Virus record (IMG/VR): IMGVR_UViG_3300047548_000908
Coordinates: 62,001 to 126,000 of that record
From: a virus
DNA: 64,000 bases
Strand: one strand, 5' to 3'
Positions 1 to 64,000 of this stretch are shown piece by piece (position 1 is the first letter of the stretch; each line of letters opens with the position of its first letter). The notes beneath the pieces are model-generated. The model did not search any database and had not been told where the DNA came from. It saw only the letters and a list, made by a program, of their open reading frames with translations. The position numbers and the translations under genes are program-made.

Positions 1-599
1 GATGAGCATATCTCGTTTACATGTACATAATCTCGGATGCAAGTGCCATCTTTGGTATTATAGTCAGTGCCATAGATAGTAAACTTACCAGTATCTTTAG
101 ATTCTAGTAGCTTGTAGAAAAGACCATCCGGGTTAGTAGGAGGATATCCATCACTCCCTATTACGTTGTAGAATCTAAAGATGGTAAAGTCAACGTCTTT
201 GATTTTTTTGTTGAAGTCCTGTACTAACCCTTCTGCTATCTGTTTAGTTTTTCCGTAAATACCCGGTGATCCTTCAGCAGCACCAGTCGATGCAAAAACA
301 AAGTTTTTAGTTCGGATACTTCCTAGAACATTGGAAGTTCCTGAGACATTGGTTAAGAAGTAATCTAATGGTCTAGTCTCTGCTTCACCTACTCGTACCA
401 ATGCTGCTAGATGTACAACACAATCGTATTCATGTTGTACATCTAATCTACTTGTGATATCACTAAGATAGAAGGTTCTTACCGAAACATTAGGCATCTT
501 TCTGTCCATCCCATCTACATGATAGCCATGTTTTATTAACATATCACATAGATGAGACCCTATGTACCCTGAACAACCTGTAACTAATACTCTTTTCAT
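1..599 (-). CDS. NAD-dependent sugar epimerase, GalE-like (3' end beyond window)
   Basis: Translated directly from the minus strand; the gene starts with ATG at 597-599 and runs off the window, so only the first ~199 residues are seen. The N-terminus carries the Rossmann glycine motif GCSGYIG (about residues 8-14), then VVHLAAL, the catalytic YGKTK (YxxxK) and RDYVHV, all typical of extended short-chain dehydrogenases of the UDP-glucose 4-epimerase/GalE type. Such enzymes use bound NAD to invert C4 of a nucleotide sugar. Its ATG overlaps the TGA of the glycosyltransferase upstream (ATGA), so the two are translationally coupled, and it probably supplies the sugar donor for that enzyme. Other sugar-nucleotide dehydratases of the same fold cannot be excluded. 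Confidence 0.85.
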   Translation of the reverse strand, partial: MKRVLVTGCSGYIGSHLCDMLIKHGYHVDGMDRKMPNVSVRTFYLSDITSRLDVQHEYDCVVHLAALVRVGEAETRPLDYFLTNVSGTSNVLGSIRTKNFVFASTGAAEGSPGIYGKTKQIAEGLVQDFNKKIKDVDFTIFRFYNVIGSDGYPPTNPDGLFYKLLESKDTGKFTIYGTDYNTKDGTCIRDYVHVNEICS

Positions 600-1930
600 T
601 CGAATAGATCGTCAATCAAATTTTCTTTCGGGGTGAAAGACGGGTCTTTGCTTAGGTAAGAGTTGTTATCAGTATAGATGACATTGAACTTATGTTTGTT
701 CCCCAATACAGACTTTACATCATCAATACATATTAGTTTTCGATTCAATGACTCGATGTATTCATCATATCTTACTTCATGTAAAGAACAAATTTTGGCT
801 GTGTTTCCGTTAGACTGCCTAGATTTAAATTCGTTGAAGCAAGTATTCCATTTGTGAAAGACGCCTTCTTCTTTCTTTTTTACATGCTCTAGATGTCCCA
901 TAGCATACCAGGATTCGGCTGTAGGGAATCTTTCATATGCCCCTTTTATGTCTTCAGCCATATCCTTCTTGTCAGTCTCAAAGAAGAATTCACTATTAAA
1001 GTTCTTAGTCCATCTTTGGTTTGCCAAAACAAATGTAGGTAATTGAGTGATCTGTTCATAAAAGGCAATACCATAACTCTCCACTGTACTTGGATTGAAA
1101 GCAACTCTACAGCTAGTAATAAAATCTACCTTTTCTTTGCCGATAATGCCTGTTGCAATCTTATAATCTGCACTTATCTTCTTCAACCGTTCTTCGAATT
1201 TCTTTGCACCGTTCGCGTTAGTCATCACACGGGCAGGTAATCCAGTTTGTTCAATAAGAGTTAGGTATGTTTCTGGACCTTTTCCCTCTTCCCATCGACC
1301 GATAAAGAGTACCCCCTCACGAGGCTTAATATGTTTTTCTAGCAACCCAAGTTCAGTAAATGGAATCGGAAGTTCGTATGCTGCGTCAAATTGCAATTCA
1401 TTAAATTTACTTTGAGTTCCGATATAGATGCCACTGATTTCAAGTTGTTTACGCATCATTTCGTTTACCCTTGGTAAGAAGGGATTCTTAGAGTCTTTGA
1501 ATATCTGACTCTCTAAATGGGTATAGGCAATAATTTGAATATAGTCATCTAATCCTAATGTCTCTGCGACCTGAACAGTCTCGTAAGTATTGCACACGAA
1601 AATGTCATACAGGTTATGAGATAGTGCTTTAATAATGGAGTTTCTAAAGTTAACCATTCTTTCATAACAGAAACTATCACCAAACATAAAGATAGCACTG
1701 TGATCAGAGTACGGCAAAGACTGATTAGGATAGATAATGTTCACTCCTTGCTCCTTCAAGTAGGAGATGAACTCTGAATTTGCAGGAGCTTTATCAGTAA
1801 TGATGTCCACTTTAACGTTGTGTAAGGACATCAATTCTATAAAACTTTTTGTAAATTGCCCGATGCCTCCGTGTGGAATAAGAGTCTGGTAACTTACTAA
1901 AAATCCAATTCGTTTATCGTATGTTCTCAT
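596..1930 (-). CDS. GT-B fold glycosyltransferase
   Basis: 444 residues. N-terminal domain begins with GFLVSYQTLIPHGGIGQF, the acceptor-side loop seen in GT4/GT5-like enzymes; the C-terminal half has FIGRWEEGKGPE (start of the nucleotide-sugar domain) and NPSTVESYGIAFYE, the E-x7-E-like donor-binding region of GT4 enzymes. It would transfer a sugar from a nucleotide donor in the cytoplasm. It lies between a 42-codon membrane-protein gene and the GalE-like epimerase with ATGA overlaps on both sides, downstream of queE. The target (modified DNA base, virion protein or host glycan) is not shown by the sequence; the location next to 7-deazaguanine genes makes DNA a candidate. Confidence 0.75.
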   Translation of the reverse strand: MRTYDKRIGFLVSYQTLIPHGGIGQFTKSFIELMSLHNVKVDIITDKAPANSEFISYLKEQGVNIIYPNQSLPYSDHSAIFMFGDSFCYERMVNFRNSIIKALSHNLYDIFVCNTYETVQVAETLGLDDYIQIIAYTHLESQIFKDSKNPFLPRVNEMMRKQLEISGIYIGTQSKFNELQFDAAYELPIPFTELGLLEKHIKPREGVLFIGRWEEGKGPETYLTLIEQTGLPARVMTNANGAKKFEERLKKISADYKIATGIIGKEKVDFITSCRVAFNPSTVESYGIAFYEQITQLPTFVLANQRWTKNFNSEFFFETDKKDMAEDIKGAYERFPTAESWYAMGHLEHVKKKEEGVFHKWNTCFNEFKSRQSNGNTAKICSLHEVRYDEYIESLNRKLICIDDVKSVLGNKHKFNVIYTDNNSYLSKDPSFTPKENLIDDLFE

Positions 1931-2055
1931 TGTTTTGTGTCATCTTTCTTATTAATTCGACGTTTAATTGCGCCCCAAATGGGGCACCAAATGAAGCCAG
2001 AAACAAACCCAAATGCAAAAATGTTAAGCATGTCGAGTATAGAATTATAATCCAT
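1927..2055 (-). CDS. small single-pass membrane protein, 42 aa
   Basis: A 42-codon gene. The translation has a hydrophobic stretch with Trp and Gly (FAFGFVSGFIWCPIWGAI) followed by a basic tail KRRINKKDD, giving one predicted membrane helix with the C-terminus inside. The start ATG shares a base with the queE stop (TGATG), and its own TGA overlaps the glycosyltransferase start (ATGA). This double coupling fills the queE-glycosyltransferase gap exactly and is the main reason to call it real. Function unknown. Confidence 0.6.
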   Translation of the reverse strand: MDYNSILDMLNIFAFGFVSGFIWCPIWGAIKRRINKKDDTKQ

Positions 2056-2927
2056 CAAGTACCCCATTCATTCTTAAAAAGCGGCACTTGAAGTCTATCA
2101 CTATAACGTAATCCATGCTTCATTGCAAGCTCCGCCACTCGGCGATTATTTAATGAGTAAACAGTTTCCACGCCACCCACAGGCATAAGATATACAGGCC
2201 CACGAAAGCCGACATTACGATAAAGAAGGGTAGCTTCAAGAGCCTCATTGGCATCGTCTTCGGTAGCGACCACAAACTTGAGATAAGTGTATCCAATTTC
2301 TTCATATTCTAAAACAACCTCAGGTTTAATTGCGTCCTCCCTCGTTTCGCCACTACAACTTAGCTTAGGGCTAACACTAAATGTAATCTCCCCTCCATTA
2401 CCATTCGGAAATCTTTCTTGATTCCAAGACTTTAAATACTCTTTAAACTCTGTTGTGAGTCGTTGAGTGCCATTAGTTTCGAACGTTAGTTCTTTTAATG
2501 AACGCATCTTAGGATGCTTTAGTAGTTCAGGATATGCTCTCTGCCACCCTAGTAGTGGCTCACCACCTGTAATAACAAGATGCTCATCTTGCCATTCCTT
2601 ATTGGGCAATAGTCCTATGATAGACTCTGCGATGTCATCGGTGTCATATGAATCTGACAAATGTTTAAACGAAGGATGCCAGCTAGCATAGCTGTCACAT
2701 CCAGTAGATACTAGCGGTAGCTCATGGTAGAACTTGAATTCATGAATGCGTTCTGCTACCTTGTCTGCCTCAGTTGACTTCTTTCCCTTAGGCATGCCAA
2801 ATCCAGCACACTTGAAGTTGCATCCAAACGTTCGTAAGAACACGGATGGCACGCCCATAAAACGACCTTCTCCTTGAATCGAATAAAACAGTTCAGCTAC
2901 TTTTATTTTTGCCATTGATTTTTCCAT
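2055..2927 (-). CDS. queE: 7-carboxy-7-deazaguanine synthase QueE
   Basis: Radical SAM enzyme converting 6-carboxytetrahydropterin to 7-carboxy-7-deazaguanine (CDG). The N-terminus has the QueE signature ELFYSIQGEG (residues 12-21) and FLRTFGC; ITGGEP near residue 119 is the SAM-binding GGE motif. The cluster cysteines are unusual: C36 and C40 are followed by a ~36-residue insertion before C77-D78, instead of the standard CX3CX2C. 290 residues is longer than typical QueE (210-245), largely because of this loop. The first ATG overlaps the queD stop (TAATG); a second ATG four codons in (MAKIKV) has GGA upstream and could be the real start. Part of the FolE-QueD-QueE operon. Confidence 0.9.
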   Translation of the reverse strand: MEKSMAKIKVAELFYSIQGEGRFMGVPSVFLRTFGCNFKCAGFGMPKGKKSTEADKVAERIHEFKFYHELPLVSTGCDSYASWHPSFKHLSDSYDTDDIAESIIGLLPNKEWQDEHLVITGGEPLLGWQRAYPELLKHPKMRSLKELTFETNGTQRLTTEFKEYLKSWNQERFPNGNGGEITFSVSPKLSCSGETREDAIKPEVVLEYEEIGYTYLKFVVATEDDANEALEATLLYRNVGFRGPVYLMPVGGVETVYSLNNRRVAELAMKHGLRYSDRLQVPLFKNEWGT

Positions 2928-3430
2928 TAATTAAAAAGGTCTTCGTTCCATTCTCGATGACCTTCTCTGAACGCCATGTTGCTTTGAGTTTCACGAACTT
3001 CTACACGGTAGCACCAAAGGCGCTCTGCTTCGCCCGGGCCCCAGTATTGAGGAATGTAAACTCCGTTGACAAATTTGTATAACATATCAGCGAGTCCTTC
3101 GCAGCCTAGTCGAGGCAAGATGGTTAGCTTAGCCAATTTCTTGACCTGAAGATGCTTGAATAGCTCAAGCTCGGGATCATCTTCAGCCACTAGCAATGTG
3201 TGATCGAACTGATCCTCAAGTATTTTCTTTAGTTCTTTCAGTCCACCATAATCGGCGGCCCAATTGCGAACGTCTAGATCGTTAGTTCCAAAGTAAAACT
3301 TCATGCTGAAACTGTAACCATGGATCAAATTACAATGACTGTCTGCTCTCCATTGGCGATAAGCACAGGGAAATGCATCGTGATATTCCTTTGTGCTTGT
3401 AAATTTATATGTGGTTGGTTGATGTTGCAT
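2927..3430 (-). CDS. queD: 6-carboxy-5,6,7,8-tetrahydropterin synthase QueD
   Basis: PTPS/QueD-family T-fold enzyme that turns dihydroneopterin triphosphate into 6-carboxytetrahydropterin, the substrate of QueE encoded immediately downstream. Visible features: SHCNLIHGYSF, with the zinc-ligand histidines; AADYGGLKELKKIL followed by DQFDHTLL, the usual D-[FYG]-x-L-K and LDH elements; and the C-terminal EVRET glutamate motif. The ATG at 3430 is chosen because AGGAGAAGAAGG precedes it; an upstream in-frame TTG would put that Shine-Dalgarno sequence inside the gene. 167 residues, longer than bacterial QueD (about 120) but usual for phage versions. Confidence 0.88.
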   Translation of the reverse strand: MQHQPTTYKFTSTKEYHDAFPCAYRQWRADSHCNLIHGYSFSMKFYFGTNDLDVRNWAADYGGLKELKKILEDQFDHTLLVAEDDPELELFKHLQVKKLAKLTILPRLGCEGLADMLYKFVNGVYIPQYWGPGEAERLWCYRVEVRETQSNMAFREGHREWNEDLFN

Positions 3431-3569
3431 CCTTCTTCTCCTCAAGAATCTTTGCTAGTTTATCAGCACTAGAACGAATAGCATAGGTCAAAACTACGTC
3501 ACCTATTTCTTTTTCAACTAGTGCTGATATTCTATAAAGTTCCTCTATCTCTTTTTCAGATAGAGTCAC
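3405..3569 (-). CDS. small helical protein, 54 aa (GTG start)
   Basis: Open frame between folE and queD. GTG at 3567-3569 overlaps the folE stop codon (GTGA) and the frame runs 54 codons, ending 26 bases inside queD in another frame. The product is acidic/basic and strongly helical (SEKEIEELYRISALVEKEIG, then ADKLAKILEEKK). It fills a gap of ~135 bases in an otherwise tightly packed operon. There is no convincing Shine-Dalgarno sequence; translation would depend on coupling to folE. It may instead be untranslated leader of queD. Confidence 0.4.
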   Translation of the reverse strand: MTLSEKEIEELYRISALVEKEIGDVVLTYAIRSSADKLAKILEEKKDATSTNHI

Positions 3570-4246
3570 TTTTTCATTCTCGCAATACTAAGGAACTCGT
3601 TTCTAGCAGCAGGATCGGTCTTAAAACCTCCGCCCAGTCTAACGGTTACTGTAGAGCTACCAGTATCTTCAACACCCCTGCTCTTAACACAATAATGTTG
3701 TGCATCGATCATTACTGCAACATCTTCGGTTTCAAGAATAAAACTGAGAGCATGGAAGATTTGCTCAGTAAGTCGTTCTTGAACTTGTGGACGTTTGCTA
3801 AAGTATTCTACAATACGGTTGATCTTGCTTAGACCAAGCACTTTGTTCTTAGGAACATACGCAACTGTAGCAAGACCATCGATAACGACAAAGTGATGTT
3901 CACAGTTACTTTGAACGTTTACGTTTCGTTCTACGATCATCTCATTGTACGCCATCTTGTTTTCGATAGTAGTACACTTAGGAAATGCATCATAGTCTAG
4001 ACCGTAGAAAATCTCATTGACGTACATCTTTGCAACTCGTTTAGGAGTTTCTGCTAGTGAATCGTCATTAAGGTCTAGACCAAGAGTTTCCATGATTTGA
4101 CGAAATTGGTGCTCTAAGACTTCAATCTTAGATTTGCGATCTAGCCAATTTGTTTTAATAGTTGGGGTTTCTACACCCTTTTGAACTAGATACTCATGTA
4201 CCTTTTGACCCAATTCGGGATCAACTTTATTTTTATTAAATGACAA
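3566..4246 (-). CDS. folE: GTP cyclohydrolase I FolE (TTG start)
   Basis: Makes 7,8-dihydroneopterin triphosphate from GTP, the first step of 7-deazaguanine synthesis. The catalytic and zinc motifs of the family are present: SNCEHHFV (Cys and His zinc ligands), GLSKINRIVEYFSKRPQVQERLTEQI, and DAQHYCVKSRGV with the third cysteine and SRG. 226 residues, normal for FolE. The start is TTG at 4244-4246: AAGGA lies 8 bases upstream and the next in-frame ATG would remove ~70 residues including conserved sequence. It is followed by the QueD/QueE genes, and a GIY-YIG endonuclease gene ends 1 base before it. Confidence 0.92.
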   Translation of the reverse strand: MSFNKNKVDPELGQKVHEYLVQKGVETPTIKTNWLDRKSKIEVLEHQFRQIMETLGLDLNDDSLAETPKRVAKMYVNEIFYGLDYDAFPKCTTIENKMAYNEMIVERNVNVQSNCEHHFVVIDGLATVAYVPKNKVLGLSKINRIVEYFSKRPQVQERLTEQIFHALSFILETEDVAVMIDAQHYCVKSRGVEDTGSSTVTVRLGGGFKTDPAARNEFLSIARMKK

Positions 4247-4247
4247 T

Positions 4248-4904
4248 TTATATTTCCTTTTTAAGTTTTAGAGAACCTCTTCCCATATTATATCCCCTGG
4301 CGAGGTAGGATTCAATATCGTCTGGATCAACAAATGCACAGTTAAGACCATTGTTCATCCATTTTTTCTTTTTGAGCGAGGCCGACATTTTTAGTATCTC
4401 TTGTTCGGATTTTTTCTTGCCGTACCTTGGATGTTCTTTTCCTTTAAACGGAGCCTTACCTTTCTTCCCTTTAGAGATATTTTCAGCATGTTCTTTTGTC
4501 TTAGGTATACCTTTAGTCACAGTAGCATGTTTATTACCTTTTAATTTTTCTCCAAACCCAACAGGTTTGGGTTTTCTCATCTTTTCTTTAGTTTCTTCGC
4601 TATGAGCAAACATGGAAGATCCGGGGATATTTCGGTTAATAAAATCTGCTCTCTTAATAACTTTCATTCTCCTAAGTACCCTTTTTTCCCATTCGATTGC
4701 ATGTTTAATATCCGTAAAAGTCTTACGAACTTCAAAAAGAAATGCATCTTTTCCATCTTGCTCTATTAACTTCTTTACATCATACGATGAAGTGAAATAT
4801 GTTGTCCAGAGGTCCGACGGATTACATTTTTTAGCATACCTTAGACCATAGTAAACTTTACCAGTCGGTATGTGTTTTATTAGATAAGTGAATGGTTGAT
4901 GCAT
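4248..4904 (-). CDS. GIY-YIG homing endonuclease with NUMOD3-like repeats
   Basis: 218 residues. N-terminal GIY-YIG-type domain: FTYLIKHIPTGKVYYGLRYA (the Y-x..-Y-Y-G form of the motif), W-KRVLRRM with the conserved Glu-Arg area after AIEWEKR, then SEETKEKMRKPKP, TKEHAENISKGKKG and SEQEILKMSASLK, which resemble NUMOD3 DNA-binding helices, ending with a WMNNG..F domain common in phage homing enzymes. Free-standing mobile gene inserted between folE and the second glycosyltransferase. It has its own late promoter core (ATAAATA at 4922-4928) and an AAAGGAG Shine-Dalgarno sequence. Confidence 0.82.
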   Translation of the reverse strand: MHQPFTYLIKHIPTGKVYYGLRYAKKCNPSDLWTTYFTSSYDVKKLIEQDGKDAFLFEVRKTFTDIKHAIEWEKRVLRRMKVIKRADFINRNIPGSSMFAHSEETKEKMRKPKPVGFGEKLKGNKHATVTKGIPKTKEHAENISKGKKGKAPFKGKEHPRYGKKKSEQEILKMSASLKKKKWMNNGLNCAFVDPDDIESYLARGYNMGRGSLKLKKEI

Positions 4905-4921
4905 AATATACTCCTTTGAAG

Positions 4922-4928
4922 TATTTAT
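4922..4928 (-). promoter_or_regulatory. T4-type late promoter core (GIY-YIG gene)
   Basis: Minus-strand ATAAATA followed by C. The predicted start at 4916 gives a 12-base leader beginning AAAGGAG just before the ATG at 4904. Confidence 0.55.
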
Positions 4929-4989
4929 GCCAAGACTTTGTTTTGTTATATGCCATAATAGAATCCTTCCTTACACGGATTAAAAGTAA

Positions 4990-5027
4990 AATAAGATTGT
5001 GACGCCGTTGTGCTTCACAATCTTATT
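4990..5027 (-). terminator. Rho-independent terminator after the glycosyltransferase gene
   Basis: Perfect 13-bp inverted repeat (AATAAGATTGTGA / TCACAATCTTATT, 12-base loop) 22 bases downstream of the glycosyltransferase stop at 5049. On the minus strand the second arm runs into TTTACTTTT. It separates the DpdA-to-glycosyltransferase operon from the endonuclease and folE genes. An ATAAATA core also overlaps its upstream arm (5024-5030). Confidence 0.75.
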
Positions 5028-5048
5028 TATCATTACGTCAAGTTAGTA

Positions 5049-6224
5049 TTAAAATTTACTTTCTCTAGTGTGCTTTCGGTAGTCTGTACTCATACGAAGA
5101 TACTGTTCACCTTTTCCTTCTAGGATATCACAGATCCGATCAATAGTCCCATCATTGTAATCGCTAATGCGACCCACGCTAGGATGTGGACGTTCCAAAA
5201 GTCTTTTAAGTTTATCAATCGCATCTTCGATGCTCCAAGGAATATAAAGTCGTTCTTTATCATTTGCAAATGTCTCCGGAAAACTACGATATGCAGGGAA
5301 TAGAACATTGCACCCCAGTGCATCAGCTTCGCTTACAGTGTTACTAACCCAATCTTGTAATGCAGTATTTAACATTACTCGACTGTCAGCTAGAATTTCG
5401 TAGTATTCGTTCTTAGAAAGATTTTCTAGGATGTGAAGTTTACCTTCATTCCTAAGTCGTTCAGTTCGCTGAATGTAACTATCGTTATTTGTTTTGAGCT
5501 TACCTCCGCTCAGAACATAGAACTTTGCACCAGAACCAGGATAGCGATTAAACCATTCTTCAATGATATCCATATAGAAGTCTGGTTGTTTCTCTTGATC
5601 CCATCGACTTCCAAATACTACTCGGAAGCTACGATCTTGAAAGGGCACAATGTTTTTAACTCTAGACTGAACTTCTTTCTTACCAAATGCAAGACCACTG
5701 ATATTATAGATAGGTGCTTCCCATCCAGCAATCTTCATATGAGCTACCATTTCTTCATTAGTAGCAAGCACACCATCTACAAACTCGTTCACCATCTTTT
5801 CGTAGTGGCCCATCCACTTGCTCATGCCCCAAACATGAACAAAGTCATCAGGGTCGATTGTCTGTGCTAGACAACGAACGAAGATTTTCGGACGATGAGC
5901 AGGGTCAACTTGATTGAGAATGTAAGGTAGACTTTCAATGCCAGGCGTGAACATATCTTCAAAGAAGACCACATCCTCACTAGTTACTTCTCCTTCTTGC
6001 ATACTCTTGACTAGAGCAGCCATTTGAGTCATAGAGAAATAAGTACGACCATGTGCATCCAGTACTTGTCCAGTGACGATAGTATTACCATCACCGATCG
6101 TGTGACCAGGGACGATTACATAATCAATGCCTCTACGGTTAAACACTTCTCGATTCCACTCTTGTAGCTGATAAGTGTATCGAGCTTGATAGGGCTCAAG
6201 ACCCATGTACCATAGTTTACGCAT
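5049..6224 (-). CDS. GT-B fold glycosyltransferase (second)
   Basis: 391 residues from the ATG at 6222-6224, one base after the stop of the preceding 68-aa gene; the longer frame upstream overlaps that gene and is rejected. Features: an N-terminal domain starting RKLWYMGLEPYQARYTYQL, then VVFGSRWDQEKQPDFY opening the nucleotide-binding domain, FYVLSGG, and SRVMLNTALQDWVSNTVSEADALGCN, which resembles the E-rich donor site of GT4-type enzymes. Last gene of the DpdA operon before a strong terminator. It is only distantly similar to the other GT-B enzyme here. Adjacent DNA-modification genes suggest it may decorate phage DNA, but this is inference. Confidence 0.7.
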   Translation of the reverse strand: MRKLWYMGLEPYQARYTYQLQEWNREVFNRRGIDYVIVPGHTIGDGNTIVTGQVLDAHGRTYFSMTQMAALVKSMQEGEVTSEDVVFFEDMFTPGIESLPYILNQVDPAHRPKIFVRCLAQTIDPDDFVHVWGMSKWMGHYEKMVNEFVDGVLATNEEMVAHMKIAGWEAPIYNISGLAFGKKEVQSRVKNIVPFQDRSFRVVFGSRWDQEKQPDFYMDIIEEWFNRYPGSGAKFYVLSGGKLKTNNDSYIQRTERLRNEGKLHILENLSKNEYYEILADSRVMLNTALQDWVSNTVSEADALGCNVLFPAYRSFPETFANDKERLYIPWSIEDAIDKLKRLLERPHPSVGRISDYNDGTIDRICDILEGKGEQYLRMSTDYRKHTRESKF

Positions 6225-6225
6225 T

Positions 6226-6432
6226 TTAGTCAATCTGATCTTCAAGCCAAAAGTCTTTTGCGTTTTTGCCTGCAAGTTGCTTGATATGCTGCCTATAGGC
6301 AAAACTCTTGTTGTCATATAGGGTAGCTTCATCAAACACATACCCGTATTCTACGCAAAAATCGCGGTATTTTTCTAGGTCGTCAAAAATTTGATGTACG
6401 CGAGCATTCGGTTGAAAGTTATATTTTGCCAT
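6226..6432 (-). CDS. conserved small phage protein, 68 aa
   Basis: Compact hydrophilic protein rich in Tyr, Phe and Asp (KYRDFCVEYGYVFDEA in the middle, KDFWLEDQ at the end). It resembles a small hypothetical protein I recall from T4-like aquatic phages; no enzyme motif is seen. Packed between the QueD-like gene and the glycosyltransferase, ending one base before the latter's ATG. Confidence 0.7.
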   Translation of the reverse strand: MAKYNFQPNARVHQIFDDLEKYRDFCVEYGYVFDEATLYDNKSFAYRQHIKQLAGKNAKDFWLEDQID

Positions 6433-6452
6433 GTTAGTTTCCTGATTATGTT

Positions 6453-6878
6453 TTATAGAGTGTAGTAAATAGTTGAACCGTTTTCACCATCTTCTGATAC
6501 AGTGATTTCGATGTTTCGATTTGGATAGCGAGTAGCAATTTGATCATATAGATCATCACAGATCATTTCGCAACTTTTGTGATTCAGTTCCAAAGTATTG
6601 TTTTTGTAAAGGTTTTCCAACCAACGCTTGAATTGAATAAATTCAATATCTCGATCATTATGGAAAACATCGATCCCGACCTTAAAGTGAAAAATGTGAC
6701 GATGTGGTGTACCTAGAAATGATACGTCATATTCGTCACCTGTTGCCAGCGCAGGGTCAGTAGCTGCCGCAGGATACATGTGAATACCTTCTTTGCAAAA
6801 AGTAACCCAAATTGTTCGACGGGCGGTGCTTTGAATCGCCCATCGTTTTTCCTTCAATGCAATTTCTCGTTGATCCAT
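6453..6878 (-). CDS. QueD/PTPS-like T-fold protein
   Basis: 141 residues. The pattern resembles the 6-pyruvoyl-tetrahydropterin synthase fold: WVTFCKEGIHMYP, then PHRHIFHFKV (His-x-His with a following beta strand), DIEFIQFKRWLENL (D-x4-lk helix), ELNHKSCEMICDDLYDQI (the place of the family's conserved E-N-L helix) and ITVSEDGENGS at the position of the C-terminal Glu strand. It lies between dpdA and a glycosyltransferase, so a second pterin/deazapurine-related step is plausible. It is not a canonical QueD because the Cys of the CxxxH catalytic motif is not obvious. Confidence 0.45.
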   Translation of the reverse strand: MDQREIALKEKRWAIQSTARRTIWVTFCKEGIHMYPAAATDPALATGDEYDVSFLGTPHRHIFHFKVGIDVFHNDRDIEFIQFKRWLENLYKNNTLELNHKSCEMICDDLYDQIATRYPNRNIEITVSEDGENGSTIYYTL

Positions 6879-7066
6879 TAGATAGCATCCAAAGAGTTAG
6901 TAAAGGTTTTTAGTTTTTCGATTTCATCTTTCATACGAAGACGTTGTTTTTTCATAGTGGCTAGTTCAGTTTCATCGAAGTTACCATTCCTTTCATAAGA
7001 ATCAATTTCTCGGTTAAGCATGTTGTGCGCTTCTGTCAAATGTTGAATTCGTTCTGTATACTTCAT
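6878..7066 (-). CDS. YdcH/DUF465-like small coiled-coil protein
   Basis: 62 residues, almost entirely helical: RIQHLTEAHNMLNREIDSYE, then LATMKKQRLRMKDEIEKL. The second helix matches the L..LKk.rL.lKDEI signature of the DUF465 (YdcH) family found in many proteobacteria; function unknown. Its ATG overlaps the dpdA stop region and its stop overlaps the ATG of the next gene. Confidence 0.65.
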   Translation of the reverse strand: MKYTERIQHLTEAHNMLNREIDSYERNGNFDETELATMKKQRLRMKDEIEKLKTFTNSLDAI

Positions 7067-8703
7067 TGTGTCTCCTTCAATGCTTTCATCATTTCGTCAT
7101 CACTATCTTGCATTTCTTCGTCAGTTGAGTTGTTATTATCTTCTACTTCAAATAATTGTTCAAACATATTGGTAAAATTAGTTTTTTTCTTGTTAGATTT
7201 AGCTTTCTTTACAGTGAATATCTCCTCGCCTCCTTCAAAATGCTCGATGTATGAAGAGGTAGAGTTTACAGTTTTTTCACCACTAATTCCCTGACTTCCA
7301 CTCTTAAACTGTTTCCAAAAGAATTTGTACTTCTTGATAATTTCTAATCGTTTTTGGTAATTATGTTCAGAAAATATTTCTTCTACCACGTTTGAGAATA
7401 ATACTGTATCATACTTAACATGCATAAGCATAGAAGGAATTGTCCCAGATTCATACTTGCGATTCGCTTCTTGTACTGCCCACATATGTTGATATACATT
7501 ATGACTTTGGATAAGCGTATAGCTTAAAGTATCCCAAGACGTTTTGGTTTCCTTGCCGTGATTTCCAATGAAACCCTGACCACGATAACAAAGGTCTTTT
7601 AGTACCATCCTATCAGTAACGGGACTGTCTACGAACTTCTTGTGTATCCCGTCTGCTAGTACTGCGTCACTAAACTTTCGGGTATCAGTAGCATATTTCT
7701 TATCCTCAGCAGTCTTTTCCATAGAGTAAGACCATTTTTTATTATGCTCGATACTCGTATTGAAATATGCAAGACCTTTTGCTGCGGAAAAGAATGGGCT
7801 TGCACAGTCAAAGCTGATAGTAAGATTTGGATTATGATACTTTCTTACAGCTTTCTGTACATCCGTAAACAATACTGCCCATTCAAGAATAGATGTTCCT
7901 AGACAATGAATCCAGTCATGTACTCCTGGCTGTAGTAGATCATCCTCTATAATAGTCACAAGCATAGTTAGAAACAGTTCGATATCAGTTTTAGTCTGCC
8001 CACCAAATGCCCATCCATTGAAATGTCTCTCTGGATAAACTTTTGGATCGCAGTACTTTTTCATCTCGCCATACCATTTCTTTGCGTCATTATGATTACG
8101 TCCCTGCAACACATTTAGAAACTTACAATTACCATTTCTGTTGTTAATGAAATATTCATTGTTGATATGTGTAGCTGCGATAGCATCGTCAATCGTTTTA
8201 ATACCGTGCGCTGACTTACCTGTTTTTGGATCAATTACGTCGTAAGTAGTTTGAGACTGAGAAGGAATGTCAAGACACATACCGTAATCGGCATTCGCTT
8301 CCATCCAATTCAAAACTTCCTTACGCTTTTTCATTGCTCTAGAACAATTTGGATTTTTCCAGTCGGCGGGCCACTGACACTTAAGAATTTGAAATCCGCC
8401 TGAATCGGCTAATATAAATGTTCCAGGCTCTCGATCTACAACTATACTTTCACTAGAATTAGTAGCGTAGCCGGTTAAGTCAGCATGTCCTGCACTATAC
8501 AACGCCCACTTATATGGAAATAGTGCCTTTTTGCTATTGAGAAAATTTAGCACTTCCAAATCTTGAATTTGTTGGGGTATCCGCAATTGGTCAAAGTAGT
8601 TTTCTCCTTTTCTTTGCTTACCCAATCCAGCGATATAGAAACTAGAAAGCGCTGGCAAAAAAAGGGCCCATTCTGGATTTTGTTGATTCGTTAAATTTGT
8701 CAT
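7063..8703 (-). CDS. dpdA: DpdA, DNA 7-deazaguanine transglycosylase
   Basis: TGT-superfamily enzyme that exchanges guanine in DNA for a 7-deazaguanine base. The TGT active-site loop ADSGGFQ (about residues 98-104, with the Asp) is intact, followed by MCLDIPS, GWAFGGQTKTD (counterpart of the TGT GGL substrate loop), HCLGTS and SFDCASPFFSA, which matches the FDC element carrying the catalytic Asp of TGTs. The C-terminal Cys-x-Cys zinc site of tRNA-type TGTs is missing, as in other phage DpdA proteins. 546 residues with an acidic tail. It heads an operon with the QueD-like protein and a glycosyltransferase. A TATAAT box (8711-8716) sits just upstream of the ATG with almost no leader. Confidence 0.85.
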   Translation of the reverse strand: MTNLTNQQNPEWALFLPALSSFYIAGLGKQRKGENYFDQLRIPQQIQDLEVLNFLNSKKALFPYKWALYSAGHADLTGYATNSSESIVVDREPGTFILADSGGFQILKCQWPADWKNPNCSRAMKKRKEVLNWMEANADYGMCLDIPSQSQTTYDVIDPKTGKSAHGIKTIDDAIAATHINNEYFINNRNGNCKFLNVLQGRNHNDAKKWYGEMKKYCDPKVYPERHFNGWAFGGQTKTDIELFLTMLVTIIEDDLLQPGVHDWIHCLGTSILEWAVLFTDVQKAVRKYHNPNLTISFDCASPFFSAAKGLAYFNTSIEHNKKWSYSMEKTAEDKKYATDTRKFSDAVLADGIHKKFVDSPVTDRMVLKDLCYRGQGFIGNHGKETKTSWDTLSYTLIQSHNVYQHMWAVQEANRKYESGTIPSMLMHVKYDTVLFSNVVEEIFSEHNYQKRLEIIKKYKFFWKQFKSGSQGISGEKTVNSTSSYIEHFEGGEEIFTVKKAKSNKKKTNFTNMFEQLFEVEDNNNSTDEEMQDSDDEMMKALKETQ

Positions 8704-8710
8704 ATATTGT

Positions 8711-8716
8711 ATTATA
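8711..8716 (-). promoter_or_regulatory. possible -10 box upstream of dpdA
   Basis: Minus-strand TATAAT; the position 17 bases upstream reads TTTTTA, a poor -35. Predicted initiation is 1-2 bases before the dpdA ATG, so the transcript would be nearly leaderless, and no Shine-Dalgarno sequence is visible. Confidence 0.3.
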
Positions 8717-8752
8717 AATGAGGTTGGATGATTTAAAAATTATTGCGGGAAC

Positions 8753-8759
8753 ATAAATA
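8753..8759 (+). promoter_or_regulatory. T4-type late promoter core (plus-strand GIY-YIG gene)
   Basis: ATAAATA followed by G. Six bases on, the predicted start is G8765, which is exactly the first base of the 8765-8795 hairpin. Confidence 0.5.
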
Positions 8760-8764
8760 GAAGT

Positions 8765-8795
8765 GTAGTTCGCGGGAGTGCGAATCCCCAACTAC
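8765..8795 (+). other. 5'-terminal stem-loop resembling a tRNA acceptor/T-arm minihelix
   Basis: GTAGTT (8765-8770) pairs with AACTAC (8790-8795). Inside, GGGA and TCCC enclose GTGCGAA, a T-loop-like arrangement. It would form the very 5' end of the endonuclease transcript. No D-arm or anticodon arm is present, so it is not a tRNA. Confidence 0.4.
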
Positions 8796-8820
8796 TCTAA
8801 CATTGATAAGGAATGTCAGC

Positions 8821-9432
8821 ATGACTATTTACTCTAACGACTTTACGCCCAACGATTTTTATGTTTACGCATATTTGCGTTCCAAAGACTCTGCGACTGC
8901 CAAAAAAGGTACCCCATATTATATAGGAAAAGGCAAAGATGGACGTGCGTTTAAAGAAACTAGAAAATTTAAACCAAAAGATAAAAGGTACATAGTAATA
9001 ATCGAACAAGGTCTAACTGAGCTAGGAGCGTTTGCACTTGAGCGTAGAATGATTCGTTGGTACGGTAGAAAAAACATAGGCACTGGAATTTTACAAAATA
9101 AGACTGACGGCGGCGAAGGTGTGACTGGGATGGTTGTATCATCGTCTGTCCGAGATCAGATTAGTGAAAAATTAAAAGGTAAAAAAAGGCCAAACTATGT
9201 AAAGGACAAAATTAGTAAAAGTAACAAAGGCAAAAAGCATTCAGTTGATGCAATTGAACGCATGAAAAAAACTAAAAAGTTAAACCCTCACTCGCCCTCA
9301 TCTAGCACTAGAACATCTATTAGAAATTCATTGCTAGCACAACCCAAATATTGTTGTTTGGGTTGTGCTAGAATCTTATCTTCTAGTAGAATAAATCTTC
9401 ACCATTGCAGGGTTGGGCAATTACTTTATTAA
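8821..9432 (+). CDS. GIY-YIG homing endonuclease (plus strand)
   Basis: 203 residues from ATG 8821, chosen over an upstream TTG because AAGGA lies 8 bases before it. The N-terminal domain has [11 protein letters not shown] and [13 protein letters not shown] (the GIY-YIG pair), [10 protein letters not shown] with the conserved Arg/Glu, NKTDGGEG, then [16 protein letters not shown] and [13 protein letters not shown], typical NUMOD3 repeats. A CCLGC..HHC putative zinc knuckle closes the protein. Inserted in reverse orientation between dpdA and the gene upstream of the clamp; it ends overlapping the convergent gene by 12 bases. A second copy of this nuclease class lies at 4248-4904. Confidence 0.82.
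9334..9371. terminator. 15-bp perfect hairpin, possible bidirectional terminator
   Basis: CTAGCACAACCCAAA (9334-9348) pairs perfectly with 9357-9371 around an 8-base loop. It lies inside the 3' part of the plus-strand endonuclease gene and ~50 bases past the convergent stop at 9421, so it could end clamp-operon transcripts on the minus strand. There is no clear T tract on either side. Confidence 0.45.
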
Positions 9433-9747
9433 TGTTGTTAATACCTTAAGTTTTTTCTTAGATTCTTCAATCTCACCAATAATACTAGCTACGGAAGGAT
9501 TGGTCTGGGCAAGTTTTTTAATCTCTTCCTCTTCCCGCATCTTTTCTTGCGCCCAGTTGATTATCTTTACCATGTCCTGCGATGCTGACAGATTGACGTT
9601 GTTATCAATATCCTGCCACCCGTAGCCTGTACTAACTTGAAATTTCTTACTATTACCATTCCATTGTACAGCGCCAGAAAAGGAAGGAAGATTACCTGTT
9701 CCCGTTTGATAAACAATAGGAGTATCGTAACTAGTAATGTTAATCAT
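9421..9747 (-). CDS. conserved T4-like phage protein, 108 aa
   Basis: N-terminal half reads like a beta-rich virion decoration ([28 protein letters not shown]) and the second half is an acidic coiled helix ([18 protein letters not shown], then [12 protein letters not shown]). Proteins of this build next to gp45 are familiar from marine T4-like phages. Its ATG overlaps the clamp-gene stop. No function assigned. Confidence 0.65.
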
Positions 9748-10478
9748 TTTGTCTGTGCAGGAACAATGTATTCATATTCAATCAAACCACTATCAACTAT
9801 GATCCTAGAAGCACCTTGGTTGTTGATATAGAATGTCTTATCCCCTGCAAGTCCCAAAATAAAGTTAATTTGTTCAACTGGCCAGTGCCACGTGGGGGAT
9901 ACCTTTGCCTTAACGTTTGGTTCAAAAACGAAGTTTCCACTTGTGGTCGCAGCGTCACCAAACATAACTTTTAGAGCACCGTTCTCTGTTGTCATTCGGA
10001 ACGAGGTTTCTTCGCTGTTTGCTTGCGCCTGTCTTTTCAATCGTTGAATACTAGCTACGCTAGGACTAAACTCAACATCCCATGTCTTTAGCTTAAATGA
10101 AAGCTCTTTGAGTTGTGATTCGACTGTGGCTGTACCCATTAGTCTAAAGTCGTTCACGAAATCACCAGCAGGACTCTCAAAGTGAAATGACGTAGGAGTA
10201 AGTTCAGAATCGTCTTCTTTTGATTTTCTGACTTCGAAGATTGCATCTTCGCCATACTCATCAAATCCTATAATAGTTTTAAGTCTATTTAGGTTAGGGA
10301 TACCAAACACACCAGTTAGATCAGCGTTTGGTGTTTTGAACTTTCCGTTAATGATTACACTTCTTGCTTCGTCTTTAGTGAATAGTTTTGTTTCAGTTTC
10401 AGTTCCGGTAATCTTAACCGTATTGATTCCTTTTAACCCATCGATGTGGGTAATGATGTCTAGTAGAATGTCTCTCAT
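9744..10478 (-). CDS. 45: DNA polymerase sliding clamp (T4 gp45-like)
   Basis: 244 residues, close to T4 gp45 (228). The clamp ring tethers the polymerase and, in T4, is the activator of late transcription. Recognisable stretches: FSPSVASIQRLKRQAQAN in the centre, FGIPNLNRLKTIIGF near residue 85, and a C-terminal strand ending [14 protein letters not shown]. It follows the polymerase gene and has its own sigma70-like promoter at 10519-10547. AAGGAAAAC precedes the ATG. Confidence 0.88.
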   Translation of the reverse strand: MRDILLDIITHIDGLKGINTVKITGTETETKLFTKDEARSVIINGKFKTPNADLTGVFGIPNLNRLKTIIGFDEYGEDAIFEVRKSKEDDSELTPTSFHFESPAGDFVNDFRLMGTATVESQLKELSFKLKTWDVEFSPSVASIQRLKRQAQANSEETSFRMTTENGALKVMFGDAATTSGNFVFEPNVKAKVSPTWHWPVEQINFILGLAGDKTFYINNQGASRIIVDSGLIEYEYIVPAQTK

Positions 10479-10506
10479 ATGTTTTCCTTTGTTGTTTATT
10501 TAAAGC

Positions 10507-10548
10507 ATTGAACTACGCATTATAGTGGAATTTATTGCGTAGTTCAAT
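10507..10548 (-). promoter_or_regulatory. sigma70-like promoter within an inverted repeat (clamp gene)
   Basis: Minus strand TTGAAC (10542-10547), 17-base spacer, TATAAT (10519-10524). A perfect 13-bp inverted repeat (ATTGAACTACGCA / TGCGTAGTTCAAT at 10536-10548 and 10507-10519) has the -35 in one arm and begins just at the -10, suggesting operator or read-through control. Confidence 0.65.
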
Positions 10549-10554
10549 AGTGTA

Positions 10555-13305
10555 TTAAGCCAGTTCAAAAAGATCGTTAAACGTCGATTTGATGTTTGTC
10601 GCTGCTGCCAAATCCCAGTTCAACACCCCCAACAAGTTACCGATTTTCTTGTCAATAACAGTTGTCTCCATTGCGTCTTCATCAAATGGAAGTTCTTTGA
10701 ACCATTTGGGCAGTCTTGATTCATCAGTTGGATAAGCAATGCTTGTAATTTTCATGAGATTGGGGCGTAGCTTGCAGACTACGATACGCATACCATCAAC
10801 GATCCGCATACTATAGTTATCGTTGTGCATATCTCGCAGTAAATTCCAGTTGATAGCAGCCAATGCGTGTCCCACTCTACATTTACCTGTTTTCTCGTAA
10901 GTTTCAGTATGCTTAGTTAGGTTGTTAACTGACTTTGGACTTCCCTTTGTCCAGGGGTCCATTTCAGATATCAAGTACTTGAACTCCTTTACTAGTTCAA
11001 TAACTGGCTCTCTTCCCTTACCCTGAAGAACATTGATAAGAATGTGCATCAAAAAGTCCTGTACATGCTTAGGCGTGTCTGATCGTTTAAGATCAAGTCC
11101 CATTGCCTTGATCTTTCCCATCCCAAAGATAACACCTTTCTTCTTAGCCTTTTCCTCATCATAGAGGTCTAACCGATCCCCTTCTTTATCAAAGATGTTG
11201 ACTGCATATCTCTTCTTTGTGATAAAGATTCCCCTGTCGGCAATTAGCTCTCTTCCGCTCTTGATGATCGCTCCTTTGGACCTAGGTGCGTGAAATGCCT
11301 GTTCCATAAAAGCTGGGAAGCTATCATTTACTTGTTCACCCAAAGAATCATAAAGTTTTACAATAGTGTCTTTGTCCCAGTTAACTTCCCCATTTTCAAT
11401 GCTCTCTTTCAAAGTTGTATAGGCTGTGAAATAAGTAGAGTCAGTATCACCATAAACAATAGCAGGACCGTCGTGTTTATAGTCACCCGTGATTAACTCA
11501 TTAAGATATGAGCACTGATGTTTAACAATAGTTCTTCCTGTAAGTGTAACACTCTGACCAATACGTTTATCATAGTAACGACAATGTGCGTTAAGAAGAG
11601 CACCATACGCAGAGTTTAGGTTAATCTTACGAACAAGCTGTCGCTTATCCCAATACTCTTGATCTTCTTTAGTAGTCGCTTCTTTGAGGCTCTTCTGCAT
11701 CTTCTTACGATCAGAGTACCATCGAGAAAGTAGTCCAGGAATTACGCCTTCTTTCTCCATAGTAAAGATTGTGCCGTTAGCTGACAACACCCAATTCTTG
11801 TTACTAGCAAACACTAGTTTCCAAATATCTGCGGCGCTCATTTCTACACTTCTACCATCTTCGTAATCAAGAGTAAGCATAGTTCCTTCTTCTTGATTCA
11901 TGATAGAGGTATATTCTAGGCAGGAGAACAAGCCCTCCCATAAAATTGCACCATGATCTAGGTCTTCGTCATCTAGATCAGCTTCTGTCTTGTTTTTATT
12001 GCTGCGCTTCTCCAACGCTAGTTTCATTCCTTTATCGTGAAAGTATTTTTCAGTAAGGGTTTGTCGGACTTGTCCAATGATTGTTTCTGGCGCCATGTTG
12101 AGGGCTCTAATAGCCGAGGGATAGAGCGAGTTGAGGTCGACTGCTCCAATCCATTGATGCATACCTCTTTTGGGTACAGCAACATAGGCACCTGCCGCCG
12201 GGGTTTCGTCTTCTGCATGTTTTTTCCTTTTGTCTGGTACAATTAATCCACGTTCATGTGCTTCGTTAAAGATAGCCTGTTCGATCATTGCCACTGATCC
12301 CATTACCGTAGGCAATAGAACCGTGTTCTCATGTGCAAGATTGTTTGCCAAATCAAGAAACTTTAGCTTATTATGAATCTTGACCATAAGCATGGTATCT
12401 TGTCGATTGTACTCGATAAACTTTTTGAAGTCTTTGTTATACAATTGATCCAGTGTTCCTTCATAAGCAACCTTGTTTTCCCCAACTTCTAACTCACCAA
12501 TCGCATCTAGACTGTAACTATGCCGCCCTTCATAGTTGTACTTTTTATACAATTGAAGGTAGTCCATATGAACACGACCAACTAGGTCAAAGGTAGTTTC
12601 CTCTTTCCCAAACCTTTCGTACTTACGAGGTTTAGGAAGTTGATCCATAAGACAAAATTTCCTAGTGTCATTTTTGCTTAAAACTCGGGTACAACGATTC
12701 ACCATGTAGGGAATATCATAGCCCTCTGAGTTCCAGCCAGTAAGCACATCAGCATCCTCAATGAGTTGGAAAAAGCTTTCAAACAGCGCCTTTTCATCGA
12801 CCAACAAAGTATTTTCAAACTCAGATGTGATCTCCTCTGCTGTCTCCATAGACATGTGAGATGGTTTAACTACAAGAGTTACAAGTTGATCAAGCCAATC
12901 CAAATAAACTGAAACAGCCGTAATTGGATTAAAGGGATCAGAAGTAGGACTAAACCCTTTCTCTTTGTGAAAGCCAACCTCAATATCAAAAAACGCAGTA
13001 TGTAGCTTAGGCGGATCTTGATTCAAGTAGTTTTCGCTTAGGCAACGAAACACTACATTGATGTCACTTTCAAACAACTTTTTGTTGTTATGAATCCGTT
13101 TTTCTTTTTCAAACTCTGCTCTGCTTCTTGCAGTAAATTTAGTTAATGGATCACCAAAGATGCTACGATGCTTACCCCTAGGATCTGTATAATAGAATGT
13201 CCAGTTTGGCGAATATTCTTTGTATTCTCTTTGGCCTTTACTCGTCCGCTCGACAACATAAATCTTGTCAGCATCACGATCATAAATTGCATCCACGTAG
13301 GGCAT
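10555..13305 (-). CDS. 43: family B DNA polymerase (T4 gp43-like)
   Basis: 916 residues, close to T4 gp43 (898). The 3'-5' exonuclease motifs are FFDIEVGF (about 107) and GWNSEGYDIPYM (about 195), with YNRQDTMLM as Exo III. The polymerase motifs are DLNSLYPSAIRALNM (motif A, about 398), RKINLNSAYGALLN (motif B) and VYGDTDST (motif C, about 620). The replicative enzyme of the phage. It is preceded by the DsbA-like gene with a 1-base gap and served by the promoter at 13589-13617. Confidence 0.96.
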   Translation of the reverse strand: MPYVDAIYDRDADKIYVVERTSKGQREYKEYSPNWTFYYTDPRGKHRSIFGDPLTKFTARSRAEFEKEKRIHNNKKLFESDINVVFRCLSENYLNQDPPKLHTAFFDIEVGFHKEKGFSPTSDPFNPITAVSVYLDWLDQLVTLVVKPSHMSMETAEEITSEFENTLLVDEKALFESFFQLIEDADVLTGWNSEGYDIPYMVNRCTRVLSKNDTRKFCLMDQLPKPRKYERFGKEETTFDLVGRVHMDYLQLYKKYNYEGRHSYSLDAIGELEVGENKVAYEGTLDQLYNKDFKKFIEYNRQDTMLMVKIHNKLKFLDLANNLAHENTVLLPTVMGSVAMIEQAIFNEAHERGLIVPDKRKKHAEDETPAAGAYVAVPKRGMHQWIGAVDLNSLYPSAIRALNMAPETIIGQVRQTLTEKYFHDKGMKLALEKRSNKNKTEADLDDEDLDHGAILWEGLFSCLEYTSIMNQEEGTMLTLDYEDGRSVEMSAADIWKLVFASNKNWVLSANGTIFTMEKEGVIPGLLSRWYSDRKKMQKSLKEATTKEDQEYWDKRQLVRKINLNSAYGALLNAHCRYYDKRIGQSVTLTGRTIVKHQCSYLNELITGDYKHDGPAIVYGDTDSTYFTAYTTLKESIENGEVNWDKDTIVKLYDSLGEQVNDSFPAFMEQAFHAPRSKGAIIKSGRELIADRGIFITKKRYAVNIFDKEGDRLDLYDEEKAKKKGVIFGMGKIKAMGLDLKRSDTPKHVQDFLMHILINVLQGKGREPVIELVKEFKYLISEMDPWTKGSPKSVNNLTKHTETYEKTGKCRVGHALAAINWNLLRDMHNDNYSMRIVDGMRIVVCKLRPNLMKITSIAYPTDESRLPKWFKELPFDEDAMETTVIDKKIGNLLGVLNWDLAAATNIKSTFNDLFELA

Positions 13306-13306
13306 A

Positions 13307-13567
13307 TTAAAGAGTCTTTCCTGCCATTTCTAGAATTTCGTTTAGCTCTTCATTATCTTTATTAGTTTGAGTAAGCCCAGATTTGTAAGCGATTCTAACC
13401 GCTTTTTTGAGAATGCTGGGTTTGATTTCTAGCTCTTCCGCTATTGCTTTGATAGTGTCGTTGAGTCCTCCTTGTAGCGACTCGACTTCACTAAGAGTGG
13501 AGATACCCTCGTTGATTAGCTGGGTAATTTTGATTTTTGCATCCGCTGAAAAGGTTCTTGTAGTCAT
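13307..13567 (-). CDS. dsbA: DsbA-like dsDNA-binding protein
   Basis: 86 residues, the length of T4 DsbA (89). The central segment GGLNDTIKAIAEELEIKPSILKKAVRIAYK follows the T4 pattern NELIKDIRIRAKDELGVDGKMFNRLLALYHK in helix placement. T4 DsbA binds double-stranded DNA near late promoters. The position directly upstream of the polymerase and the size support the call. AGGAG lies 5-6 bases before the ATG, inside an inverted repeat. Confidence 0.6.
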   Translation of the reverse strand: MTTRTFSADAKIKITQLINEGISTLSEVESLQGGLNDTIKAIAEELEIKPSILKKAVRIAYKSGLTQTNKDNEELNEILEMAGKTL

Positions 13568-13570
13568 AAA

Positions 13571-13617
13571 AACTCCTGTAAAGAATACAGTATATAGTAG
13601 TCAGTACAGGAGTTCAA
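13571..13617 (-). promoter_or_regulatory. sigma70-like promoter enclosed by RBS-sequestering repeat (dsbA-gp43)
   Basis: Minus strand TTGAAC (13612-13617), 17 bases, TATACT (13589-13594). The 10-bp repeat AACTCCTGTA / TACAGGAGTT (13605-13614 and 13571-13580) has the AGGAG ribosome site in its downstream arm. Transcripts starting at this promoter lack the upstream arm. Confidence 0.65.
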
Positions 13618-13644
13618 TATTTTGTTTACCTTTTATTAAGTTGT

Positions 13645-15711
13645 TTAGTCGATTGCTGCAAACCCATAACCTGCGGGACTTTCTATACCCATAGCCCTCA
13701 ACTTATTCCTAAATTGCATTCTTGCACCATCCATGTCGCCTGTTCTGGCATAAAATGCGGCTAGAATAGTTTCTGGATTATCAATTGAGTAGACTTTGTA
13801 TAAAGTGCTACCGGATGCTGAATCTGGTGCATATCTTTGGGCCGCTGGGTGTGATCTGCCTTCTTCCTCATATGGGCGAACAGGGGTAGCTTGTAGAGCA
13901 CTTTGAACCCCAGCCCATTCCGGATAGTTCCCCGGCATCACTGCTCTAGCAATAGCTGCTTCTTGACTGTCTGCAACAACTTCAATTCCGGCTGCACTGT
14001 TAGCAGGATTGGTCACACGCCACCAGTACTTTTTGCCATCAGTACCTGGTTTTTGCTTGGAAAAATACATAGACCTTACTTTAGCTAATTTTTCTCGGAA
14101 CTCTGATTTAGATATCTCACCGGTTACCGTCTTATAAAACAGCTCAACTAAGAGTTGGTATTGTACTTGTTTCACAGGAGGATCTACCGAAACTAATTGT
14201 CTTCTTCCTTTACCTGGAACGTCAAACATCTTTTTGGGACCCTTAGCATTTATCGGATCTTCTGGGTCATAATACTGAAATTCTGATGGTTTAAGTAGGT
14301 TATATAACTTTTTACCATATTCATTTTTATATTTGTCAGGGTCTGAGGCAATATCTAGTGCCACTACGAAACGAAGTAAAGTGTTCTTGAGTAACTTGAT
14401 ATCTGCATTAAGCCAATCACCACCTGGACTTCTAAACTCAACATACCCGTCTTTAACATTAATACTAGTATATTTGCTTGTTGCTCTGTTGTGAATAATA
14501 GCACTAGCTTTATATCCTAAATTAGTTCTCATTTGTTCAAAGGCAGTCTTGGCTTTGTCAGGTCTATTAACAATAACCTTTTTAATTATTTTCATAGCCG
14601 ATTCACAATATCGATTAGCTTCTCTGCCAAACTCTTCTAATACATATTCATCACCTAAAAATAATGCTAGTTTAACATAGTCTAGGTCTTTCGTTCCCTT
14701 TCCCTGAACACTAATATTCATGTGCAGTCCAGTGTGATAGTCATCACCAGTGTAGCATCCTTTACTTTTTGCCCATGCAATAACTTTATCTAGATCATCA
14801 AACATTTCATTTATAGGCAAAGGTGGGCTAATGAATTCTAAACCAGAATCGCTATCACTATCTCCTTCAAGGCTAGTATCCTTTTCAACTCTATAGTTAT
14901 CTGTTTGACTAAATTCACCTGAGTGATAGTCACCATAAGTAACAGGTCTTCCTATAATTTTTTCAAACTCTACTGCGACAGAACCCATACTTTGTCCGCT
15001 ACCCCCACTTTCTTCCATTGATGTATAATAAGGCCAGGTTATATCGTACTGATCTACAACATCGGTCATGTAGCGTATTCCTTGATCTGAAAGGAAATTA
15101 CTCTCGTCTAGGTTATTCTCATCGTGCCAGTTTTCTATGAATTGTTTTCTGGCATTTCGATAAACCCAGCCCTTTTCGTTATCCCATTCGTTATCTAGCC
15201 ATTCTTCTTTTTCTTCTGCTAGCTTTGCCATTATTAGATTTTCAATCTCTTCTTCGTCAGCATCATCACCCAATTTGTCTCTGATTCGTTCTTCTATATC
15301 TTCTCTTGTAGTTTCTTCATCGAATTGATCATCTGCCCAGTTATCAAAGAACTCTCTTCCCTCGTCACTTCTCCAAGCATCATCTGCTTTTTTGTTCATC
15401 CAATCATCAAATTGATCATTGAATGTAGATGCAAGACGATTGATCTCATCACGAGAATTATACCCTTCACCGCCCGAAAAAAAATTTAAAATTGAATCAA
15501 AATCAAGTGCTCGCTGATCGTAATCATAGTCTGGCTCTGGCACAAAATCATCGTCATCATATTCTTTAACCGATACATCAGGAACAATCATCTCAAATTC
15601 CATACCAGCTTTAGCAGAGATTGAAGCTGCCATTTTTTTAAGAGCAGAAGGTGACATATTCACCTCATTCAATAGCATCTCTGTTATTAATCCAAATTCT
15701 GTAAATCTCAT
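13645..15711 (-). CDS. amidoligase-like protein with capsid-targeting-like N-terminus (A)
   Basis: 688 residues. The N-terminus MRFTEFGLITEMLLNEV resembles the T4 capsid-targeting sequence (MKTYQEFIAEA). The body matches the Amidoligase_2 pattern (glutamine-synthetase fold, forming amide bonds): AGMEFEMIVPD (about 36-46), then YRVEKDTSLEGD, GLEFISPPLPINEMFDDLDKV, TGLHMNISVQG (metal/ATP-binding His region) and VEFRSPGGDW. A highly acidic insert lies between the first two motifs. About half the residues match the next gene, showing tandem duplication. The C-terminal ~150 residues are unassigned. AGGGAAAAG precedes the ATG. The chemistry is predicted by fold only. Confidence 0.65.
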   Translation of the reverse strand: MRFTEFGLITEMLLNEVNMSPSALKKMAASISAKAGMEFEMIVPDVSVKEYDDDDFVPEPDYDYDQRALDFDSILNFFSGGEGYNSRDEINRLASTFNDQFDDWMNKKADDAWRSDEGREFFDNWADDQFDEETTREDIEERIRDKLGDDADEEEIENLIMAKLAEEKEEWLDNEWDNEKGWVYRNARKQFIENWHDENNLDESNFLSDQGIRYMTDVVDQYDITWPYYTSMEESGGSGQSMGSVAVEFEKIIGRPVTYGDYHSGEFSQTDNYRVEKDTSLEGDSDSDSGLEFISPPLPINEMFDDLDKVIAWAKSKGCYTGDDYHTGLHMNISVQGKGTKDLDYVKLALFLGDEYVLEEFGREANRYCESAMKIIKKVIVNRPDKAKTAFEQMRTNLGYKASAIIHNRATSKYTSINVKDGYVEFRSPGGDWLNADIKLLKNTLLRFVVALDIASDPDKYKNEYGKKLYNLLKPSEFQYYDPEDPINAKGPKKMFDVPGKGRRQLVSVDPPVKQVQYQLLVELFYKTVTGEISKSEFREKLAKVRSMYFSKQKPGTDGKKYWWRVTNPANSAAGIEVVADSQEAAIARAVMPGNYPEWAGVQSALQATPVRPYEEEGRSHPAAQRYAPDSASGSTLYKVYSIDNPETILAAFYARTGDMDGARMQFRNKLRAMGIESPAGYGFAAID

Positions 15712-15729
15712 TTACTTTTCCCTAATTTA

Positions 15730-17691
15730 TTAATTTCGAACAGGTTCATACCCAAAATCATCAAGATTAGAATCCCATCCCCAAGTAGCCAATCTACTCT
15801 TAAACTGTCTTTGAGCGTCGCTTATGCTTGTCGTCCTAGCCACAAAAGTTCCTTGTGTTTCTTCAGGATCATCTACTGCAAATATTCTAAACCTAGTGTA
15901 TCCCTCGGGCACTGGAGCATCCTCATCTGGTTGTCTTGATGCAGGCGTGATCTCTGCCGGTTTAATAAACGCTTTAGCACCTTGCATCATTTCATGTGAT
16001 GGTAACACTCCCCATTCTTCTGCTGCTTTATTTAATGCGTCTTCCTTTGATTTAGCCAGTAATTCCATGCTAAAACGTCCGGTAGCATCGGTTACGATCC
16101 AAATAAGGTTAAATTTTGAATTCGGATCATACCCCCTCATTTTTTCAATGCTCCAAGACTGTCGAACTGCTTTAATTGCACTTCTAAATTGATCTTCTGT
16201 AATTTCATTGGCGGTAAACTTTGAAAACAAACTGACTAAGTACAGGTAGTCTTTTATATGTTTGTCGTCAACAACAGGTACTTGTTTTAAACCTTTACCT
16301 GGTGTACTTACGAACTTAGTAGGTTGCTTTAGATTAGCAGGATCTTCAGGGTCGTAATATTGAAATTCAGTAGGCTTAAGTAGATTGTATAATTTTTTAC
16401 CATATTCATTTTTATACTTGTCGGGATCTGAGGCAATATCTAATGCTACCACAAATCTACTGAGAGTATCTTTTAGTTTACCTATGTCTGCTTCTAACCA
16501 ATCACCACCTGGACTTCTAAACTCGACATATCCGCTTTTTACGTTAATGCTAGTATACTTACTAGTAGAGCGTTCATGTATTATAGCACTAGCTCTATAT
16601 CCTAAATTGACTTTCATTTTTGCTAGTGCCTCTTTGGCTCTATTTGGCTGAGTCATGATGATATTTTTGATTTTTTTCATAGCAGCTTCGCAGTAAATAC
16701 TTGCTTCCCTGCCAAACTCCTTCAGTATATATTCGTCACCCAAGAACAACGCTAGTTTAACGTAGTCTAGGTCTTGTGTTCCCTTCCCCTGAACACTAAT
16801 ATTCATGTGCAGTCCGGTGTTGTTTTTGTGACTAGTGTAGCATCCTTTATCTTTTGCCCAGGATATTACTTTTTCTAGATCATCAAACATTTCACTAATC
16901 GGCAATGGAGGACTAATGAACTCCAACCCAGTATCATTCGTGCTACTGGGTTCTAAACTACCATCTTTTTCAACTCTATAGTTATCTGTTTGAGAACGTT
17001 CTCCTGAATGATAGTCGCCATGAGTAACAGGTCTTCCTATAACCTGTTCAAACTCTGCTGCTACCGTCCCTATTCCATCGTTATTGGATATCCAATAAGG
17101 CCAAGTTATATTATAACTTCTCTCCACATCCGACATGTATCTATAATTTTCTCTCAACCAAATCCTTTGAAAATCTTCCCAATATTGGGATTGATAATCT
17201 TCAAGAAACTCATCATAAACGTTTTGATAGTTATGGTCTTGTTTTTTGATGGCTCGTTCAATCATGGAATCTATAGCCTCATCAACTGAATCAAATCCAG
17301 CGTCATTAGCCATTTCTTCAGTCATTTCCCCTTCAAAACGTTCTCTTAAAAGATCCTCTTTCTCTTCATTCCATTTTTCGTCCAGTTGCTCCATAAACCA
17401 ATCAGAATAATCAGTTACTAGGCTTTCGATGAGTAACTGGACATCTCTTCTTGAGTTATAATTTCCATCATCAAAAAAGTCTTCTATTTGAGAAAAGCTG
17501 GTAGCTCGTTCATCAGGATCGTAATCTTGTTCTAAATCGTCACCAGTGTCTTCAACATCAGGAACTATCATCTCAAATTCCATGCCTGCCATAGCATCAA
17601 TTGACTTGACCGCTTGTGCTAGAATGGTCGGCTTCATGCTTGCTTCGCCCAACGTCATCTCTGTCAATAATCCAAAATCTACAAATCTCAT
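15730..17691 (-). CDS. amidoligase-like protein with capsid-targeting-like N-terminus (B)
   Basis: 653 residues, paralogue of the 13645-15711 product. The N-terminus MRFVDFGLLTEMTLGEAS contains LGE-AS, a fit to the T4 prohead protease site (L/I-x-E before A/G/S). Then AGMEFEMIVPDVED, YRVEKDGSLEPS, GLEFISPPLPISEMFDD, TGLHMNISVQGKGTQDLDYV and FRSPGGDW in the same order as the neighbour; the central 330 residues are strongly conserved while the acidic insert and C-termini differ. The ATG overlaps the stop of the kinase-like gene. The substrate amine and acid are unknown. Confidence 0.65.
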   Translation of the reverse strand: MRFVDFGLLTEMTLGEASMKPTILAQAVKSIDAMAGMEFEMIVPDVEDTGDDLEQDYDPDERATSFSQIEDFFDDGNYNSRRDVQLLIESLVTDYSDWFMEQLDEKWNEEKEDLLRERFEGEMTEEMANDAGFDSVDEAIDSMIERAIKKQDHNYQNVYDEFLEDYQSQYWEDFQRIWLRENYRYMSDVERSYNITWPYWISNNDGIGTVAAEFEQVIGRPVTHGDYHSGERSQTDNYRVEKDGSLEPSSTNDTGLEFISPPLPISEMFDDLEKVISWAKDKGCYTSHKNNTGLHMNISVQGKGTQDLDYVKLALFLGDEYILKEFGREASIYCEAAMKKIKNIIMTQPNRAKEALAKMKVNLGYRASAIIHERSTSKYTSINVKSGYVEFRSPGGDWLEADIGKLKDTLSRFVVALDIASDPDKYKNEYGKKLYNLLKPTEFQYYDPEDPANLKQPTKFVSTPGKGLKQVPVVDDKHIKDYLYLVSLFSKFTANEITEDQFRSAIKAVRQSWSIEKMRGYDPNSKFNLIWIVTDATGRFSMELLAKSKEDALNKAAEEWGVLPSHEMMQGAKAFIKPAEITPASRQPDEDAPVPEGYTRFRIFAVDDPEETQGTFVARTTSISDAQRQFKSRLATWGWDSNLDDFGYEPVRN

Positions 17692-19295
17692 TTACTTGTC
17701 TCCGATGCGAACCATGGGTCAATGATTACTAGTGTACCATCTTTTCTTTGCATTACGTTCTCTGTATGTAAATCCCATCCTAGTTTATTTATACGTCCGG
17801 TGTGATATAACAATCTCATCATAGAGTACAATACTGCATACTCTTGAACTTCTTTTCTAGACAACATGCTTAGATCATGCAAAATTTCTCCATACATTAA
17901 TCCTGTCCAATGTTCCCATGTTTCCTCTTTTCTCACAGTCAGTAGTGCCTGTCTCCAAGTCATTCCATTAGAAGCACAGTCACTAAGAATCCAAACCATT
18001 GCCTCTTTAAAAGTATCCTCAGGAATTGGATGAAGTTTTTCCATTGCTATTTGAATGAACTGCCTACCATCTAACATAAAGGTAGTGTGATGTCTGCCTC
18101 CTATCGACACGAATTTTGGTAGGCAATCAAAATTATCAAACTTTTGACAAAACTCATAGAATTTATAAAAGGTTCTTGCCGCAAAAGTAATGTCGTCGCT
18201 ACTATCCGGCATTATAATCTTTATGACGGTAGATTCATCTTTAGTCCAAACGCTTGCATCAGCGCCTCGCCCTAACATAGTATATCCTGCATCCTGCAAT
18301 GTATCAACTATCTTTTGCTCTGGTGTATCGGATGCAACTTCAAGTATTTCTTCTTCGTCGTCAAGGTCACTTAAATCAACATAGTTAATGGGGACTCGTT
18401 TGAATACTGCTGCCAATGCACGATGATTTCCATCAACTATCCTGTTATTTGCTATTAAAATAATACTACTAGATAACCCAGGATTGTTCTCATAGTCTCT
18501 AACGATATCTATTTGCTCTGGCTTCATGATATCAAGAATTTCATCTTCGTGTTCTACACGATACTGATTTGTTATCAGTATCTTAAGCTTAAACGGGGAG
18601 ATTTGATTAACAGTAAGAGGTTTATCTAAATCACTTGGTCTAACATAATCCCAAAAGGCTTCATATTCATCAGGTAAATCACCGTGATATAAGTTATTGA
18701 GCGTAGTTTGATTAACTGATTCAGTTACCAATCCACGCTTGTCTCTCCAATCACTTGGATCTCTATCGTAGTTTATATTACTGAACGTAAGTACTGATCC
18801 TCCGTCCGATCTTTGATATGGTTTATTCTTAACCCAACCTGGATTCACTTCGTGCAGTGCTGCTAATATTCTATCCATGTATCTTATGTAAATGCTTGCT
18901 CGTCTTCCAAATGCAATCATTTTAACACTGCTTGTATCGTACTCTGAGACAAACGCAGGGAGTTCTTTTATAACTAGATTCATCCAAGTTCGAACTAATG
19001 GAGTTGCATCTTTGGCATACTCTGCATCGTCATACTTAGTGTATGAATCATCTACAGTAGCTAGCAATTCTACCTTACTGCCATATCTTTTGAATATCAC
19101 TTGTGAAGGAGGTAATCCAGGCTTTCTTATAACCTGCCAAGTTTTGCTACTTGGTTGTTGATCAACCAGTTTAGTATCAAGTTCAGCTAGCAACTTCTGT
19201 CGTGATCGCTGCGATTTTGAAAAGTGCCTTCCTTTTGTCATATTTTTTTCTGTTATCTTAATTTCTGCTAGGTTATCAGCGAGTTCATCTAACAT
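17688..19295 (-). CDS. ParB/sulfiredoxin-like plus protein kinase-like fusion
   Basis: 535 residues. The centre has VDGNHRALAAV (about 285-295), the DG-x-HR-x-A motif of ParB/Srx-like domains, preceded by a segment on IDIVRDYENNPG. The last 200 residues look like a degenerate protein kinase: GRGADASVWT (glycine loop, about 341), VIKII (lysine), AMEKLHP (hinge), LGWDLHTENVMQRKDG (catalytic loop, D-L-H-x-x-N) and VIIDPW in place of DFG. The N-terminus MLDELADNLAEI is weaker as a capsid signal than those of its neighbours. It sits between two amidoligase-like genes with overlaps at both ends, so it may act with them. Confidence 0.55.
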   Translation of the reverse strand: MLDELADNLAEIKITEKNMTKGRHFSKSQRSRQKLLAELDTKLVDQQPSSKTWQVIRKPGLPPSQVIFKRYGSKVELLATVDDSYTKYDDAEYAKDATPLVRTWMNLVIKELPAFVSEYDTSSVKMIAFGRRASIYIRYMDRILAALHEVNPGWVKNKPYQRSDGGSVLTFSNINYDRDPSDWRDKRGLVTESVNQTTLNNLYHGDLPDEYEAFWDYVRPSDLDKPLTVNQISPFKLKILITNQYRVEHEDEILDIMKPEQIDIVRDYENNPGLSSSIILIANNRIVDGNHRALAAVFKRVPINYVDLSDLDDEEEILEVASDTPEQKIVDTLQDAGYTMLGRGADASVWTKDESTVIKIIMPDSSDDITFAARTFYKFYEFCQKFDNFDCLPKFVSIGGRHHTTFMLDGRQFIQIAMEKLHPIPEDTFKEAMVWILSDCASNGMTWRQALLTVRKEETWEHWTGLMYGEILHDLSMLSRKEVQEYAVLYSMMRLLYHTGRINKLGWDLHTENVMQRKDGTLVIIDPWFASETSK

Positions 19296-21462
19296 CGGAA
19301 CTCACCACTGCATAATGCTTAGGGGCAATCATTTTTATTTTATACTCATCATCTCTAGTATCATTAGGCATAGATAAGAAGTACGTTTTTTTGCTACGAG
19401 GCCTTCCCCATGGCTTCATACTTACCCCATCGTCTTCTACATGAACTACATGCCCCATTTGCCCTGGTACTTTCCAATCGACACGGTTGCCTGAGGCAAG
19501 CAACTGTTTAACTGTTTGAATTATCTTACTTCTATCATCGTCGCCCCATGGCTCATTGTTTTTACTCTTAGGAGGCTTTGGCGGCTTTATGAATCCATCG
19601 TTGGCGAATTCTTTAATAGCCGATGAGGAAGATTGTTGTGTGTTTGCTCTTTTTTGTTGCTGTATTAAATTAACATACCAAGTATGCTCTGGTGTTCCTG
19701 GAGACAATGTAATCGTAGTGAATATCTGAACTCCTAGTTTGTTTTTTCTGTTAGATCCGTAAACCACTGGATAGAGTACATCCTTTTTTAACCCTCCCCA
19801 AATAGGCAGCTTTGCGTTAAACAATACAGCATTGACGGACTTACCAAACTTTTCTAAACCTGCTTTAGTAACGGTAGATGATACTTGAGAAATTTTATCG
19901 AACTCTTTACTTGTGATAGAGGTTGCAACATTATTTGGAGCTTTAACAATATTAGGATTATACTTATCAAAAAACAAGCTACGCCTCAGTAAATTATCAG
20001 AGGTACTCTTATAAGAAGTTCCATAGTACAACACCGCGTCAACTTTTATAGGTGATTGTTTTGCAGAAAGCATATCGGTTATTCCAGTAGTATTATTTGC
20101 CCCGCTAACTAAATTAGAAAGTTTTGTCAGATACTCCTTTCTATACATATTAGGGTCGTTTGCAATCACCATAGCCCGAACAAATCTGCCAACTGAATCT
20201 ATAACATCATTTAGGTTAGATAAGTAATCTCCACCAGCGTGCCTGAAACTTATCCATTTTCCATTATTGCTTATACTTGCTTTATGATTGTTAGATACGT
20301 TTAATGCAATATCTTGAAGTATTGCTATTCCGTTTTCATCAAAAACAGTTAGAGGGGTTTTGTTGGTTGTTATGCCTTGCTTTATTGAGGACATCACACC
20401 CTGAGCAAAATCATTCGCTGCTCTTCCCCATTTTTGCAAAACATATTGATCACCGGAGAACACTGCTAATTTAAGAACATCTAGTCCATTTGGTATACTG
20501 ATGTTAATGTGAATACCAGTAGAGCTATTTGTGTAAGCACCAGCTTGCTTTGCTATCTGATAGAACTTCTTCAAAGCATTTACAGCTTCAATTGCAGGTA
20601 AGGGTGGAGTAACTACTTCTGCTGCACCATCATTTGGATTGTTTGGTCTGACGGAAACGTCAGGTTCAATATACCATTGATCTGCTGTTTTTTCTTCCCC
20701 GTGATATGCTTTTAGTACCTTAACATTTTGAAAAGTTTTTGCAACTAACGGTTCTAGAATTGACGCAGCACCCATATAGTCATAACTAACTGGGTATATG
20801 TCATAACTATCTCCTCTTGGCATATAACCAAAAACTTCATGTTTAAGTTTGTAAAAGTTTAGTTTGGGATTCTGTACTAATTTTGCGATATCATCAGTGC
20901 CAAACACATCTTGGAAAAACGATGTATTAGCATAGGTTTCTATTCTGTTTACTTTTTCAGCTAGGTCTTTAAAATCTCCGTTTTCCTTATTTTCAAAAAA
21001 TGACTTAGTTACTCGCATGAAGTCAAACGTACTATTCTTATCGTATCTTCCACGCCTATCTCGCTCTATAGTTTGCTTCCACCTAGTCTTCACTGCGTTT
21101 TGTATTTCACTAGGAAGGCTATCAAGTAAAGGAATAAACATCTGTTGAGCAACTTGTTCATTGTATGCTTTGACCAAACTAGTAGAAGTCTTAACTGGCT
21201 TTCCATTAAAATTAAAAGGGGCTAGTAAGTCAAAAAGAAGATGAGGTCCATAGTACTTCCCCAGTAACTGCCAATCGGCTGGTACTTCTTTTATCCAATC
21301 AAGATCGTTTCCGCTTGTTTGTTTTATTTGTTTCCTAGGTACACAGACTTCGAATTCAAATCCCATCAAAACACCCTTTGCATTTGCCTGTTCAAGTGAT
21401 TGCCCAAATGCTTTAGGATTCATTGCAACTTCTGATACTGCACTAAACTCATTAAATCTCAT
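19285..21462 (-). CDS. amidoligase-like protein with capsid-targeting-like N-terminus (C)
   Basis: 725 residues, a divergent third amidoligase-like paralogue. N-terminus MRFNEFSAVSEVAMNP, then GVLMGFEFEVCVPR (about 31-44), WYIEPDVSVRPN, AAEVVTPPLPAIEAVNALKKF, STGIHINISIPNG and SFRHAGGDYLSN, which correspond to the GxEfE, D-x-S, E-v-x-PPL, G-H-x-N-I and FR.GGD elements of the other two. A long insert carries YDKNSTFDFMRV and an unassigned C-terminus (LPIWGGLKKDV). It overlaps both neighbours by 11 bases. Confidence 0.6.
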   Translation of the reverse strand: MRFNEFSAVSEVAMNPKAFGQSLEQANAKGVLMGFEFEVCVPRKQIKQTSGNDLDWIKEVPADWQLLGKYYGPHLLFDLLAPFNFNGKPVKTSTSLVKAYNEQVAQQMFIPLLDSLPSEIQNAVKTRWKQTIERDRRGRYDKNSTFDFMRVTKSFFENKENGDFKDLAEKVNRIETYANTSFFQDVFGTDDIAKLVQNPKLNFYKLKHEVFGYMPRGDSYDIYPVSYDYMGAASILEPLVAKTFQNVKVLKAYHGEEKTADQWYIEPDVSVRPNNPNDGAAEVVTPPLPAIEAVNALKKFYQIAKQAGAYTNSSTGIHINISIPNGLDVLKLAVFSGDQYVLQKWGRAANDFAQGVMSSIKQGITTNKTPLTVFDENGIAILQDIALNVSNNHKASISNNGKWISFRHAGGDYLSNLNDVIDSVGRFVRAMVIANDPNMYRKEYLTKLSNLVSGANNTTGITDMLSAKQSPIKVDAVLYYGTSYKSTSDNLLRRSLFFDKYNPNIVKAPNNVATSITSKEFDKISQVSSTVTKAGLEKFGKSVNAVLFNAKLPIWGGLKKDVLYPVVYGSNRKNKLGVQIFTTITLSPGTPEHTWYVNLIQQQKRANTQQSSSSAIKEFANDGFIKPPKPPKSKNNEPWGDDDRSKIIQTVKQLLASGNRVDWKVPGQMGHVVHVEDDGVSMKPWGRPRSKKTYFLSMPNDTRDDEYKIKMIAPKHYAVVSSDVR

Positions 21463-22249
21463 TCTGCTGTGTTCCTTTACTGTTCTTCAATGCGGCTTTT
21501 AACGGCTCCCACATATCTTTATTTATCAACAAACAAGGACCACCAATCCAAAACTCAAATATCTCATTCATTATAGGAGCTATATTCTTCGTAGTGTAAT
21601 ATGTGAACCCAGTTTTTTTAGGGCTATATGCGACCTCGACAAGTTTAGCAATTTCTTCTCCGGATACACCAGTTACTCCAATAACGGAAAAAATTTCTTC
21701 AGGAGTCTTAGACTTAAGCGAAGCAGTAAACTCTTCATACGAAGACACAGGAAGATCCAGTCTGCTCCAATAGTAATTCCAAAATTCTATAGGCTTTCTT
21801 ACTCCAGCAATAGTTATTTTAGTATCCCACATATCTTGTCTATTAACAGATCCTATTTTTACACCATCGAATGGAATTACTATTAAAGGATCACCAGATG
21901 CATATCCGTTAGCAGTAGCATAATGAGTAGTGGCAATGAATGATCTTGATCGTTTCGGGAATCTTGACATCGATGGCAGACCATCTAGTATTATCGTGTA
22001 GTAATTCCTAGTGTTTTGACTAACTCGTACAGTCAACGCGGGATTTGCTGAAGCGAACCCGGTTTTTGCTACTTTCATAACTTCATTCGAAGAAAATCCT
22101 CGCCAAATCGGGGAATTGTTCTGTAGCATCCAAGCAGCGTCTTTGCAATCATTTCGTGCAACGTTAACTGCCTCTTCTAATGTAAGCTGCACAAATTGAA
22201 TTTCTTGACCAGGTGCCGCAGCCTCAGTAATTATTTCGTTTATCCGCAT
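21452..22249 (-). CDS. putative ADP-ribosyltransferase-like effector, paralogue 1
   Basis: 265 residues. N-terminus MRINEIITEAAAPGQE contains ITE-AA, a near-ideal prohead protease site and capsid-targeting look-alike. The rest has the order of an R-S-E ADP-ribosyltransferase: SPIWRGF (Arg about 50), KRSRSFIATT (about 99-108), VIPFDGVKIG, and FEFWIGGPC with a Glu (about 232) before a hydrophobic strand. Four paralogues in this block share all four elements. T4 packages the ADP-ribosyltransferase Alt in its head, a direct precedent. Fold and activity are predictions; another fold with the same spacing is possible. Confidence 0.5.
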   Translation of the reverse strand: MRINEIITEAAAPGQEIQFVQLTLEEAVNVARNDCKDAAWMLQNNSPIWRGFSSNEVMKVAKTGFASANPALTVRVSQNTRNYYTIILDGLPSMSRFPKRSRSFIATTHYATANGYASGDPLIVIPFDGVKIGSVNRQDMWDTKITIAGVRKPIEFWNYYWSRLDLPVSSYEEFTASLKSKTPEEIFSVIGVTGVSGEEIAKLVEVAYSPKKTGFTYYTTKNIAPIMNEIFEFWIGGPCLLINKDMWEPLKAALKNSKGTQQNEI

Positions 22250-22251
22250 GA

Positions 22252-23076
22252 TTAACTCTGTTTTTTCTTTGATTTCTTACTTGCTGCTAACGCGGCTCTT
22301 AATTGATCCCACATTGTCAATGAGATAAGCATACAAGGCCCACCTATCCAAAGTTCTTTTCTACTACCTTTCATTAAAGGCATTAGATTTTGAGTAGTAT
22401 GTACAGTAAACCCTGTTTGCTCAGGGCCGTAAATAGTGTTAAGCATCTTAGCAAGCTGTTTCCCGTCTAAGTCATTAACTAACATCGCATCCCTAATTTC
22501 TTCGGCGGTTTTAGTTTTGAGTGCAGCAATGAAGTTTTTATATTTTACTTCTGATGGCTGGTTATTAGATTCAGGTAGTCCAAGATTTTCCCAAGCATAA
22601 TTCCATTTGTGAATGTTTTTTGTAACATCACCTATCGTTATTTTAGTGAACCACATATCTTGTCTGTTAACAGACCCAATCTTGACACCATCATATGGAA
22701 TGATTGCGGTTGGTCGATGATAAGCATAACCATATGCACCATTGAACTCAGTAGATGCTATAAAGGATCTTGATCTCTTGGGGAAGCCCTTCATTGAAGG
22801 AATGTTGTCTAGAATTATAGTGTAGTAGTTAGTGGTATTCTGACTTATTCGTTCTGTCTGAGAAGGGTCAACATCAGAAAACCCGGTTTGATTAATTAAA
22901 GCGTTCGTATCTTTAGATGGGAATCCTCTCCATATAGGAGTACCCTTCTGCAACATCCAAATAGCATCTCTGCAATGAGTGTTTAGAGTATTTACTGCTT
23001 CTTCGACAGAGGGCTGCCCATACTGAATTTCTTGTCCAGGTGCAGCCGCTTCGTTGATTATCTCGTTTATTCGCAT
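22252..23076 (-). CDS. putative ADP-ribosyltransferase-like effector, paralogue 2
   Basis: 274 residues, closest relative of the 21452-22249 product (first 17 residues nearly identical: MRINEIINEAAAPGQEI). Conserved blocks: TPIWRGFPS, TTNYYTIILDNIPSMKGFPKR, SRSFIAST, IIPYDGVKIGSVNRQDMW, and RKELWIGGPC with the candidate catalytic Glu. The predicted late promoter core (23083-23089) would start transcription one base before the ATG, and no Shine-Dalgarno sequence precedes it. Recent tandem duplication is likely. Confidence 0.5.
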   Translation of the reverse strand: MRINEIINEAAAPGQEIQYGQPSVEEAVNTLNTHCRDAIWMLQKGTPIWRGFPSKDTNALINQTGFSDVDPSQTERISQNTTNYYTIILDNIPSMKGFPKRSRSFIASTEFNGAYGYAYHRPTAIIPYDGVKIGSVNRQDMWFTKITIGDVTKNIHKWNYAWENLGLPESNNQPSEVKYKNFIAALKTKTAEEIRDAMLVNDLDGKQLAKMLNTIYGPEQTGFTVHTTQNLMPLMKGSRKELWIGGPCMLISLTMWDQLRAALAASKKSKKKQS

Positions 23077-23082
23077 AATTAG

Positions 23083-23089
23083 TATTTAT
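23083..23089 (-). promoter_or_regulatory. T4-type late promoter core (22252-23076 gene)
   Basis: Minus-strand ATAAATA followed by C; predicted start at 23077, one base before the ATG. A leaderless or near-leaderless transcript. Confidence 0.5.
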
Positions 23090-23204
23090 CGTATGCGAAC
23101 ATTAAGTAGACATCCAGCTTACTTTATACTGGGCCAAGTGCGCCTGGCAGTGAAATTTCGCGGACGCCTTATACCGTAGCGACAAACGGCCCTAAGGTGG
23201 GTTC
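23090..23204. other. GC-richer structured intergenic spacer
   Basis: Spacer between two effector genes with a base composition unlike its surroundings. On the minus strand CCTTA...TAAGG encloses CCGT...ACGG with an 8-base loop (23159-23195 region), followed by GCCA...TGGC. No open frame, no complete tRNA. Could be a small RNA, a terminator for the gene above, or a recombination relic. Confidence 0.35.
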
Positions 23205-24074
23205 TTACGTTGAGCTTGATCTCTTATAAATGCTATATGCTTCTTTTTCCTTCCATTCTTCGCGCTCTGGGTCATATATTTCTATGTCATGGGAGGGTTG
23301 AACACCCATAAATGGTGTCATCTTAACGAAGTTTTTTCTTGTCAAATACACGCATTGGCCGCCTATCCAAAGTTCGTTACCTTCTTCTTCGTGAACCATA
23401 ACACTGGATAAGGTCGCGGAAGTGTGCAGAGTCATGCCTGTCTTTTGCGGGCTGTAAGCCTCAGGAATTTGTTTCGCTAACTCTTCACAAGTAATTGAGA
23501 ACGTCGATTCAATCTGTTGTCTTACCTCATCATTAGGAGGATTGCTAATGTATCGAATGATATCATTGTACGAGGAATCCGGAACGCCTAGTTTCTGAAA
23601 GACATCATTTATATCTTTTACTGAAGCTGTTTGTGACCCTAGTGTTACTTCGATGTTCCAAATATCAGGTGTATTTGTACAACCTATTTTAACTCCATCG
23701 AATGGAATGACAGCGATAGTAAGATCCTCTCTCCAAAATAATGCTTCTGATCTGTTTCGTGAGGTTGTGGCTATTATTGAATTTTGTCTTTTAGGGAACG
23801 CAGACATTGACGGTATACTATCAAATATTTGAGTATAGTGGTTGCTTGTACTCGTACTGGCCCTGGTAGAACCAGTAGGATCAACTATTGCACCTGTAAC
23901 CTTAGGGTTCCTCAACATGTCATATTCTCGCCACCCGACTGATCTCCATATTGGAGTACCATTTTCAAACATCCAAAGTGAATCCTTGCAGTTGTTTTTA
24001 AGAGCATCTTTAATCATATAAAAAATCTTGGTATTGATTTTTAGTTCTTCGGTTACAAACTCTCTAGCTCTCAT
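23205..24074 (-). CDS. putative ADP-ribosyltransferase-like effector, paralogue 3
   Basis: 289 residues, more divergent. N-terminus MRAREFVTEELK follows the capsid-signal pattern. Conserved blocks: TPIWRSVGW (Arg), TSNHYTQIFDSIPSMSAFPKR, NSIIATTS, VIPFDGVKIGC, TGMTLHTSATLS and GNELWIGGQC (Glu). A charged C-terminal extension of ~40 residues is not shared with the other copies. GGAAGAAAA precedes the ATG. The spacer after it (23090-23204) is structured. Confidence 0.48.
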   Translation of the reverse strand: MRAREFVTEELKINTKIFYMIKDALKNNCKDSLWMFENGTPIWRSVGWREYDMLRNPKVTGAIVDPTGSTRASTSTSNHYTQIFDSIPSMSAFPKRQNSIIATTSRNRSEALFWREDLTIAVIPFDGVKIGCTNTPDIWNIEVTLGSQTASVKDINDVFQKLGVPDSSYNDIIRYISNPPNDEVRQQIESTFSITCEELAKQIPEAYSPQKTGMTLHTSATLSSVMVHEEEGNELWIGGQCVYLTRKNFVKMTPFMGVQPSHDIEIYDPEREEWKEKEAYSIYKRSSST

Positions 24075-24091
24075 TTTTCTTCCACAATAGA

Positions 24092-24550
24092 TTAATATGG
24101 TTCTGTTATTGATTCAAACTCTGATGGATCGCCAGATATCTTATATACGGTAAAATCGTTAGGTTCAAACTCTACATTTGGTATCTTTTTCCAAGTAAAT
24201 CCACCACCAGTTTCGTATATACTATGATGAATATCAATCATGTAGACTCCCTCTTGTACTTGAATGACCGAGTATACATGCTGCTCATGATCTGAACTTA
24301 CGGTAGTAGAGGGTACTTCTGGTTTCAGTGACCAAAAGAAACTAACAAGAGCATCTGCGATAAGATGACAAATGCCTCCTCCTGCATATGTATCTCTATC
24401 GTCCTCATCCCAATCATTATAAACTTCTTGTGCGACTGAAGCAAGTTTAGGAAGCATTTGTTTTATTTCGTCAATGCTTCTAAGGTGAGAGTAGTCTTGT
24501 TCTTCATCTTCGTACTCTTCAAATAGATTAATAAATTCGCTTGCTCTCAT
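24092..24550 (-). CDS. putative papain-fold cysteine hydrolase effector
   Basis: 152 residues with the N-terminus MRASEFINLFEEYEDEE, again of the MRxxEF type. A possible Cys-His-Asp triad can be read: GGGICHLIADALVSFFW (Cys at a helix start), QHVYSVIQV (His on a strand) and VYMIDIHHS (Asp), the order of NlpC/P60-, transglutaminase- or papain-like enzymes. No family can be named. It could be a protease, deamidase or acyltransferase. Overlaps the following metallopeptidase-like gene (ATGA). Confidence 0.4.
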   Translation of the reverse strand: MRASEFINLFEEYEDEEQDYSHLRSIDEIKQMLPKLASVAQEVYNDWDEDDRDTYAGGGICHLIADALVSFFWSLKPEVPSTTVSSDHEQHVYSVIQVQEGVYMIDIHHSIYETGGGFTWKKIPNVEFEPNDFTVYKISGDPSEFESITEPY

Positions 24551-24927
24551 TCAATGATCTCCGGATGCTTTTTTACATAAATCTTGATATACATTCCAGC
24601 CATCATATCTGCTTCTGCTTCAATAGGAGATCCCGGATAACTATCACCTGGTTTTATCTTTCCATCTTGGTGTTGCTTTGCGTGAGTTAGTTCATGGAAA
24701 ATAGTTCTGAAGATATCGATAAGATTTCTGTTACCGATATAAATCCAAATGTGATTTTCGTCTGGCTTGTTTACGCCAGTGTGATGCCCTTCTTGAGCTT
24801 TATTTGAGTCTGAGCTAAAAGTTATCTTAGGATAAGGTTTTTCTAATCCAAGTACGTTTATAGACCATTTAACAAAGTCCAATATCTGTTGGTTTCTCTT
24901 GGCATTAACGAATTCGTCTGATTTCAT
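24547..24927 (-). CDS. putative zinc metallopeptidase (HExxH)
   Basis: 126 residues. FHELTHAKQHQDG (about 88-100) contains the HExxH zinc motif, and the downstream EAEADMMAG supplies the third-ligand Glu in the pattern of ImmA/IrrE- and SprT-like peptidases. The N-terminus MKSDEFVNAKRN loosely fits the capsid-signal series but has no clear cleavage site. The late promoter core at 24935-24941 overlaps the stop of the hydrolase gene and would start two bases before this ATG. Confidence 0.6.
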   Translation of the reverse strand: MKSDEFVNAKRNQQILDFVKWSINVLGLEKPYPKITFSSDSNKAQEGHHTGVNKPDENHIWIYIGNRNLIDIFRTIFHELTHAKQHQDGKIKPGDSYPGSPIEAEADMMAGMYIKIYVKKHPEIIE

Positions 24928-24934
24928 GATTAGA

Positions 24935-24941
24935 TATTTAT
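24935..24941 (-). promoter_or_regulatory. T4-type late promoter core (metallopeptidase gene)
   Basis: Minus-strand ATAAATA followed by T, overlapping the stop codon of the hydrolase gene. Predicted start at 24929, two bases before the ATG; no Shine-Dalgarno sequence. Confidence 0.45.
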
Positions 24942-25519
24942 CTACTTTGTTGATATAGTTGATTATGAATGATCCCGAGTACCTGTTTACTTACAACAAC
25001 TTCATAGTGATTTAAAGGAACTTCAACGATAGGAACACCTGCAATTGCCTTCATACTTGCAATAGTCACAACACTGTCATTTGGTTCATGCATCCAAGGA
25101 TTACTACCCTTCGTTGAAACCACGTTTAACCAATTTTTTGGTACGTTAAGAGATGAGAGATTTGCAATAGGAGAACTGTTTGGTCCTATGTCTCTGTAAA
25201 GAGTAATCAAGGGAAAAACCATACGCATCCAATCTGCATGTCTACTTCCCCCGTATGGAGTTGAGATGGTTACACCACCAATGGTTTTTTCGGCGAACTC
25301 GTTAGCAAGATAGTAAGCATAAATCCCACCTAAACTATGTGCTATAAAAAATATTTCTTCAGTGGATTCATTTAAACGTTCCTTCATTGACTTTAGGTTA
25401 TTCTTGAATCCATTTGAACTAGCATAATCAAACAGTATTTCTTTTTCAGGAAGGTGATCTCTTATATATGTGAATGTCTCTGAGCTTGCATTTGCTCCAT
25501 GTATGTAAACGATTTCCAT
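24938..25519 (-). CDS. alpha/beta hydrolase (lipase/esterase-like)
   Basis: 193 residues. MEIVYIHGANAS is the oxyanion strand-loop; FFIAHSLGGIYAYYLA contains the nucleophile elbow (S-L-G-G form of GxSxG); NDSVVT and LNHYEVV supply the Asp and His of the triad. Resembles lipases/PGAP1-like esterases. Substrate unknown. It has no capsid-like N-terminus, yet lies inside the effector block. Only about 6 bases separate it from the ADP-ribosyltransferase-like gene upstream. Confidence 0.72.
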   Translation of the reverse strand: MEIVYIHGANASSETFTYIRDHLPEKEILFDYASSNGFKNNLKSMKERLNESTEEIFFIAHSLGGIYAYYLANEFAEKTIGGVTISTPYGGSRHADWMRMVFPLITLYRDIGPNSSPIANLSSLNVPKNWLNVVSTKGSNPWMHEPNDSVVTIASMKAIAGVPIVEVPLNHYEVVVSKQVLGIIHNQLYQQSR

Positions 25520-25525
25520 ATCAAC

Positions 25526-26278
25526 TTACTTTTGAAAATACTCTGTATAACTTTCGCTAGTTATACCAATGCATGGTCCGCTAAACCAAACTTCTTTATC
25601 CTTCGGACGTTCGCTCACATATTCAGACATTGTTAACAATCTCAACCCAGTACGTGCAGGAGCTAACCTTTCCCATATTAACGGAATAAATTGATGAGGC
25701 TTGATTTCATCTGTTATTTCTTCTAGCCTTTCTTTGAACTCTGGAGTTCTTGTCCAGAGAATCATCGAGTCAAAGCTATCGCTTTTGAATCCAAGATGTG
25801 TTTTTAGAAAGTAGTTAAACCCCTCCATACCATTGCCGGGCCTGGTTTCAAAACCTATCTCAGGAATCGAAAGCGGAGTATCCCAAAAGTCTCTTTCTGG
25901 GCATACTGCAATTTTAGTTCCATTGTATGGAATTAGTATAAAAAGCTCCCCGAACCCTCCGGAGTATACTTTTGTACTTGAGCATATAAAACTATTGCTT
26001 CTTTTTGGCCAACCATTCATAAACGGAGAATTATCTAATAAAAGAGTATAATGGTTAGAAGTGTTTTGAGACTTTCGTATACCCGTACTAGGATCGAGTG
26101 TGTCGTAATATGGTTCACTTAGGTCACGAAACCCTCTCCATATTGGAAAGTCTAAGAAATTAATAGATAGTGCTTCACTACAATACTTTTGTAAGTCTTG
26201 AGGAAAATTTTTAATGTCTCCGGCGAACGCTGTGTAAGGAGTTATTTGCGCTTCCGATAAAATTTCACTAATTTTCAT
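25526..26278 (-). CDS. putative ADP-ribosyltransferase-like effector, paralogue 4
   Basis: 250 residues. N-terminus MKISEILSEAQITP contains LSE-AQ, a good prohead protease site. Shared elements: FPIWRGFRDL (Arg about 47), TSNHYTLLLDNSPFMNGWPKR, NSFICSST, LIPYNGTKIAV, TGLRLLTMSEYV and DKEVWFSGPC (Glu). The most diverged copy but every block is in order. The ATG overlaps the stop of the gamma-glutamylcyclotransferase-like gene. Confidence 0.48.
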   Translation of the reverse strand: MKISEILSEAQITPYTAFAGDIKNFPQDLQKYCSEALSINFLDFPIWRGFRDLSEPYYDTLDPSTGIRKSQNTSNHYTLLLDNSPFMNGWPKRSNSFICSSTKVYSGGFGELFILIPYNGTKIAVCPERDFWDTPLSIPEIGFETRPGNGMEGFNYFLKTHLGFKSDSFDSMILWTRTPEFKERLEEITDEIKPHQFIPLIWERLAPARTGLRLLTMSEYVSERPKDKEVWFSGPCIGITSESYTEYFQK

Positions 26279-26697
26279 TTTTGGTAACTCATCGCATTTA
26301 CTAGTTGAGACATAGGTATACCTGCATTGTCATATCCTTGTCTGATTGTTTGAATATATTTCTTAGATGGGTGTGTATGTTTAAGGACGGTCCTAGTGTT
26401 ACTAGTCATCACATAAACAAATGCAGACTCAGGTTTACCTTTAGTTGAAACATCAACTAGTATCCTATCGTATAGATCAGGGTACCCTTCTATTTGATCT
26501 AACTCATTTAGTTTGCCTTCGTCAATATCCCAAAGACATCCTATCACACGATCACCACTTGACGATACAACATTGGCAAATCGCAGCATTTCAAAACGGT
26601 AATCCTTTAAGGTAGCAACACCCACAAATGACTCTTCATCGAAGTAATCCTTATGGGTGAGCATCCCGTATGCAAAGTATTTTATTGACTTGTTCAA
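26275..26697 (-). CDS. gamma-glutamylcyclotransferase-like protein (TTG start)
   Basis: 140 residues. KYFAYGMLTH (the YGS-x-L nucleotide/substrate loop), GVATLKDYRFEM, GDRVIGCLWDI and LNELDQIEGYPDLYDR with the catalytic Glu region are those of the GGCT/AIG2-like fold. These enzymes release 5-oxoproline from gamma-glutamyl amines, a logical partner for nearby amidoligases that form such amides. The frame starts with TTG; the only ATG is inside the conserved loop, so TTG is accepted. Shine-Dalgarno sequence is weak. Confidence 0.75.
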   Translation of the reverse strand: MNKSIKYFAYGMLTHKDYFDEESFVGVATLKDYRFEMLRFANVVSSSGDRVIGCLWDIDEGKLNELDQIEGYPDLYDRILVDVSTKGKPESAFVYVMTSNTRTVLKHTHPSKKYIQTIRQGYDNAGIPMSQLVNAMSYQK

Positions 26698-26709
26698 AAT
26701 CTTATGTCT

Positions 26710-27168
26710 TTATATGGTTTCTTCTGGACCAACAACCGGCATCTTCATAACGCTTCGCAAGAACCATTTATGTTTACCATGTGCATCTATTCTACCAGCA
26801 ATAAAATCTGCGATTCCTTGTTCGTTTTCTCTATCCGCCACTTCAAAGATAGTGTTCAAAACCTTTATCATTTTTAGGTTATCTTCATACAGTTCTGAAA
26901 CCATTTCGTATGAGGTTAGTATTTCTGTTTGGTCTTTGATAACACTAAGTTTTGCAAAGGGCATAAATCCTGCTGGAACATAGTCATTTAGAATACGAAT
27001 ATATTCTGCGGTCTTGTCAATGGAGCCCTCAACATCTTCAATAATTTCATCAAACATTTTATGAAGCTGAGGGAAATCCGGTCCTTCTACGTTCCAGTGA
27101 AAGTTTTGAGCTTTGAAAAGAAAGCCGTATGTTGATCCTAATAATATTTTTAAGCTATCACTTAGCAT
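26710..27168 (-). CDS. Dps-like ferritin
   Basis: 152 residues of four-helix character. QNFHWNVEGPDFPQLHKMFDEIIEDV (His and Asp/Glu iron ligands) is the signature of the Dps/ferritin family; IADFIAGRIDAHGKHKWFL closes the second half. Dps proteins bind DNA, oxidise iron and protect against peroxide. AAGGA lies 7 bases before the ATG. Unusual in a T4-like genome, and located between a GGCT and a giant effector gene. Confidence 0.82.
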   Translation of the reverse strand: MLSDSLKILLGSTYGFLFKAQNFHWNVEGPDFPQLHKMFDEIIEDVEGSIDKTAEYIRILNDYVPAGFMPFAKLSVIKDQTEILTSYEMVSELYEDNLKMIKVLNTIFEVADRENEQGIADFIAGRIDAHGKHKWFLRSVMKMPVVGPEETI

Positions 27169-27196
27169 TATGAATTCCTTTAATTTAAATTGTTTT

Positions 27197-30100
27197 TCAA
27201 TGGAACATTAGATAACTGTCAATCACATCTTTGCGATTAGCAGCCCTGTCTCCTGCACCTGGTTGCACTATTACATTCCACTTTGGAACATTACTAGGTG
27301 GAATAGAAAGCATTTCATCATAAGATATAATCGTATTTACATCCACATCGTACTTATCTGCTAGACGCTGCTTAAATAAATCTAATGCTTCTTGGTTCTT
27401 GAATTGAGTCCTGCCTTGTTCATCTTTGATAAGCTTTGTTCCTTCCCTAGCGATCAAGTCAAAGAACATACTTTTAGGAACAGTGATTCCCTGTTTCACT
27501 ACATTACCTTGCTTCTTATGAAACTCAATCTTCTTAACTTCAGATGACTTTGATCCACTGCTAAAATTAATAATGAAGTTATCTGGTTTGTCGTCAGTGG
27601 CTACGTCTGCGATTTTAGTGTAAGCATAGAATTCAACCGCTGGATTCTTTTTTGCTACTTCGTATGCCATATTCAAGTATTCTTTACTGAAGAAGTCACC
27701 TGCATCGTGCCAACGAACTACCAACTTTATTCCTTTCTTATCCATCTTCTTTTTGATATCATGAATTTCTTGATTTACCATATTCATGTATCCTTCAGGA
27801 TCATTTACTAAAAAGTTTAAAGCTTGTGCTGCACTCATACTAGAATTAGGGAACATAATGTATCCTCCTTTTCTAGCGTAACAAAACAATTGACACTCGC
27901 CTGCTTTTGGACAAGTAGTTATTTCTACAAACTCACCGGTCTCTTCATCAATTACAAGCCCTTTCAATGCAGGGAGAGTTAGATCATATATGATCTCTCC
28001 TTCCTTCGCAGATTTCTTCATCTTGGCGTTTGTCCCTAGGATAGAAGATGGTCTCTTAGTAATCTTATTGGCCAAGTCTTCCAAATCCCACACATCTTCG
28101 CCGTCGTCGCTTTTTGTTATTTTTACATTACTTGCATGTATAATAGGGCCAGTCACTTTTTCTTTCTTTGACTTCGTTCCCTTCATAGTGCGATCAACGT
28201 AACCATAGATTTCTTCGTGCCCTAGTCTACGATGAGGTGCGTTAAGGCCGATTGCTTCATCGACAACCTTAGTGATTGGCTTTACCTGAAATCCGCCTAG
28301 TGTTTTTTCATTTAGCTTAGACTGTACCTCTCTATCTTTGGGTCGATTGCCAAGTTCACGATCTTTTGCTTCTTTATAATCAATGAAGTCTCTTCCTAGT
28401 TTTTTAGCTAAGATTTGCTCTTCGTCTAACGCAGCTTCAGATACTGACTTTGATGAACTTTTTTTCTTTTTTACGCAATTGTTTACTCTTACTCCACCTT
28501 TAATTTTAGTGCCAGATTTTCTGTACCCTTTCCAACATTTTGGATCTAGTCTTTGTTTAATCTTTTTTGCTTCTGCGACCTCACTCTCTTTTAGAGTGAG
28601 TCCCTCTGACATATTCGTCAAACTTTTCCTAACTGCTCTAGCAACGTCTTGAGCTAGCGCAGTCGGGTCACCTTCACCATAATTTAATACACTAGTGATT
28701 GCAGCTTGAATAACTCTATCACCTGCTTTTCTAGCTAAGTTGGGATAGGATTGTTCAAATGCTGTATAGATTTCGTCAGCACGGGTTTCGTCATCTTCAT
28801 TTACAAACTTTTTGCTTGTTCTAATTCCACCAAAGATACTACCTTTTCCTTTTGTTCTAGAATGAGTAACGCCAATTGGAAATGCCATTGGTGCAACGCT
28901 ACTTGCAGATGTCATTTCGGTTAACCATCCCAAGTCTCTATTACTATCCCATGCTCCGATTCTTATTCCATTTTCATTTAGAGCTTCATACTTCCCTGAT
29001 TTTACATGAGAAATCTTTCCCTCTAGTACTTTTACTGCCGACACCCAAACTTTTTGATCAGTAAATTTTTTCTTTGATTCTAGGAACGTACTGCTTCTCC
29101 CAAACTTTGGTGCTTGACTATCTGCGCCATATGGATTACTTGCAGGAGTGACTACGCTTTCTGTTTTTCTGCTAGCTTTCATTTCACTTAACCCCATGTT
29201 TTTCTTCGCAATATCCATTAGCTGTTTTATCCATTCTGAGTCAAGTTTCTTTGCACCAAAGTCTCCGCTGTTATACGCTTTTTGCCATGCTGCAAATTGT
29301 TGCTCAGGTGAAGCATTTGGGTCTTTTAGTATGTTTCTCAAATATGTCCCACTGACCCCTGTTCCTCCCTTTTCAGACTCTCTTGGAGTAACATAAGGCA
29401 TTGCTTTAACATGCTCGTATCCAGCAAACTTATTGACTGCTCTCATCAGAGACTTGCTCCAGTTAGCTGCCATACTCTCACGATCAGTACCAACTGTTAT
29501 GATAACATTATCAAATCTAGGAGGCTGACCGGGTCTAGGATTTATAAGTTCGTGTTTAATTTTTTGTAATAGGTTGCCACCCTCTTGAGTTACAGTTGAA
29601 ATATTGTTTGCATATTGAGGGTACAACTTTTGCCATGTTTGTACTTTGACGCTAGGTGGAATAGGATCATCTTTTCCTTCTGCTGGTCCAATGAACATGA
29701 AGGGTTCTCCACCGACTTCGTTTGCTTTGTCAATTGCATACTTAAACAGTTGTTGATGTCCAACATGACCTATTGCGCTACCTACTGCAACTACTGCTGT
29801 CTTGTTCGATCTTGGCCCAGAGGAAACTGGAGTAGCTTTCTTTGCAGCCATAATATCCTTCATTTCTTGGCTAGTTACCTTTAACACCATTCCACTAGGC
29901 ATGTTGATAACTAAACCTTCTATGACTTTGCCGAGTTGATCTTTTCCTTTGATAGCAGGGCTATTTATAATTGCATCTGATACTTGTTTCTTTGCAGACG
30001 ATAAGAATTTTCTAACCTGTTCCTTTTCTGGAGTCAATCCCTTTGTCTTTAACGTCGCAGTAATCTCGTTTTCATTTTCTAATACTTTATCAACTATAGG

Positions 30101-31906
30101 ACCTAACTGAACTCCCTTTTGTTTCAAAGCATTGTTCACTACTTTTATATTGGGACTGCTCAGTGAAAGTAACTTTTTCTTTATCTCCATTCCATCAGGT
30201 CTATCTTCACCTGTGCTGAATGATTTGATAAAGATAGGAACGAGGGTCATTACTTTTCCTAACTTCTTTGGATCGTATGTGATGTTAACAAACTTGTATC
30301 CGCCATCAGATTTCTGAGCCATTGCGTTGAACATCATCTCTGCTTGAACAATAGTATCGGATGGAAGACTTTTCACAAGATCGCTAGTTAGGATAATCTT
30401 CAATGCCTTGTCATAGTTCTTTGTGAATTCTAAACGCTCTGCATCTTGACCTACGCTGATTCCGTATTTTTCAAAATCACCATAGTTCTCAATATACTTA
30501 GGCTCTGTTACCCTCGAAGTCATGAAGAAAGGTTTTCCAGACTCATCTTTTCCAAAGCGAATTCCTGCACCATCTGCTTTTAAGTTAATTTGAACATTGT
30601 CTAATGTTCCACCATTCTCTGCGATTTCTTTGCAGAATGCAATAAAATCAAGGTCTTGTATTTCTGTACTTGAACCTGGATTGTATATATGCTGAACACC
30701 CTTTCTCTTAAAGTTCGGCTTAATTGTGGCCTCTCTTAAAGACTCAGTTGGAGTCATCTTATAGTTATCTTTGTATTGCTTTATCATAGGAAGCAAGTCG
30801 CTTGGTTTTTCTAGACCTAGCACTTCCATTGCCTTGTTGATAGCTACGGTCTTTTCTGTTATGTCACGATCGGGATCATTCTTGTAAATACCTTGTGCAC
30901 CAGGTCCTACTGTTTTTTCTAAAAATGTTCTAAAAACAGTCTCCTTTTCTTCCTGTGATAAAACAGAACTCATAATTTCAAGTAACCCAACAAAAGACCA
31001 AAGCTTATTAGAAACTTTCTTTAGACTTGCAGGAGACAATCTTTTTCCAAACAGACTTAAAAATATTTTGCCTACATTTTGTTCGTAGCCTGCCGCAGGT
31101 GCAGCAGACATAACTGGAAGACCATCTTTTACTAATGGCGTATTTCCATCCATAACTGGAACATATTTTATTCTTAATCCGCCCCCTTCTTTGGAGGAAA
31201 CTGCAAACGAAAACATATTGTCTACAGTGGGTACATCCTCTTCTTTTCTTTTCTTCCCTTTGCCTACCATTTTTCTCAAAAGAAATTCTCTTTTGGTTAA
31301 TGAGGCTAATGACTGAATTAAGAATTTATGGAAAACTCCTTTGATAGAGTTTTGCATATCGTCCCAAGAAGAAGAGTGAGAAAATCTTGACCATTCAGTA
31401 GGAAGACCTTGATCGAAAGATACAAACTCAAAATCGATTTGAATAGTTATCGGTAAATCTTCAAATCTCCAAAGACTTGAGTACTGTTCATTACCACGCT
31501 GATATCCAATGAATATAGCTGGTCCAACTTGTTTACCTTTAACGTCATTGAGGAATGCAGCGAGTGTGGTTTCTTTCTCTTTATCAACCATTGTGTCGAT
31601 ATCACCGACCTTTGGTTTTACTTTAGTAAAAGTCTCATCAGAGATATTCACATCATTAAAGAAGTGCAATGATGATCCACTTAGGAACGTTCTATTCTTT
31701 AGTAAGGTGGGTTCCCATAGATTTGAGCCTGCATGTTGTCTGTATGCTTTGTCGATGCTCAATAGCAAGGTATTCAAAAGGGGAACCATAAAGCTTCTTT
31801 TGTGAACTAGCAGATTGATTTGTTCAGCTTCATGTCCATCTAGTGATAGATTTCCTCCCTCCATTATAGGGGTGCGTATTCTAGTAGAAAGTTCAAATAT
31901 TTTCAT
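27197..31906 (-). CDS. giant multidomain protein: NTase, ligase-like, NMNAT-like, GP88 domains
   Basis: 1569 residues. N-terminus MKIFELSTRIRTPIMEGGN has IME-GG, a possible prohead protease site. Domains read in order: a nucleotidyltransferase-like region (FLSGSSLHFF, VGDIDTMVD about 100, IQIDFEFV); a nucleic-acid-ligase-like adenylation region with LKADGAGIRFG (K-x-DG, about 445), VQAEMMF, IEGLVIN (about 662) and MVLKVTS; a cytidylyltransferase/NMNAT-like domain with IGHVGHQQL (HxGH, about 713) and GVSGTYLRNIL; a cysteine motif CWKGYRKSGTKIKGG..NC seen in phage virion proteins; and a C-terminal GP88-type domain (CPKAGECQLFCYARKGGY, VRWHDAGDFF). Further sites such as VAE-AK and VSE-AA lie between domains. 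Promoter variant CTAAATA is about 20 bases upstream. Domain activities are motif-based. Confidence 0.6.
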   Translation of the reverse strand: MKIFELSTRIRTPIMEGGNLSLDGHEAEQINLLVHKRSFMVPLLNTLLLSIDKAYRQHAGSNLWEPTLLKNRTFLSGSSLHFFNDVNISDETFTKVKPKVGDIDTMVDKEKETTLAAFLNDVKGKQVGPAIFIGYQRGNEQYSSLWRFEDLPITIQIDFEFVSFDQGLPTEWSRFSHSSSWDDMQNSIKGVFHKFLIQSLASLTKREFLLRKMVGKGKKRKEEDVPTVDNMFSFAVSSKEGGGLRIKYVPVMDGNTPLVKDGLPVMSAAPAAGYEQNVGKIFLSLFGKRLSPASLKKVSNKLWSFVGLLEIMSSVLSQEEKETVFRTFLEKTVGPGAQGIYKNDPDRDITEKTVAINKAMEVLGLEKPSDLLPMIKQYKDNYKMTPTESLREATIKPNFKRKGVQHIYNPGSSTEIQDLDFIAFCKEIAENGGTLDNVQINLKADGAGIRFGKDESGKPFFMTSRVTEPKYIENYGDFEKYGISVGQDAERLEFTKNYDKALKIILTSDLVKSLPSDTIVQAEMMFNAMAQKSDGGYKFVNITYDPKKLGKVMTLVPIFIKSFSTGEDRPDGMEIKKKLLSLSSPNIKVVNNALKQKGVQLGPIVDKVLENENEITATLKTKGLTPEKEQVRKFLSSAKKQVSDAIINSPAIKGKDQLGKVIEGLVINMPSGMVLKVTSQEMKDIMAAKKATPVSSGPRSNKTAVVAVGSAIGHVGHQQLFKYAIDKANEVGGEPFMFIGPAEGKDDPIPPSVKVQTWQKLYPQYANNISTVTQEGGNLLQKIKHELINPRPGQPPRFDNVIITVGTDRESMAANWSKSLMRAVNKFAGYEHVKAMPYVTPRESEKGGTGVSGTYLRNILKDPNASPEQQFAAWQKAYNSGDFGAKKLDSEWIKQLMDIAKKNMGLSEMKASRKTESVVTPASNPYGADSQAPKFGRSSTFLESKKKFTDQKVWVSAVKVLEGKISHVKSGKYEALNENGIRIGAWDSNRDLGWLTEMTSASSVAPMAFPIGVTHSRTKGKGSIFGGIRTSKKFVNEDDETRADEIYTAFEQSYPNLARKAGDRVIQAAITSVLNYGEGDPTALAQDVARAVRKSLTNMSEGLTLKESEVAEAKKIKQRLDPKCWKGYRKSGTKIKGGVRVNNCVKKKKSSSKSVSEAALDEEQILAKKLGRDFIDYKEAKDRELGNRPKDREVQSKLNEKTLGGFQVKPITKVVDEAIGLNAPHRRLGHEEIYGYVDRTMKGTKSKKEKVTGPIIHASNVKITKSDDGEDVWDLEDLANKITKRPSSILGTNAKMKKSAKEGEIIYDLTLPALKGLVIDEETGEFVEITTCPKAGECQLFCYARKGGYIMFPNSSMSAAQALNFLVNDPEGYMNMVNQEIHDIKKKMDKKGIKLVVRWHDAGDFFSKEYLNMAYEVAKKNPAVEFYAYTKIADVATDDKPDNFIINFSSGSKSSEVKKIEFHKKQGNVVKQGITVPKSMFFDLIAREGTKLIKDEQGRTQFKNQEALDLFKQRLADKYDVDVNTIISYDEMLSIPPSNVPKWNVIVQPGAGDRAANRKDVIDSYLMFH

Positions 31907-31966
31907 AGTTGTCTCAAGTGATGTTTATGTATTTAGCGAATTTACATTGAAGTCCAGTCTTCTCAA

Positions 31967-34900
31967 TTACCTGCGTAACAAAGTTTTCATATCATACCAA
32001 TTAGTATGGAATGCATAATATTCTCCGTTAATTAGAATTTCATGACCTGACTGCAAGGCTCGGTGCATTTTATCATTTCTAAGCCCATGTCGATCTATTA
32101 GTTCTTTTACGTCAATCGAACTCCAATCAATTTTCACGTTTGAGTTAACCCATCTCCAAAGATCCAACAGTATTGCTTTGGAATACTTACTTATAAACAT
32201 GCCATCAGTTTTGCTATTCAAATGAGAACCAGTGATGTCTACGATACTGTTAATTCTAGGTTCTAGCCAATCTTTGTTACTAGAATCCATACGATTGCCA
32301 CTTTCTAAAAATTGATGTACTTCTTCAATGAACATAATAGCTTTCTTTTTTTCTTCATCGGAAATAGAAAGTGCGTTTGACTGAATGTCTCTCTTCAATA
32401 ACCTAAGACATCTAAGAATCATACTCTTTCTTGCAGGTAAAGGTACACCCTTTTCCCCGGTAAGGAATGAATCCAGCCCGGGGTATTGAGAAACAAATTC
32501 TTCATAAAAGTCTTTATATTTCTCGCTCCATGTAAAGGTGAATCCGTTCTTAGGAAAAATGTAATATACATTGTCCTTTCCGTATATTTCTGCAAACGAA
32601 AAGCTTGAAGTGCAGTACAAAGAATTACCACGTAACGCTGTAAAACCAGCCGATTTTAGTACAGTATCAACGACAGTTTGTATTTCGACAGGTGTATCCA
32701 TTGGCTTTTTTCTAGGCTTCGTGTAGTCCCAAAACGCAACAGGTATGTTTTTCTCTAGTGCTCCTTTTATTCCTCGATATAAAAAGGTGTCACTAGATCC
32801 AAGCATTTTCAAAAATTCACTGCATTCAGTTCGTATAAGTTCCGCTGGATCAACATCTTCGGGAATGGGAACTAAAGTCAATTTAGGAGCCTCATCCTCT
32901 TCTCTTAGCAGAGGGGGAACACCGTTCCTCTTAATCTTTGAACCTAACTTAGCTGCATTCTTCTGCATTGTGTCTGGTTTTATATCCACAGTCAGAGCAG
33001 TTTTAAATCTTGGATCGTTGGCTTCTTTTTTGCTTGGAATGTATCCTGACGCTGATTCATTAACACTACGAGGTATCAACAACTCGGGCATTCTATAGTC
33101 ATCTACATTAGCTTGGTCGTACGGCTTAAGAGACTTCTTATACTTCAATGCTGCTGCTTCTTTTTCTTCGTCAGTTTTTGCTCTGTAGAACTTATTAGCA
33201 AATACCATATCTCCCACTAATGTGCCAGGAACAATTTCTACCTTAGCTGGTTTATAGTATCGTAGTTTTTCTGGATCTTTACCTGTGAGGCTATAAAATG
33301 TTGATATCCATTTGTCAGGGTGTAGCGCAAAAGTATGAGTTTTTCTTTCTGGAACTAACTCTGCAAGTGGATCGTTACCTTTGAAAAACTTAGGTAATTT
33401 TTGTAAGTGTGTAGCTGTTTTTTCTTCATTAACTTGGCCTTCGTGTTCACCTCGGATTGCTCTGTCTACATAGTCACTTGATACTTCTTGTTCAAGGTCT
33501 ATTTGAACCCCTAATTTTTTTGCCAATTTAATAATTGCATTTCGTGCCGATTGGTCTTTGTAGATCGCAGAAAGACTTCTTTGCCCTTCATCATATTCAT
33601 CCCAGTCTTGCATTAATGGGATAACATTGGGTATCTTTTTTAGTTCATTGAAGAGGTGTTGTTGAAGTTCGGCATCCGTAGCATCGGGGAAGTTTGGATT
33701 AACACATACAAATTCTATTTCTTTGTAGCTTGTTTTACTTTCACTCAGTTGCTGATAGTCATGCGTCTCATATTCCACTAAGATGCTTTCTAATAAATCA
33801 GAAACTACTTTGATATTTGATGGAGGTATCCTAGAAGTGATTGCGATTTCATAGTCTGCTCCATCGATTGTTTTAACTGGTAGACCAAATGTACTGATTG
33901 CTAGCAATGCGAGTTCTTCATTTTCTTCTAGTTCGTCCCCTAGCCAATTCATTAATGCATCGTGTACTGAATCCTTATCCTTAAAGCAGTAGATTGCAGG
34001 AGTGTCTTCTCCTATTTTTTTCGATCTATCACCGATCTTAGGAATTAATCCCCTAGCCAAAATAGGATTCAGATTTTTCTTCAGAGTGACATGATAAACA
34101 GTTTTTGGAATACCAGTTGATTCTTCAAGATTGGCTTTGTTCAATTTAGTGTAATAGTTAGGATCTTCCTTAAGGTGATCCAATGCAATTTGCATAGCAA
34201 TCTTTTTGTCATAAGTATGCTCTAATTCTACTTGAATGCCTTTTTTTAATTGTGCTTTTATTTGCTGAACAGTTACTTTATGTCGTTTGGCAAGTTGATC
34301 AACAGACAAAGTTTTTTTGTTTAACGGTGATGATTCTGGTAAACTTAGTCGTATATCGTGTAGATCATTTTTTGTTTGATGTAGTTTATCAATGACACCT
34401 TGTGTTCTAAGCACTTTGAATGCAAGATTTTCAGGACCAAACTCACCGTGTTTGTCTAATCCAGCTTGGCGATATCTCTTTATAACTCTGAGTAGTTCAT
34501 CTATCTTCTTTTCATCTTTGGCTTTGATTGCAGCATCTGCGATATCTGCGAGCTTTTCATACTTTAACCTTGCTGCGGTTTCATCTACACCTGATCTTCT
34601 TTTCTTTGGTATGTGCAACCATTTATCATGCAAAACACTATACTCACCTAAACTAATTACAGGCTCAGCCGCATCCTGTACATATAATTCAACTTCGTAC
34701 CCTCGAATGAATATGTCATGATATTCGTTGTACAGATTCTTTTTCTCTTTGAATAGCTCTTTATAAATTTCATCATTGGAAAGTTTTGTCATATCCACTA
34801 GGATATGCAAATCGATGTCACTATGCTTAGTGTAGGAGTAAGCTGCATTTGATCCAGATATAGTTATATCTTCGATATCTAAATCAGAAATACCCAAATA

Positions 34901-35044
34901 TTCTATGAAGTCTTCAGCAATGAGTAACAGTCTATCTCTTACTTCTGCCCGTAGCTCTTCGTTTTTAAACAATGCAGGATTTAGCTCATCATGAAATTTG
35001 ATCGCATCATCAAGTCGAAATTTATCTAGTTCAGTTAGTTTCAT
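31967..35044 (-). CDS. giant multidomain protein: NTase plus two ART-like domains
   Basis: 1025 residues. N-terminus MKLTELDKFRLDDA. A Pol-beta-type nucleotidyltransferase motif comes first (ISGSNAAYSYTKHSDIDLHI, about 64-83, with the second acidic strand VELYVQD). Then DUF5661-like VELEHTYDKKIAMQIALDHL; a KptA/PARP-like segment starting YHVTLKKNLNPILARGLIP (about 318); SGYIPSKKEANDPRFK, a motif I know from phage proteins; and a C-terminal ART-like region with FLYRGIK (about 755), LYCTSSFSFAEIYG (about 815) and YIFPKNGF. VNE-SA between domains fits a processing site. Late promoter core at 35066-35072. Possibly a packaged nucleotidyl/ADP-ribosyl-transferring effector. Confidence 0.55.
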   Translation of the reverse strand: MKLTELDKFRLDDAIKFHDELNPALFKNEELRAEVRDRLLLIAEDFIEYLGISDLDIEDITISGSNAAYSYTKHSDIDLHILVDMTKLSNDEIYKELFKEKKNLYNEYHDIFIRGYEVELYVQDAAEPVISLGEYSVLHDKWLHIPKKRRSGVDETAARLKYEKLADIADAAIKAKDEKKIDELLRVIKRYRQAGLDKHGEFGPENLAFKVLRTQGVIDKLHQTKNDLHDIRLSLPESSPLNKKTLSVDQLAKRHKVTVQQIKAQLKKGIQVELEHTYDKKIAMQIALDHLKEDPNYYTKLNKANLEESTGIPKTVYHVTLKKNLNPILARGLIPKIGDRSKKIGEDTPAIYCFKDKDSVHDALMNWLGDELEENEELALLAISTFGLPVKTIDGADYEIAITSRIPPSNIKVVSDLLESILVEYETHDYQQLSESKTSYKEIEFVCVNPNFPDATDAELQQHLFNELKKIPNVIPLMQDWDEYDEGQRSLSAIYKDQSARNAIIKLAKKLGVQIDLEQEVSSDYVDRAIRGEHEGQVNEEKTATHLQKLPKFFKGNDPLAELVPERKTHTFALHPDKWISTFYSLTGKDPEKLRYYKPAKVEIVPGTLVGDMVFANKFYRAKTDEEKEAAALKYKKSLKPYDQANVDDYRMPELLIPRSVNESASGYIPSKKEANDPRFKTALTVDIKPDTMQKNAAKLGSKIKRNGVPPLLREEDEAPKLTLVPIPEDVDPAELIRTECSEFLKMLGSSDTFLYRGIKGALEKNIPVAFWDYTKPRKKPMDTPVEIQTVVDTVLKSAGFTALRGNSLYCTSSFSFAEIYGKDNVYYIFPKNGFTFTWSEKYKDFYEEFVSQYPGLDSFLTGEKGVPLPARKSMILRCLRLLKRDIQSNALSISDEEKKKAIMFIEEVHQFLESGNRMDSSNKDWLEPRINSIVDITGSHLNSKTDGMFISKYSKAILLDLWRWVNSNVKIDWSSIDVKELIDRHGLRNDKMHRALQSGHEILINGEYYAFHTNWYDMKTLLRR

Positions 35045-35065
35045 TGTTCATACCATTTTATAGAA

Positions 35066-35072
35066 TATTTAT
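35066..35072 (-). promoter_or_regulatory. T4-type late promoter core (31967-35044 gene)
   Basis: Minus-strand ATAAATA followed by T; predicted start 35060, 16-base leader. Lies directly after the 35077-35105 terminator. Confidence 0.6.
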
Positions 35073-35076
35073 GCAA

Positions 35077-35105
35077 AAAAGGCTACTTGAGTTAAGTAGC
35101 CTTTT
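35077..35105 (-). terminator. Rho-independent terminator after the GT-A gene
   Basis: AAAAGGCTACTT (35077-35088) pairs perfectly with 35094-35105 around a 5-base loop. On the minus strand the hairpin runs into TTTTTTGC, 19 bases past the glycosyltransferase stop. Confidence 0.8.
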
Positions 35106-35123
35106 GAGTTAAGCGAGTAAGAA

Positions 35124-36017
35124 TTAAGACTTCTTAACTTTTGCGTTTTTGTGTGGTTTTTCTTCCTCTGCCGTATCAACAACTTGAACCTGAGCTTGAT
35201 TTTGATTTCGAAGTTCCTCTACATACATTGGACCTATTGTATTCATCAAGTGCTGTTGATTCTCCATACAGAAAGTATACGTTCCCGTATGTCGTAGAAG
35301 CACTCGCTTATCTACATAAATTTTGCCACCTAAATCACGCCAGTTTTCACAGAAGGTCCAATCTTCAGAATAATATCTCGCTTGACGAACTGCGGTATCG
35401 AAGTAAGTTTTTAAATACTTATCAAACTTTGGATCAAGTCCAATGTCATTCTTGTAAGGCTTTACCGCTGGATGCGCGTTTAGTTTGTCAAACACATGAC
35501 GTTTCATCAGTAAGAATCCAGTGCCTGCTTTACTAACTTCCTGCAACCCATCTGGTCCTTCTTCTGCTCCATCAAAGCCGTTTACTACCCAGCGAATGGG
35601 CATAGTTTTCATGGGATACAAACCACCAATTACATCTTTATCGTGATTTAGCAGAACCAGTAAATGCCAAGGTTCCCAGCCAATATCTGCATCGACAAAG
35701 AATAAATGAGTAGCATCGGTGTTATCTAAAAACTTTGCAGTCAATGTATTTCTGGCCCTGCTAATCAGAGACTCATTGGTCATCGTCTCCAAAGTCCAAT
35801 CAATTCCAAGTTGTCTTGCAGTGTTTGCCCACTTAATAAAACTCATGAAAGTAGATTCTGTAAGCATACCACCGTAACATGGCATTGCAATATGAACTCT
35901 AGTAGTTCTTAAATAATCAACGTTCACTTGTACTTGATTTTGTGGTTGAGCTTCTTGTTCAGGAGCAGCTTGAGTTGGTTCTACCTGAGTGGATTGTTCT
36001 TCGTTTGGTGTTGTCAT
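35124..36017 (-). CDS. GT-A fold glycosyltransferase
   Basis: 297 residues with a Pro/Gln-rich N-terminal leader. VHIAMPCYGGMLTES opens the GT-A fold, RARNTLTAKFL and HLFFVDADIGWEP supply the donor site with a D-x-D motif (about 117-119), followed by DVIGGLYPMK and GTGFLLMKRHVF. This group is common in T4-like and aquatic phage genomes, where targets are unknown. The ribosome site AGAGGAAA and ATG form one arm of a 13-bp inverted repeat (36015-36060). Confidence 0.72.
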   Translation of the reverse strand: MTTPNEEQSTQVEPTQAAPEQEAQPQNQVQVNVDYLRTTRVHIAMPCYGGMLTESTFMSFIKWANTARQLGIDWTLETMTNESLISRARNTLTAKFLDNTDATHLFFVDADIGWEPWHLLVLLNHDKDVIGGLYPMKTMPIRWVVNGFDGAEEGPDGLQEVSKAGTGFLLMKRHVFDKLNAHPAVKPYKNDIGLDPKFDKYLKTYFDTAVRQARYYSEDWTFCENWRDLGGKIYVDKRVLLRHTGTYTFCMENQQHLMNTIGPMYVEELRNQNQAQVQVVDTAEEEKPHKNAKVKKS

Positions 36018-36060
36018 AGTTTCCTCTAAGATTTATGATACTATTTAAGAGGAAACTATG
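36015..36060 (-). promoter_or_regulatory. RBS-sequestering inverted repeat enclosing late-like promoter
   Basis: CATAGTTTCCTCT (minus strand 36060-36048) pairs perfectly with AGAGGAAACTATG (36027-36015), which contains the Shine-Dalgarno sequence and start codon of the GT-A gene. The loop holds TTAAATA, a one-base variant of the late core. Transcripts begun there lack the first arm. Confidence 0.6.
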
Positions 36061-36075
36061 TGTGTGATTTTTTTC

Positions 36076-36423
36076 TTAGTAACTAATTTTGATACTGTGG
36101 ATTAAACCTGAAGTCATTCCCACCATTTTTGCTCTAACCCAAACATAATTGCCGTAAAGGTTAGCAAAACTGTTTTGTGTCAATGACGAACAGGGCAAGG
36201 TCATTATAGTGAACCAATCTGTGTCATTGGAAGATGGATCATCTGCCAGTGAAGCTTGAATCGTTATCAGCCCTGTTACGTTAGTTAAGTTCCAAGTAAT
36301 AGTTTGAAGATTGTTGCCACTTACATAATAAGAAGCGGCAGGTTGTTTAGTTCCTATATGATTGGGGTTATCCCCTTCATATGCAACCTGCGAAAATAAT
36401 GGGATTACAGTTGGCTGAGACAT
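36076..36423 (-). CDS. virion-type beta-rich protein, 115 aa
   Basis: Beta-rich and Asn/Ser/Thr-rich: AASYYVSGNNLQTITWNLTNVTG, IQASLADDP, DWFTIMT, NYVWVRAKMVG. Small proteins of this kind occur among virion proteins of aquatic T4-like phages; the sandwich-like pattern suggests an adhesion or decoration role. No family named. The ATG shares a base with the stop of the preceding 58-codon gene. Confidence 0.6.
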   Translation of the reverse strand: MSQPTVIPLFSQVAYEGDNPNHIGTKQPAASYYVSGNNLQTITWNLTNVTGLITIQASLADDPSSNDTDWFTIMTLPCSSLTQNSFANLYGNYVWVRAKMVGMTSGLIHSIKISY

Positions 36424-36599
36424 TAGTGCGTGCCTGCGTCAACAGCCTCAACTACTACGCCATCACCTATTAGTTCTTCTACTACCTGTTCTATTGAAGA
36501 TAACAAGGCTTCGTTAATAACACTTTCTTTAGAAGAGGTGTGTTCTTTTTCTAGTCTACTAATAGAAACTATAATGTTTTCAGTTACAATCTTGGCCAT
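36423..36599 (-). CDS. small acidic protein, 58 aa
   Basis: 58-codon gene: begins MAKIVTENIIVSISRLEKEH, then ESVINEALLSSIEQVVEELIGDG and ends near VEAVDAGTH. CGGAG lies 5 bases before the ATG, the late promoter core at 36618-36624 gives a 13-base leader, and the stop overlaps the next ATG (TAATG). Predominantly helical and acidic. Function unknown, but the expression signals make it a confident gene. Confidence 0.75.
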   Translation of the reverse strand: MAKIVTENIIVSISRLEKEHTSSKESVINEALLSSIEQVVEELIGDGVVVEAVDAGTH

Positions 36600-36617
36600 A
36601 AAAACTCCGTATAAGAG

Positions 36618-36624
36618 TATTTAT
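36618..36624 (-). promoter_or_regulatory. T4-type late promoter core (58-aa gene)
   Basis: Minus-strand ATAAATA followed by C; predicted start 36612; 13-base leader with CGGAG. Confidence 0.65.
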
Positions 36625-37304
36625 TCCACTTCTGGTCTTTGCTCCAGTTTAAAGTGTTTCCCGATTATATTACCATACTTCAATCTCATGAAGAAGATTT
36701 CCTTTTCGTCATCCAGGTCAACGAATAGACTGCTATGCACCCAATATATTGAACCATGTTTTTGTCTATCCATCCATCTAGATAGTGCATAACTCGGTTT
36801 AAACTCAGGTTTACTTTTTATAAACCGAATGAAGCTTTTGCCCTCATCCGCAGTGATTTTTGTATACTGTAAGTAAACCCTAAAGTTATTTTTAGGTTCA
36901 CGTTTAAAGTACATGACATCCGCAGAATGAAGTACATCTGCAATCACGAATGTTTGATTGCAGTCATCAAACAATTTACCTACTTCTTTCAGATAATCTA
37001 AGTCATTACTGAAAACGCAAGCCGTGTTTCTCTCGATCCTAACTAAGCATTTGTTTTTTCGATTTTCATCGAACTTCCATTCGATGAATTTCTCAAGATT
37101 AGATTGGCCCTGTTGTAATCTATTATTGATTTTTAAGGAGTTATTTACACCTAGTTTCCTTCTGAACGAAGAAACGTCGGGTGTGTCCCATAAGATTCCA
37201 ACTCCATACAACTCAATCCTTACTTTATAGGTATATCTGTTGTAATAGAGTTTATTCCTGGATTCTACGAAATCCACCCCTGAGATACCAGCAGCCTTTC
37301 TCAT
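36621..37304 (-). CDS. hypothetical phage protein, 227 aa
   Basis: Basic protein with many aromatic residues (SRNKLYYNRYTYKVRIEL, VRIERNTACVFSNDLDYL, NFRVYLQYTKITADEG, PSYALSRWMDRQKHGSIYW). I do not recognise a family. It follows the ClpA-like gene closely (3-base gap) and is last in the DnaJ-ClpA transcription unit, ending just where the next late promoter lies. Confidence 0.65.
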   Translation of the reverse strand: MRKAAGISGVDFVESRNKLYYNRYTYKVRIELYGVGILWDTPDVSSFRRKLGVNNSLKINNRLQQGQSNLEKFIEWKFDENRKNKCLVRIERNTACVFSNDLDYLKEVGKLFDDCNQTFVIADVLHSADVMYFKREPKNNFRVYLQYTKITADEGKSFIRFIKSKPEFKPSYALSRWMDRQKHGSIYWVHSSLFVDLDDEKEIFFMRLKYGNIIGKHFKLEQRPEVE

Positions 37305-37307
37305 TGA

Positions 37308-39584
37308 TTATGCCTTTACTTCAATTGTGCCGTCTTCAGAAACAGCAGCAGTAATTTTTTTCTTAACATCAAAAACGATTTCTTTCTTCTTGTTAAGTTT
37401 AACAGTAATGGTAGCGTTTTTCAGTTGCTCAAAGAGAATCTTTTTAGAAAGCGGAACACGAATCAATTCATCCATTTTTCTTGATAGTGGTCGTGCGCCC
37501 ATTTTGCTATCATATCCCACTTCAGCTAGATACTCGACCACTGGTTCAGAGAGATTCAAAATAATCTCATGCGTGTCTTTGAGTGACTTTTTCAGTTCAT
37601 TTGCAAACTTAACTACGATCTTCTTAATAGCCAAGTCATTCAACTTGTCAAATGTACAGATCATGTCCAGACGATTTCGGAACTCAGGTTTGAAGAATTC
37701 TTTCAGAGCCTTTTCTTGATCCCCGGTACGAGTTTGACTACCAAACCCAATGACGTTTCGTTCACTATCACTAGCGCCCAAGTTGCTCGTCATGATAACA
37801 ATAGTATTTTTTGCATTGACTACTTTACCATTACTACCAGTAACTCGCCCATCGTCTAGTAACTGCAAGAATACGTTGAAGATGTCCGGATGAGCTTTTT
37901 CGACCTCATCGAAAAGAAGGATACTGTGAGGATTCTTACTTAGGTCGTTAATGAGCCTGCCCCCACCTAGATTACCTTCGCCGAAACCAACGTACCCCGG
38001 AGGAGCACCTAGCAGAGAAGAAACACTGTGCTTTTCGCTGTATTCTGACATGTCATACTTAACCAGAGGCATATCTAGATTTTTGCTTAGTTGTCTTGCA
38101 AACTCTGTTTTACCTGTTCCAGTCGGCCCTAGAAATAAGAAACTTCCCATTGGTTTGTTTGAGTTTCCAATTCCAGTAAAGCTGACATATAGCCTATCTA
38201 GCACTTTGTTAACTACATCCTCTTGACCAAACAGATTGTCTTTGATGTTAGCTTCTAAGTTTTGCACTAAGTTAATAGAGTTATCGTTGAGTTTGTTTGC
38301 AGGGATGCCAGTCAACTTTTCTACCTGAGCATTAATAAGTTCCTTAGTGATGAGGGCATTTTCCACTCCCTTTGCTCGTTGTCTTGCACATGCTCCGTCT
38401 AGCAAGTCAATCGACTTATCAGGGTTTTTCCGATCGTGAATATAGCGCGAAGAACTTTCTACCGCTGCTACGATTGCTTCGTCCGTAATAGTAACATTGT
38501 GGAAATCATTAAGACGCTGACTCAATCCTCTTAGGATACGAATGGTGCTGTCATGTGAAGGTTCATCCACATTAATTTTGTAGAATCTACGCATTAGAGC
38601 GCGATCCTTTTCAAATGATTCGTAGTAATCTTCCCAAGTAGTACTTGCAATTACTTTAAGTGTACCTTTAGTAATTGCGGGTTTGATCATGTTAGCGAAG
38701 TCAACGCTACTGCCATTTGATGCACCAGATCCCTTCATAGTGTGTGCTTCATCGATGAATAGGATTGCGTTTTTCTTTGAATTCAGAGCATCCAAAACTG
38801 CTTTGATTTTTTCCTCAAAATCACCTCGATACTTTGAGCCTGCAAGAAGAGATCCAATTTCAAGAGAATAAACTTCATGCCCTTTAAGAAATTCAGGAAC
38901 GTTATTATCATTGATTAGTTGTGCAAGACCCTCAACGATAGAAGTCTTACCTACACCAGGATCCCCGATCATCAGACAGTTGGATTTATATTTCTTTGCT
39001 AAAACGTTGACAATATCATCAAGTTCCGTGCTGCGACCAATTAGTGGTTCAAGCTTTCCTGCTTTTGCCATCTTAGACAAATTGATTGTAAACTCAGACA
39101 AAATTCTCTCTGCTTGCTTTTCACTGATAAGATTGTCTTCGTCATTACTTTGATAATTTTCTTGCCAAAAAACAGCAAACTCATGTTTTTTGATTCCGTA
39201 CTTCAGCAGGAAATAATGAGCGTGAGAAGTCGATTCATTTGAGATGCTGAGATAGAGATCCAAGGTAGTTACAGCTTGACGGCCAGTAAATAGAACTTGA
39301 GTGACGCACCTATTCATCACTCGTTCTAGGCTATTAGTTTTCTTAGGTTGTGCCGATGATTTGGGATCTTTTCGTACAATAGAATTTAGACCATCAACAT
39401 AGGCAGATACTTCAGCCGTAAGTGCGTTAACATCAGCACCAAACTCCTCAAGACAAGTCTTGAATGAACTTTGGGTAATCAAAGATAGCAGCAGATGCTC
39501 GATGGTGCAATATTCATGGTTGCGTTCCTTTGCAAATTCTACTGCTCGTTCAATGATGTTTTCAATTTCGGGTGAGTTATTCAA
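37308..39584 (-). CDS. ClpA/ClpB-type AAA+ unfoldase with ClpP loop (TTG start)
   Basis: 758 residues, the same size as E. coli ClpA. An N-terminal Clp_N repeat domain ([19 protein letters not shown]), then two AAA+ modules: Walker A GDPGVGKT (about 210) with LFIDEAHT, and GPTGTGKT (about 489) with [18 protein letters not shown] at about 612 sits where ClpA carries its IGL loop for ClpP docking, so it may engage host ClpP; no ClpB-type middle coiled coil is present. The TTG at 39582-39584 is chosen because AAAGGA lies 8 bases before it and it overlaps the DnaJ stop (TTGA). Confidence 0.85.
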
Positions 39585-40366
39585 TTTAAAGTTCCTTTAT
39601 TATAGGTGTTTATAGCATCAACAATACGCTGATCAATGATATCAGGCATAGTAGGTTTAATCAATACAAATTGGTCACCTACTTGATTTCTAGTGACAAT
39701 TCCTTCCTTTGGGATTCTAAGTAGGCTTCCAGGTTGAGTTTTGGGTTTTATATTAATCTCTAGCGTTTTACCAGATAACGTAGTAGTTCGGATCGAACCA
39801 CCAGTGATCAAATCTAGAACACTAACCTCTTCAGAGGTATAAAGATCCAATCCTTTCCTCTCAAATTTAGGATGAGGGAGAATTCTAAATTCTACCATCA
39901 AGGTTACATCTTTGATGAGATTGTTGAATCTATATTGCTGTCCGTTTTCTACTCCGTCGGGGACATCTATTTTGACCGTGTGCAATTGCCCATTAATGTT
40001 CAAGTTTAATATTCTTTGAGAACCAGAAGAGATTTCCTCTAGTGTAAGAGGTAGTACAGTCTTGCATATAACCTCTCTTCGTTGATGTTCTTTGTGTTGA
40101 CGTAAAATCTGATCGAACAGATTTTCCATGTTGCTTGTGCCAAAATTGAAGTTAAATCCTTCAGGAAAATTGTTCGTGTTCGGGGCGTCGTACCTTTGCC
40201 TCTTTGCAGGGTCGGAAAGTGTATCGTATGCTTCTTGAATTTGCTGGAACTTTGCAGTATCACCCCCTTTGTCGGGATGATGCTGACTGGCTAATTTTCT
40301 GTAAGCCTTTTTTAGTTCCTCGGATGATGCAGTTTTAGATACGCCTAGTATATTGTAATAATCCAT
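39581..40366 (-). CDS. DnaJ/CbpA-type co-chaperone
   Basis: 261 residues. The J-domain [34 protein letters not shown] has the HPD motif; the C-terminus ([44 protein letters not shown]) is the DnaJ substrate-binding double barrel. The zinc-finger domain is absent, as in CbpA-type proteins. No phage DnaK is seen here, so it would stimulate host Hsp70. Start ATG 40366; a TTG five codons upstream is possible. Pairs with the ClpA-like gene. Confidence 0.85.
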
Positions 40367-40393
40367 ATATGATTCTAGCAATAAGTGCTAATA

Positions 40394-40831
40394 TCAATAT
40401 TTATTGGTTATAGACGACTCAATCTTTTCTTTCGTTCTACCATATGCTGCGATACCAAGAACTGCACCCATTGCTAAATGAAATAGTCCTGCACCCTGCA
40501 ATGTAAGTGGCTGCCATTGATTTGTTACCTGTCCTGAACTATATGCTTGTAACAAAGACCAAAGTATAGGGAATATGATAAAATCAGTCACACAAACTAC
40601 CATGTACATCCATCCCATAAATGGGCGCCATTTTCTATTTAACCAATCTTGATTAGTATTAGCAACCAAAACTTCCGCACCTTGAGCAGCATTTATTCCT
40701 GCTTCAGTTAACACAGTTTGTTGCGAACTAACGTTAAATTGATTCATTGTAGGATCTGCACATAGCAACTCATATGCAATATCATTTGTTGCTATTGGCA
40801 TCTCGGTAGTAACTCGTGTAGCTAATCTCAT
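40394..40831 (-). CDS. probable 3-TM-type holin
   Basis: 145 residues. DWLNRKWRPFMGWMYM leads into hydrophobic segments VVCVTDFIIFPILWSLL and LFHLAMGAVLGIAAYG, ending in charged TKEKIESS. The W-R-P-x-M plus two or three helices pattern matches the 3TM gene-transfer-agent type holin family. It would permeabilise the inner membrane for the GH19 endolysin encoded at 49585. The hydrophilic N-terminal 60 residues are longer than usual. Confidence 0.6.
   Translation of the reverse strand: MRLATRVTTEMPIATNDIAYELLCADPTMNQFNVSSQQTVLTEAGINAAQGAEVLVANTNQDWLNRKWRPFMGWMYMVVCVTDFIIFPILWSLLQAYSSGQVTNQWQPLTLQGAGLFHLAMGAVLGIAAYGRTKEKIESSITNKY
40398..40404 (-). promoter_or_regulatory. T4-type late promoter core (DnaJ-ClpA unit)
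   Basis: Minus-strand ATAAATA followed by T within the end of the holin gene; predicted start 40392, 26-base leader. Confidence 0.5.
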
Positions 40832-40832
40832 T

Positions 40833-41369
40833 TTAAATCCCCGAGTTGATAATAAAATTTCTTAACTCATCATCCATTTTTTTACTGGGTAGTACTGACA
40901 AACCTGCAATGTTACGCATTTCATTGAGTTCGCCTTCTTTTGCTTCTCTATATTCATGAGGACTGCATTTGATAACTTGTTTTAGTATGTCTTCGTCTGC
41001 ATCATAGTCCTCGTCTTCTACTGTAACCGACCAGTCATCCAATGCCATTCCAGTTAGTGTTTCTAAGTCAGACAACAAGGTAATGATTCTTTTTGGTGTA
41101 GTTGATCTTCTGTCCATCTCGACAAAAACTACATACTTATTTGTGTCTAATTCACCATCTGATACCTTAGCATCAAGAACCCAATCATACCCACGTTCAA
41201 ACCAGTTTGCCAAATCTGCTCCTGCTTGTCGACCTCTAACTACAAAAGCTACTGTTACGATGTCATCATCGTCGCCTGTTTTTGCCACATATTCATCAAC
41301 AGAAATATTAGGTTCTATTTGACCGTCAAAATCAAGATAATCTAGACCTTCTTTTACTATTTTACGCAT
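40833..41369 (-). CDS. conserved acidic phage protein, 178 aa
   Basis: Acidic (repeated DDDD/EDED) with a mixed alpha-beta core: VTVAFVVRGRQAGADLANWFERGYDWVLDAKV, YVVFVEMDRRSTTPKRIITLLSDL. The C-terminus RNIAGLSVLPSKKMDDELRNFI is reminiscent of conserved late proteins in aquatic T4-like phages. Function unknown. Overlaps neighbouring genes at both ends in the holin operon. Confidence 0.65.
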   Translation of the reverse strand: MRKIVKEGLDYLDFDGQIEPNISVDEYVAKTGDDDDIVTVAFVVRGRQAGADLANWFERGYDWVLDAKVSDGELDTNKYVVFVEMDRRSTTPKRIITLLSDLETLTGMALDDWSVTVEDEDYDADEDILKQVIKCSPHEYREAKEGELNEMRNIAGLSVLPSKKMDDELRNFIINSGI

Positions 41370-42001
41370 TACATCATTCCCCCCATTGGGTTTGGACCTG
41401 CCGCCGGGCTCGGGAATGGTTCTGCTCCTGGCATTTGTCCTGGCATTTCTTGTTGATTATCTTTCTTAGAATCGTCATTCTCTAACTCTTCTTTGTTCAA
41501 GTCTTGTTCGTAAGCATCATCCAAGTCTGAAAGATCAACTGTTTGACCTGCCAAATCTACGCTACCATCTCTGATTTCATCCATCAAGTCTTTTGGCATT
41601 TCTATTCTTATCAACCAAACATGTTTCTCAGTAAGCTTAGGATAATGTGTCCCAGGCCTATAATCATCTGGCGTTTTTATGACAACTGGAACTTTGATCG
41701 TTGTCTTCTTAAACTGAACGTTGCATCCTAGCTCAAGCAATCTAATTGCTCCCTTCGGATTAGGCATAAGTTTCTTTGGATACATAAATGTACAAGAAAC
41801 AGTGTATCGCTTGATTACTGGACCTTCTACTAGCTCACCCAGTTCCCAGTTTCTAAAAGCGTACAGATTTGCCTCATCTAGACAACGTTCAAAGTCTAAT
41901 AAAGTATTAATAGACCCATCACTAGTGTAAATGTTTTTGATATTGTTAACAATATCATTGTGTTCAATTGAATTGAAAAACTTTTCGGTGCTTTTGCTCA
42001 T
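41369..42001 (-). CDS. conserved phage structural-type protein, 210 aa
   Basis: Starts at ATG 42001 (MSKSTEKFFNSIEHND); a TTG 14 codons upstream is an alternative that would use the second late promoter at 42065-42071. Core WELGELVEGPVIKRYTVSCTFMYPKKLMPNP; tail low-complexity Gly/Pro/Met (PGQMPGAEPFPSPAAGPN). Conserved in T4-like aquatic phages to my knowledge, role unknown. The promoter core at 42009-42015 would start two bases before this ATG. Confidence 0.65.
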   Translation of the reverse strand: MSKSTEKFFNSIEHNDIVNNIKNIYTSDGSINTLLDFERCLDEANLYAFRNWELGELVEGPVIKRYTVSCTFMYPKKLMPNPKGAIRLLELGCNVQFKKTTIKVPVVIKTPDDYRPGTHYPKLTEKHVWLIRIEMPKDLMDEIRDGSVDLAGQTVDLSDLDDAYEQDLNKEELENDDSKKDNQQEMPGQMPGAEPFPSPAAGPNPMGGMM

Positions 42002-42008
42002 GATGAAG

Positions 42009-42015
42009 TATTTAT
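42009..42015 (-). promoter_or_regulatory. T4-type late promoter core (41369-42001 gene, near-leaderless)
   Basis: Minus-strand ATAAATA followed by C; predicted start 42003, two bases before ATG 42001. Confidence 0.45.
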
Positions 42016-42064
42016 CACCGCAGCACAAGATTGCTCGGAACAACTTTTATTACCCGGAGCCTAA

Positions 42065-42071
42065 TATTTAT
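42065..42071 (-). promoter_or_regulatory. T4-type late promoter core, second upstream copy
   Basis: Minus-strand ATAAATA followed by T; predicted start 42059. Would serve the TTG start of the same gene. Confidence 0.4.
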
Positions 42072-42171
42072 GTAAAATTCTTACACAATAAATGCACTAG
42101 TTGTCGCATGTTGAGTACCCTTAAATAGTCATGTAGCTCAAGCTATAAGTTAAACGACAGGAGAAATAACT

Positions 42172-42948
42172 TTGGGAAAACGCAAGACTAGTGAGCTTAG
42201 AAAAGATGACGCTTTCTTAGCCCACAAAAAACAACAAACAAAAACGTTCTACATGAGTGATTCGAAAACTATTCCGTTTGAAAGACCAAGTAAATATCAA
42301 GCACGTTCTCAATCAGTAGACTTAGTACCCAAAACACTTAATCAAGAAAAATACATTCTTTCTCTGTTAGACCAAGAAAATGATATAGTAGTGGTCACCG
42401 GTCCTGCAGGCACAGGGAAAACGTATTTAGCAATGAAAGCAGCAATCAAAGCACTTAAATCAGGAGAATGCAAAAAGATTGTACTCACTAGACCAATGGT
42501 AGAAGTAGAAGATGAGAAACTAGGATTTCTACCAGGGGATGTTAATCAAAAAATGGAACCTTGGATGTTACCATTATATGACGTTTTTCATGAGTTCTAT
42601 TCTGTTGAAGAAGTTCAATCTATGATTGAACACAAGATCATAGAAATTGCTCCACTTGCATTTATGCGAGGAAGAAACTTAAAGAACTGCTGGATTATAC
42701 TAGATGAGGCACAGAACACGACACCTAATCAGTTAAAGATGCTTCTAACTAGGATAAGCGAAAATAGCAAAATTGTTATCACTGGTGACATAGAGCAAAC
42801 CGATAGACGCAACGCACAAAACGGGCTGCTCGATTTACAAGAGAGAGTAGAAAGACACGCCGTGCCTGGATTGAAGTTATGTAAGTTTGAATTGAAGGAT
42901 GTTCAAAGACATCGAATTATTGAACATATCTTGAAAATGTACGCATGA
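42172..42948 (+). CDS. phoH: PhoH-like ATPase (TTG start)
   Basis: 258 residues. GPAGTGKTYLAMKAA (Walker A, about 79), VLTRPMVEVEDEKLGFLPGD, GRNLKNCWIILDEAQN (Walker B) and ITGDIEQTD are diagnostic of PhoH, an ATPase widespread in marine phages. Start at TTG 42172, with AGGAG 8 bases before it; the next ATG is 28 codons in. One of only three plus-strand genes. A CTTAAATAG sequence 47 bases upstream may be a late promoter variant. Ends at a strong bidirectional terminator. Confidence 0.93.
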   Translation: MGKRKTSELRKDDAFLAHKKQQTKTFYMSDSKTIPFERPSKYQARSQSVDLVPKTLNQEKYILSLLDQENDIVVVTGPAGTGKTYLAMKAAIKALKSGECKKIVLTRPMVEVEDEKLGFLPGDVNQKMEPWMLPLYDVFHEFYSVEEVQSMIEHKIIEIAPLAFMRGRNLKNCWIILDEAQNTTPNQLKMLLTRISENSKIVITGDIEQTDRRNAQNGLLDLQERVERHAVPGLKLCKFELKDVQRHRIIEHILKMYA

Positions 42949-42976
42949 AAAAAGGGGCAAAGCCCCTTTTTTCATG
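42944..42976. terminator. bidirectional Rho-independent terminator
   Basis: Perfect 15-bp inverted repeat CATGAAAAAAGGGGC / GCCCCTTTTTTCATG with an AAA loop. T6 tracts on both strands end phoH (plus) and the 42972 gene (minus); both stop codons lie inside the stem. Confidence 0.92.
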
Positions 42977-43220
42977 CTGCTTCCTGTAAGAGTCTTTGCA
43001 TCACGGTTGGATAATGCTGATTATAATAGCCAAATAGACTATCCCAATCAGTATCGAGTTTTTTCCCATCGACTGTGCATTGCATTACCTTCTTTTCTTT
43101 GAAGTCCATAATGACACTTGCAGTCTGCTGATCGCTGACCTTTACCTTCTTTGCAATTGAGACTGCTTCATCAATCTGACCATTTGGTTTTTTGTAATAT
43201 GTTACAATAAAATATCTCAT
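42972..43220 (-). CDS. conserved T4-like phage protein, 82 aa
   Basis: MRYFIVTYYKKPNGQIDEA, then VIMDFKEKKVMQCTVDGKKLDTDWDSL. A small beta-strand-rich protein that I recall accompanying clamp-loader genes in marine T4-like phages. AAGGA precedes the ATG. Function unknown. Last gene of the gp44 operon. Confidence 0.72.
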   Translation of the reverse strand: MRYFIVTYYKKPNGQIDEAVSIAKKVKVSDQQTASVIMDFKEKKVMQCTVDGKKLDTDWDSLFGYYNQHYPTVMQRLLQEAA

Positions 43221-43242
43221 TCTTCATATCCTTTAGTTTGTT

Positions 43243-44175
43243 TTATAGGGACGTAAGTTCAACCAAAGAAGCACTCAACGCAATTTCAGGGATACCAACA
43301 AGAGTCAGATTAACTAGTCCATTACGAATTACCAAAATCGCAGCATCTCTTTTTTCGTTAGTATCTCCCCATAGATTTAGATTGTTATACATCCACATGT
43401 AGATACTTTCGATTCTAGAAGGATATAAGGATAAGTATTGAAGAATTTGTTTTCTACCGTCAATGACCTTACCTTTTTTGAACAGTTCCACTGCTTCTAC
43501 TAACATTGCATCATCTGAAGTTGTTGCCCCGCTAGCGACAAGCAGTTTTCCAGTCTTGCTTTTTTCTTGCAGTTGATTTAGGCATCTCCTTAGATCAGGA
43601 TATGTTGCCTTAACATACTCATCCAAGACTTCCAAATCAAAATCAATTCCTTCTTTTACAAGGATAGTAGCGGCTCTTGCTGTAAACTCAGTAATATCAG
43701 GTTTGGCTGCTTCAAAAGAAAAGCATCGACTGGACCTGATTGCAGGGATTACCTTGTTAGGATAATTACATGTCATGATGAAACGTACGGTGTCAGCGTA
43801 AGTTTCCATATCACTTCGAAGTGCAGCTTGAAACGCAGTAGAGGTGTAGTCAACCTCATCAAGGAGTACAATTTTAAATTTACCAAATGGTACTGTTTGA
43901 ATAAAGTTGATCAGTTTATTGCGGACAATATCAACGCTATTCTCGCGGCTAGCATTGATCTCAAGTACATCGAGAGATTCTACCCCAAGTTCATTGATGA
44001 GGACTTTTGCTAGTGTGGTTTTGCCCACACCAGCTTCTCCCCAGAGCAATAGATGCGGAATAGATCCCTCTTTGATCCATGCTTGAACTTGGCTTCGTTG
44101 TCCTTCATCAGTGAAGACGTATTCATCAAGCGTTTTAGGCCTATAACGTTCGACCCATAGTTTATTGTCTAGCAT
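43243..44175 (-). CDS. 44: clamp loader ATPase subunit (T4 gp44-like)
   Basis: 310 residues (T4 gp44 is 319). LWVERYRPKTLDEYV, GEAGVGKTTLAKVLINEL (Walker A about 46), IVLLDEVDY (DEVD Walker B about 108), RFIMTCNYPNKVIPAIRSSRC (sensor 1 and SRC arginine finger). RFC-small-subunit-type AAA+ ATPase that loads gp45 onto DNA with gp62, which is not seen in this window. Confidence 0.93.
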   Translation of the reverse strand: MLDNKLWVERYRPKTLDEYVFTDEGQRSQVQAWIKEGSIPHLLLWGEAGVGKTTLAKVLINELGVESLDVLEINASRENSVDIVRNKLINFIQTVPFGKFKIVLLDEVDYTSTAFQAALRSDMETYADTVRFIMTCNYPNKVIPAIRSSRCFSFEAAKPDITEFTARAATILVKEGIDFDLEVLDEYVKATYPDLRRCLNQLQEKSKTGKLLVASGATTSDDAMLVEAVELFKKGKVIDGRKQILQYLSLYPSRIESIYMWMYNNLNLWGDTNEKRDAAILVIRNGLVNLTLVGIPEIALSASLVELTSL

Positions 44176-44484
44176 TTATACCTTCAGAGTTTCAATAGTG
44201 ATGATTTTGCTCAGTGCTTCACCCAGTTCTTGTTCTGACGGGATGATATGCAATGTGGTATTAGTATTTCCGGTCTTCTTGCAGAAGGTTCGAACTTCGC
44301 TCACATAGCCGCCACTAGCAGGATATACTTGGAAATGAATCATTGGACGCATATCTGGAGTCTGCATAGGCGCACTCAACGTCAACCTATCTGAGTCACA
44401 GATTAATCTATCCTCACCTTGATATTTTGTCTTTTCCAATGCTTTGCGAATTTTTTTCTTAAGCTGTTTCTTAGTTATCTTCAT
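44176..44484 (-). CDS. hypothetical protein, 102 aa
   Basis: Lys-rich start (KITKKQLKKKIRKALEK) then a mixed region DRLICDSDRLTLSAPMQTP, IHFQVYPASGGYVSEVRTF. No family recognised. AGAGG precedes the ATG. Sits between the GroES-like and gp44 genes with a 0-9 base gap on either side. Confidence 0.6.
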   Translation of the reverse strand: MKITKKQLKKKIRKALEKTKYQGEDRLICDSDRLTLSAPMQTPDMRPMIHFQVYPASGGYVSEVRTFCKKTGNTNTTLHIIPSEQELGEALSKIITIETLKV

Positions 44485-44493
44485 TTGTACCTC

Positions 44494-44859
44494 TTATAGT
44501 GCTTTATCACTTATAGTGTCATCATGCACTGGTTTGTCAGAAACTAATAATATATCCTTAGGATCAACTTTCCTAATAGTTTTTTTCCCTTCTGAGTTTT
44601 CAATATCAATTCCTCTAGACCATCTACCGTGATTGACTAGAATATATTGACCCACTTTGACATCTTGTTGTTCTGGTCCGATCGCATAGACCTTTGCCCA
44701 TCTAGGGCGAATACCAGAGCTTTTCATGTCATCACTTAGTAAGTAAATACCACCGTTTGTGATTCTCTCATCAAACGACATATCACAAACTAAAATCGTA
44801 TCGTGGAGTGGTTTTAGTTTAGAAACCTTATTTGGTTCAAATGCTAACTTGCTTTGCAT
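44494..44859 (-). CDS. GroES-like co-chaperonin
   Basis: 121 residues from ATG 44859 (AAGGA five bases upstream); the longer frame into the previous gene is rejected. LKPLHDTILVCDMSFDERITNGGIYL matches the Cpn10 N-terminus and mobile loop, followed by RPRWAKVYAIGPEQQDVKVGQYILVNHGRW and VDPKDILLVSD. Phage GroES-like proteins (T4 gp31 is functionally equivalent) adapt host GroEL for capsid folding. A 20-residue tail follows. Confidence 0.8.
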   Translation of the reverse strand: MQSKLAFEPNKVSKLKPLHDTILVCDMSFDERITNGGIYLLSDDMKSSGIRPRWAKVYAIGPEQQDVKVGQYILVNHGRWSRGIDIENSEGKKTIRKVDPKDILLVSDKPVHDDTISDKAL

Positions 44860-44860
44860 G

Positions 44861-45181
44861 TTATTCCTTTTTGAAATCTTCGTCTTCCATTTCAAGTTCA
44901 AGCTCTTCTGGACGCAACTCAATAGGTTTGATAGTATTAACGACTGGGCCTTTTGCTGTTGCAACCGGAATAGGTGATCTGTTTGGAGAAGAAGGCTGTA
45001 CTGTTTTGTTATAGGTTTTGCTTATTCGTTGAGTATTTTCCTTGATAACTCGATTGTGACTATCGAGTGTGTCACCCCTCGCATTCACATTCATGTTACC
45101 AACTGCTCTTACCTTTTCGTGCTTGGTTGACATTGCACCCATATCAATAACACGACCTTGTGCTGTTCTATACTTACTCAT
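44861..45181 (-). CDS. conserved T4-like phage protein, 106 aa
   Basis: SKYRTAQGRVIDMGAMSTKHE, VRAVGNMNVNARGDTLDS; the second half is Pro-rich with an acidic end (RPEELELEMEDED). I recognise this as a conserved small protein of cyanophage-type T4-like genomes, without a known role. TTAGGAGAAAC precedes the ATG, and a TTAAATA promoter variant lies about 28 bases upstream. Confidence 0.68.
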   Translation of the reverse strand: MSKYRTAQGRVIDMGAMSTKHEKVRAVGNMNVNARGDTLDSHNRVIKENTQRISKTYNKTVQPSSPNRSPIPVATAKGPVVNTIKPIELRPEELELEMEDEDFKKE

Positions 45182-45236
45182 TTGTTTCTCCTAATAGAAA
45201 TAGTATTTAACAATAAACAAGTATTTGGATACCTTT

Positions 45237-45743
45237 TTATTTAAGAAATTCATGGACATCTAGTCCATACTGTAACGAGTTTATTTTATGAACTCCAATA
45301 AGAAATAGGACAAAACTAGAAACGCTACTTCCCCTGCCCACGCCCCAAACTATCTTGTTCTTACGCATGGTATCAACCAAATACTTCATATATTGAAGCA
45401 TAGGAAACAAATCTCTTTCTTGATACAAAATTAGTTCTTTGCCTGCCCTGTTTAGTTCTTCATTAGAAGAACACTGATCTAATACCCATTCCGCGATATC
45501 CAATTCCTGATATTCTTTTGGCATTAGCCATTTGCTCTGAGCAGAGTTATCAAACTCCTCCAAAGAGCAATCAATTGGCTCATACTTATTTTGTTTAGGT
45601 AACCATTCTAGCTCAAGATCCTCATCAAATTTAATAGGTTCTTTGAGTAAAAAGGTGCCATACTTAGCATTTGGATCTTTGAGGTATAACCTACAAAGAT
45701 CATTCTCGTCTAGTATCTGTCGACCATAAATATCGGTATTCAT
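45237..45743 (-). CDS. stand-alone PolIII-alpha-like active-site fragment
   Basis: 168 residues ending with IVWGVGRGSSVSSFVLFLIGVHKINSL, which matches the catalytic GxGRGSxxGSLVxYLLGIT segment of bacterial DNA polymerase III alpha, but without the following palm aspartates, fingers or PHP domain. The N-terminal part (LEEF, SKWLMPKEYQELDIAEWVL) is similar to the helical lead-in. Known as a conserved small protein in marine T4-like phages. It cannot be a polymerase by itself. Promoter at 45749-45777 (TTGATT, 17, TATAAT). Confidence 0.7.
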   Translation of the reverse strand: MNTDIYGRQILDENDLCRLYLKDPNAKYGTFLLKEPIKFDEDLELEWLPKQNKYEPIDCSLEEFDNSAQSKWLMPKEYQELDIAEWVLDQCSSNEELNRAGKELILYQERDLFPMLQYMKYLVDTMRKNKIVWGVGRGSSVSSFVLFLIGVHKINSLQYGLDVHEFLK

Positions 45744-45748
45744 ACCTT

Positions 45749-45777
45749 ATTATATAGGCCTTGATTACATGAATCAA
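45749..45777 (-). promoter_or_regulatory. sigma70-like promoter (PolIII-like/GroES/gp44 operon)
   Basis: Minus strand TTGATT (45772-45777), 17-base spacer, TATAAT (45749-45754). The -35 forms a small repeat with AATCAA. Predicted initiation is within a few bases of the ATG at 45743. Confidence 0.6.
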
Positions 45778-46010
45778 GAGTTCTTGGTAATATTGATGTG
45801 CCCATCAATATTTTGCTTCTTGTACATTTCCTGTGTCTTTCGGTAATACTCAGACTTGTAGCTTTCCAATACCATTTGAATCTGTTGTGCTAATCCTACG
45901 TTTTGCATTCTTGATGCAAAGATAAGTTTACTGGTCAAGTTTACAATCGCAGTTTGCAGTTCCTCAAGCGTTTTGTCAGAAAGATCATTGATAAATGGAT
46001 GCTGCATCAT
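45774..46010 (-). CDS. conserved T4-like phage protein, 78 aa
   Basis: Helical: PFINDLSDKTLEELQTAIVNL, LAQQIQMVLESYKSEYYRKTQE. The build (N-terminal HP-x-I/V-N-x-L, long amphipathic helix) is that of a small conserved protein near virion genes of cyanophages. Function unknown. The stop overlaps the promoter of the next gene. Confidence 0.68.
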   Translation of the reverse strand: MMQHPFINDLSDKTLEELQTAIVNLTSKLIFASRMQNVGLAQQIQMVLESYKSEYYRKTQEMYKKQNIDGHINITKNS

Positions 46011-46011
46011 T

Positions 46012-46995
46012 TTAATACCTATCTAAGGGAATTCGTTTCCATATAGGAGAAGATCCATCATAGTCATCAAAACATGCATACAAATAGTCAGTACTTACTT
46101 TAATGTGACCCGGTTTGTCAGAAGGGTCACCGATTGGAACTTGTTTTCCATATGCAGCGCCTGATACTATTGCGGAAGTGCTTGTTTGTAATGTCAATGA
46201 AACATTATTTGCGATTACATCTACTATTCCCACAAACACATTAGCCGAGTCTATTAATGTAGTGCCTGGTGCTAACTGTGTAGTAAATTGAGTTCCAGAG
46301 CCACTAACTAAATTACTACCTGAACTCTTAGTGATATTGCCAGTTAGTACTACATTAGCGACAGTAGGGATATCAAAATGTTTTTCAACTTTTGGTTTGT
46401 TGATTGGTTCAATAGTAATTGTCTTACCGCAATCAATAGTACTAAATCTAAGCTTTACCTCTTCTGCACCTGACGCAAAGGATAGTACTTTATTACTACC
46501 AGAAACATAATAGTTTTCGATAAAATTTGCAGAAGAATCAACACTTGAACCTATACTATTTGGTAAGTTGATGAACGTGTTAGCATCAACTGCTGTCAAG
46601 TATACTTGAACATTACTTTGTGTTCCCGCAGGTGCCCAGTTTATAAATTGTAAGTTTACCGAACTATTTCCTGCTATTGTTCCATACTGAACGTCACCTT
46701 TTGAAAGATCAATTGTCGTGATGCCTGAGATAGAGTTGCCTAAGTTATAAGTAGTAGCTCTAAAACCTTTTACTAGAGCATTACTTATTAAAGTGTTTCC
46801 CATATCATTGTTAATTGGGATACCAGCTAGCGGAGATTTGACTATAGCTTTAGTTTGGATATCCGTAATCTCTGTGTATGCAGTATCCAAGTTAGTTTTT
46901 ATGGAGGTGAAGTTATCTCTAAAACCCTGAGAGGAGTTATTGACTCCTGGTACAGGATAGTTAGGATTGATTCCGTTTGTATTGATTGAACTCAT
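46012..46995 (-). CDS. virion/tail-associated protein, 327 aa
   Basis: The N-terminus INPNYPVPGVNNSSQGFRDNFTSIKTNLD is the coiled lead segment found in many phage tail appendage proteins and is shared in kind with the 50219-50914 product. The body is a Ser/Thr/Asn-rich beta protein (AGNSSVNLQFINWAPAGTQ, LTGNITKSSGSNLVSGSGTQF). Probably a tail or fibre-associated structural protein. Late promoter core at 47015-47021 with a 14-base leader. Confidence 0.65.
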   Translation of the reverse strand: MSSINTNGINPNYPVPGVNNSSQGFRDNFTSIKTNLDTAYTEITDIQTKAIVKSPLAGIPINNDMGNTLISNALVKGFRATTYNLGNSISGITTIDLSKGDVQYGTIAGNSSVNLQFINWAPAGTQSNVQVYLTAVDANTFINLPNSIGSSVDSSANFIENYYVSGSNKVLSFASGAEEVKLRFSTIDCGKTITIEPINKPKVEKHFDIPTVANVVLTGNITKSSGSNLVSGSGTQFTTQLAPGTTLIDSANVFVGIVDVIANNVSLTLQTSTSAIVSGAAYGKQVPIGDPSDKPGHIKVSTDYLYACFDDYDGSSPIWKRIPLDRY

Positions 46996-47014
46996 TTATT
47001 TTAACCCTATAGCG

Positions 47015-47021
47015 TATTTAT
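47015..47021 (-). promoter_or_regulatory. T4-type late promoter core (46012-46995 gene)
   Basis: Minus-strand ATAAATA followed by C; predicted start 47009; 14-base leader containing AGGG. Confidence 0.65.
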
Positions 47022-47027
47022 TGTGTG

Positions 47028-49583
47028 TCAGTTTGGCAAAATTGTTTGTCTTGGGAATAGCACATATTGATCAGTACTGTTCAATGGATCAGGGACAGGA
47101 GATGCACTTGGGATTTCGGTCCACGTTGGGAAATAAAGGTCAGTATCATAGTTGTATGTGCTGCTCTTGTCAATCGTATACCTGTCTATTTCAAAGTTTA
47201 TTTGATTTAATTTATACTGCCACTGCGTTTCAATGTTGTTCTTTATCTGAGCGGCAAATCCAGGCTTCGTATAACAAATTACCCATGCTTTGACAAATCC
47301 AAGTGTACTTCCGTTTTCTTGCTGACTAGTCATCCATAACGGAAGTAGCTTACTGCTTGAGTTTTGCGGGATATAAGTTTTTACTTGCTCCAACATATTA
47401 TCAAAACTATTGGGATACAATCTTCTGGTCGTGTTTGATGTCAAAGAAGTATAATACTTTTGATCAACTGTGTTTTCATAGCTAGTGTATATGTTGGTGG
47501 TACTAGTAAACCAAGGACTACTGCTATAAATTAATGTAGGCCACAAAATACTTTGGCTTATACTTTTTCCTGCGTTGTTCACTTGATCATCAATTATCAC
47601 ACTATAAACAACCTCATAGATAACATTGTTGTTCTCATCCCTTGCTTGTGCAGTTCTTAGCTCTCCTAATGTCACACTTTTTTTGTAATGATTCCTGTCT
47701 ACTGATCGAATATAGTCTTCAACTGAAGATGCTGTCATCCCGTATGCAAATGGATAAATTACTTCTCTTGATTTTCCAAAGTAGATATCAGTTGGTCTAT
47801 ACAAGTAAGAAGTAGGTATAATATCCTCAGTGTCTAATAGAGAAGAAAGAATCGCTCTATCTTCTAAATTAGGGGATGCTTTAAAATAGATAGTATCGAC
47901 CGGGCTTTCGATATCTTGGCTCACAGTCAAATTAAATGTTTTCTTAGAGGCAAGCAATGGATATTCTTCTGAATAGGCTTCTATCGTAAACGTATATGTC
48001 GTTGTATCTCCTAAACTCATAGGAGAATTATTTGGTTGAAATGCAACTTTGCCGTATATCTCTCCTGATGGAAGCAAAAATAAGTTAGGCGGCAAAGCAC
48101 TGTTTGTACCATTTGGATTTGCCGCCATTCTGTACACTAAAGGTTCTGAAGATGCTGCTTGTACATATAACGTGCTTAGTGTACCATTTGAAATAACACC
48201 CAAATCTGATTCTGTTATCCAAGTAACAGACGGCTGAATATCGTTTGTTATATTGAAGTAGAAGGATTCTGTACTACTGACTATGTTTTCACCTAACGCA
48301 ACATTGATATTTGCATCTGAAGAAAAAGTTGTTGAACCATAAACGTATCGTATTGGAACTGTAAACCAAGATGCGTTTGGTTGAATACTTCCCATTACTT
48401 CAAACAAAACATAATGGTTTACGTCTGAATTTAGAGAAACTTTTATATAGTTAATTTTTCCGTAGATTAGATTCATTATCCCTGTTATACTTCTTCCGTA
48501 TATGGGCGGATCTATAGAAATTATTTCATTGTCAATGTTTTTCAAATACAGTTGAGTAGCCTGTGACAAATCTTCTGCATTGAATCTTGCTTTGTTGTTA
48601 GGCAATGGCTGAACATTGGGTGCTACTAGCACAGAGGTATCATTTAAGTAATTAAATGTTACTACCGGTTTCATTGGCTTGAGTGCTTTTACTGAGAAAG
48701 AAAACCTGTTTATGCCCTTTTCATTCGTAGCAGGTGTACCTGTAATCCAACCTGTAAATGGGTCTCCGTTTAACTGAGGCGGTAAGTTTATGAACTGATA
48801 TGTTATAGGTTGATTGTCAAAGTCGTATCCAATAACCTTAAATTGAAATTCATCCCCGCTCGTTATTTCACCTAAGAAGTTGTCGCTGCCAATCGCATAG
48901 TAGCTGAAGTATGGATCGTCTCTAGGAATAGTAAAACTAAGTGGTTTAGCGTTTAATATTGCTGGTTTTCTATTTGCGTTAGAAAAGAATAATGTAAAGT
49001 TTCTTACAGTAATTGAGTATCTTGCTGTAGCTCTTCCTAAATCACTCAACAAAACTAGAATAAAATCATATGTAACGGAGGTCGGAGCTCCACTAATAGG
49101 ATCTACTGGGGCTAACGGATATCCTCTTATTAACCCATTAGAATTGATCTCTAAGCCTGGTGGAAGTTTTCCATTAAGCAAATAAATCTTAACATTGCTG
49201 TCAGTTGGGTTAGTAAACTCTATTTGTTTTTCTACCCAAATGCTATCATATACAGTGAATATTTCGCCTTCTTCTGTTAAAAATTTTGGAATCTCAACGC
49301 CTGCTATTTCTATAAAGAAACTTCTATCTCTTATAGTACCTAAGTTATCAGTCACTCTAATCGTAAAATCATAACGTGTGGTCAACCCAGTCAATGTAGT
49401 AGAACCGAATATTTTTCCATTCTTGTCAATCTTAATACCACTAGGGAGTTGACCGCTCAACAGTTTGTATGTTACAAATGTTGCGGGGAATACAGGCACT
49501 GCGTTCATTTGAAACAAAAACTCACTACCAGAAGGATATGTTCCTAAGCTTCCTGCAGGTGTAATCCATTTTGGTTGATTCAT
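47028..49583 (-). CDS. Ig-like (He_PIG type) tail protein, 851 aa
   Basis: Repeated putative Ig modules of the He_PIG type, each with a 'LPxGhxhxxxGxhxGxx' turn: LPSGIKIDKNGKIFGST (about 48), LPPGLEINSNGLIRGYP (about 141), LPPQLNGDPFTGWITGTP (about 268) and LFLLPSGEIYGKV (about 505). The last 250 residues are a non-repeat domain. Typical of adhesion or baseplate-attached proteins in aquatic myoviruses. GAAGGA precedes the ATG; the endolysin gene lies immediately upstream. Confidence 0.75.
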   Translation of the reverse strand: MNQPKWITPAGSLGTYPSGSEFLFQMNAVPVFPATFVTYKLLSGQLPSGIKIDKNGKIFGSTTLTGLTTRYDFTIRVTDNLGTIRDRSFFIEIAGVEIPKFLTEEGEIFTVYDSIWVEKQIEFTNPTDSNVKIYLLNGKLPPGLEINSNGLIRGYPLAPVDPISGAPTSVTYDFILVLLSDLGRATARYSITVRNFTLFFSNANRKPAILNAKPLSFTIPRDDPYFSYYAIGSDNFLGEITSGDEFQFKVIGYDFDNQPITYQFINLPPQLNGDPFTGWITGTPATNEKGINRFSFSVKALKPMKPVVTFNYLNDTSVLVAPNVQPLPNNKARFNAEDLSQATQLYLKNIDNEIISIDPPIYGRSITGIMNLIYGKINYIKVSLNSDVNHYVLFEVMGSIQPNASWFTVPIRYVYGSTTFSSDANINVALGENIVSSTESFYFNITNDIQPSVTWITESDLGVISNGTLSTLYVQAASSEPLVYRMAANPNGTNSALPPNLFLLPSGEIYGKVAFQPNNSPMSLGDTTTYTFTIEAYSEEYPLLASKKTFNLTVSQDIESPVDTIYFKASPNLEDRAILSSLLDTEDIIPTSYLYRPTDIYFGKSREVIYPFAYGMTASSVEDYIRSVDRNHYKKSVTLGELRTAQARDENNNVIYEVVYSVIIDDQVNNAGKSISQSILWPTLIYSSSPWFTSTTNIYTSYENTVDQKYYTSLTSNTTRRLYPNSFDNMLEQVKTYIPQNSSSKLLPLWMTSQQENGSTLGFVKAWVICYTKPGFAAQIKNNIETQWQYKLNQINFEIDRYTIDKSSTYNYDTDLYFPTWTEIPSASPVPDPLNSTDQYVLFPRQTILPN

Positions 49584-49584
49584 A

Positions 49585-50208
49585 TTAATCCTTCAATAAA
49601 CTTAACGCAAGCGAATAATGGTGTTGCCTATCTGCTAACCCATTTGTACCGCCGTTAATTCGTTTAGTTAGTCCAACAAAGTCTCCCTTGTCACAGTAAT
49701 TATTCAACTTGTTAGTATCCCAAAACCATCCTGCACTTGCACATGCACCTTCTGGAGTTTCCATATAAGCTACGCATTCTTGTAGGCTTATACCTAGCCC
49801 ATTGGCGAATGCAGCATAGTTATTTTTTCCAGTTAGTTGGATGAGACCTCTTCCCCTATATCTCCAACCATCACCTGATTCTTCTGAGCCATTGCCCATT
49901 CTGTTTGCATAAACTTTGTTTGCTATTTTTTCTGGTTTTCGTTCGTAGGTCTTAGCTAATGCTTCAGATGGAAAATACTTTCTAAATACTCTCATCAAAC
50001 CCGCAGCATTGTAATTAAGATTTTCTACAACCAAGTTGAATCCGCCTGATTCGTGTGCGATTTGTGCTAAAAACCCAGCACATCTTTCAGGAGTTTGATC
50101 AATCTCATAGTAACGAACTACTTCATTCAGTGGCTCACAATACCTTTGCAACTTTTCGTTATTTGTACTCGGGCATAGAGCCTTGAGTAACTTCAAAGTT
50201 ATTTCCAT
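49585..50208 (-). CDS. GH19 endolysin
   Basis: 207 residues, a complete chitinase-19-fold lysozyme: CAGFLAQIAHESGGF (catalytic Glu about 52), NRMGNGSEESGDGWRYRGRGLIQLTGKNNY (second Glu region and the RGxxQxTG motif), CASAGWFWDTNKLN, and ITKRINGG-like KRINGGTNGLADRQ. Cleaves the peptidoglycan glycan strand after holin release. AAGGAG precedes the ATG. No signal peptide, consistent with holin dependence. Confidence 0.9.
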   Translation of the reverse strand: MEITLKLLKALCPSTNNEKLQRYCEPLNEVVRYYEIDQTPERCAGFLAQIAHESGGFNLVVENLNYNAAGLMRVFRKYFPSEALAKTYERKPEKIANKVYANRMGNGSEESGDGWRYRGRGLIQLTGKNNYAAFANGLGISLQECVAYMETPEGACASAGWFWDTNKLNNYCDKGDFVGLTKRINGGTNGLADRQHHYSLALSLLKD

Positions 50209-50218
50209 AATCTACTCC

Positions 50219-50914
50219 TTAGAAAGTATACCATTTATTTGCAGTAGTTGCTTTAACAACTACCATAGTATTATTTGATGCAAGGGTAACAGCCGCATTC
50301 GCAATACCAGTGTTAATAGTGCCTGTCAGTGGGGGATAGACACTTATTGTATTCGCGCTTTGATTCACAATATAAACTGAAGTTCCTGCAGGAACTGTAC
50401 TTGGTAACTTTAATCCTGTGCCTGCATTTGCAGATGTGACTACATTCAACGATGATCCAATGTCAAAAGCAGTCGCTTGATTTGTTCCAGTTGCAGTAAC
50501 TGTTTGAGCGGCGGACATTGTAATCCATCCTGACACACTTAAATTTGCACCTATATTTGCGGTATCTACATTAATAGAATCAGCAACAATATCAGGATCA
50601 ATATCAATAACTAAAGGAGCGTCACTATTTGTAATAGTGACGTTGTTATTTCCTGCAAGATTGTTGTTTAAACCCATTATCAAGGAAGTAGATTGAATCT
50701 CTACCTGAGGGATATTCGCTGTTATAACTACGTTTCCAGTAGTTCCGTTTTGTGTTAAACCTTCGCCTGCAACAATATTAGTAATTGCTGTATTAACTGA
50801 TATTGCAGAATATAACTCATCAAAATTGTCTTTAGTTTTTTGGAATGCAGTATATAAAGAATCTGCCCCTGCTGCATTTGGTGCGTCACCGTAGTTTATA
50901 ATTTTCTTTGCCAT
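50219..50914 (-). CDS. virion/tail-associated protein, 231 aa
   Basis: Begins INYGDAPNAAGADSLYTAFQKTKDNFDELYSAI, the same 'coordinates then N-x-FD' lead motif as the 46012-46995 protein and many tail appendage proteins. The remainder is Ala/Asn/Thr-rich beta sequence. Likely a tail-fibre-associated structural component. Late core at 50935-50941 gives a 15-base leader with AAGGG. Confidence 0.65.
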   Translation of the reverse strand: MAKKIINYGDAPNAAGADSLYTAFQKTKDNFDELYSAISVNTAITNIVAGEGLTQNGTTGNVVITANIPQVEIQSTSLIMGLNNNLAGNNNVTITNSDAPLVIDIDPDIVADSINVDTANIGANLSVSGWITMSAAQTVTATGTNQATAFDIGSSLNVVTSANAGTGLKLPSTVPAGTSVYIVNQSANTISVYPPLTGTINTGIANAAVTLASNNTMVVVKATTANKWYTF

Positions 50915-50934
50915 TGCTGTTAGCCCTTATCATA

Positions 50935-50941
50935 TATTTAT
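50935..50941 (-). promoter_or_regulatory. T4-type late promoter core (50219-50914 gene)
   Basis: Minus-strand ATAAATA followed by T; predicted start 50929, 15-base leader. Follows the 50958-50987 terminator. Confidence 0.6.
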
Positions 50942-50957
50942 TCGATAGTTAGCCAAA

Positions 50958-50987
50958 AAAATAGCTCGGTGTTACCCGAGCTATTTT
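50958..50987 (-). terminator. Rho-independent terminator after the 51005-54145 gene
   Basis: AAAATAGCTCGG pairs perfectly with CCGAGCTATTTT around a 6-base loop, 18 bases after the stop. On the minus strand it runs into TTTTTTGG. Confidence 0.85.
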
Positions 50988-51004
50988 AAGTTAAGAAAAT
51001 GTTG

Positions 51005-54000
51005 TTACTTTCTCAATCCTGCAAGTTTTAACATTGCTTCCATAGCGAGAGGATTATCTCCGTTTTGATATCCATGTGGATGCTGTCTTGCTGGCCCATT
51101 TATACCACCAGCCAATTGATCAACATAACCTGAATCCATTGTTTGAGAATCGACTTCATTATCGAACGCTTCTTCAACTTGCTCCGAATCGCATTGACAT
51201 TCTGTCTCAGTCAATCCGCATTCATTGCAAGTAGCATTTCCTTCATCAACTTTTTCTTCATCATCTTCGGAGTCATCTGATTCTTCATCATGCTCTTCGG
51301 AGTCATCTGATTCTTCATCATGCTCTTCGGCTTCTTCGTCTGATTCCTCTGAGGAATCTATTTCAGTTTCTTCAGTATCACCACCTGCCATTCGTTTGAT
51401 TAGAGAAAGCATGTCATCAGCATCATCAACTACATCAGGAGATGGAGATGCTTCTGAACCTTGTCCTAGTCCGTCGTCATCTGCATTAACGCTTAAAAGC
51501 ATTCCTGCATCCCCAGTGTGATCGCCTTCTTCAGAATCACTTGCACCTTCTTCAGAACCACCAAACACTCCTAAACCTGAATTTTTCAGTAGTGCTAACA
51601 TTTCACCTGCATCTTCTTCAGTTGCATTGATGCTTACACTATCAGGAGTATTTTCTTGTCCTGAATTGAACGAAACAGTTAGTCCTTCATTTAGAAGATT
51701 GTTTAGTTCACGATCCCAGCTTTCAAATTGAGCATCACCTGGTTTACCAAACCCAAATGGATCATCATCCTCTGGTATTAAATTGCGTAAGTCACTCATG
51801 ATACCTGGTTTAGGTTCACGGAACGTATCTAATGTCGCACGGTTACCACGAGGCCCTAATTCACCATGAATTCTGTGAACGGTTGGGCGCTCTGGGGAAT
51901 GTGTCATTAGGCCTGGGCCTGGGCCTCTATTTACGTCTAAATTATCCAAAGAAAGTGGTTGACGACCAGGTCTCTTGTATGCTGGAAAATCCGGATCAGA
52001 GTATGCATCATAGGCATCTTCATCGATGTCAGCATCATAGCTACTTCTATCAGTAAATCTATTTCCGCCTACTGAAAAAGAATCACCTTTTCTTGTTCTA
52101 GCTAACGCACCAGTGAATGCGTTACCTTCTCCCATTAAGACATCATCATTGCAATTATCCAATCCTTCTTTGTAGCCTTCATGATAAGCGCGGGCTTCTT
52201 CAAGATCGTCGGGTCTTGAATATCCATGTCCCTCCATTGCGTGTGATATTCCTCTATACTTTGCTGCTTTCAGTCTGTCAAAGCTTTCATTTAATTCAGG
52301 TGTTACAGATTTCTTCGGAAATTTCTCAGGAATAAGAGCGATATCTTTTCCTAATGCTTTTCTTATTTGAACATCACTATATCCAGAACTTTTAAGATTG
52401 TCGTAAAGTCTTAACGCTTTTCTTCTTGCTTCTTCCTTAGGCCACTGTTTATCGGAATAGTCACTAAATCTTTTTGACCTTTTACGTTGGGAGATTACAA
52501 AAGGATCTTGGTCTACTCCAGCTTTCCAGTTTTCATATCCAGGATTATCTATCACTTGGTCTGGAGTCGAATACCCATCACCATAATGGTTACCAGAGAT
52601 TCTGGTTTTTTTTGTTTGATCACCATGATGGGCAGTTATATAATCTCTTAATCTTTGGTCTGACTTTTTGCGAGCACTCTGCGCTGTACCCCAAGAAAGT
52701 TCGTTGATTTGTTCAGACTTTTTAGTGTTCTTTTTCTCAGGTAAGCCTTTGTGCTTAGTGCTAGCAAAGTCCTCAACATCACCTTTCTTCATTGATTTAG
52801 CAACGTCACCTACTTTCTTTGATGCAGGCTTTTTGCCCTTCTGAGCGGCATGAACCATTCCCATAAACTCTTGTTGTTTCTTGCTTACTGCCTTTTTACC
52901 TTCATACATCCTACTCTCTTTTTTACCAGTGTAAACTAACGTAACTATTTTGTGACCGGCAGGTTTATAGATGTAGTAATCGGGACTATCGGGGAATTCG
53001 ATTGTAAATTCTCCACCAGAACCAGGTACTCTCTCATAATCACCTAGATTCTTACTTTCTGCGTAATCCAAGATCATATCTAAACCATGTACCCCAATTG
53101 CCTCAAATTCACCAGTTTGTCTTAATGCTTTATCAATCACACTAAAGGCTGAATCGGCACTTTCATGCATTCCAATTAGTCTTCTTGCCTTGGTTAGGAG
53201 TCCTTTATTTCGTTTTGCAGTTCTATAATTTTCAGATGCGTCCGAGGAAGCCTTGCCCCAATTCACACCTGGGTAACGCCTTTTGAATTCAGCTATTGCA
53301 GCATCTAGTTCTTCTTCAGTCCTCATGAGTTCTGCGTGTTGGCGAGAGAACTTTTGTTGTAATTCAGGAGACAGTTCTCGTCCGGTTAGTCTTGCTTCAT
53401 ATTCTGCCTGCCCTATTTCTGCGGTTAGATAGGAGTCCTCTGTTCGAGCCTGCCTTGCAAGGCTAGCAATCTGCATCGCCAATTGACCCATTTCTTGATC
53501 TGAACCCATATCTTCATTGGTCTGATTGGCAGGTGTAAAAGTTACTTTATTGTTAGCCTGATCTTGATTGATTCTGGCAAGAGTCTGCGTATCACCTGTC
53601 GCTATTACTTTTTGATTTTTATCAACAAGTTGACCAGTAGGAACTTGTTTTAATGTATAGGGAGAAGGATCTTCACTTAATAGTCGATGACTTCTAAGTT
53701 GCTTATCTATATGAGTTACCCAATCTGCAAGTTTCTTTGCCTTGGCGGTCTTGGATGTCTTAGTCGCTTTAGTAGCCTTCGCTCCAGCTTTTTTCTTTTC
53801 AGGAGCATCCTTAGATTTTTTAGGCTCTTTGGTTGAGTGTACTTTACTAGGTAAACTTTTTAGTTCCTTACTATCCGGATTTGACCCAACTATATAACGT
53901 TGCAGAGTAGCTGCGTTTGCATAAGGTTCTTTTCCGTCTTTAGAAGCACCTTTGGGCGGTCTACCTGCTTTCTTCTTGGTTGTTTTAGCCGTATCTTTAT

Positions 54001-54145
54001 CATCACCCTCTTCATCTGAAAAAGTGGATGATTTTCTAGTGTACCTTGTACCAGTACTTGTCTTTTTGGCATCAAACTTTCCTGTAGTTTCGCTGTCAGC
54101 CTCGTTTAGTTGGCTTAATTTTTCTAGCATATCTTTCATGTTCAT
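51005..54145 (-). CDS. large acidic internal/scaffold-like virion protein, 1046 aa
   Basis: The N-terminus MNMKDMLEKLSQLNEADSE contains LNE-AD, a fit to the prohead protease site. A Lys/Ser/Thr-rich region follows (KKKAGRPPKGASK), then helical charged stretches, and an acidic C-terminal part with SEEHDEESDDS repeated (30-bp DNA repeat at 51271-51330) ahead of a CNECGLTETECQC zinc-knuckle-like cluster and a conserved PHGYQNGDNPLAMEAMLKLAGL end. The low-complexity, protease-site-rich composition resembles T4 head-core or internal proteins and conserved cyanophage virion proteins. Upstream SD AAGGA. Confidence 0.6.
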   Translation of the reverse strand: MNMKDMLEKLSQLNEADSETTGKFDAKKTSTGTRYTRKSSTFSDEEGDDKDTAKTTKKKAGRPPKGASKDGKEPYANAATLQRYIVGSNPDSKELKSLPSKVHSTKEPKKSKDAPEKKKAGAKATKATKTSKTAKAKKLADWVTHIDKQLRSHRLLSEDPSPYTLKQVPTGQLVDKNQKVIATGDTQTLARINQDQANNKVTFTPANQTNEDMGSDQEMGQLAMQIASLARQARTEDSYLTAEIGQAEYEARLTGRELSPELQQKFSRQHAELMRTEEELDAAIAEFKRRYPGVNWGKASSDASENYRTAKRNKGLLTKARRLIGMHESADSAFSVIDKALRQTGEFEAIGVHGLDMILDYAESKNLGDYERVPGSGGEFTIEFPDSPDYYIYKPAGHKIVTLVYTGKKESRMYEGKKAVSKKQQEFMGMVHAAQKGKKPASKKVGDVAKSMKKGDVEDFASTKHKGLPEKKNTKKSEQINELSWGTAQSARKKSDQRLRDYITAHHGDQTKKTRISGNHYGDGYSTPDQVIDNPGYENWKAGVDQDPFVISQRKRSKRFSDYSDKQWPKEEARRKALRLYDNLKSSGYSDVQIRKALGKDIALIPEKFPKKSVTPELNESFDRLKAAKYRGISHAMEGHGYSRPDDLEEARAYHEGYKEGLDNCNDDVLMGEGNAFTGALARTRKGDSFSVGGNRFTDRSSYDADIDEDAYDAYSDPDFPAYKRPGRQPLSLDNLDVNRGPGPGLMTHSPERPTVHRIHGELGPRGNRATLDTFREPKPGIMSDLRNLIPEDDDPFGFGKPGDAQFESWDRELNNLLNEGLTVSFNSGQENTPDSVSINATEEDAGEMLALLKNSGLGVFGGSEEGASDSEEGDHTGDAGMLLSVNADDDGLGQGSEASPSPDVVDDADDMLSLIKRMAGGDTEETEIDSSEESDEEAEEHDEESDDSEEHDEESDDSEDDEEKVDEGNATCNECGLTETECQCDSEQVEEAFDNEVDSQTMDSGYVDQLAGGINGPARQHPHGYQNGDNPLAMEAMLKLAGLRK
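51271..51330. repeat. two exact 30-bp tandem repeats
   Basis: Unit agtcatctgattcttcatca plus tgctcttcgg, twice without change, with a degenerate third copy before it. Encodes the EEHDEESDDS repeat in the acidic domain of the 51005-54145 protein, in frame. Confidence 0.9.
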
Positions 54146-54369
54146 TTTTGTGATCCTTGTTGTGACTTATACATTTTGTCTTCGATTCTAAGTAGCGCCG
54201 CCTTGATTTCTTTCATTTCATCTTTGGTATTATCGGTACTTACTTTTACTATTTCTACTTTCTTGTCAATATCTTCGAATTTAGAGTTTATAGAAATGTA
54301 CCCAGTACCTCCTATACTACATGCCCCGATGACAATCCAAGTCAATTGTGAAGGTGTAAAATCGATCAT
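54142..54369 (-). CDS. single-pass membrane protein with coiled coil, 75 aa
   Basis: FTPSQLTWIVIGACSIGGTGYI is one membrane helix near the N-terminus, followed by KFEDIDKKVEIVKVSTDNTKDE and a heptad-like helix ending RIEDKMYKSQQ. Similar small proteins sit among virion genes of T4-like aquatic phages. Could be a spanin- or holin-like accessory; nothing decides this. Overlaps its neighbours by 4 bases on each side. Confidence 0.6.
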   Translation of the reverse strand: MIDFTPSQLTWIVIGACSIGGTGYISINSKFEDIDKKVEIVKVSTDNTKDEMKEIKAALLRIEDKMYKSQQGSQK

Positions 54370-54956
54370 TTTCTAGCTCCTGTTTGTGGTTTAGGAGGAA
54401 GTTTAATCTTTGACATTGGGCTTTGAGTCCCTACCTTATCTTTACTAGTATTAGCGACAGTAGGTGTCTTTTTAGCTGCATAAGGTATATCAATACTCGA
54501 TTTCTTTGGCATTACCCTATCCAAATATTGATTTGCATACTCTTTGCTCGCTTGCTTTCCGTTATCTTCTAGATCAGGTTCTCCTAAAGCAGGAGATGCT
54601 TGATTTGCATACTTATCAGATTCATTATTGATGCTGTCATCAAAATCAGATGTTACCACTCTTATTCTGTTAACGTTGTGTCCAAGTAACTGAGCCATTT
54701 GTATGATCTGTGGTTCAGTTGCAGGATACTTGAATTCAGCTTTTATGATTGTAACTGATTCATTCTCCAAATCAGGAAACCCATATGGAGATTGTTGCAC
54801 CGGAGTGGTTTTTGGTTCATCTATCTTAACAGGGTCAAACTTTTTAAGATTGTGCTTAAACAATTCTAAAAAGTTCTTATCTAGTTCCCCTGCTATCTTT
54901 ATAGTGTATCGATAAGTTCTTGCGCTCTCGATAAGAAAATGTCGTAGTGATTTCAT
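54366..54956 (-). CDS. conserved virion-type protein with capsid-signal-like N-terminus
   Basis: 196 residues from the second ATG (54956), which has GGAAG six bases upstream; the first ATG at 54968 would leave no leader. The N-terminus MKSLRHFLIESARTYRY has LIE-SA, another prohead-protease-like site. TIKIAGELDKNFLELFKHNLKKFDPVKI and YPATEPQIIQMAQLLGHNVNRIRVV are conserved in T4-like marine phage proteins I recall. Role unknown; head association is plausible. Confidence 0.65.
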   Translation of the reverse strand: MKSLRHFLIESARTYRYTIKIAGELDKNFLELFKHNLKKFDPVKIDEPKTTPVQQSPYGFPDLENESVTIIKAEFKYPATEPQIIQMAQLLGHNVNRIRVVTSDFDDSINNESDKYANQASPALGEPDLEDNGKQASKEYANQYLDRVMPKKSSIDIPYAAKKTPTVANTSKDKVGTQSPMSKIKLPPKPQTGARK

Positions 54957-54974
54957 AATAGCTTCCATTAATAT

Positions 54975-54981
54975 TATTTAT
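54975..54981 (-). promoter_or_regulatory. T4-type late promoter core (54366-54956 gene)
   Basis: Minus-strand ATAAATA followed by A; predicted start 54969; 13-base leader to ATG 54956 with GGAAG. Confidence 0.55.
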
Positions 54982-54989
54982 CTCGGTTG

Positions 54990-55472
54990 TTATTTTTTGT
55001 TCGCCACGATGGCTTTCAAGAGTTCATTTCTATCTAACAACGTGCCTTCTCCAACAGGAGAAGCTTCAATTTCTTTTGCATTAGCAGCTTCTTTTTGATC
55101 AAGGGAAGCTTTTTTAAGTTGTAGCTCTATCATCTTCAGTTTTTTGTTGATCTTCGCAGTCTTAGCGGTGATAGCATGTCCTAGCATTGTCCCTGCGGCA
55201 CTAAAAATCTCACTTGCAAATCTGCTATCTACTTGCATACCTAAATCAGATAAATCTTTGTATCCTTCTACTGCTAACTGAGCCAGTTCGTCTAGTTCAA
55301 TGTCACTAGTTTCTAATCCACGTACTTGTGGGAGTGCGTTTTCTATCTTTTCTAGGTTAGAATAAGACTCTTGTGTAATGTTTTGAATTTCATCCTTCGT
55401 TAACGGTTTAGGAAACGGATCTGCATTTTCAGATTCCTCTAATTCAAACAAGTCGATAAGCTTTTTGTTCAT
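54990..55472 (-). CDS. 16: small terminase subunit, T4 gp16-like
   Basis: 160 residues, matching T4 gp16 (164) in length and build. MNKKLIDLFELEESE is the short N-terminal motif of marine T4-like gp16; a helical core then gives SYSNLEKIENALPQVRGLE, FASEIFSAAGTMLGHAITAKT and a coiled segment KINKKLKMIELQLKKASLDQ. It recognises DNA ends for packaging with gp17, which is not in this window. ATG 55472 chosen over a TTG four codons upstream. Short length and low complexity keep the assignment moderate. Confidence 0.58.
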   Translation of the reverse strand: MNKKLIDLFELEESENADPFPKPLTKDEIQNITQESYSNLEKIENALPQVRGLETSDIELDELAQLAVEGYKDLSDLGMQVDSRFASEIFSAAGTMLGHAITAKTAKINKKLKMIELQLKKASLDQKEAANAKEIEASPVGEGTLLDRNELLKAIVANKK

Positions 55473-55493
55473 GTAAATACCCAATATGTATGA

Positions 55494-55500
55494 TATTTAT
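55494..55500 (-). promoter_or_regulatory. T4-type late promoter core (gp16-like gene)
   Basis: Minus-strand ATAAATA followed by T; predicted start 55488; 16-base leader to ATG 55472. Confidence 0.55.
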
Positions 55501-55520
55501 ACCGAATATATTGACTTATT

Positions 55521-55958
55521 TTACTTTCTAGACCCCTGATGAAATAGGTTCTCTTCAGTTAAAACTCTAAACGTCATTCCCATTCTCTTGCAGTATGCTG
55601 TGGCACTAGCCCACTTGGCTTGATTTATTGCCACAATCATTCTGTCTTTCATTGAAGCCTTTTTACTCTCGATCAAACTTTGTTTTTTAGGTTTGATTTC
55701 TACTACTTCAGCTATTTGCTGCCCAAACTTATTTTGATATAGGACAAAGAAATCCGGAATGTACATCGTTGTTTTTCCCGTCATCGGGTGCTTGTAAGGT
55801 ATTGATATAGATTCACTTGCCCACTTTAAAATGTTGTCGTTATTGTCAAGAAACATCATAAAGGACATTTCCCAACCTGACCGAAATCTAGGTTTATGAT
55901 TACCTAAATACTTTTCTGGATGTTTTGGAGTATAGATTCCCTGTGCAAAGTTTGCCAT
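55521..55958 (-). CDS. 4: head completion protein, T4 gp4-like
   Basis: 145 residues (T4 gp4 is 150). FRSGWEMSFMMFLDNNDNILKWASESISIPY and YIPDFFVLYQ...VEIKPKKQS form the TnsA/PD-(D/E)xK-like nuclease pattern: D of the PDF strand, E-x-K of VEIKPK. gp4 of T4 closes the filled head. Stop of the 55958 gene overlaps its ATG. No separate promoter. Confidence 0.78.
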   Translation of the reverse strand: MANFAQGIYTPKHPEKYLGNHKPRFRSGWEMSFMMFLDNNDNILKWASESISIPYKHPMTGKTTMYIPDFFVLYQNKFGQQIAEVVEIKPKKQSLIESKKASMKDRMIVAINQAKWASATAYCKRMGMTFRVLTEENLFHQGSRK

Positions 55959-56323
55959 TATACCACCACATTACGTTGTACTGTTTGATTAGGCTTAGGT
56001 TGAGAACTTAATCCATATAGAGTAGTTTTAGATTTAAAGCTATTCAAGTAATAAGCTATAAACGTATTAATTTCTAACTTAGTTTTACCTTTAATTTCAT
56101 CTAGTAGAGTTAACACAGGAATCTGAGTTAAGTTTGATATTCTAAAAAGAAAGACTGTAAATGTTTTAGCTGCGGTTAGGTTAGTTGAAACGCTTTTGAA
56201 GTAAGAAAACACAATGTCAAACTCAGAGGCATTTACAATAACATCAAATTGAAAGAATTGATCAACAATCCTAGTTGAAACTGAAGAATTGTTGAACGTG
56301 TCGATTATACTTTTTTCTGCCAT
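55958..56323 (-). CDS. probable baseplate/tail structural protein, 121 aa
   Basis: STRIVDQFFQFDVIVNASEFDIVFSYFKSVSTN, AAKTFTVFLFRISNLTQIPVLTLLDEIKGKT. In marine T4-like genomes a protein of this length beside gp4 is labelled a gp53-type baseplate wedge or unnamed structural protein; I cannot decide. Transcribed between the tube-fold gene and gp4. Confidence 0.5.
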   Translation of the reverse strand: MAEKSIIDTFNNSSVSTRIVDQFFQFDVIVNASEFDIVFSYFKSVSTNLTAAKTFTVFLFRISNLTQIPVLTLLDEIKGKTKLEINTFIAYYLNSFKSKTTLYGLSSQPKPNQTVQRNVVV

Positions 56324-56332
56324 ATAGAATCC

Positions 56333-57502
56333 TTAGTCTACCCTAGGCGGGGATTTTATTATGCGTGTCGCGCCTTCTACTGCGCTACCAATTGCACTAT
56401 CCACTGTCCTAGTAATTGCAGTAGTATTTAATGTCGGGAAGCTGAATGGTGTGTTTCTATTTGGAGTGCCTTTTATTGCATCATTAACTCCCGCTAGTAC
56501 TTCAGACTGAGCAATCTTTAGTATATTTTGTGGGTTTTTAAATGTTTGAGCGGCTGCTCCTGTTTTTTGAATCGCAGCAAGAAAGTTTCCATCTTTTATG
56601 TCGCCCATAATTCCACCTGCTGCCGCAACCAATCCACCTTGTCCAAGTATGTTTGATTGTGAACCGGGTCTTGCGATCGGACTTAGTGTTCTGTCGTAAG
56701 TCGATGAATTACCAAATGTCTTTATGATTGCATCTGGGCTCTTACCGTCGATTGCACCCTCATAGTATTTTACAGTTTCATATTGCAATGTCATTTGGTT
56801 TTCCATTGTGCCATTGCCTTGTGAGTAGTCATAAGTATCATGACTGAAACTTTCAATAAGAGGATTGATTAAACTGTACATAACAAAGTTATGTTGATTA
56901 AATCCGTATACATCTACCGATCTAAAGAAAGGTGGTTTAGCATTACCTTCTCTTCCACCCGATACGTTCGCAGGGGCTTCACCAGTATAACCCCAATCGA
57001 GTTCTTTTTCTATTCCAGTAGTATACGGAGTTCTTTTATTGTAATCAATTGCAAATCCTGAGCTTGCCCCGGTTTGCTTTGTATGATCAATCGCATCTCT
57101 TTGAGATGGATCTTTATAGTAATAGGAATAATATGAATACCACAAGTGACGAATTAAGTTTGCATTGTCGTCATGAAATGTGATGTTTACTGGATCATAT
57201 TTTATTTTAGTCTGAACCAATCTTTTTCTATTGTACTGGTTCATTTCTGCAATGTTAAAACTAAACTTAGGTAGTTGAACTGTCTTAACTGCTAATCCAA
57301 AGTTTGAATTATCTTTGAATACTTTACTAACAACATCAGAATTAAGCTTGAATTCTACATGAAATAAGAACTTAAACTTTGGACTGTATGCGTACCCATT
57401 GGGCCTAAACGTCTTTGATGCATGGGTAAAATCACGAAGGTATTCGCTGCCAAAGAATCCTTTGGCAGCGTCCCTAAAGAAGGTTTGAAAAAATCCAGCC
57501 AT
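56333..57502 (-). CDS. tail-tube-fold protein (T4 gp54/gp48-like candidate)
   Basis: 389 residues. SPKFKFLFHVEFKLNSDVV, VKTVQLPKFSFNIAEMNQYNRKRLVQTKIKYDPVNITFHDD and LIRHLWYSYYSYYYKDP follow the tube fold shared by gp19, gp54 and gp48, with a Gly/Ala-rich C-terminal region. Immediately downstream of gp19. By size and C-terminal tail, a tube initiator or baseplate cap is more likely than a second tube. Conserved in marine T4-like phages. Confidence 0.6.
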   Translation of the reverse strand: MAGFFQTFFRDAAKGFFGSEYLRDFTHASKTFRPNGYAYSPKFKFLFHVEFKLNSDVVSKVFKDNSNFGLAVKTVQLPKFSFNIAEMNQYNRKRLVQTKIKYDPVNITFHDDNANLIRHLWYSYYSYYYKDPSQRDAIDHTKQTGASSGFAIDYNKRTPYTTGIEKELDWGYTGEAPANVSGGREGNAKPPFFRSVDVYGFNQHNFVMYSLINPLIESFSHDTYDYSQGNGTMENQMTLQYETVKYYEGAIDGKSPDAIIKTFGNSSTYDRTLSPIARPGSQSNILGQGGLVAAAGGIMGDIKDGNFLAAIQKTGAAAQTFKNPQNILKIAQSEVLAGVNDAIKGTPNRNTPFSFPTLNTTAITRTVDSAIGSAVEGATRIIKSPPRVD

Positions 57503-57526
57503 TTACTAGATTTCTTATACCTTTGA

Positions 57527-58153
57527 TTAACCAATACCTGTTGCTGAACCGCCACCGAACGCACGACCAACGTTTTGACCAATACCAGAAGTAAGTGGTG
57601 CCTGAATTGCGTTGTCGAAACGAACTGATAGCTGAATTGAAGCAACTTCGCTTGTCTTGTAATCTAAGTTGTTGTAGTTAACAGACTTAACAAAGCAACC
57701 ATACAATTCCCAAGTTTCTAGAATGTTTGGTAGAAGTGTACCGTTACCACCATCTAGAATTTCGTAATTGATTTGGAACTTGTAGTCTTGACCAGTTGCA
57801 GCAGAAGCCTGCTCAACAAAGTCTAACTGCTTCTGTAACTGTTGACCAACTAGCTTACTGACATTACCAGCAGCGTCATCACGAAGATTGATTGTGATTT
57901 CTTGCCAAGAATGCTTACCTGCTAGATAGACTTTACTGTTGTAAATATCCATCGTGATTTCATCGAACTGAACTTGAGGACGAGTAATGTCCATAACTTG
58001 TTTAGTCAATTCAACCGTTGAGCCACCAGTACCAAAATTCAAAAATAGAACTCGGAAGCGATATTGTAATTTTGGCATCAACATACCTTGGGAGCTTGGT
58101 GTGTTATCTGCTCCTACGGTCATGTTGTATAACGATTGTGAGGCTGTTGCCAT
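57527..58153 (-). CDS. 19: tail tube protein gp19
   Basis: 208 residues (T4 gp19 is 163; marine versions about 200). LMPKLQYRFRVLFLNFG, LTKQVMDITRPQVQFDEITMDIYNSKVYLAGKHSW, and LYGCFVKSVNYNNLDYKTSEVASIQLSVRFDNA are the standard tube strands. TAGGAGATAAAAA precedes the ATG; the leader is 14 bases from the promoter core at 58173-58179. Confidence 0.92.
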   Translation of the reverse strand: MATASQSLYNMTVGADNTPSSQGMLMPKLQYRFRVLFLNFGTGGSTVELTKQVMDITRPQVQFDEITMDIYNSKVYLAGKHSWQEITINLRDDAAGNVSKLVGQQLQKQLDFVEQASAATGQDYKFQINYEILDGGNGTLLPNILETWELYGCFVKSVNYNNLDYKTSEVASIQLSVRFDNAIQAPLTSGIGQNVGRAFGGGSATGIG

Positions 58154-58172
58154 TTTTTATCTCCTATATTTT

Positions 58173-58179
58173 TATTTAT
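58173..58179 (-). promoter_or_regulatory. T4-type late promoter core (gp19)
   Basis: Minus-strand ATAAATA followed by A; predicted start 58167; leader of 14 bases with AGGAG. Confidence 0.75.
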
Positions 58180-58189
58180 CTCTTTAAGA

Positions 58190-58209
58190 GGCCCCCATTT
58201 AAGGGGGCC
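58190..58209 (-). terminator. GC stem-loop between sheath and tube genes
   Basis: GGCCCCC pairs with GGGGGCC around ATTTAA, 7 bases after the sheath stop. No T tract; may be a weak terminator or mRNA-stabilising stem. Confidence 0.6.
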
Positions 58210-58215
58210 ACTTAA

Positions 58216-61200
58216 TTAACCGCCAATTTCACCTGTGTTCAAGATGCGAACTGGGATGTAGATAAATTCAGCAGCCTTAACTGGCTCAATTGCTACATCA
58301 ACCCACAACTCGTTTCTATCGATACGAGCAGGGGTGTTATTGCTCTCATCACAAACTACTAAGTAGTCGTAAACACCACGCTTTGCAACTAGATCAACTA
58401 ACAACGACTGAACAACGCCAGTCATCTCTTGACGAGTGATTGCATCATTTGGTTCGAACACGAATGGTCTAGCAAGAACTTGTAGACGTTCACGCAAGTA
58501 GCAAACTAAACGAGCAACGTTAGTTCTATCCATTGCAGATTGTGTGTCTTTAGAGTTCTTGTTACCCCAGTTCAACAAGCCTACGTTCGTGAAGTAAGCA
58601 AGTGGGTTCAACTGGTTGGTATAGAGAACGTCACGAATTCCCATGCGGTTCTTGATAGACACGAACTCACCGGTAGTCTTTTCGATATAACCAATGTTAG
58701 TGGCGTTATCAATTGTACCACGACGAGTACCTGCTGCTGCGAACCAAGGATAAGCAACCTGATCGTTACGCAAGAATGTACGCAACATCATGTGTGATGC
58801 AGGAACAACTACGCTTGCACCAGTCAAATCAGTTGCAATTCCGCTTGGATAGAATATACCCATGTATTCATCTCTAGTAACAAGACCATCTTCACCTGTT
58901 GATGCAGCGCCTGCTTCGTTTCTTGCCCAAGCTTGAATTTCAGAAGCTTGATCACTCAAACGTAATGGTGTGTCACCAACGATGTAAGCAGTGTTATTAC
59001 GATCATTGTTAAGAGCAACCATGTCTGGTTGTAGCTCAGGATAACCAGGAGAAGCCATTAGATTGAAGAAAGTATCTTCCTCACGAATTCCCATGTTAGT
59101 TGTTATTGCTGCTTTAAGTGCCTGAACAACCATGTTACGCTGTGCCTTACGACCCATGTATGGAGAACCATCATTTTTTGTTCCGCTAGCAGAAACCCAT
59201 GCGTTCTTAACTGCTGGTAAAGATCCTTCGAAGTCTAAACCATTGAAATAGTTAGTCTTGAAAGTCTTGACATTGTAGCCTGAACGACGAGTGTTGAACA
59301 ATAACATTCCTTGTGGATATGAGTTTGCATCAGGTGCATCTAAATCTAGGTAGTTACTTGTCAACAAGTTGCTGATTGCTGGAATTGGATCATCGATTGG
59401 ATCAGTTGTTCCGTTAGGTGCCCAACGTGCGTCAGCAAAAACGATACCAGTTGAACTAGTTTGATCGGTCTTGTCGATTAAAACCCACTGATCAACGGTG
59501 TCAACTGACTGCCAACGATAGATCATTGGATAGTTTTCTAGATCGCTAGAGTCTAACCACAAGTCACCATATGCCAATTGAGTAACACCGTCTGACTGAG
59601 TAGAAGGCTCACTTGCGCTTACAATAACCCCATTTGGATCAGTTGAATTAACACCAGTGGCAGCTGGATGACCTGAACTGTCAAATGCCACGTTACCGTA
59701 ACCTTTCCAAACGTTGTTAACGTTAACTAGAATGTCAACTTCATCAACCACGCTATAGTACCATGGAGTACCTGTTGCTGGATCTGCCATCGGGGCACCT
59801 TCGTTAGCAGTATAAGAAACTGCAATCCAGTTTGAAAGAGCAGTTGAATATGTTACTGCTGGTGTACCGCTTACGATACCTACTGACTCGACTGCACCTG
59901 CATTTACAGAAATTACAACAAGTGTTAAGTCATTTGTAGTATCAACACCGCCTAAGTTTGAGCCTAGGATTGTTAGAGTGTCACCCACAGAGTAACCTGA
60001 TCCACCGGACGTAATTCCGTTGACAACATAGTGAGTTCCTAAGTTGCTTACATTGAATATTGCATCGCCTGTTTCTTCTACAGGAGCAGTTGTATTTTGA
60101 TAAGTGATAATAGAACCGTTCTTAGCACCAGTAACAGTACCTGCGGTGAATCCAGCAGAAGCAATGATACCATCAACTGGATCAGAAATGCCATCAACTG
60201 TATCATCAAGTTCAATTACACCACCTGCAGTGTGAACAATTTGTATTGCACCTGAGGTTGTATTATTGGTGATTGAGGTGTAAGGAATATTTCTTGCTTT
60301 CCATGAATTTACGAAAGCGTCAGAGTCATTACCAGCAACTTGGAATGCGTAAACATCGCTCATTGCGGAAGATCCTGGAACAGAAACACGAACCTTCAAA
60401 ACAGATCCGCTAATGAATGTTGGATCAACAACACTTCCGGTTACTACTGTTTCACCAGAGACTGCTCTTTCCCAGAAATAAAGAGGCGAAGTGTTAACTG
60501 AACCTCCCCACTGATACTGTGCAAAGACAGTACCAACTGGAATTGCTGCGCCACCAGTTGAGTCTAAGGTTGCGTTTGCTGCTGCATCGCTAACAAACTG
60601 ATTTACGGTTTGAACTACGAATGATGCGGCTGCACTGTTATACTTTGTTAAGATTGGTGTTAATCCATCTCTAGCAGAACCAACTTTAATCCAAACAGAA
60701 CCAGTTGGTCTTGGCTTCAACTGACTTGCAGTCCATAGTGGCATCTGTGAAGAAGTGCCATATGTAACTTCTGGTTGATAGAATGTACCCTCATCAATTC
60801 CCAAACTAGCTAAAGAGCCAGCAACGACATCAGTTAGTGTCAAGTAAGCATCCTTAGCAGGATGTGAAGAGTAAATTACAAGCTTACCGTTAACTGCTTC
60901 TGCATAAACGTTTGTAATACCAAATGCATTGATTGCATCGACTACGCCTGAGATCGAAGTGCTACCAAATACGATATCAAGTGTGTATTCTCCGTTTACG
61001 TTGATTGTGAACTCATGTGATGGGTTCAATGAATTGTTTGGATCGATACTTCCTGCAACAGTTGCTAGACTTCTCTTCCACTGTGTGCTTCCAACAGGAA
61101 CCCAAACGTTACTCTTGTTCTTATAGAAATACTCAGAAACAGCAGCAGGTGTTTCTGCTGGTTCAATTGCTACTACTGCGTAGTCGCCAATGTTTCCTAA

Positions 61201-61734
61201 CGTAGAAACTGGTGCACCATTGTTGATTTGTGCGGCATCAGTAATTACAAATGGAACTTTGTTAGTAAATTTGCCATTAGTTGCATTAAATTCAAAGATG
61301 CCCCATAACGAGTTAGTTGTATCTAACCAATAAGTACCGTTTGCAGGTGCGCCTGATGGGCGTGAAACCTGTCCCACTAAAGTAGCCAAATCCACATCAG
61401 CTCTTAAAACATATGCAGTATTGGTAACACCCAACAATGAATAAGCAGCCAATAGACCATACTCATTCAACTCATAACCTTGGATAGGTGTTCCGTTGCT
61501 AGTTTTATAGAAGAATGGATTACCGAATAGATTAACCAAATCACGTTGGCTAGTAACTTGATATAGCTTGTTAGCATTTCCTTTTGTTGTTGCGATTGCT
61601 ACTCCTGTTCCAGCAGCATTAGCCTTGTTTTGAGCAGTAGCTAATACTATCAACGGAACGGAGGCTGCGGCTGTAGTAACGTATTGACTTTGATCAATTA
61701 CTGTTACCTCTACGCCTGGTGACACTAGTGCCAT
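58216..61734 (-). CDS. 18: tail sheath protein gp18 (large)
   Basis: 1172 residues from ATG 61734 (AGGAGATATAAAA upstream; in-frame ATG at 61770 is too far and lacks signal). The N-terminus ALVSPGVEVTVIDQSQYVTTAA and the C-terminal portion (NRMGIRDVLYTNQLNPLAYF, TQSAMDRTNVARLVCYLRERLQVLARPFVFEPND, VVCDESNNTPARIDRNELWVDVAIEPVKAAEFIYIPVRI) are sheath core. T4 gp18 has 659 residues; the extra ~500 lie in central surface-type insertions of Thr/Gly-rich beta sequence. Long predicted leader (about 96 bases) from the promoter at 61836-61842. Confidence 0.93.
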   Translation of the reverse strand: MALVSPGVEVTVIDQSQYVTTAAASVPLIVLATAQNKANAAGTGVAIATTKGNANKLYQVTSQRDLVNLFGNPFFYKTSNGTPIQGYELNEYGLLAAYSLLGVTNTAYVLRADVDLATLVGQVSRPSGAPANGTYWLDTTNSLWGIFEFNATNGKFTNKVPFVITDAAQINNGAPVSTLGNIGDYAVVAIEPAETPAAVSEYFYKNKSNVWVPVGSTQWKRSLATVAGSIDPNNSLNPSHEFTINVNGEYTLDIVFGSTSISGVVDAINAFGITNVYAEAVNGKLVIYSSHPAKDAYLTLTDVVAGSLASLGIDEGTFYQPEVTYGTSSQMPLWTASQLKPRPTGSVWIKVGSARDGLTPILTKYNSAAASFVVQTVNQFVSDAAANATLDSTGGAAIPVGTVFAQYQWGGSVNTSPLYFWERAVSGETVVTGSVVDPTFISGSVLKVRVSVPGSSAMSDVYAFQVAGNDSDAFVNSWKARNIPYTSITNNTTSGAIQIVHTAGGVIELDDTVDGISDPVDGIIASAGFTAGTVTGAKNGSIITYQNTTAPVEETGDAIFNVSNLGTHYVVNGITSGGSGYSVGDTLTILGSNLGGVDTTNDLTLVVISVNAGAVESVGIVSGTPAVTYSTALSNWIAVSYTANEGAPMADPATGTPWYYSVVDEVDILVNVNNVWKGYGNVAFDSSGHPAATGVNSTDPNGVIVSASEPSTQSDGVTQLAYGDLWLDSSDLENYPMIYRWQSVDTVDQWVLIDKTDQTSSTGIVFADARWAPNGTTDPIDDPIPAISNLLTSNYLDLDAPDANSYPQGMLLFNTRRSGYNVKTFKTNYFNGLDFEGSLPAVKNAWVSASGTKNDGSPYMGRKAQRNMVVQALKAAITTNMGIREEDTFFNLMASPGYPELQPDMVALNNDRNNTAYIVGDTPLRLSDQASEIQAWARNEAGAASTGEDGLVTRDEYMGIFYPSGIATDLTGASVVVPASHMMLRTFLRNDQVAYPWFAAAGTRRGTIDNATNIGYIEKTTGEFVSIKNRMGIRDVLYTNQLNPLAYFTNVGLLNWGNKNSKDTQSAMDRTNVARLVCYLRERLQVLARPFVFEPNDAITRQEMTGVVQSLLVDLVAKRGVYDYLVVCDESNNTPARIDRNELWVDVAIEPVKAAEFIYIPVRILNTGEIGG

Positions 61735-61835
61735 TTTTATATCTCCTAATAAGTTTGTTTCTCTAATCATAGAATCAGAGGAGTCCCCGATTCACGAATC
61801 TTGATAGCTATACCCTTTTATATCTATCATATGGG

Positions 61836-61842
61836 TATTTAT
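61836..61842 (-). promoter_or_regulatory. T4-type late promoter core (sheath gene)
   Basis: Minus-strand ATAAATA followed by C; predicted start 61830; about 96-base leader containing GAATC...GATTC and ACTCCT, which can pair with the AGGAG ribosome site. Confidence 0.55.
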
Positions 61843-61891
61843 GATATATTCGTAAAAATAGCCATTTTACCGCACCTTTAAAGGTTATTTG

Positions 61892-61898
61892 ATAAATA
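61892..61898 (+). promoter_or_regulatory. T4-type late promoter core (HNH-like gene), leaderless
   Basis: Plus-strand ATAAATA followed by TTTTT; the sixth base after it is the A of ATG 61904, giving a predicted start exactly at the start codon. Confidence 0.5.
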
Positions 61899-61903
61899 TT
61901 TTT

Positions 61904-62251
61904 ATGATCAGACCTATATGCAAACTATGTAATAGGAATCACAGGGCTGTAAATTACCACCGAAACGGCAAGACTTACTACCGAAGTTGTTGCGATTCAT
62001 GCGGAAGAAAGAAATCCAAAAAGTCCCCATGGAAACCCACTTGGGAAAAAAGCGGATATAAGAAAAAAGCCACATGTGACTTATGTGGCTTTAGAAGTGT
62101 TTACTCCTCACAGATTACCGTGTTTCATATTGACGGCAAATTAGAGAATACTGAGTTCTCTAATCTTCGGAGCGTATGTTTGAATTGTGTAGAAGTTATA
62201 AAAAGAAAAGACCTTAATTGGAAACGAGGCGATTTAGAAGTCGATTATTGA
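61904..62251 (+). CDS. HNH-like zinc protein
   Basis: 115 residues from ATG 61904. RPICKLCNRNHRAVNYHRNGK, SCCDSCGRKKSKKSP, KKATCDLCGFRSVYSSQITVFHIDGKLENTEFSNLRSVCLNCVEVI: four CxxC pairs with a central H-x-D-G and N-x-L-R-x-V-C like the HNH fold. A protein with this plan is conserved in marine T4-like phages. The usual catalytic His pair is only partly visible. Plus strand, ends overlapping the convergent gp1 gene by 18 bases. Confidence 0.68.
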   Translation: MIRPICKLCNRNHRAVNYHRNGKTYYRSCCDSCGRKKSKKSPWKPTWEKSGYKKKATCDLCGFRSVYSSQITVFHIDGKLENTEFSNLRSVCLNCVEVIKRKDLNWKRGDLEVDY

Positions 62252-62881
62252 TTCTATTTTGGACCGTAGTTCATCGATTGTTCCATTGTTGTCGATGATA
62301 TGATCATAGTTTAGCCCTACACTAGAATATTCACTAGGATGAATGTTCATCTTATTGAGTGCTTCTTTACTGATAGCCCAACCAATATTAGTAGGACCTT
62401 TATTTACTGCGATTGCATGTTCATACCATTCAGGGTTAGGTCCTCTGGTCACTCTTAACGTAATTCCTCCTGCCCGTTTAACTGCATCAAGTTCGTTGAC
62501 GAACCTAGAATCAGTGATTACGATGTTATCTTTAGATGATAGTAACTTGTGTTCAACGCTTGCAATCCAAATGCTATCATGAAAATGATTACGACAAACA
62601 TCAGTTCCCCAGTATTGAAGAATCCATCTCGGTGTTAAATGAGGCATATCTAGTCTCGCTGCCCACCAAGGATCAACTTGTTCTCGCCATTCTCTACTAG
62701 ATTTAGTTGTGCCTTCAAGCATCTCCCTATCCCAACCAAAAACAGCCGAGACCGCATCTTTTAATGAGGAGGCGAAACTAAGACGTTTAAACCCATGATA
62801 AGTTACAAGCAAGTCGGCAATGGTATCTTTTCCTGATCCAATAAGCCCACTGATACTGATTATCTTCTTTGACTCTTGCAT
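62234..62881 (-). CDS. 1: deoxynucleoside monophosphate kinase (T4 gp1-like)
   Basis: 215 residues. SISGLIGSGKDTIADLLV is a P-loop kinase with G-x4-G-K-D; REWREQVDPWWAARL, PRWILQYWGTDVCRNHFHDSIWI and IVITDSRFVNELDAVKRAGG carry the nucleotide and base sites. T4 gp1 phosphorylates dTMP, dGMP and modified 5-hydroxymethyl-dCMP. It may therefore accept a modified nucleotide, but 7-deazaguanine is installed post-replication by DpdA, so a general supply role is more likely. Confidence 0.85.
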   Translation of the reverse strand: MQESKKIISISGLIGSGKDTIADLLVTYHGFKRLSFASSLKDAVSAVFGWDREMLEGTTKSSREWREQVDPWWAARLDMPHLTPRWILQYWGTDVCRNHFHDSIWIASVEHKLLSSKDNIVITDSRFVNELDAVKRAGGITLRVTRGPNPEWYEHAIAVNKGPTNIGWAISKEALNKMNIHPSEYSSVGLNYDHIIDNNGTIDELRSKIESIIDF

Positions 62882-62937
62882 GTTCTACCTTAAAAATAGA
62901 AGCATAACAAAATTCTAAAGAAAATGCTATATATTTT

Positions 62938-63702
62938 TTATCCAATTACCCAAGTCAAAGGTTGTGAATGGTCAGTATAAAGTTGCAGATCCTTAAGTAA
63001 CTTTTCTTGCATATCTTTTGCTTCAGCTTTTAATGCAGCCCCGTTCAACGAGCTACCGCCACTCGGTCCTGCAATTGTTGCAAATTTTTCTCTTGCTTCA
63101 CCTATTGTATATTTGATTTGAGAGAAAACCCAATCTCCTATCCAAATTCCAGAACCTGGATCTTGTAGAAGCTCAGATTCAGACCTTTCTAAGTCTCCCC
63201 AAATTAATATTTGCTCACCTTGACCTTTTGGATCACGAACCATTTTTAATTCTTTGGTAACTGGGTTAAAAGTAAAAATTACATACCCACCAAACATTCT
63301 AGCAGCCAACTCAATGTACTGAGCATAGAAGTCATATGTAGCCAAACCGCCAGCGTAGTTATAGTTCAACAGGTAAGTGTTAAGAATAGCACTACTGAAT
63401 GGGTCGAATGAAGACGCGGCAGGCCCCGTTTCTAGTCCAACTGTACGTCTGAACACTTGTCTTACATTTATAAACTCTGAAGGGAGAATATATGAGTTTT
63501 GATGTTTGTTTATTGTCATCAAGGTGTATGATTCGTTCGTGGCGTTTTGCGCTCTCTGACGATATACCTTTAAAGCATACTTATAAGCAGCCTCAAAATG
63601 CTCTGGATCTGCCTCGATGTCCACGATCCCTGAGCCTAACCGGTATCGAATGTTTTCGAACAGTTCTTCTTTTAGTTGATCCAATGTCATTGCCGTAGCC
63701 AT
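62938..63702 (-). CDS. 13: neck/head completion protein, T4 gp13-like
   Basis: 254 residues. QLKEELFENIRYRLGSGIVDIEADPEHFEAAYKYALKVYRQRAQN, SYILPSEFINVRQVFRR, NTYLLNYNYAGGLATYDFYAQYIELAARMFGGYVIF and RDPKGQGEQILIWGD follow the cyanophage-type gp13 pattern closely. Connects head and tail. GGAGA is 6 bases before the ATG, inside a hairpin around its late promoter. Confidence 0.82.
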   Translation of the reverse strand: MATAMTLDQLKEELFENIRYRLGSGIVDIEADPEHFEAAYKYALKVYRQRAQNATNESYTLMTINKHQNSYILPSEFINVRQVFRRTVGLETGPAASSFDPFSSAILNTYLLNYNYAGGLATYDFYAQYIELAARMFGGYVIFTFNPVTKELKMVRDPKGQGEQILIWGDLERSESELLQDPGSGIWIGDWVFSQIKYTIGEAREKFATIAGPSGGSSLNGAALKAEAKDMQEKLLKDLQLYTDHSQPLTWVIG

Positions 63703-63705
63703 AAA

Positions 63706-63737
63706 AAATCTCCAGATGACGTATTTATCATCAGGAG
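63706..63737 (-). promoter_or_regulatory. RBS-sequestering hairpin enclosing late promoter (gp13)
   Basis: Minus-strand ATCTCCTGATGA pairs (one T-T mismatch) with TCATCTGGAGAT, which contains the Shine-Dalgarno sequence. The loop holds ATAAATA (63722-63728). Initiation at 63716 removes the upstream arm. Confidence 0.65.
63722..63728 (-). promoter_or_regulatory. T4-type late promoter core (gp13)
   Basis: Minus-strand ATAAATA followed by C; predicted start 63716; 14-base leader. Confidence 0.65.
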
Positions 63738-63760
63738 ATCTATCAGACGTTAGCTAAGAC

Positions 63761-63967
63761 TTATTTCTTAGCGGATTCCTTCTCTGCTTTTCTTGCGTTT
63801 TTCTCAGCAGTAATTTCATTACGGCGTGCTTTAATTAGCTTTCCGATTTCAGCAAGTGCTTTCCTAGCTCTCGTGCCGGCAGCTGCATTGCCTTTACTAA
63901 ATTTTTCGTCTTCTTTAACCCACGCCTCAACTGCGGCTTTGATTTGTTCCACTGTAGTGTTATCCAT
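63761..63967 (-). CDS. histone-like small basic protein, 68 aa
   Basis: EQIKAAVEAWVKEDEKFSKGNAAAGTRARKALAEIGKLIKARRNEITAEKNARKAEKESAKK: an acidic N-terminal helix then Lys/Ala/Arg-rich helices, like the histone H1-like small proteins preceding neck genes in marine T4-like phages. AAGGA precedes the ATG. The GCTAAG/CTTAGC stem overlapping its stop codon may help termination. Confidence 0.68.
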   Translation of the reverse strand: MDNTTVEQIKAAVEAWVKEDEKFSKGNAAAGTRARKALAEIGKLIKARRNEITAEKNARKAEKESAKK

Positions 63968-64000
63968 TTTTTTATTTCCTTAAATAAGACTGAATGTTAA

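Follow-up and report, generated by a model that had tools for sequence, protein, structure and literature searches.

Does a very long reading frame in a T4-like phage encode one working protein, or a chain of enzymes that would be carried in the head and cut apart there? The question is raised by P0001, an ORF in a 64,000-nucleotide stretch of DNA (the window; positions 62,001 to 126,000 of IMG/VR record IMGVR_UViG_3300047548_000908). The source record is linear, comprises 137,127 bases, comes from a large T4-like myovirus and contains 22 tRNA genes; its tail sheath is closest to those of Agrobacterium phage Atu_ph07 and Pseudomonas phage PA5oct. The single frame of 1569 residues given in the original prediction was confirmed; it opens with ATG and lies on the minus strand (Table 1). 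GP88 was its only Pfam match, and PHROGs contributed weak links to families, one of them a cytidyltransferase family.

A scan of IMG/VR yielded 121 relatives of P0001; a further, alignment-based scan yielded 138. Among the fetched IMG/VR loci, residues 1–908 are kept as a single polypeptide in 91 ORFs (68 distinct), which hold nucleotidyltransferase (NTase), K-x-DG and HxGH units in each chain. Such a strategy had been described as unusual for T4-like phages, a view that these numbers do not sustain. Residue invariance refers below to an alignment of the fused core from 53 of the relatives. The reading that we consider reasonably probable is that P0001 is a head-packaged cargo polyprotein, processed by a gp21-type protease, whose enzymes would be injected and would act on nucleic-acid ends.

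Table 1. Features of P0001, with window coordinates. Arrows mark predicted cleavage positions.
Feature	Coordinates	Strand	Basis
Whole ORF P0001, 1569 aa	27197..31906	(-)	ATG start; stop at 27197-27199
Residues 1-16, capsid-targeting-like leader MKIFELSTRIRTPIME	31859..31906	(-)	pLDDT <50 at 1-17; consensus in relatives
Predicted prohead-protease site IME16↓G17 (IME16↓GGN)	31856..31861	(-)	E16, G17 and N19 invariant in 53 relatives
Residues 17-392, Pol-beta-type nucleotidyltransferase (G77S78, G101DID104, D158)	30731..31858	(-)	Alignment, model, weak TUT1 fold match
Predicted prohead-protease site LRE392↓A393, NTase/ligase	30728..30733	(-)	pLDDT <50 at 385-395; 30/42 relatives
Residues 393-698, K-x-DG covalent nucleotidyltransferase, RNA-ligase-like	29813..30730	(-)	Invariant motifs; Foldseek
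Residues 699-908, HxGH adenylyl/cytidylyltransferase	29183..29812	(-)	Invariant motif; FAD synthetase matches; hhalign
LSE908↓M909, end of conserved core	29180..29185	(-)	M909 aligns with start Met of standalone cargo gene
Residues 909-1200, second cargo segment, variable, linker-like	28307..29182	(-)	Homologous pieces in separate 710-aa L010 gene
Residues 998-1035, degenerate SAGAT..GSxA-type module	28802..28915	(-)	L010/L006 cargo and MCP sequences, partly by eye
VAE1112↓A1113, site from the original prediction	28568..28573	(-)	VAE[AGS] enrichment in relatives' tails
Residues 1114-1149, mobile 35-aa module with KQRLDPKCWKGYRKSGTKIKGGVRVNNCV	28460..28567	(-)	Domain E 2.8e-22
LNE1200↓K1201, site at GP88 segment start	28304..28309	(-)	Matches the end of standalone GP88 leaders
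Residues 1201-1569, GP88 domain segment (CPKAGECQLFCYA, RWHDAGDFF)	27200..28306	(-)	PF17338 E 8.6e-34

Domains of the conserved core

The AlphaFold2 model of residues 1–910 (mean pLDDT 88.8, pTM 0.48) contains three separate confident domains. Since pLDDT falls below 50 solely at residues 1–17, 385–395 and 693–698, the core is read as separate domains on flexible linkers rather than as one continuous fold, the outcome that had been named as speaking against a polyprotein. The three domains are supported by sequence and model alike.

The N-terminal domain has the NTase motifs originally noted, GS77-78, GDID101-104 and D158, all invariant in the 53 relatives. Foldseek matched it weakly to TUT1, with a probability of at most 0.35. 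No Pfam NTase family matched any of the 53 members; no profile thus places the domain in RlaP or another named NTase family, and we do not file it as RlaP. Searching the PDB by sequence with profiles of both the NTase and the ligase returned nothing useful. The second domain likewise carries the K-x-DG motif that had been proposed, within K443ADG446, and motifs I, III, IV and V (K443-D445-G446, E523, E663-G664 and K676) are invariant. Pfam RNA-ligase families found no match among the 53 members, and Foldseek retrieved the RNA ligases 5d1o (archaeal), 6n67 (Trl1), 2hvq (T4 Rnl2) and 6vt4 (Naegleria), with DNA ligases ranking below them. The modelled ligase fold is nearest to RNA ligases, which suggests a putative role in RNA joining. 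Among viral models, the fold of the core matched cytidyltransferase proteins of cyanophages, along with RNA ligases of phages.

In the third domain, HVGH714-717 is accompanied by R857 of the C-terminal S/T-x-x-R motif, with fold matches, and H714, G716, H717 and R857 are invariant. FAD synthetase and NaMN adenylyltransferase were its Foldseek matches, and the FAD synthetase profile was matched, weakly, in 49 of the 53 members (best E 4.8e-5). For the label 'NMNAT-like', HxGH adenylyltransferase with FAD synthetase as nearest match is the better description, and the suggested role in NAD synthesis does not follow from the profile that was matched. The likeness of this domain to FAD synthetase and NaMN adenylyltransferase, and the existence of phage NAD salvage (PMC9503650), would fit a protein that restores NAD or FAD cofactors against NAD-depleting defence, with the HxGH domain as the main enzyme and no part in RNA repair. 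This is unlikely in our judgement: besides the weakness of the FAD synthetase match, it leaves the conserved NTase and ligase unexplained.

Leader and predicted cleavage sites

The start of P0001 (MKIFELSTRIRTPIMEG) resembles a capsid-targeting sequence, in agreement with the capsid-like signal first proposed, and the consensus across relatives is MxLxELF...LxE↓GGN. In T4, the first ten residues of IPIII are enough for targeting, and gp21 cleaves after L/I-X-E (PMC9026906). Leader-like starts (M[KR]x1-3[ED][FIL]) are present in 11 of the 53 minus-strand ORFs of the window and in 11 of the 16 ORFs of the 13-35.5 kb block that holds P0001; at internal Met positions the pattern occurs in 1%.

Sites of the form [LI]xE[AGS] were counted in 42 diverse relatives and compared with within-segment residue shuffles. 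The leader contained 39 against 4.3 expected (in 37 of the 42 relatives) and the NTase–ligase linker 30 against 4.1 (7.3x, in 30 of the 42), and control patterns (D, Q, K, reversed) were unenriched in both segments. The NTase core was depleted (3 observed, 24.6 expected). The HxGH core had 3 against 11.0, although depletion in the ligase and HxGH cores is less clean, as some control patterns deviate there too. The ligase–HxGH linker had no [LI]xE[AGS] site in any of the 42 proteins, contrary to the claim that sites separate these two domains. From this pattern, supported by sequence and model, the expected products are the leader, the NTase, a ligase–HxGH pair and tail pieces.

The conserved, site-free linkage of ligase and HxGH would also suit a protein that is packaged, loses its leader and otherwise stays full length as one injected multi-domain 'polyvalent' protein; many-domain polyvalent phage proteins are known, and the N4 virion RNAP is packaged unprocessed (PMC5512222). 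We hold this to be improbable, given that sites are depleted within the NTase domain and strongly enriched in the NTase–ligase linker, at the place that corresponds by homology to the leader site of a ligase encoded on its own.

The sites originally listed, MSE-GL, VAE-AK and VSE-AA, do exist (MSE1101-G, VAE1112-A and VSE1157-A), but all lie around one short module (~1100-1160), and the better-supported IME16↓G, LRE392↓A, LSE908↓M and LNE1200↓K were absent from that list. At the 908, 997 and 1200 sites, P1' is M, M and K, where A, G or S is usual. VAE[AGS] is enriched in the tails of relatives (19 observed, 1.3 expected) and unenriched in their cores. QGVAEG recurs as a separator between modules in relatives' tails (L155, L168) and, from sequence, probably represents protease sites. 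Of 12 contigs from relatives, 6 carry the gp21-type protease family Peptidase_S77, as do all four isolates tested; the 137-kb record, which is possibly a fragment, gave no match. In most Gp23-type capsid proteins of the relatives, LxE precedes S or A around residue 41, the expected place. Judged from these sequence features, P0001 is probably packaged in the head and cut.

Several other genes of the window were recorded, all on the minus strand. The adjoining 1025-aa ORF (31967-35044) is a leader-bearing fusion with a Pol-beta-like NTase start and DUF5661, and by eye has ART-like stretches (FLYRG...SLYCTSS). Two related leader-bearing ORFs (23205-24074 and 25526-26278; phrog_12810) are possibly ADP-ribosyltransferase-like, again by eye. 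A standalone metallopeptidase-like ORF with a leader (24547-24927) contains HELTHAKQ; a similar module is inserted behind the leader in L008 and L027, and among the fused relatives a HELTHA metallopeptidase-like module occurs between leader and NTase. A ferritin-like/Dps-type gene (PF00210; 26710-27168) lies directly downstream of P0001, and QueE- and QueD-like genes of the deazapurine pathway occupy 2055-3445.

Standalone homologues and the joined tail

Standalone NTase, ligase and GP88 genes have capsid-targeting-like leaders that end at homologous sites. The CP220 NTase begins MKLSELMFILE-GGN. Distinct genes encode the NTase and the ligase in L277, a T4-like phage contig that was binned with an Anaerolineae genome; they start MLISFGEFLNE-GGN and MGFEKYLQE-AEIAASKRKG, and the ligase leader site, LQE↓A, aligns with the NTase–ligase junction of the fused proteins. 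The genes for NTase, an uncharacterised protein, ligase and HxGH enzyme adjoin in X1 and YB07. By eye, the gene between NTase and ligase in X1, YB07 and L277 (L092 7029-8033, L278 4190-5026, L277 7087-8403) has D/E-x-K-like stretches that suggest a nuclease-type fold.

The standalone NTases of X1, Va1 and YB07 begin M-GGN, equivalent to the N-terminus predicted after cleavage at E16. These leaderless enzymes may work unpackaged, as would P0001 if it were a cytoplasmic multi-enzyme protein made during infection whose leader and sites are non-functional. That seems very improbable, however, as the leader and LxE↓GGN occur in nearly all fused members and the P0001 gene lies within the block rich in leader-like starts.

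Relatives also indicate how the C-terminal part arose. Their core gene stops at 908 aa (L103) or 913 aa (L100), and the next leader-bearing gene overlaps the stop. From residue 909 (MKASRKTESVVTPAS), P0001 aligns with the start (MKINNLLESITPAS) of a separate 710-aa cargo gene in L010, behind which GP88 has a gene of its own. Most GP88 genes elsewhere likewise stand alone, and the leaders of many end E..LGGF; the standalone GP88 of L201 has ...TKLNE↓TTLGGF, and P0001 retains KLNE1200-KTLGGF, where the structure model is disordered. P0001 is therefore most plausibly an in-frame joining of three cargo genes, a fusion history supported by sequence and model. The GP88 domain named in the original prediction was confirmed by PF17338 (residues 1292-1469, 117.8 bits against a gathering cut-off of 24.4), and the segment is up to 77% identical to standalone relatives. 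A radical SAM assignment for GP88 is not claimed, the NifB/TIM-barrel fold matches being weak (E >0.005).

The combination of core, second cargo and GP88 was found in no other fetched record. That the outer joining stems from an error in sequencing or assembly, or from a one-base event of very recent date, is possible but rather doubtful. GP88 is on no fused-core protein besides P0001, the gene boundary of relatives falls at the first joint, and codon 909 is closely preceded by a GGGG run (29192-29195), where a single base would set the two frames apart; this joint could thus have come from a one-base event or error. One base is insufficient, however, for the second junction (~1165-1200), which lacks the GP88 start Met and most of the leader, and other relatives have different long fused tails, with lysozyme, LysM, ParB and HD modules. 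An error here is compatible with a packaged, processed core, and the fusion of the core (1-908) is independent of the outer joining in P0001.

Two modules of the tail region have counterparts elsewhere. The one at residues 998-1035 resembles the predicted mature N-terminus of the relatives' major capsid protein. This N-terminus (ES/A-x-AGATSAGN; L189-L196, L006, L010, L040) itself resembles a module inside cargo proteins. The conserved 35-aa module with KQRLDPKCWKGYRKSGTKIKGGVRVNNCV, which had escaped the original prediction, occurs in 55 distinct contexts in other proteins and in 92 phage records, chiefly of cyanophages. It had no Pfam family match and no confident fold in structure prediction, and our literature search found no mention of this CWKGY module. 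It is basic, with two Cys (KQRLDPKCWKGYRKxGTKxKGGVRVNNCV; L001-L080), and is N-terminal, internal or C-terminal in many unrelated phage proteins.

We lean slightly towards the view that jumbo T4-like phages form true polyproteins in this manner: neighbouring capsid-cargo genes would be joined in frame, their leaders would erode, the prohead-protease tripeptide at the junction would be kept, and the maturation protease would release matched enzymes for nucleic-acid ends, ready for injection.

Proposed role and known systems

In the processed-cargo reading, the leader would direct P0001 into the prohead core, as capsid-targeting sequences do for T4 internal proteins. A gp21-type prohead protease would remove the leader by cutting after E16 and free the NTase from the ligase–HxGH pair by cutting after E392, and probable tail cuts near 908, 1107-1112, 1157 and 1200 would release extra cargo, the GP88 domain among it. 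All these fragments would then enter the host together with phage DNA. The original idea of a capsid-processed polyprotein is thus largely supported by comparison, through the separate domains, the enriched gp21-type sites, the protease of relatives and the standalone leaders; the cut between ligase and HxGH and the supposed rarity of the arrangement drop out. A point against processing is that, for Campylobacter phage IBB_35, which has a standalone NTase relative, the published proteome reported most virion proteins at their predicted mass (PMC3322345).

Because the NTase, the RNA-ligase-like domain and the HxGH enzyme travel together, fused or as neighbours, they most likely serve one shared pathway that acts on the ends of RNA (or of nucleic acids). 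In it, the NTase would restore nucleotides, the ligase would seal, and the HxGH enzyme would make or recycle an activated nucleotide cofactor. RNA-end repair is the leading candidate for the trio's role, which we propose tentatively; the HxGH enzyme is the least explained, with no clear place in standard RNA repair. If the processed-cargo reading is correct, capsid targeting would extend from one leader on one protein, as in T4, to processed multi-enzyme polyproteins, with a simple evolutionary route to them and three conserved enzymes that many phages may deliver at infection. L/I-x-E at domain junctions, depleted inside domains, would then be a signature for injected cargo in uncultured phages.

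Among known systems, the cyanophage DUF6267 and cytidyltransferase proteins (S-PM2, Syn1) have an HxGH domain homologous to that of P0001 (hhalign, 97%), and an S-PM2 cytidyltransferase-containing protein matches the core model over 650 columns; no homologous NTase was found in these cyanophage systems. DUF6267 has KWDG by eye, but as a homologue of the ligase domain it reached only 0.2% in hhalign and is kept as a lead; Va1_166 reached 0.7%. For jumbo phages, the repair of cleaved tRNAs by Pol-beta NTases together with RNA ligases has been proposed (PMC7824862), and the trio may act in a similar way. Their ATP-grasp RNA ligase and RlaP resemble the trio in pairing a Pol-beta NTase with an RNA-ligase fold, whereas the trio matches neither family in Pfam, has an HxGH enzyme in addition and belongs to a leader-bearing polyprotein. 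With the GP88 family (PF17338), P0001 shares its C-terminal domain, fused to the trio in this window only.

Polyvalent proteins, described from phages and conjugative elements (Iyer et al. 2017, PMC5512222), are, like P0001, large, multi-domain, phage-encoded and thought to be packaged, and relatives of P0001 hold lysozyme, ParB, HD and metallopeptidase-like modules. The account of those proteins stresses embedded peptidases, whereas the P0001 sites fit the head's own prohead protease; Pfam identified no embedded peptidase in P0001, and the metallopeptidase-like module is confined to some relatives. Unlike in polyvalent proteins, NTase, ligase and HxGH form a fixed trio in the P0001 family. 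The T4 internal proteins and Alt share with this family a short leader, an LxE site, a gp21-type protease (in relatives) and T4-type head genes. P0001 differs from them in carrying several enzymes per chain, with conserved internal predicted sites, known here from sequence.
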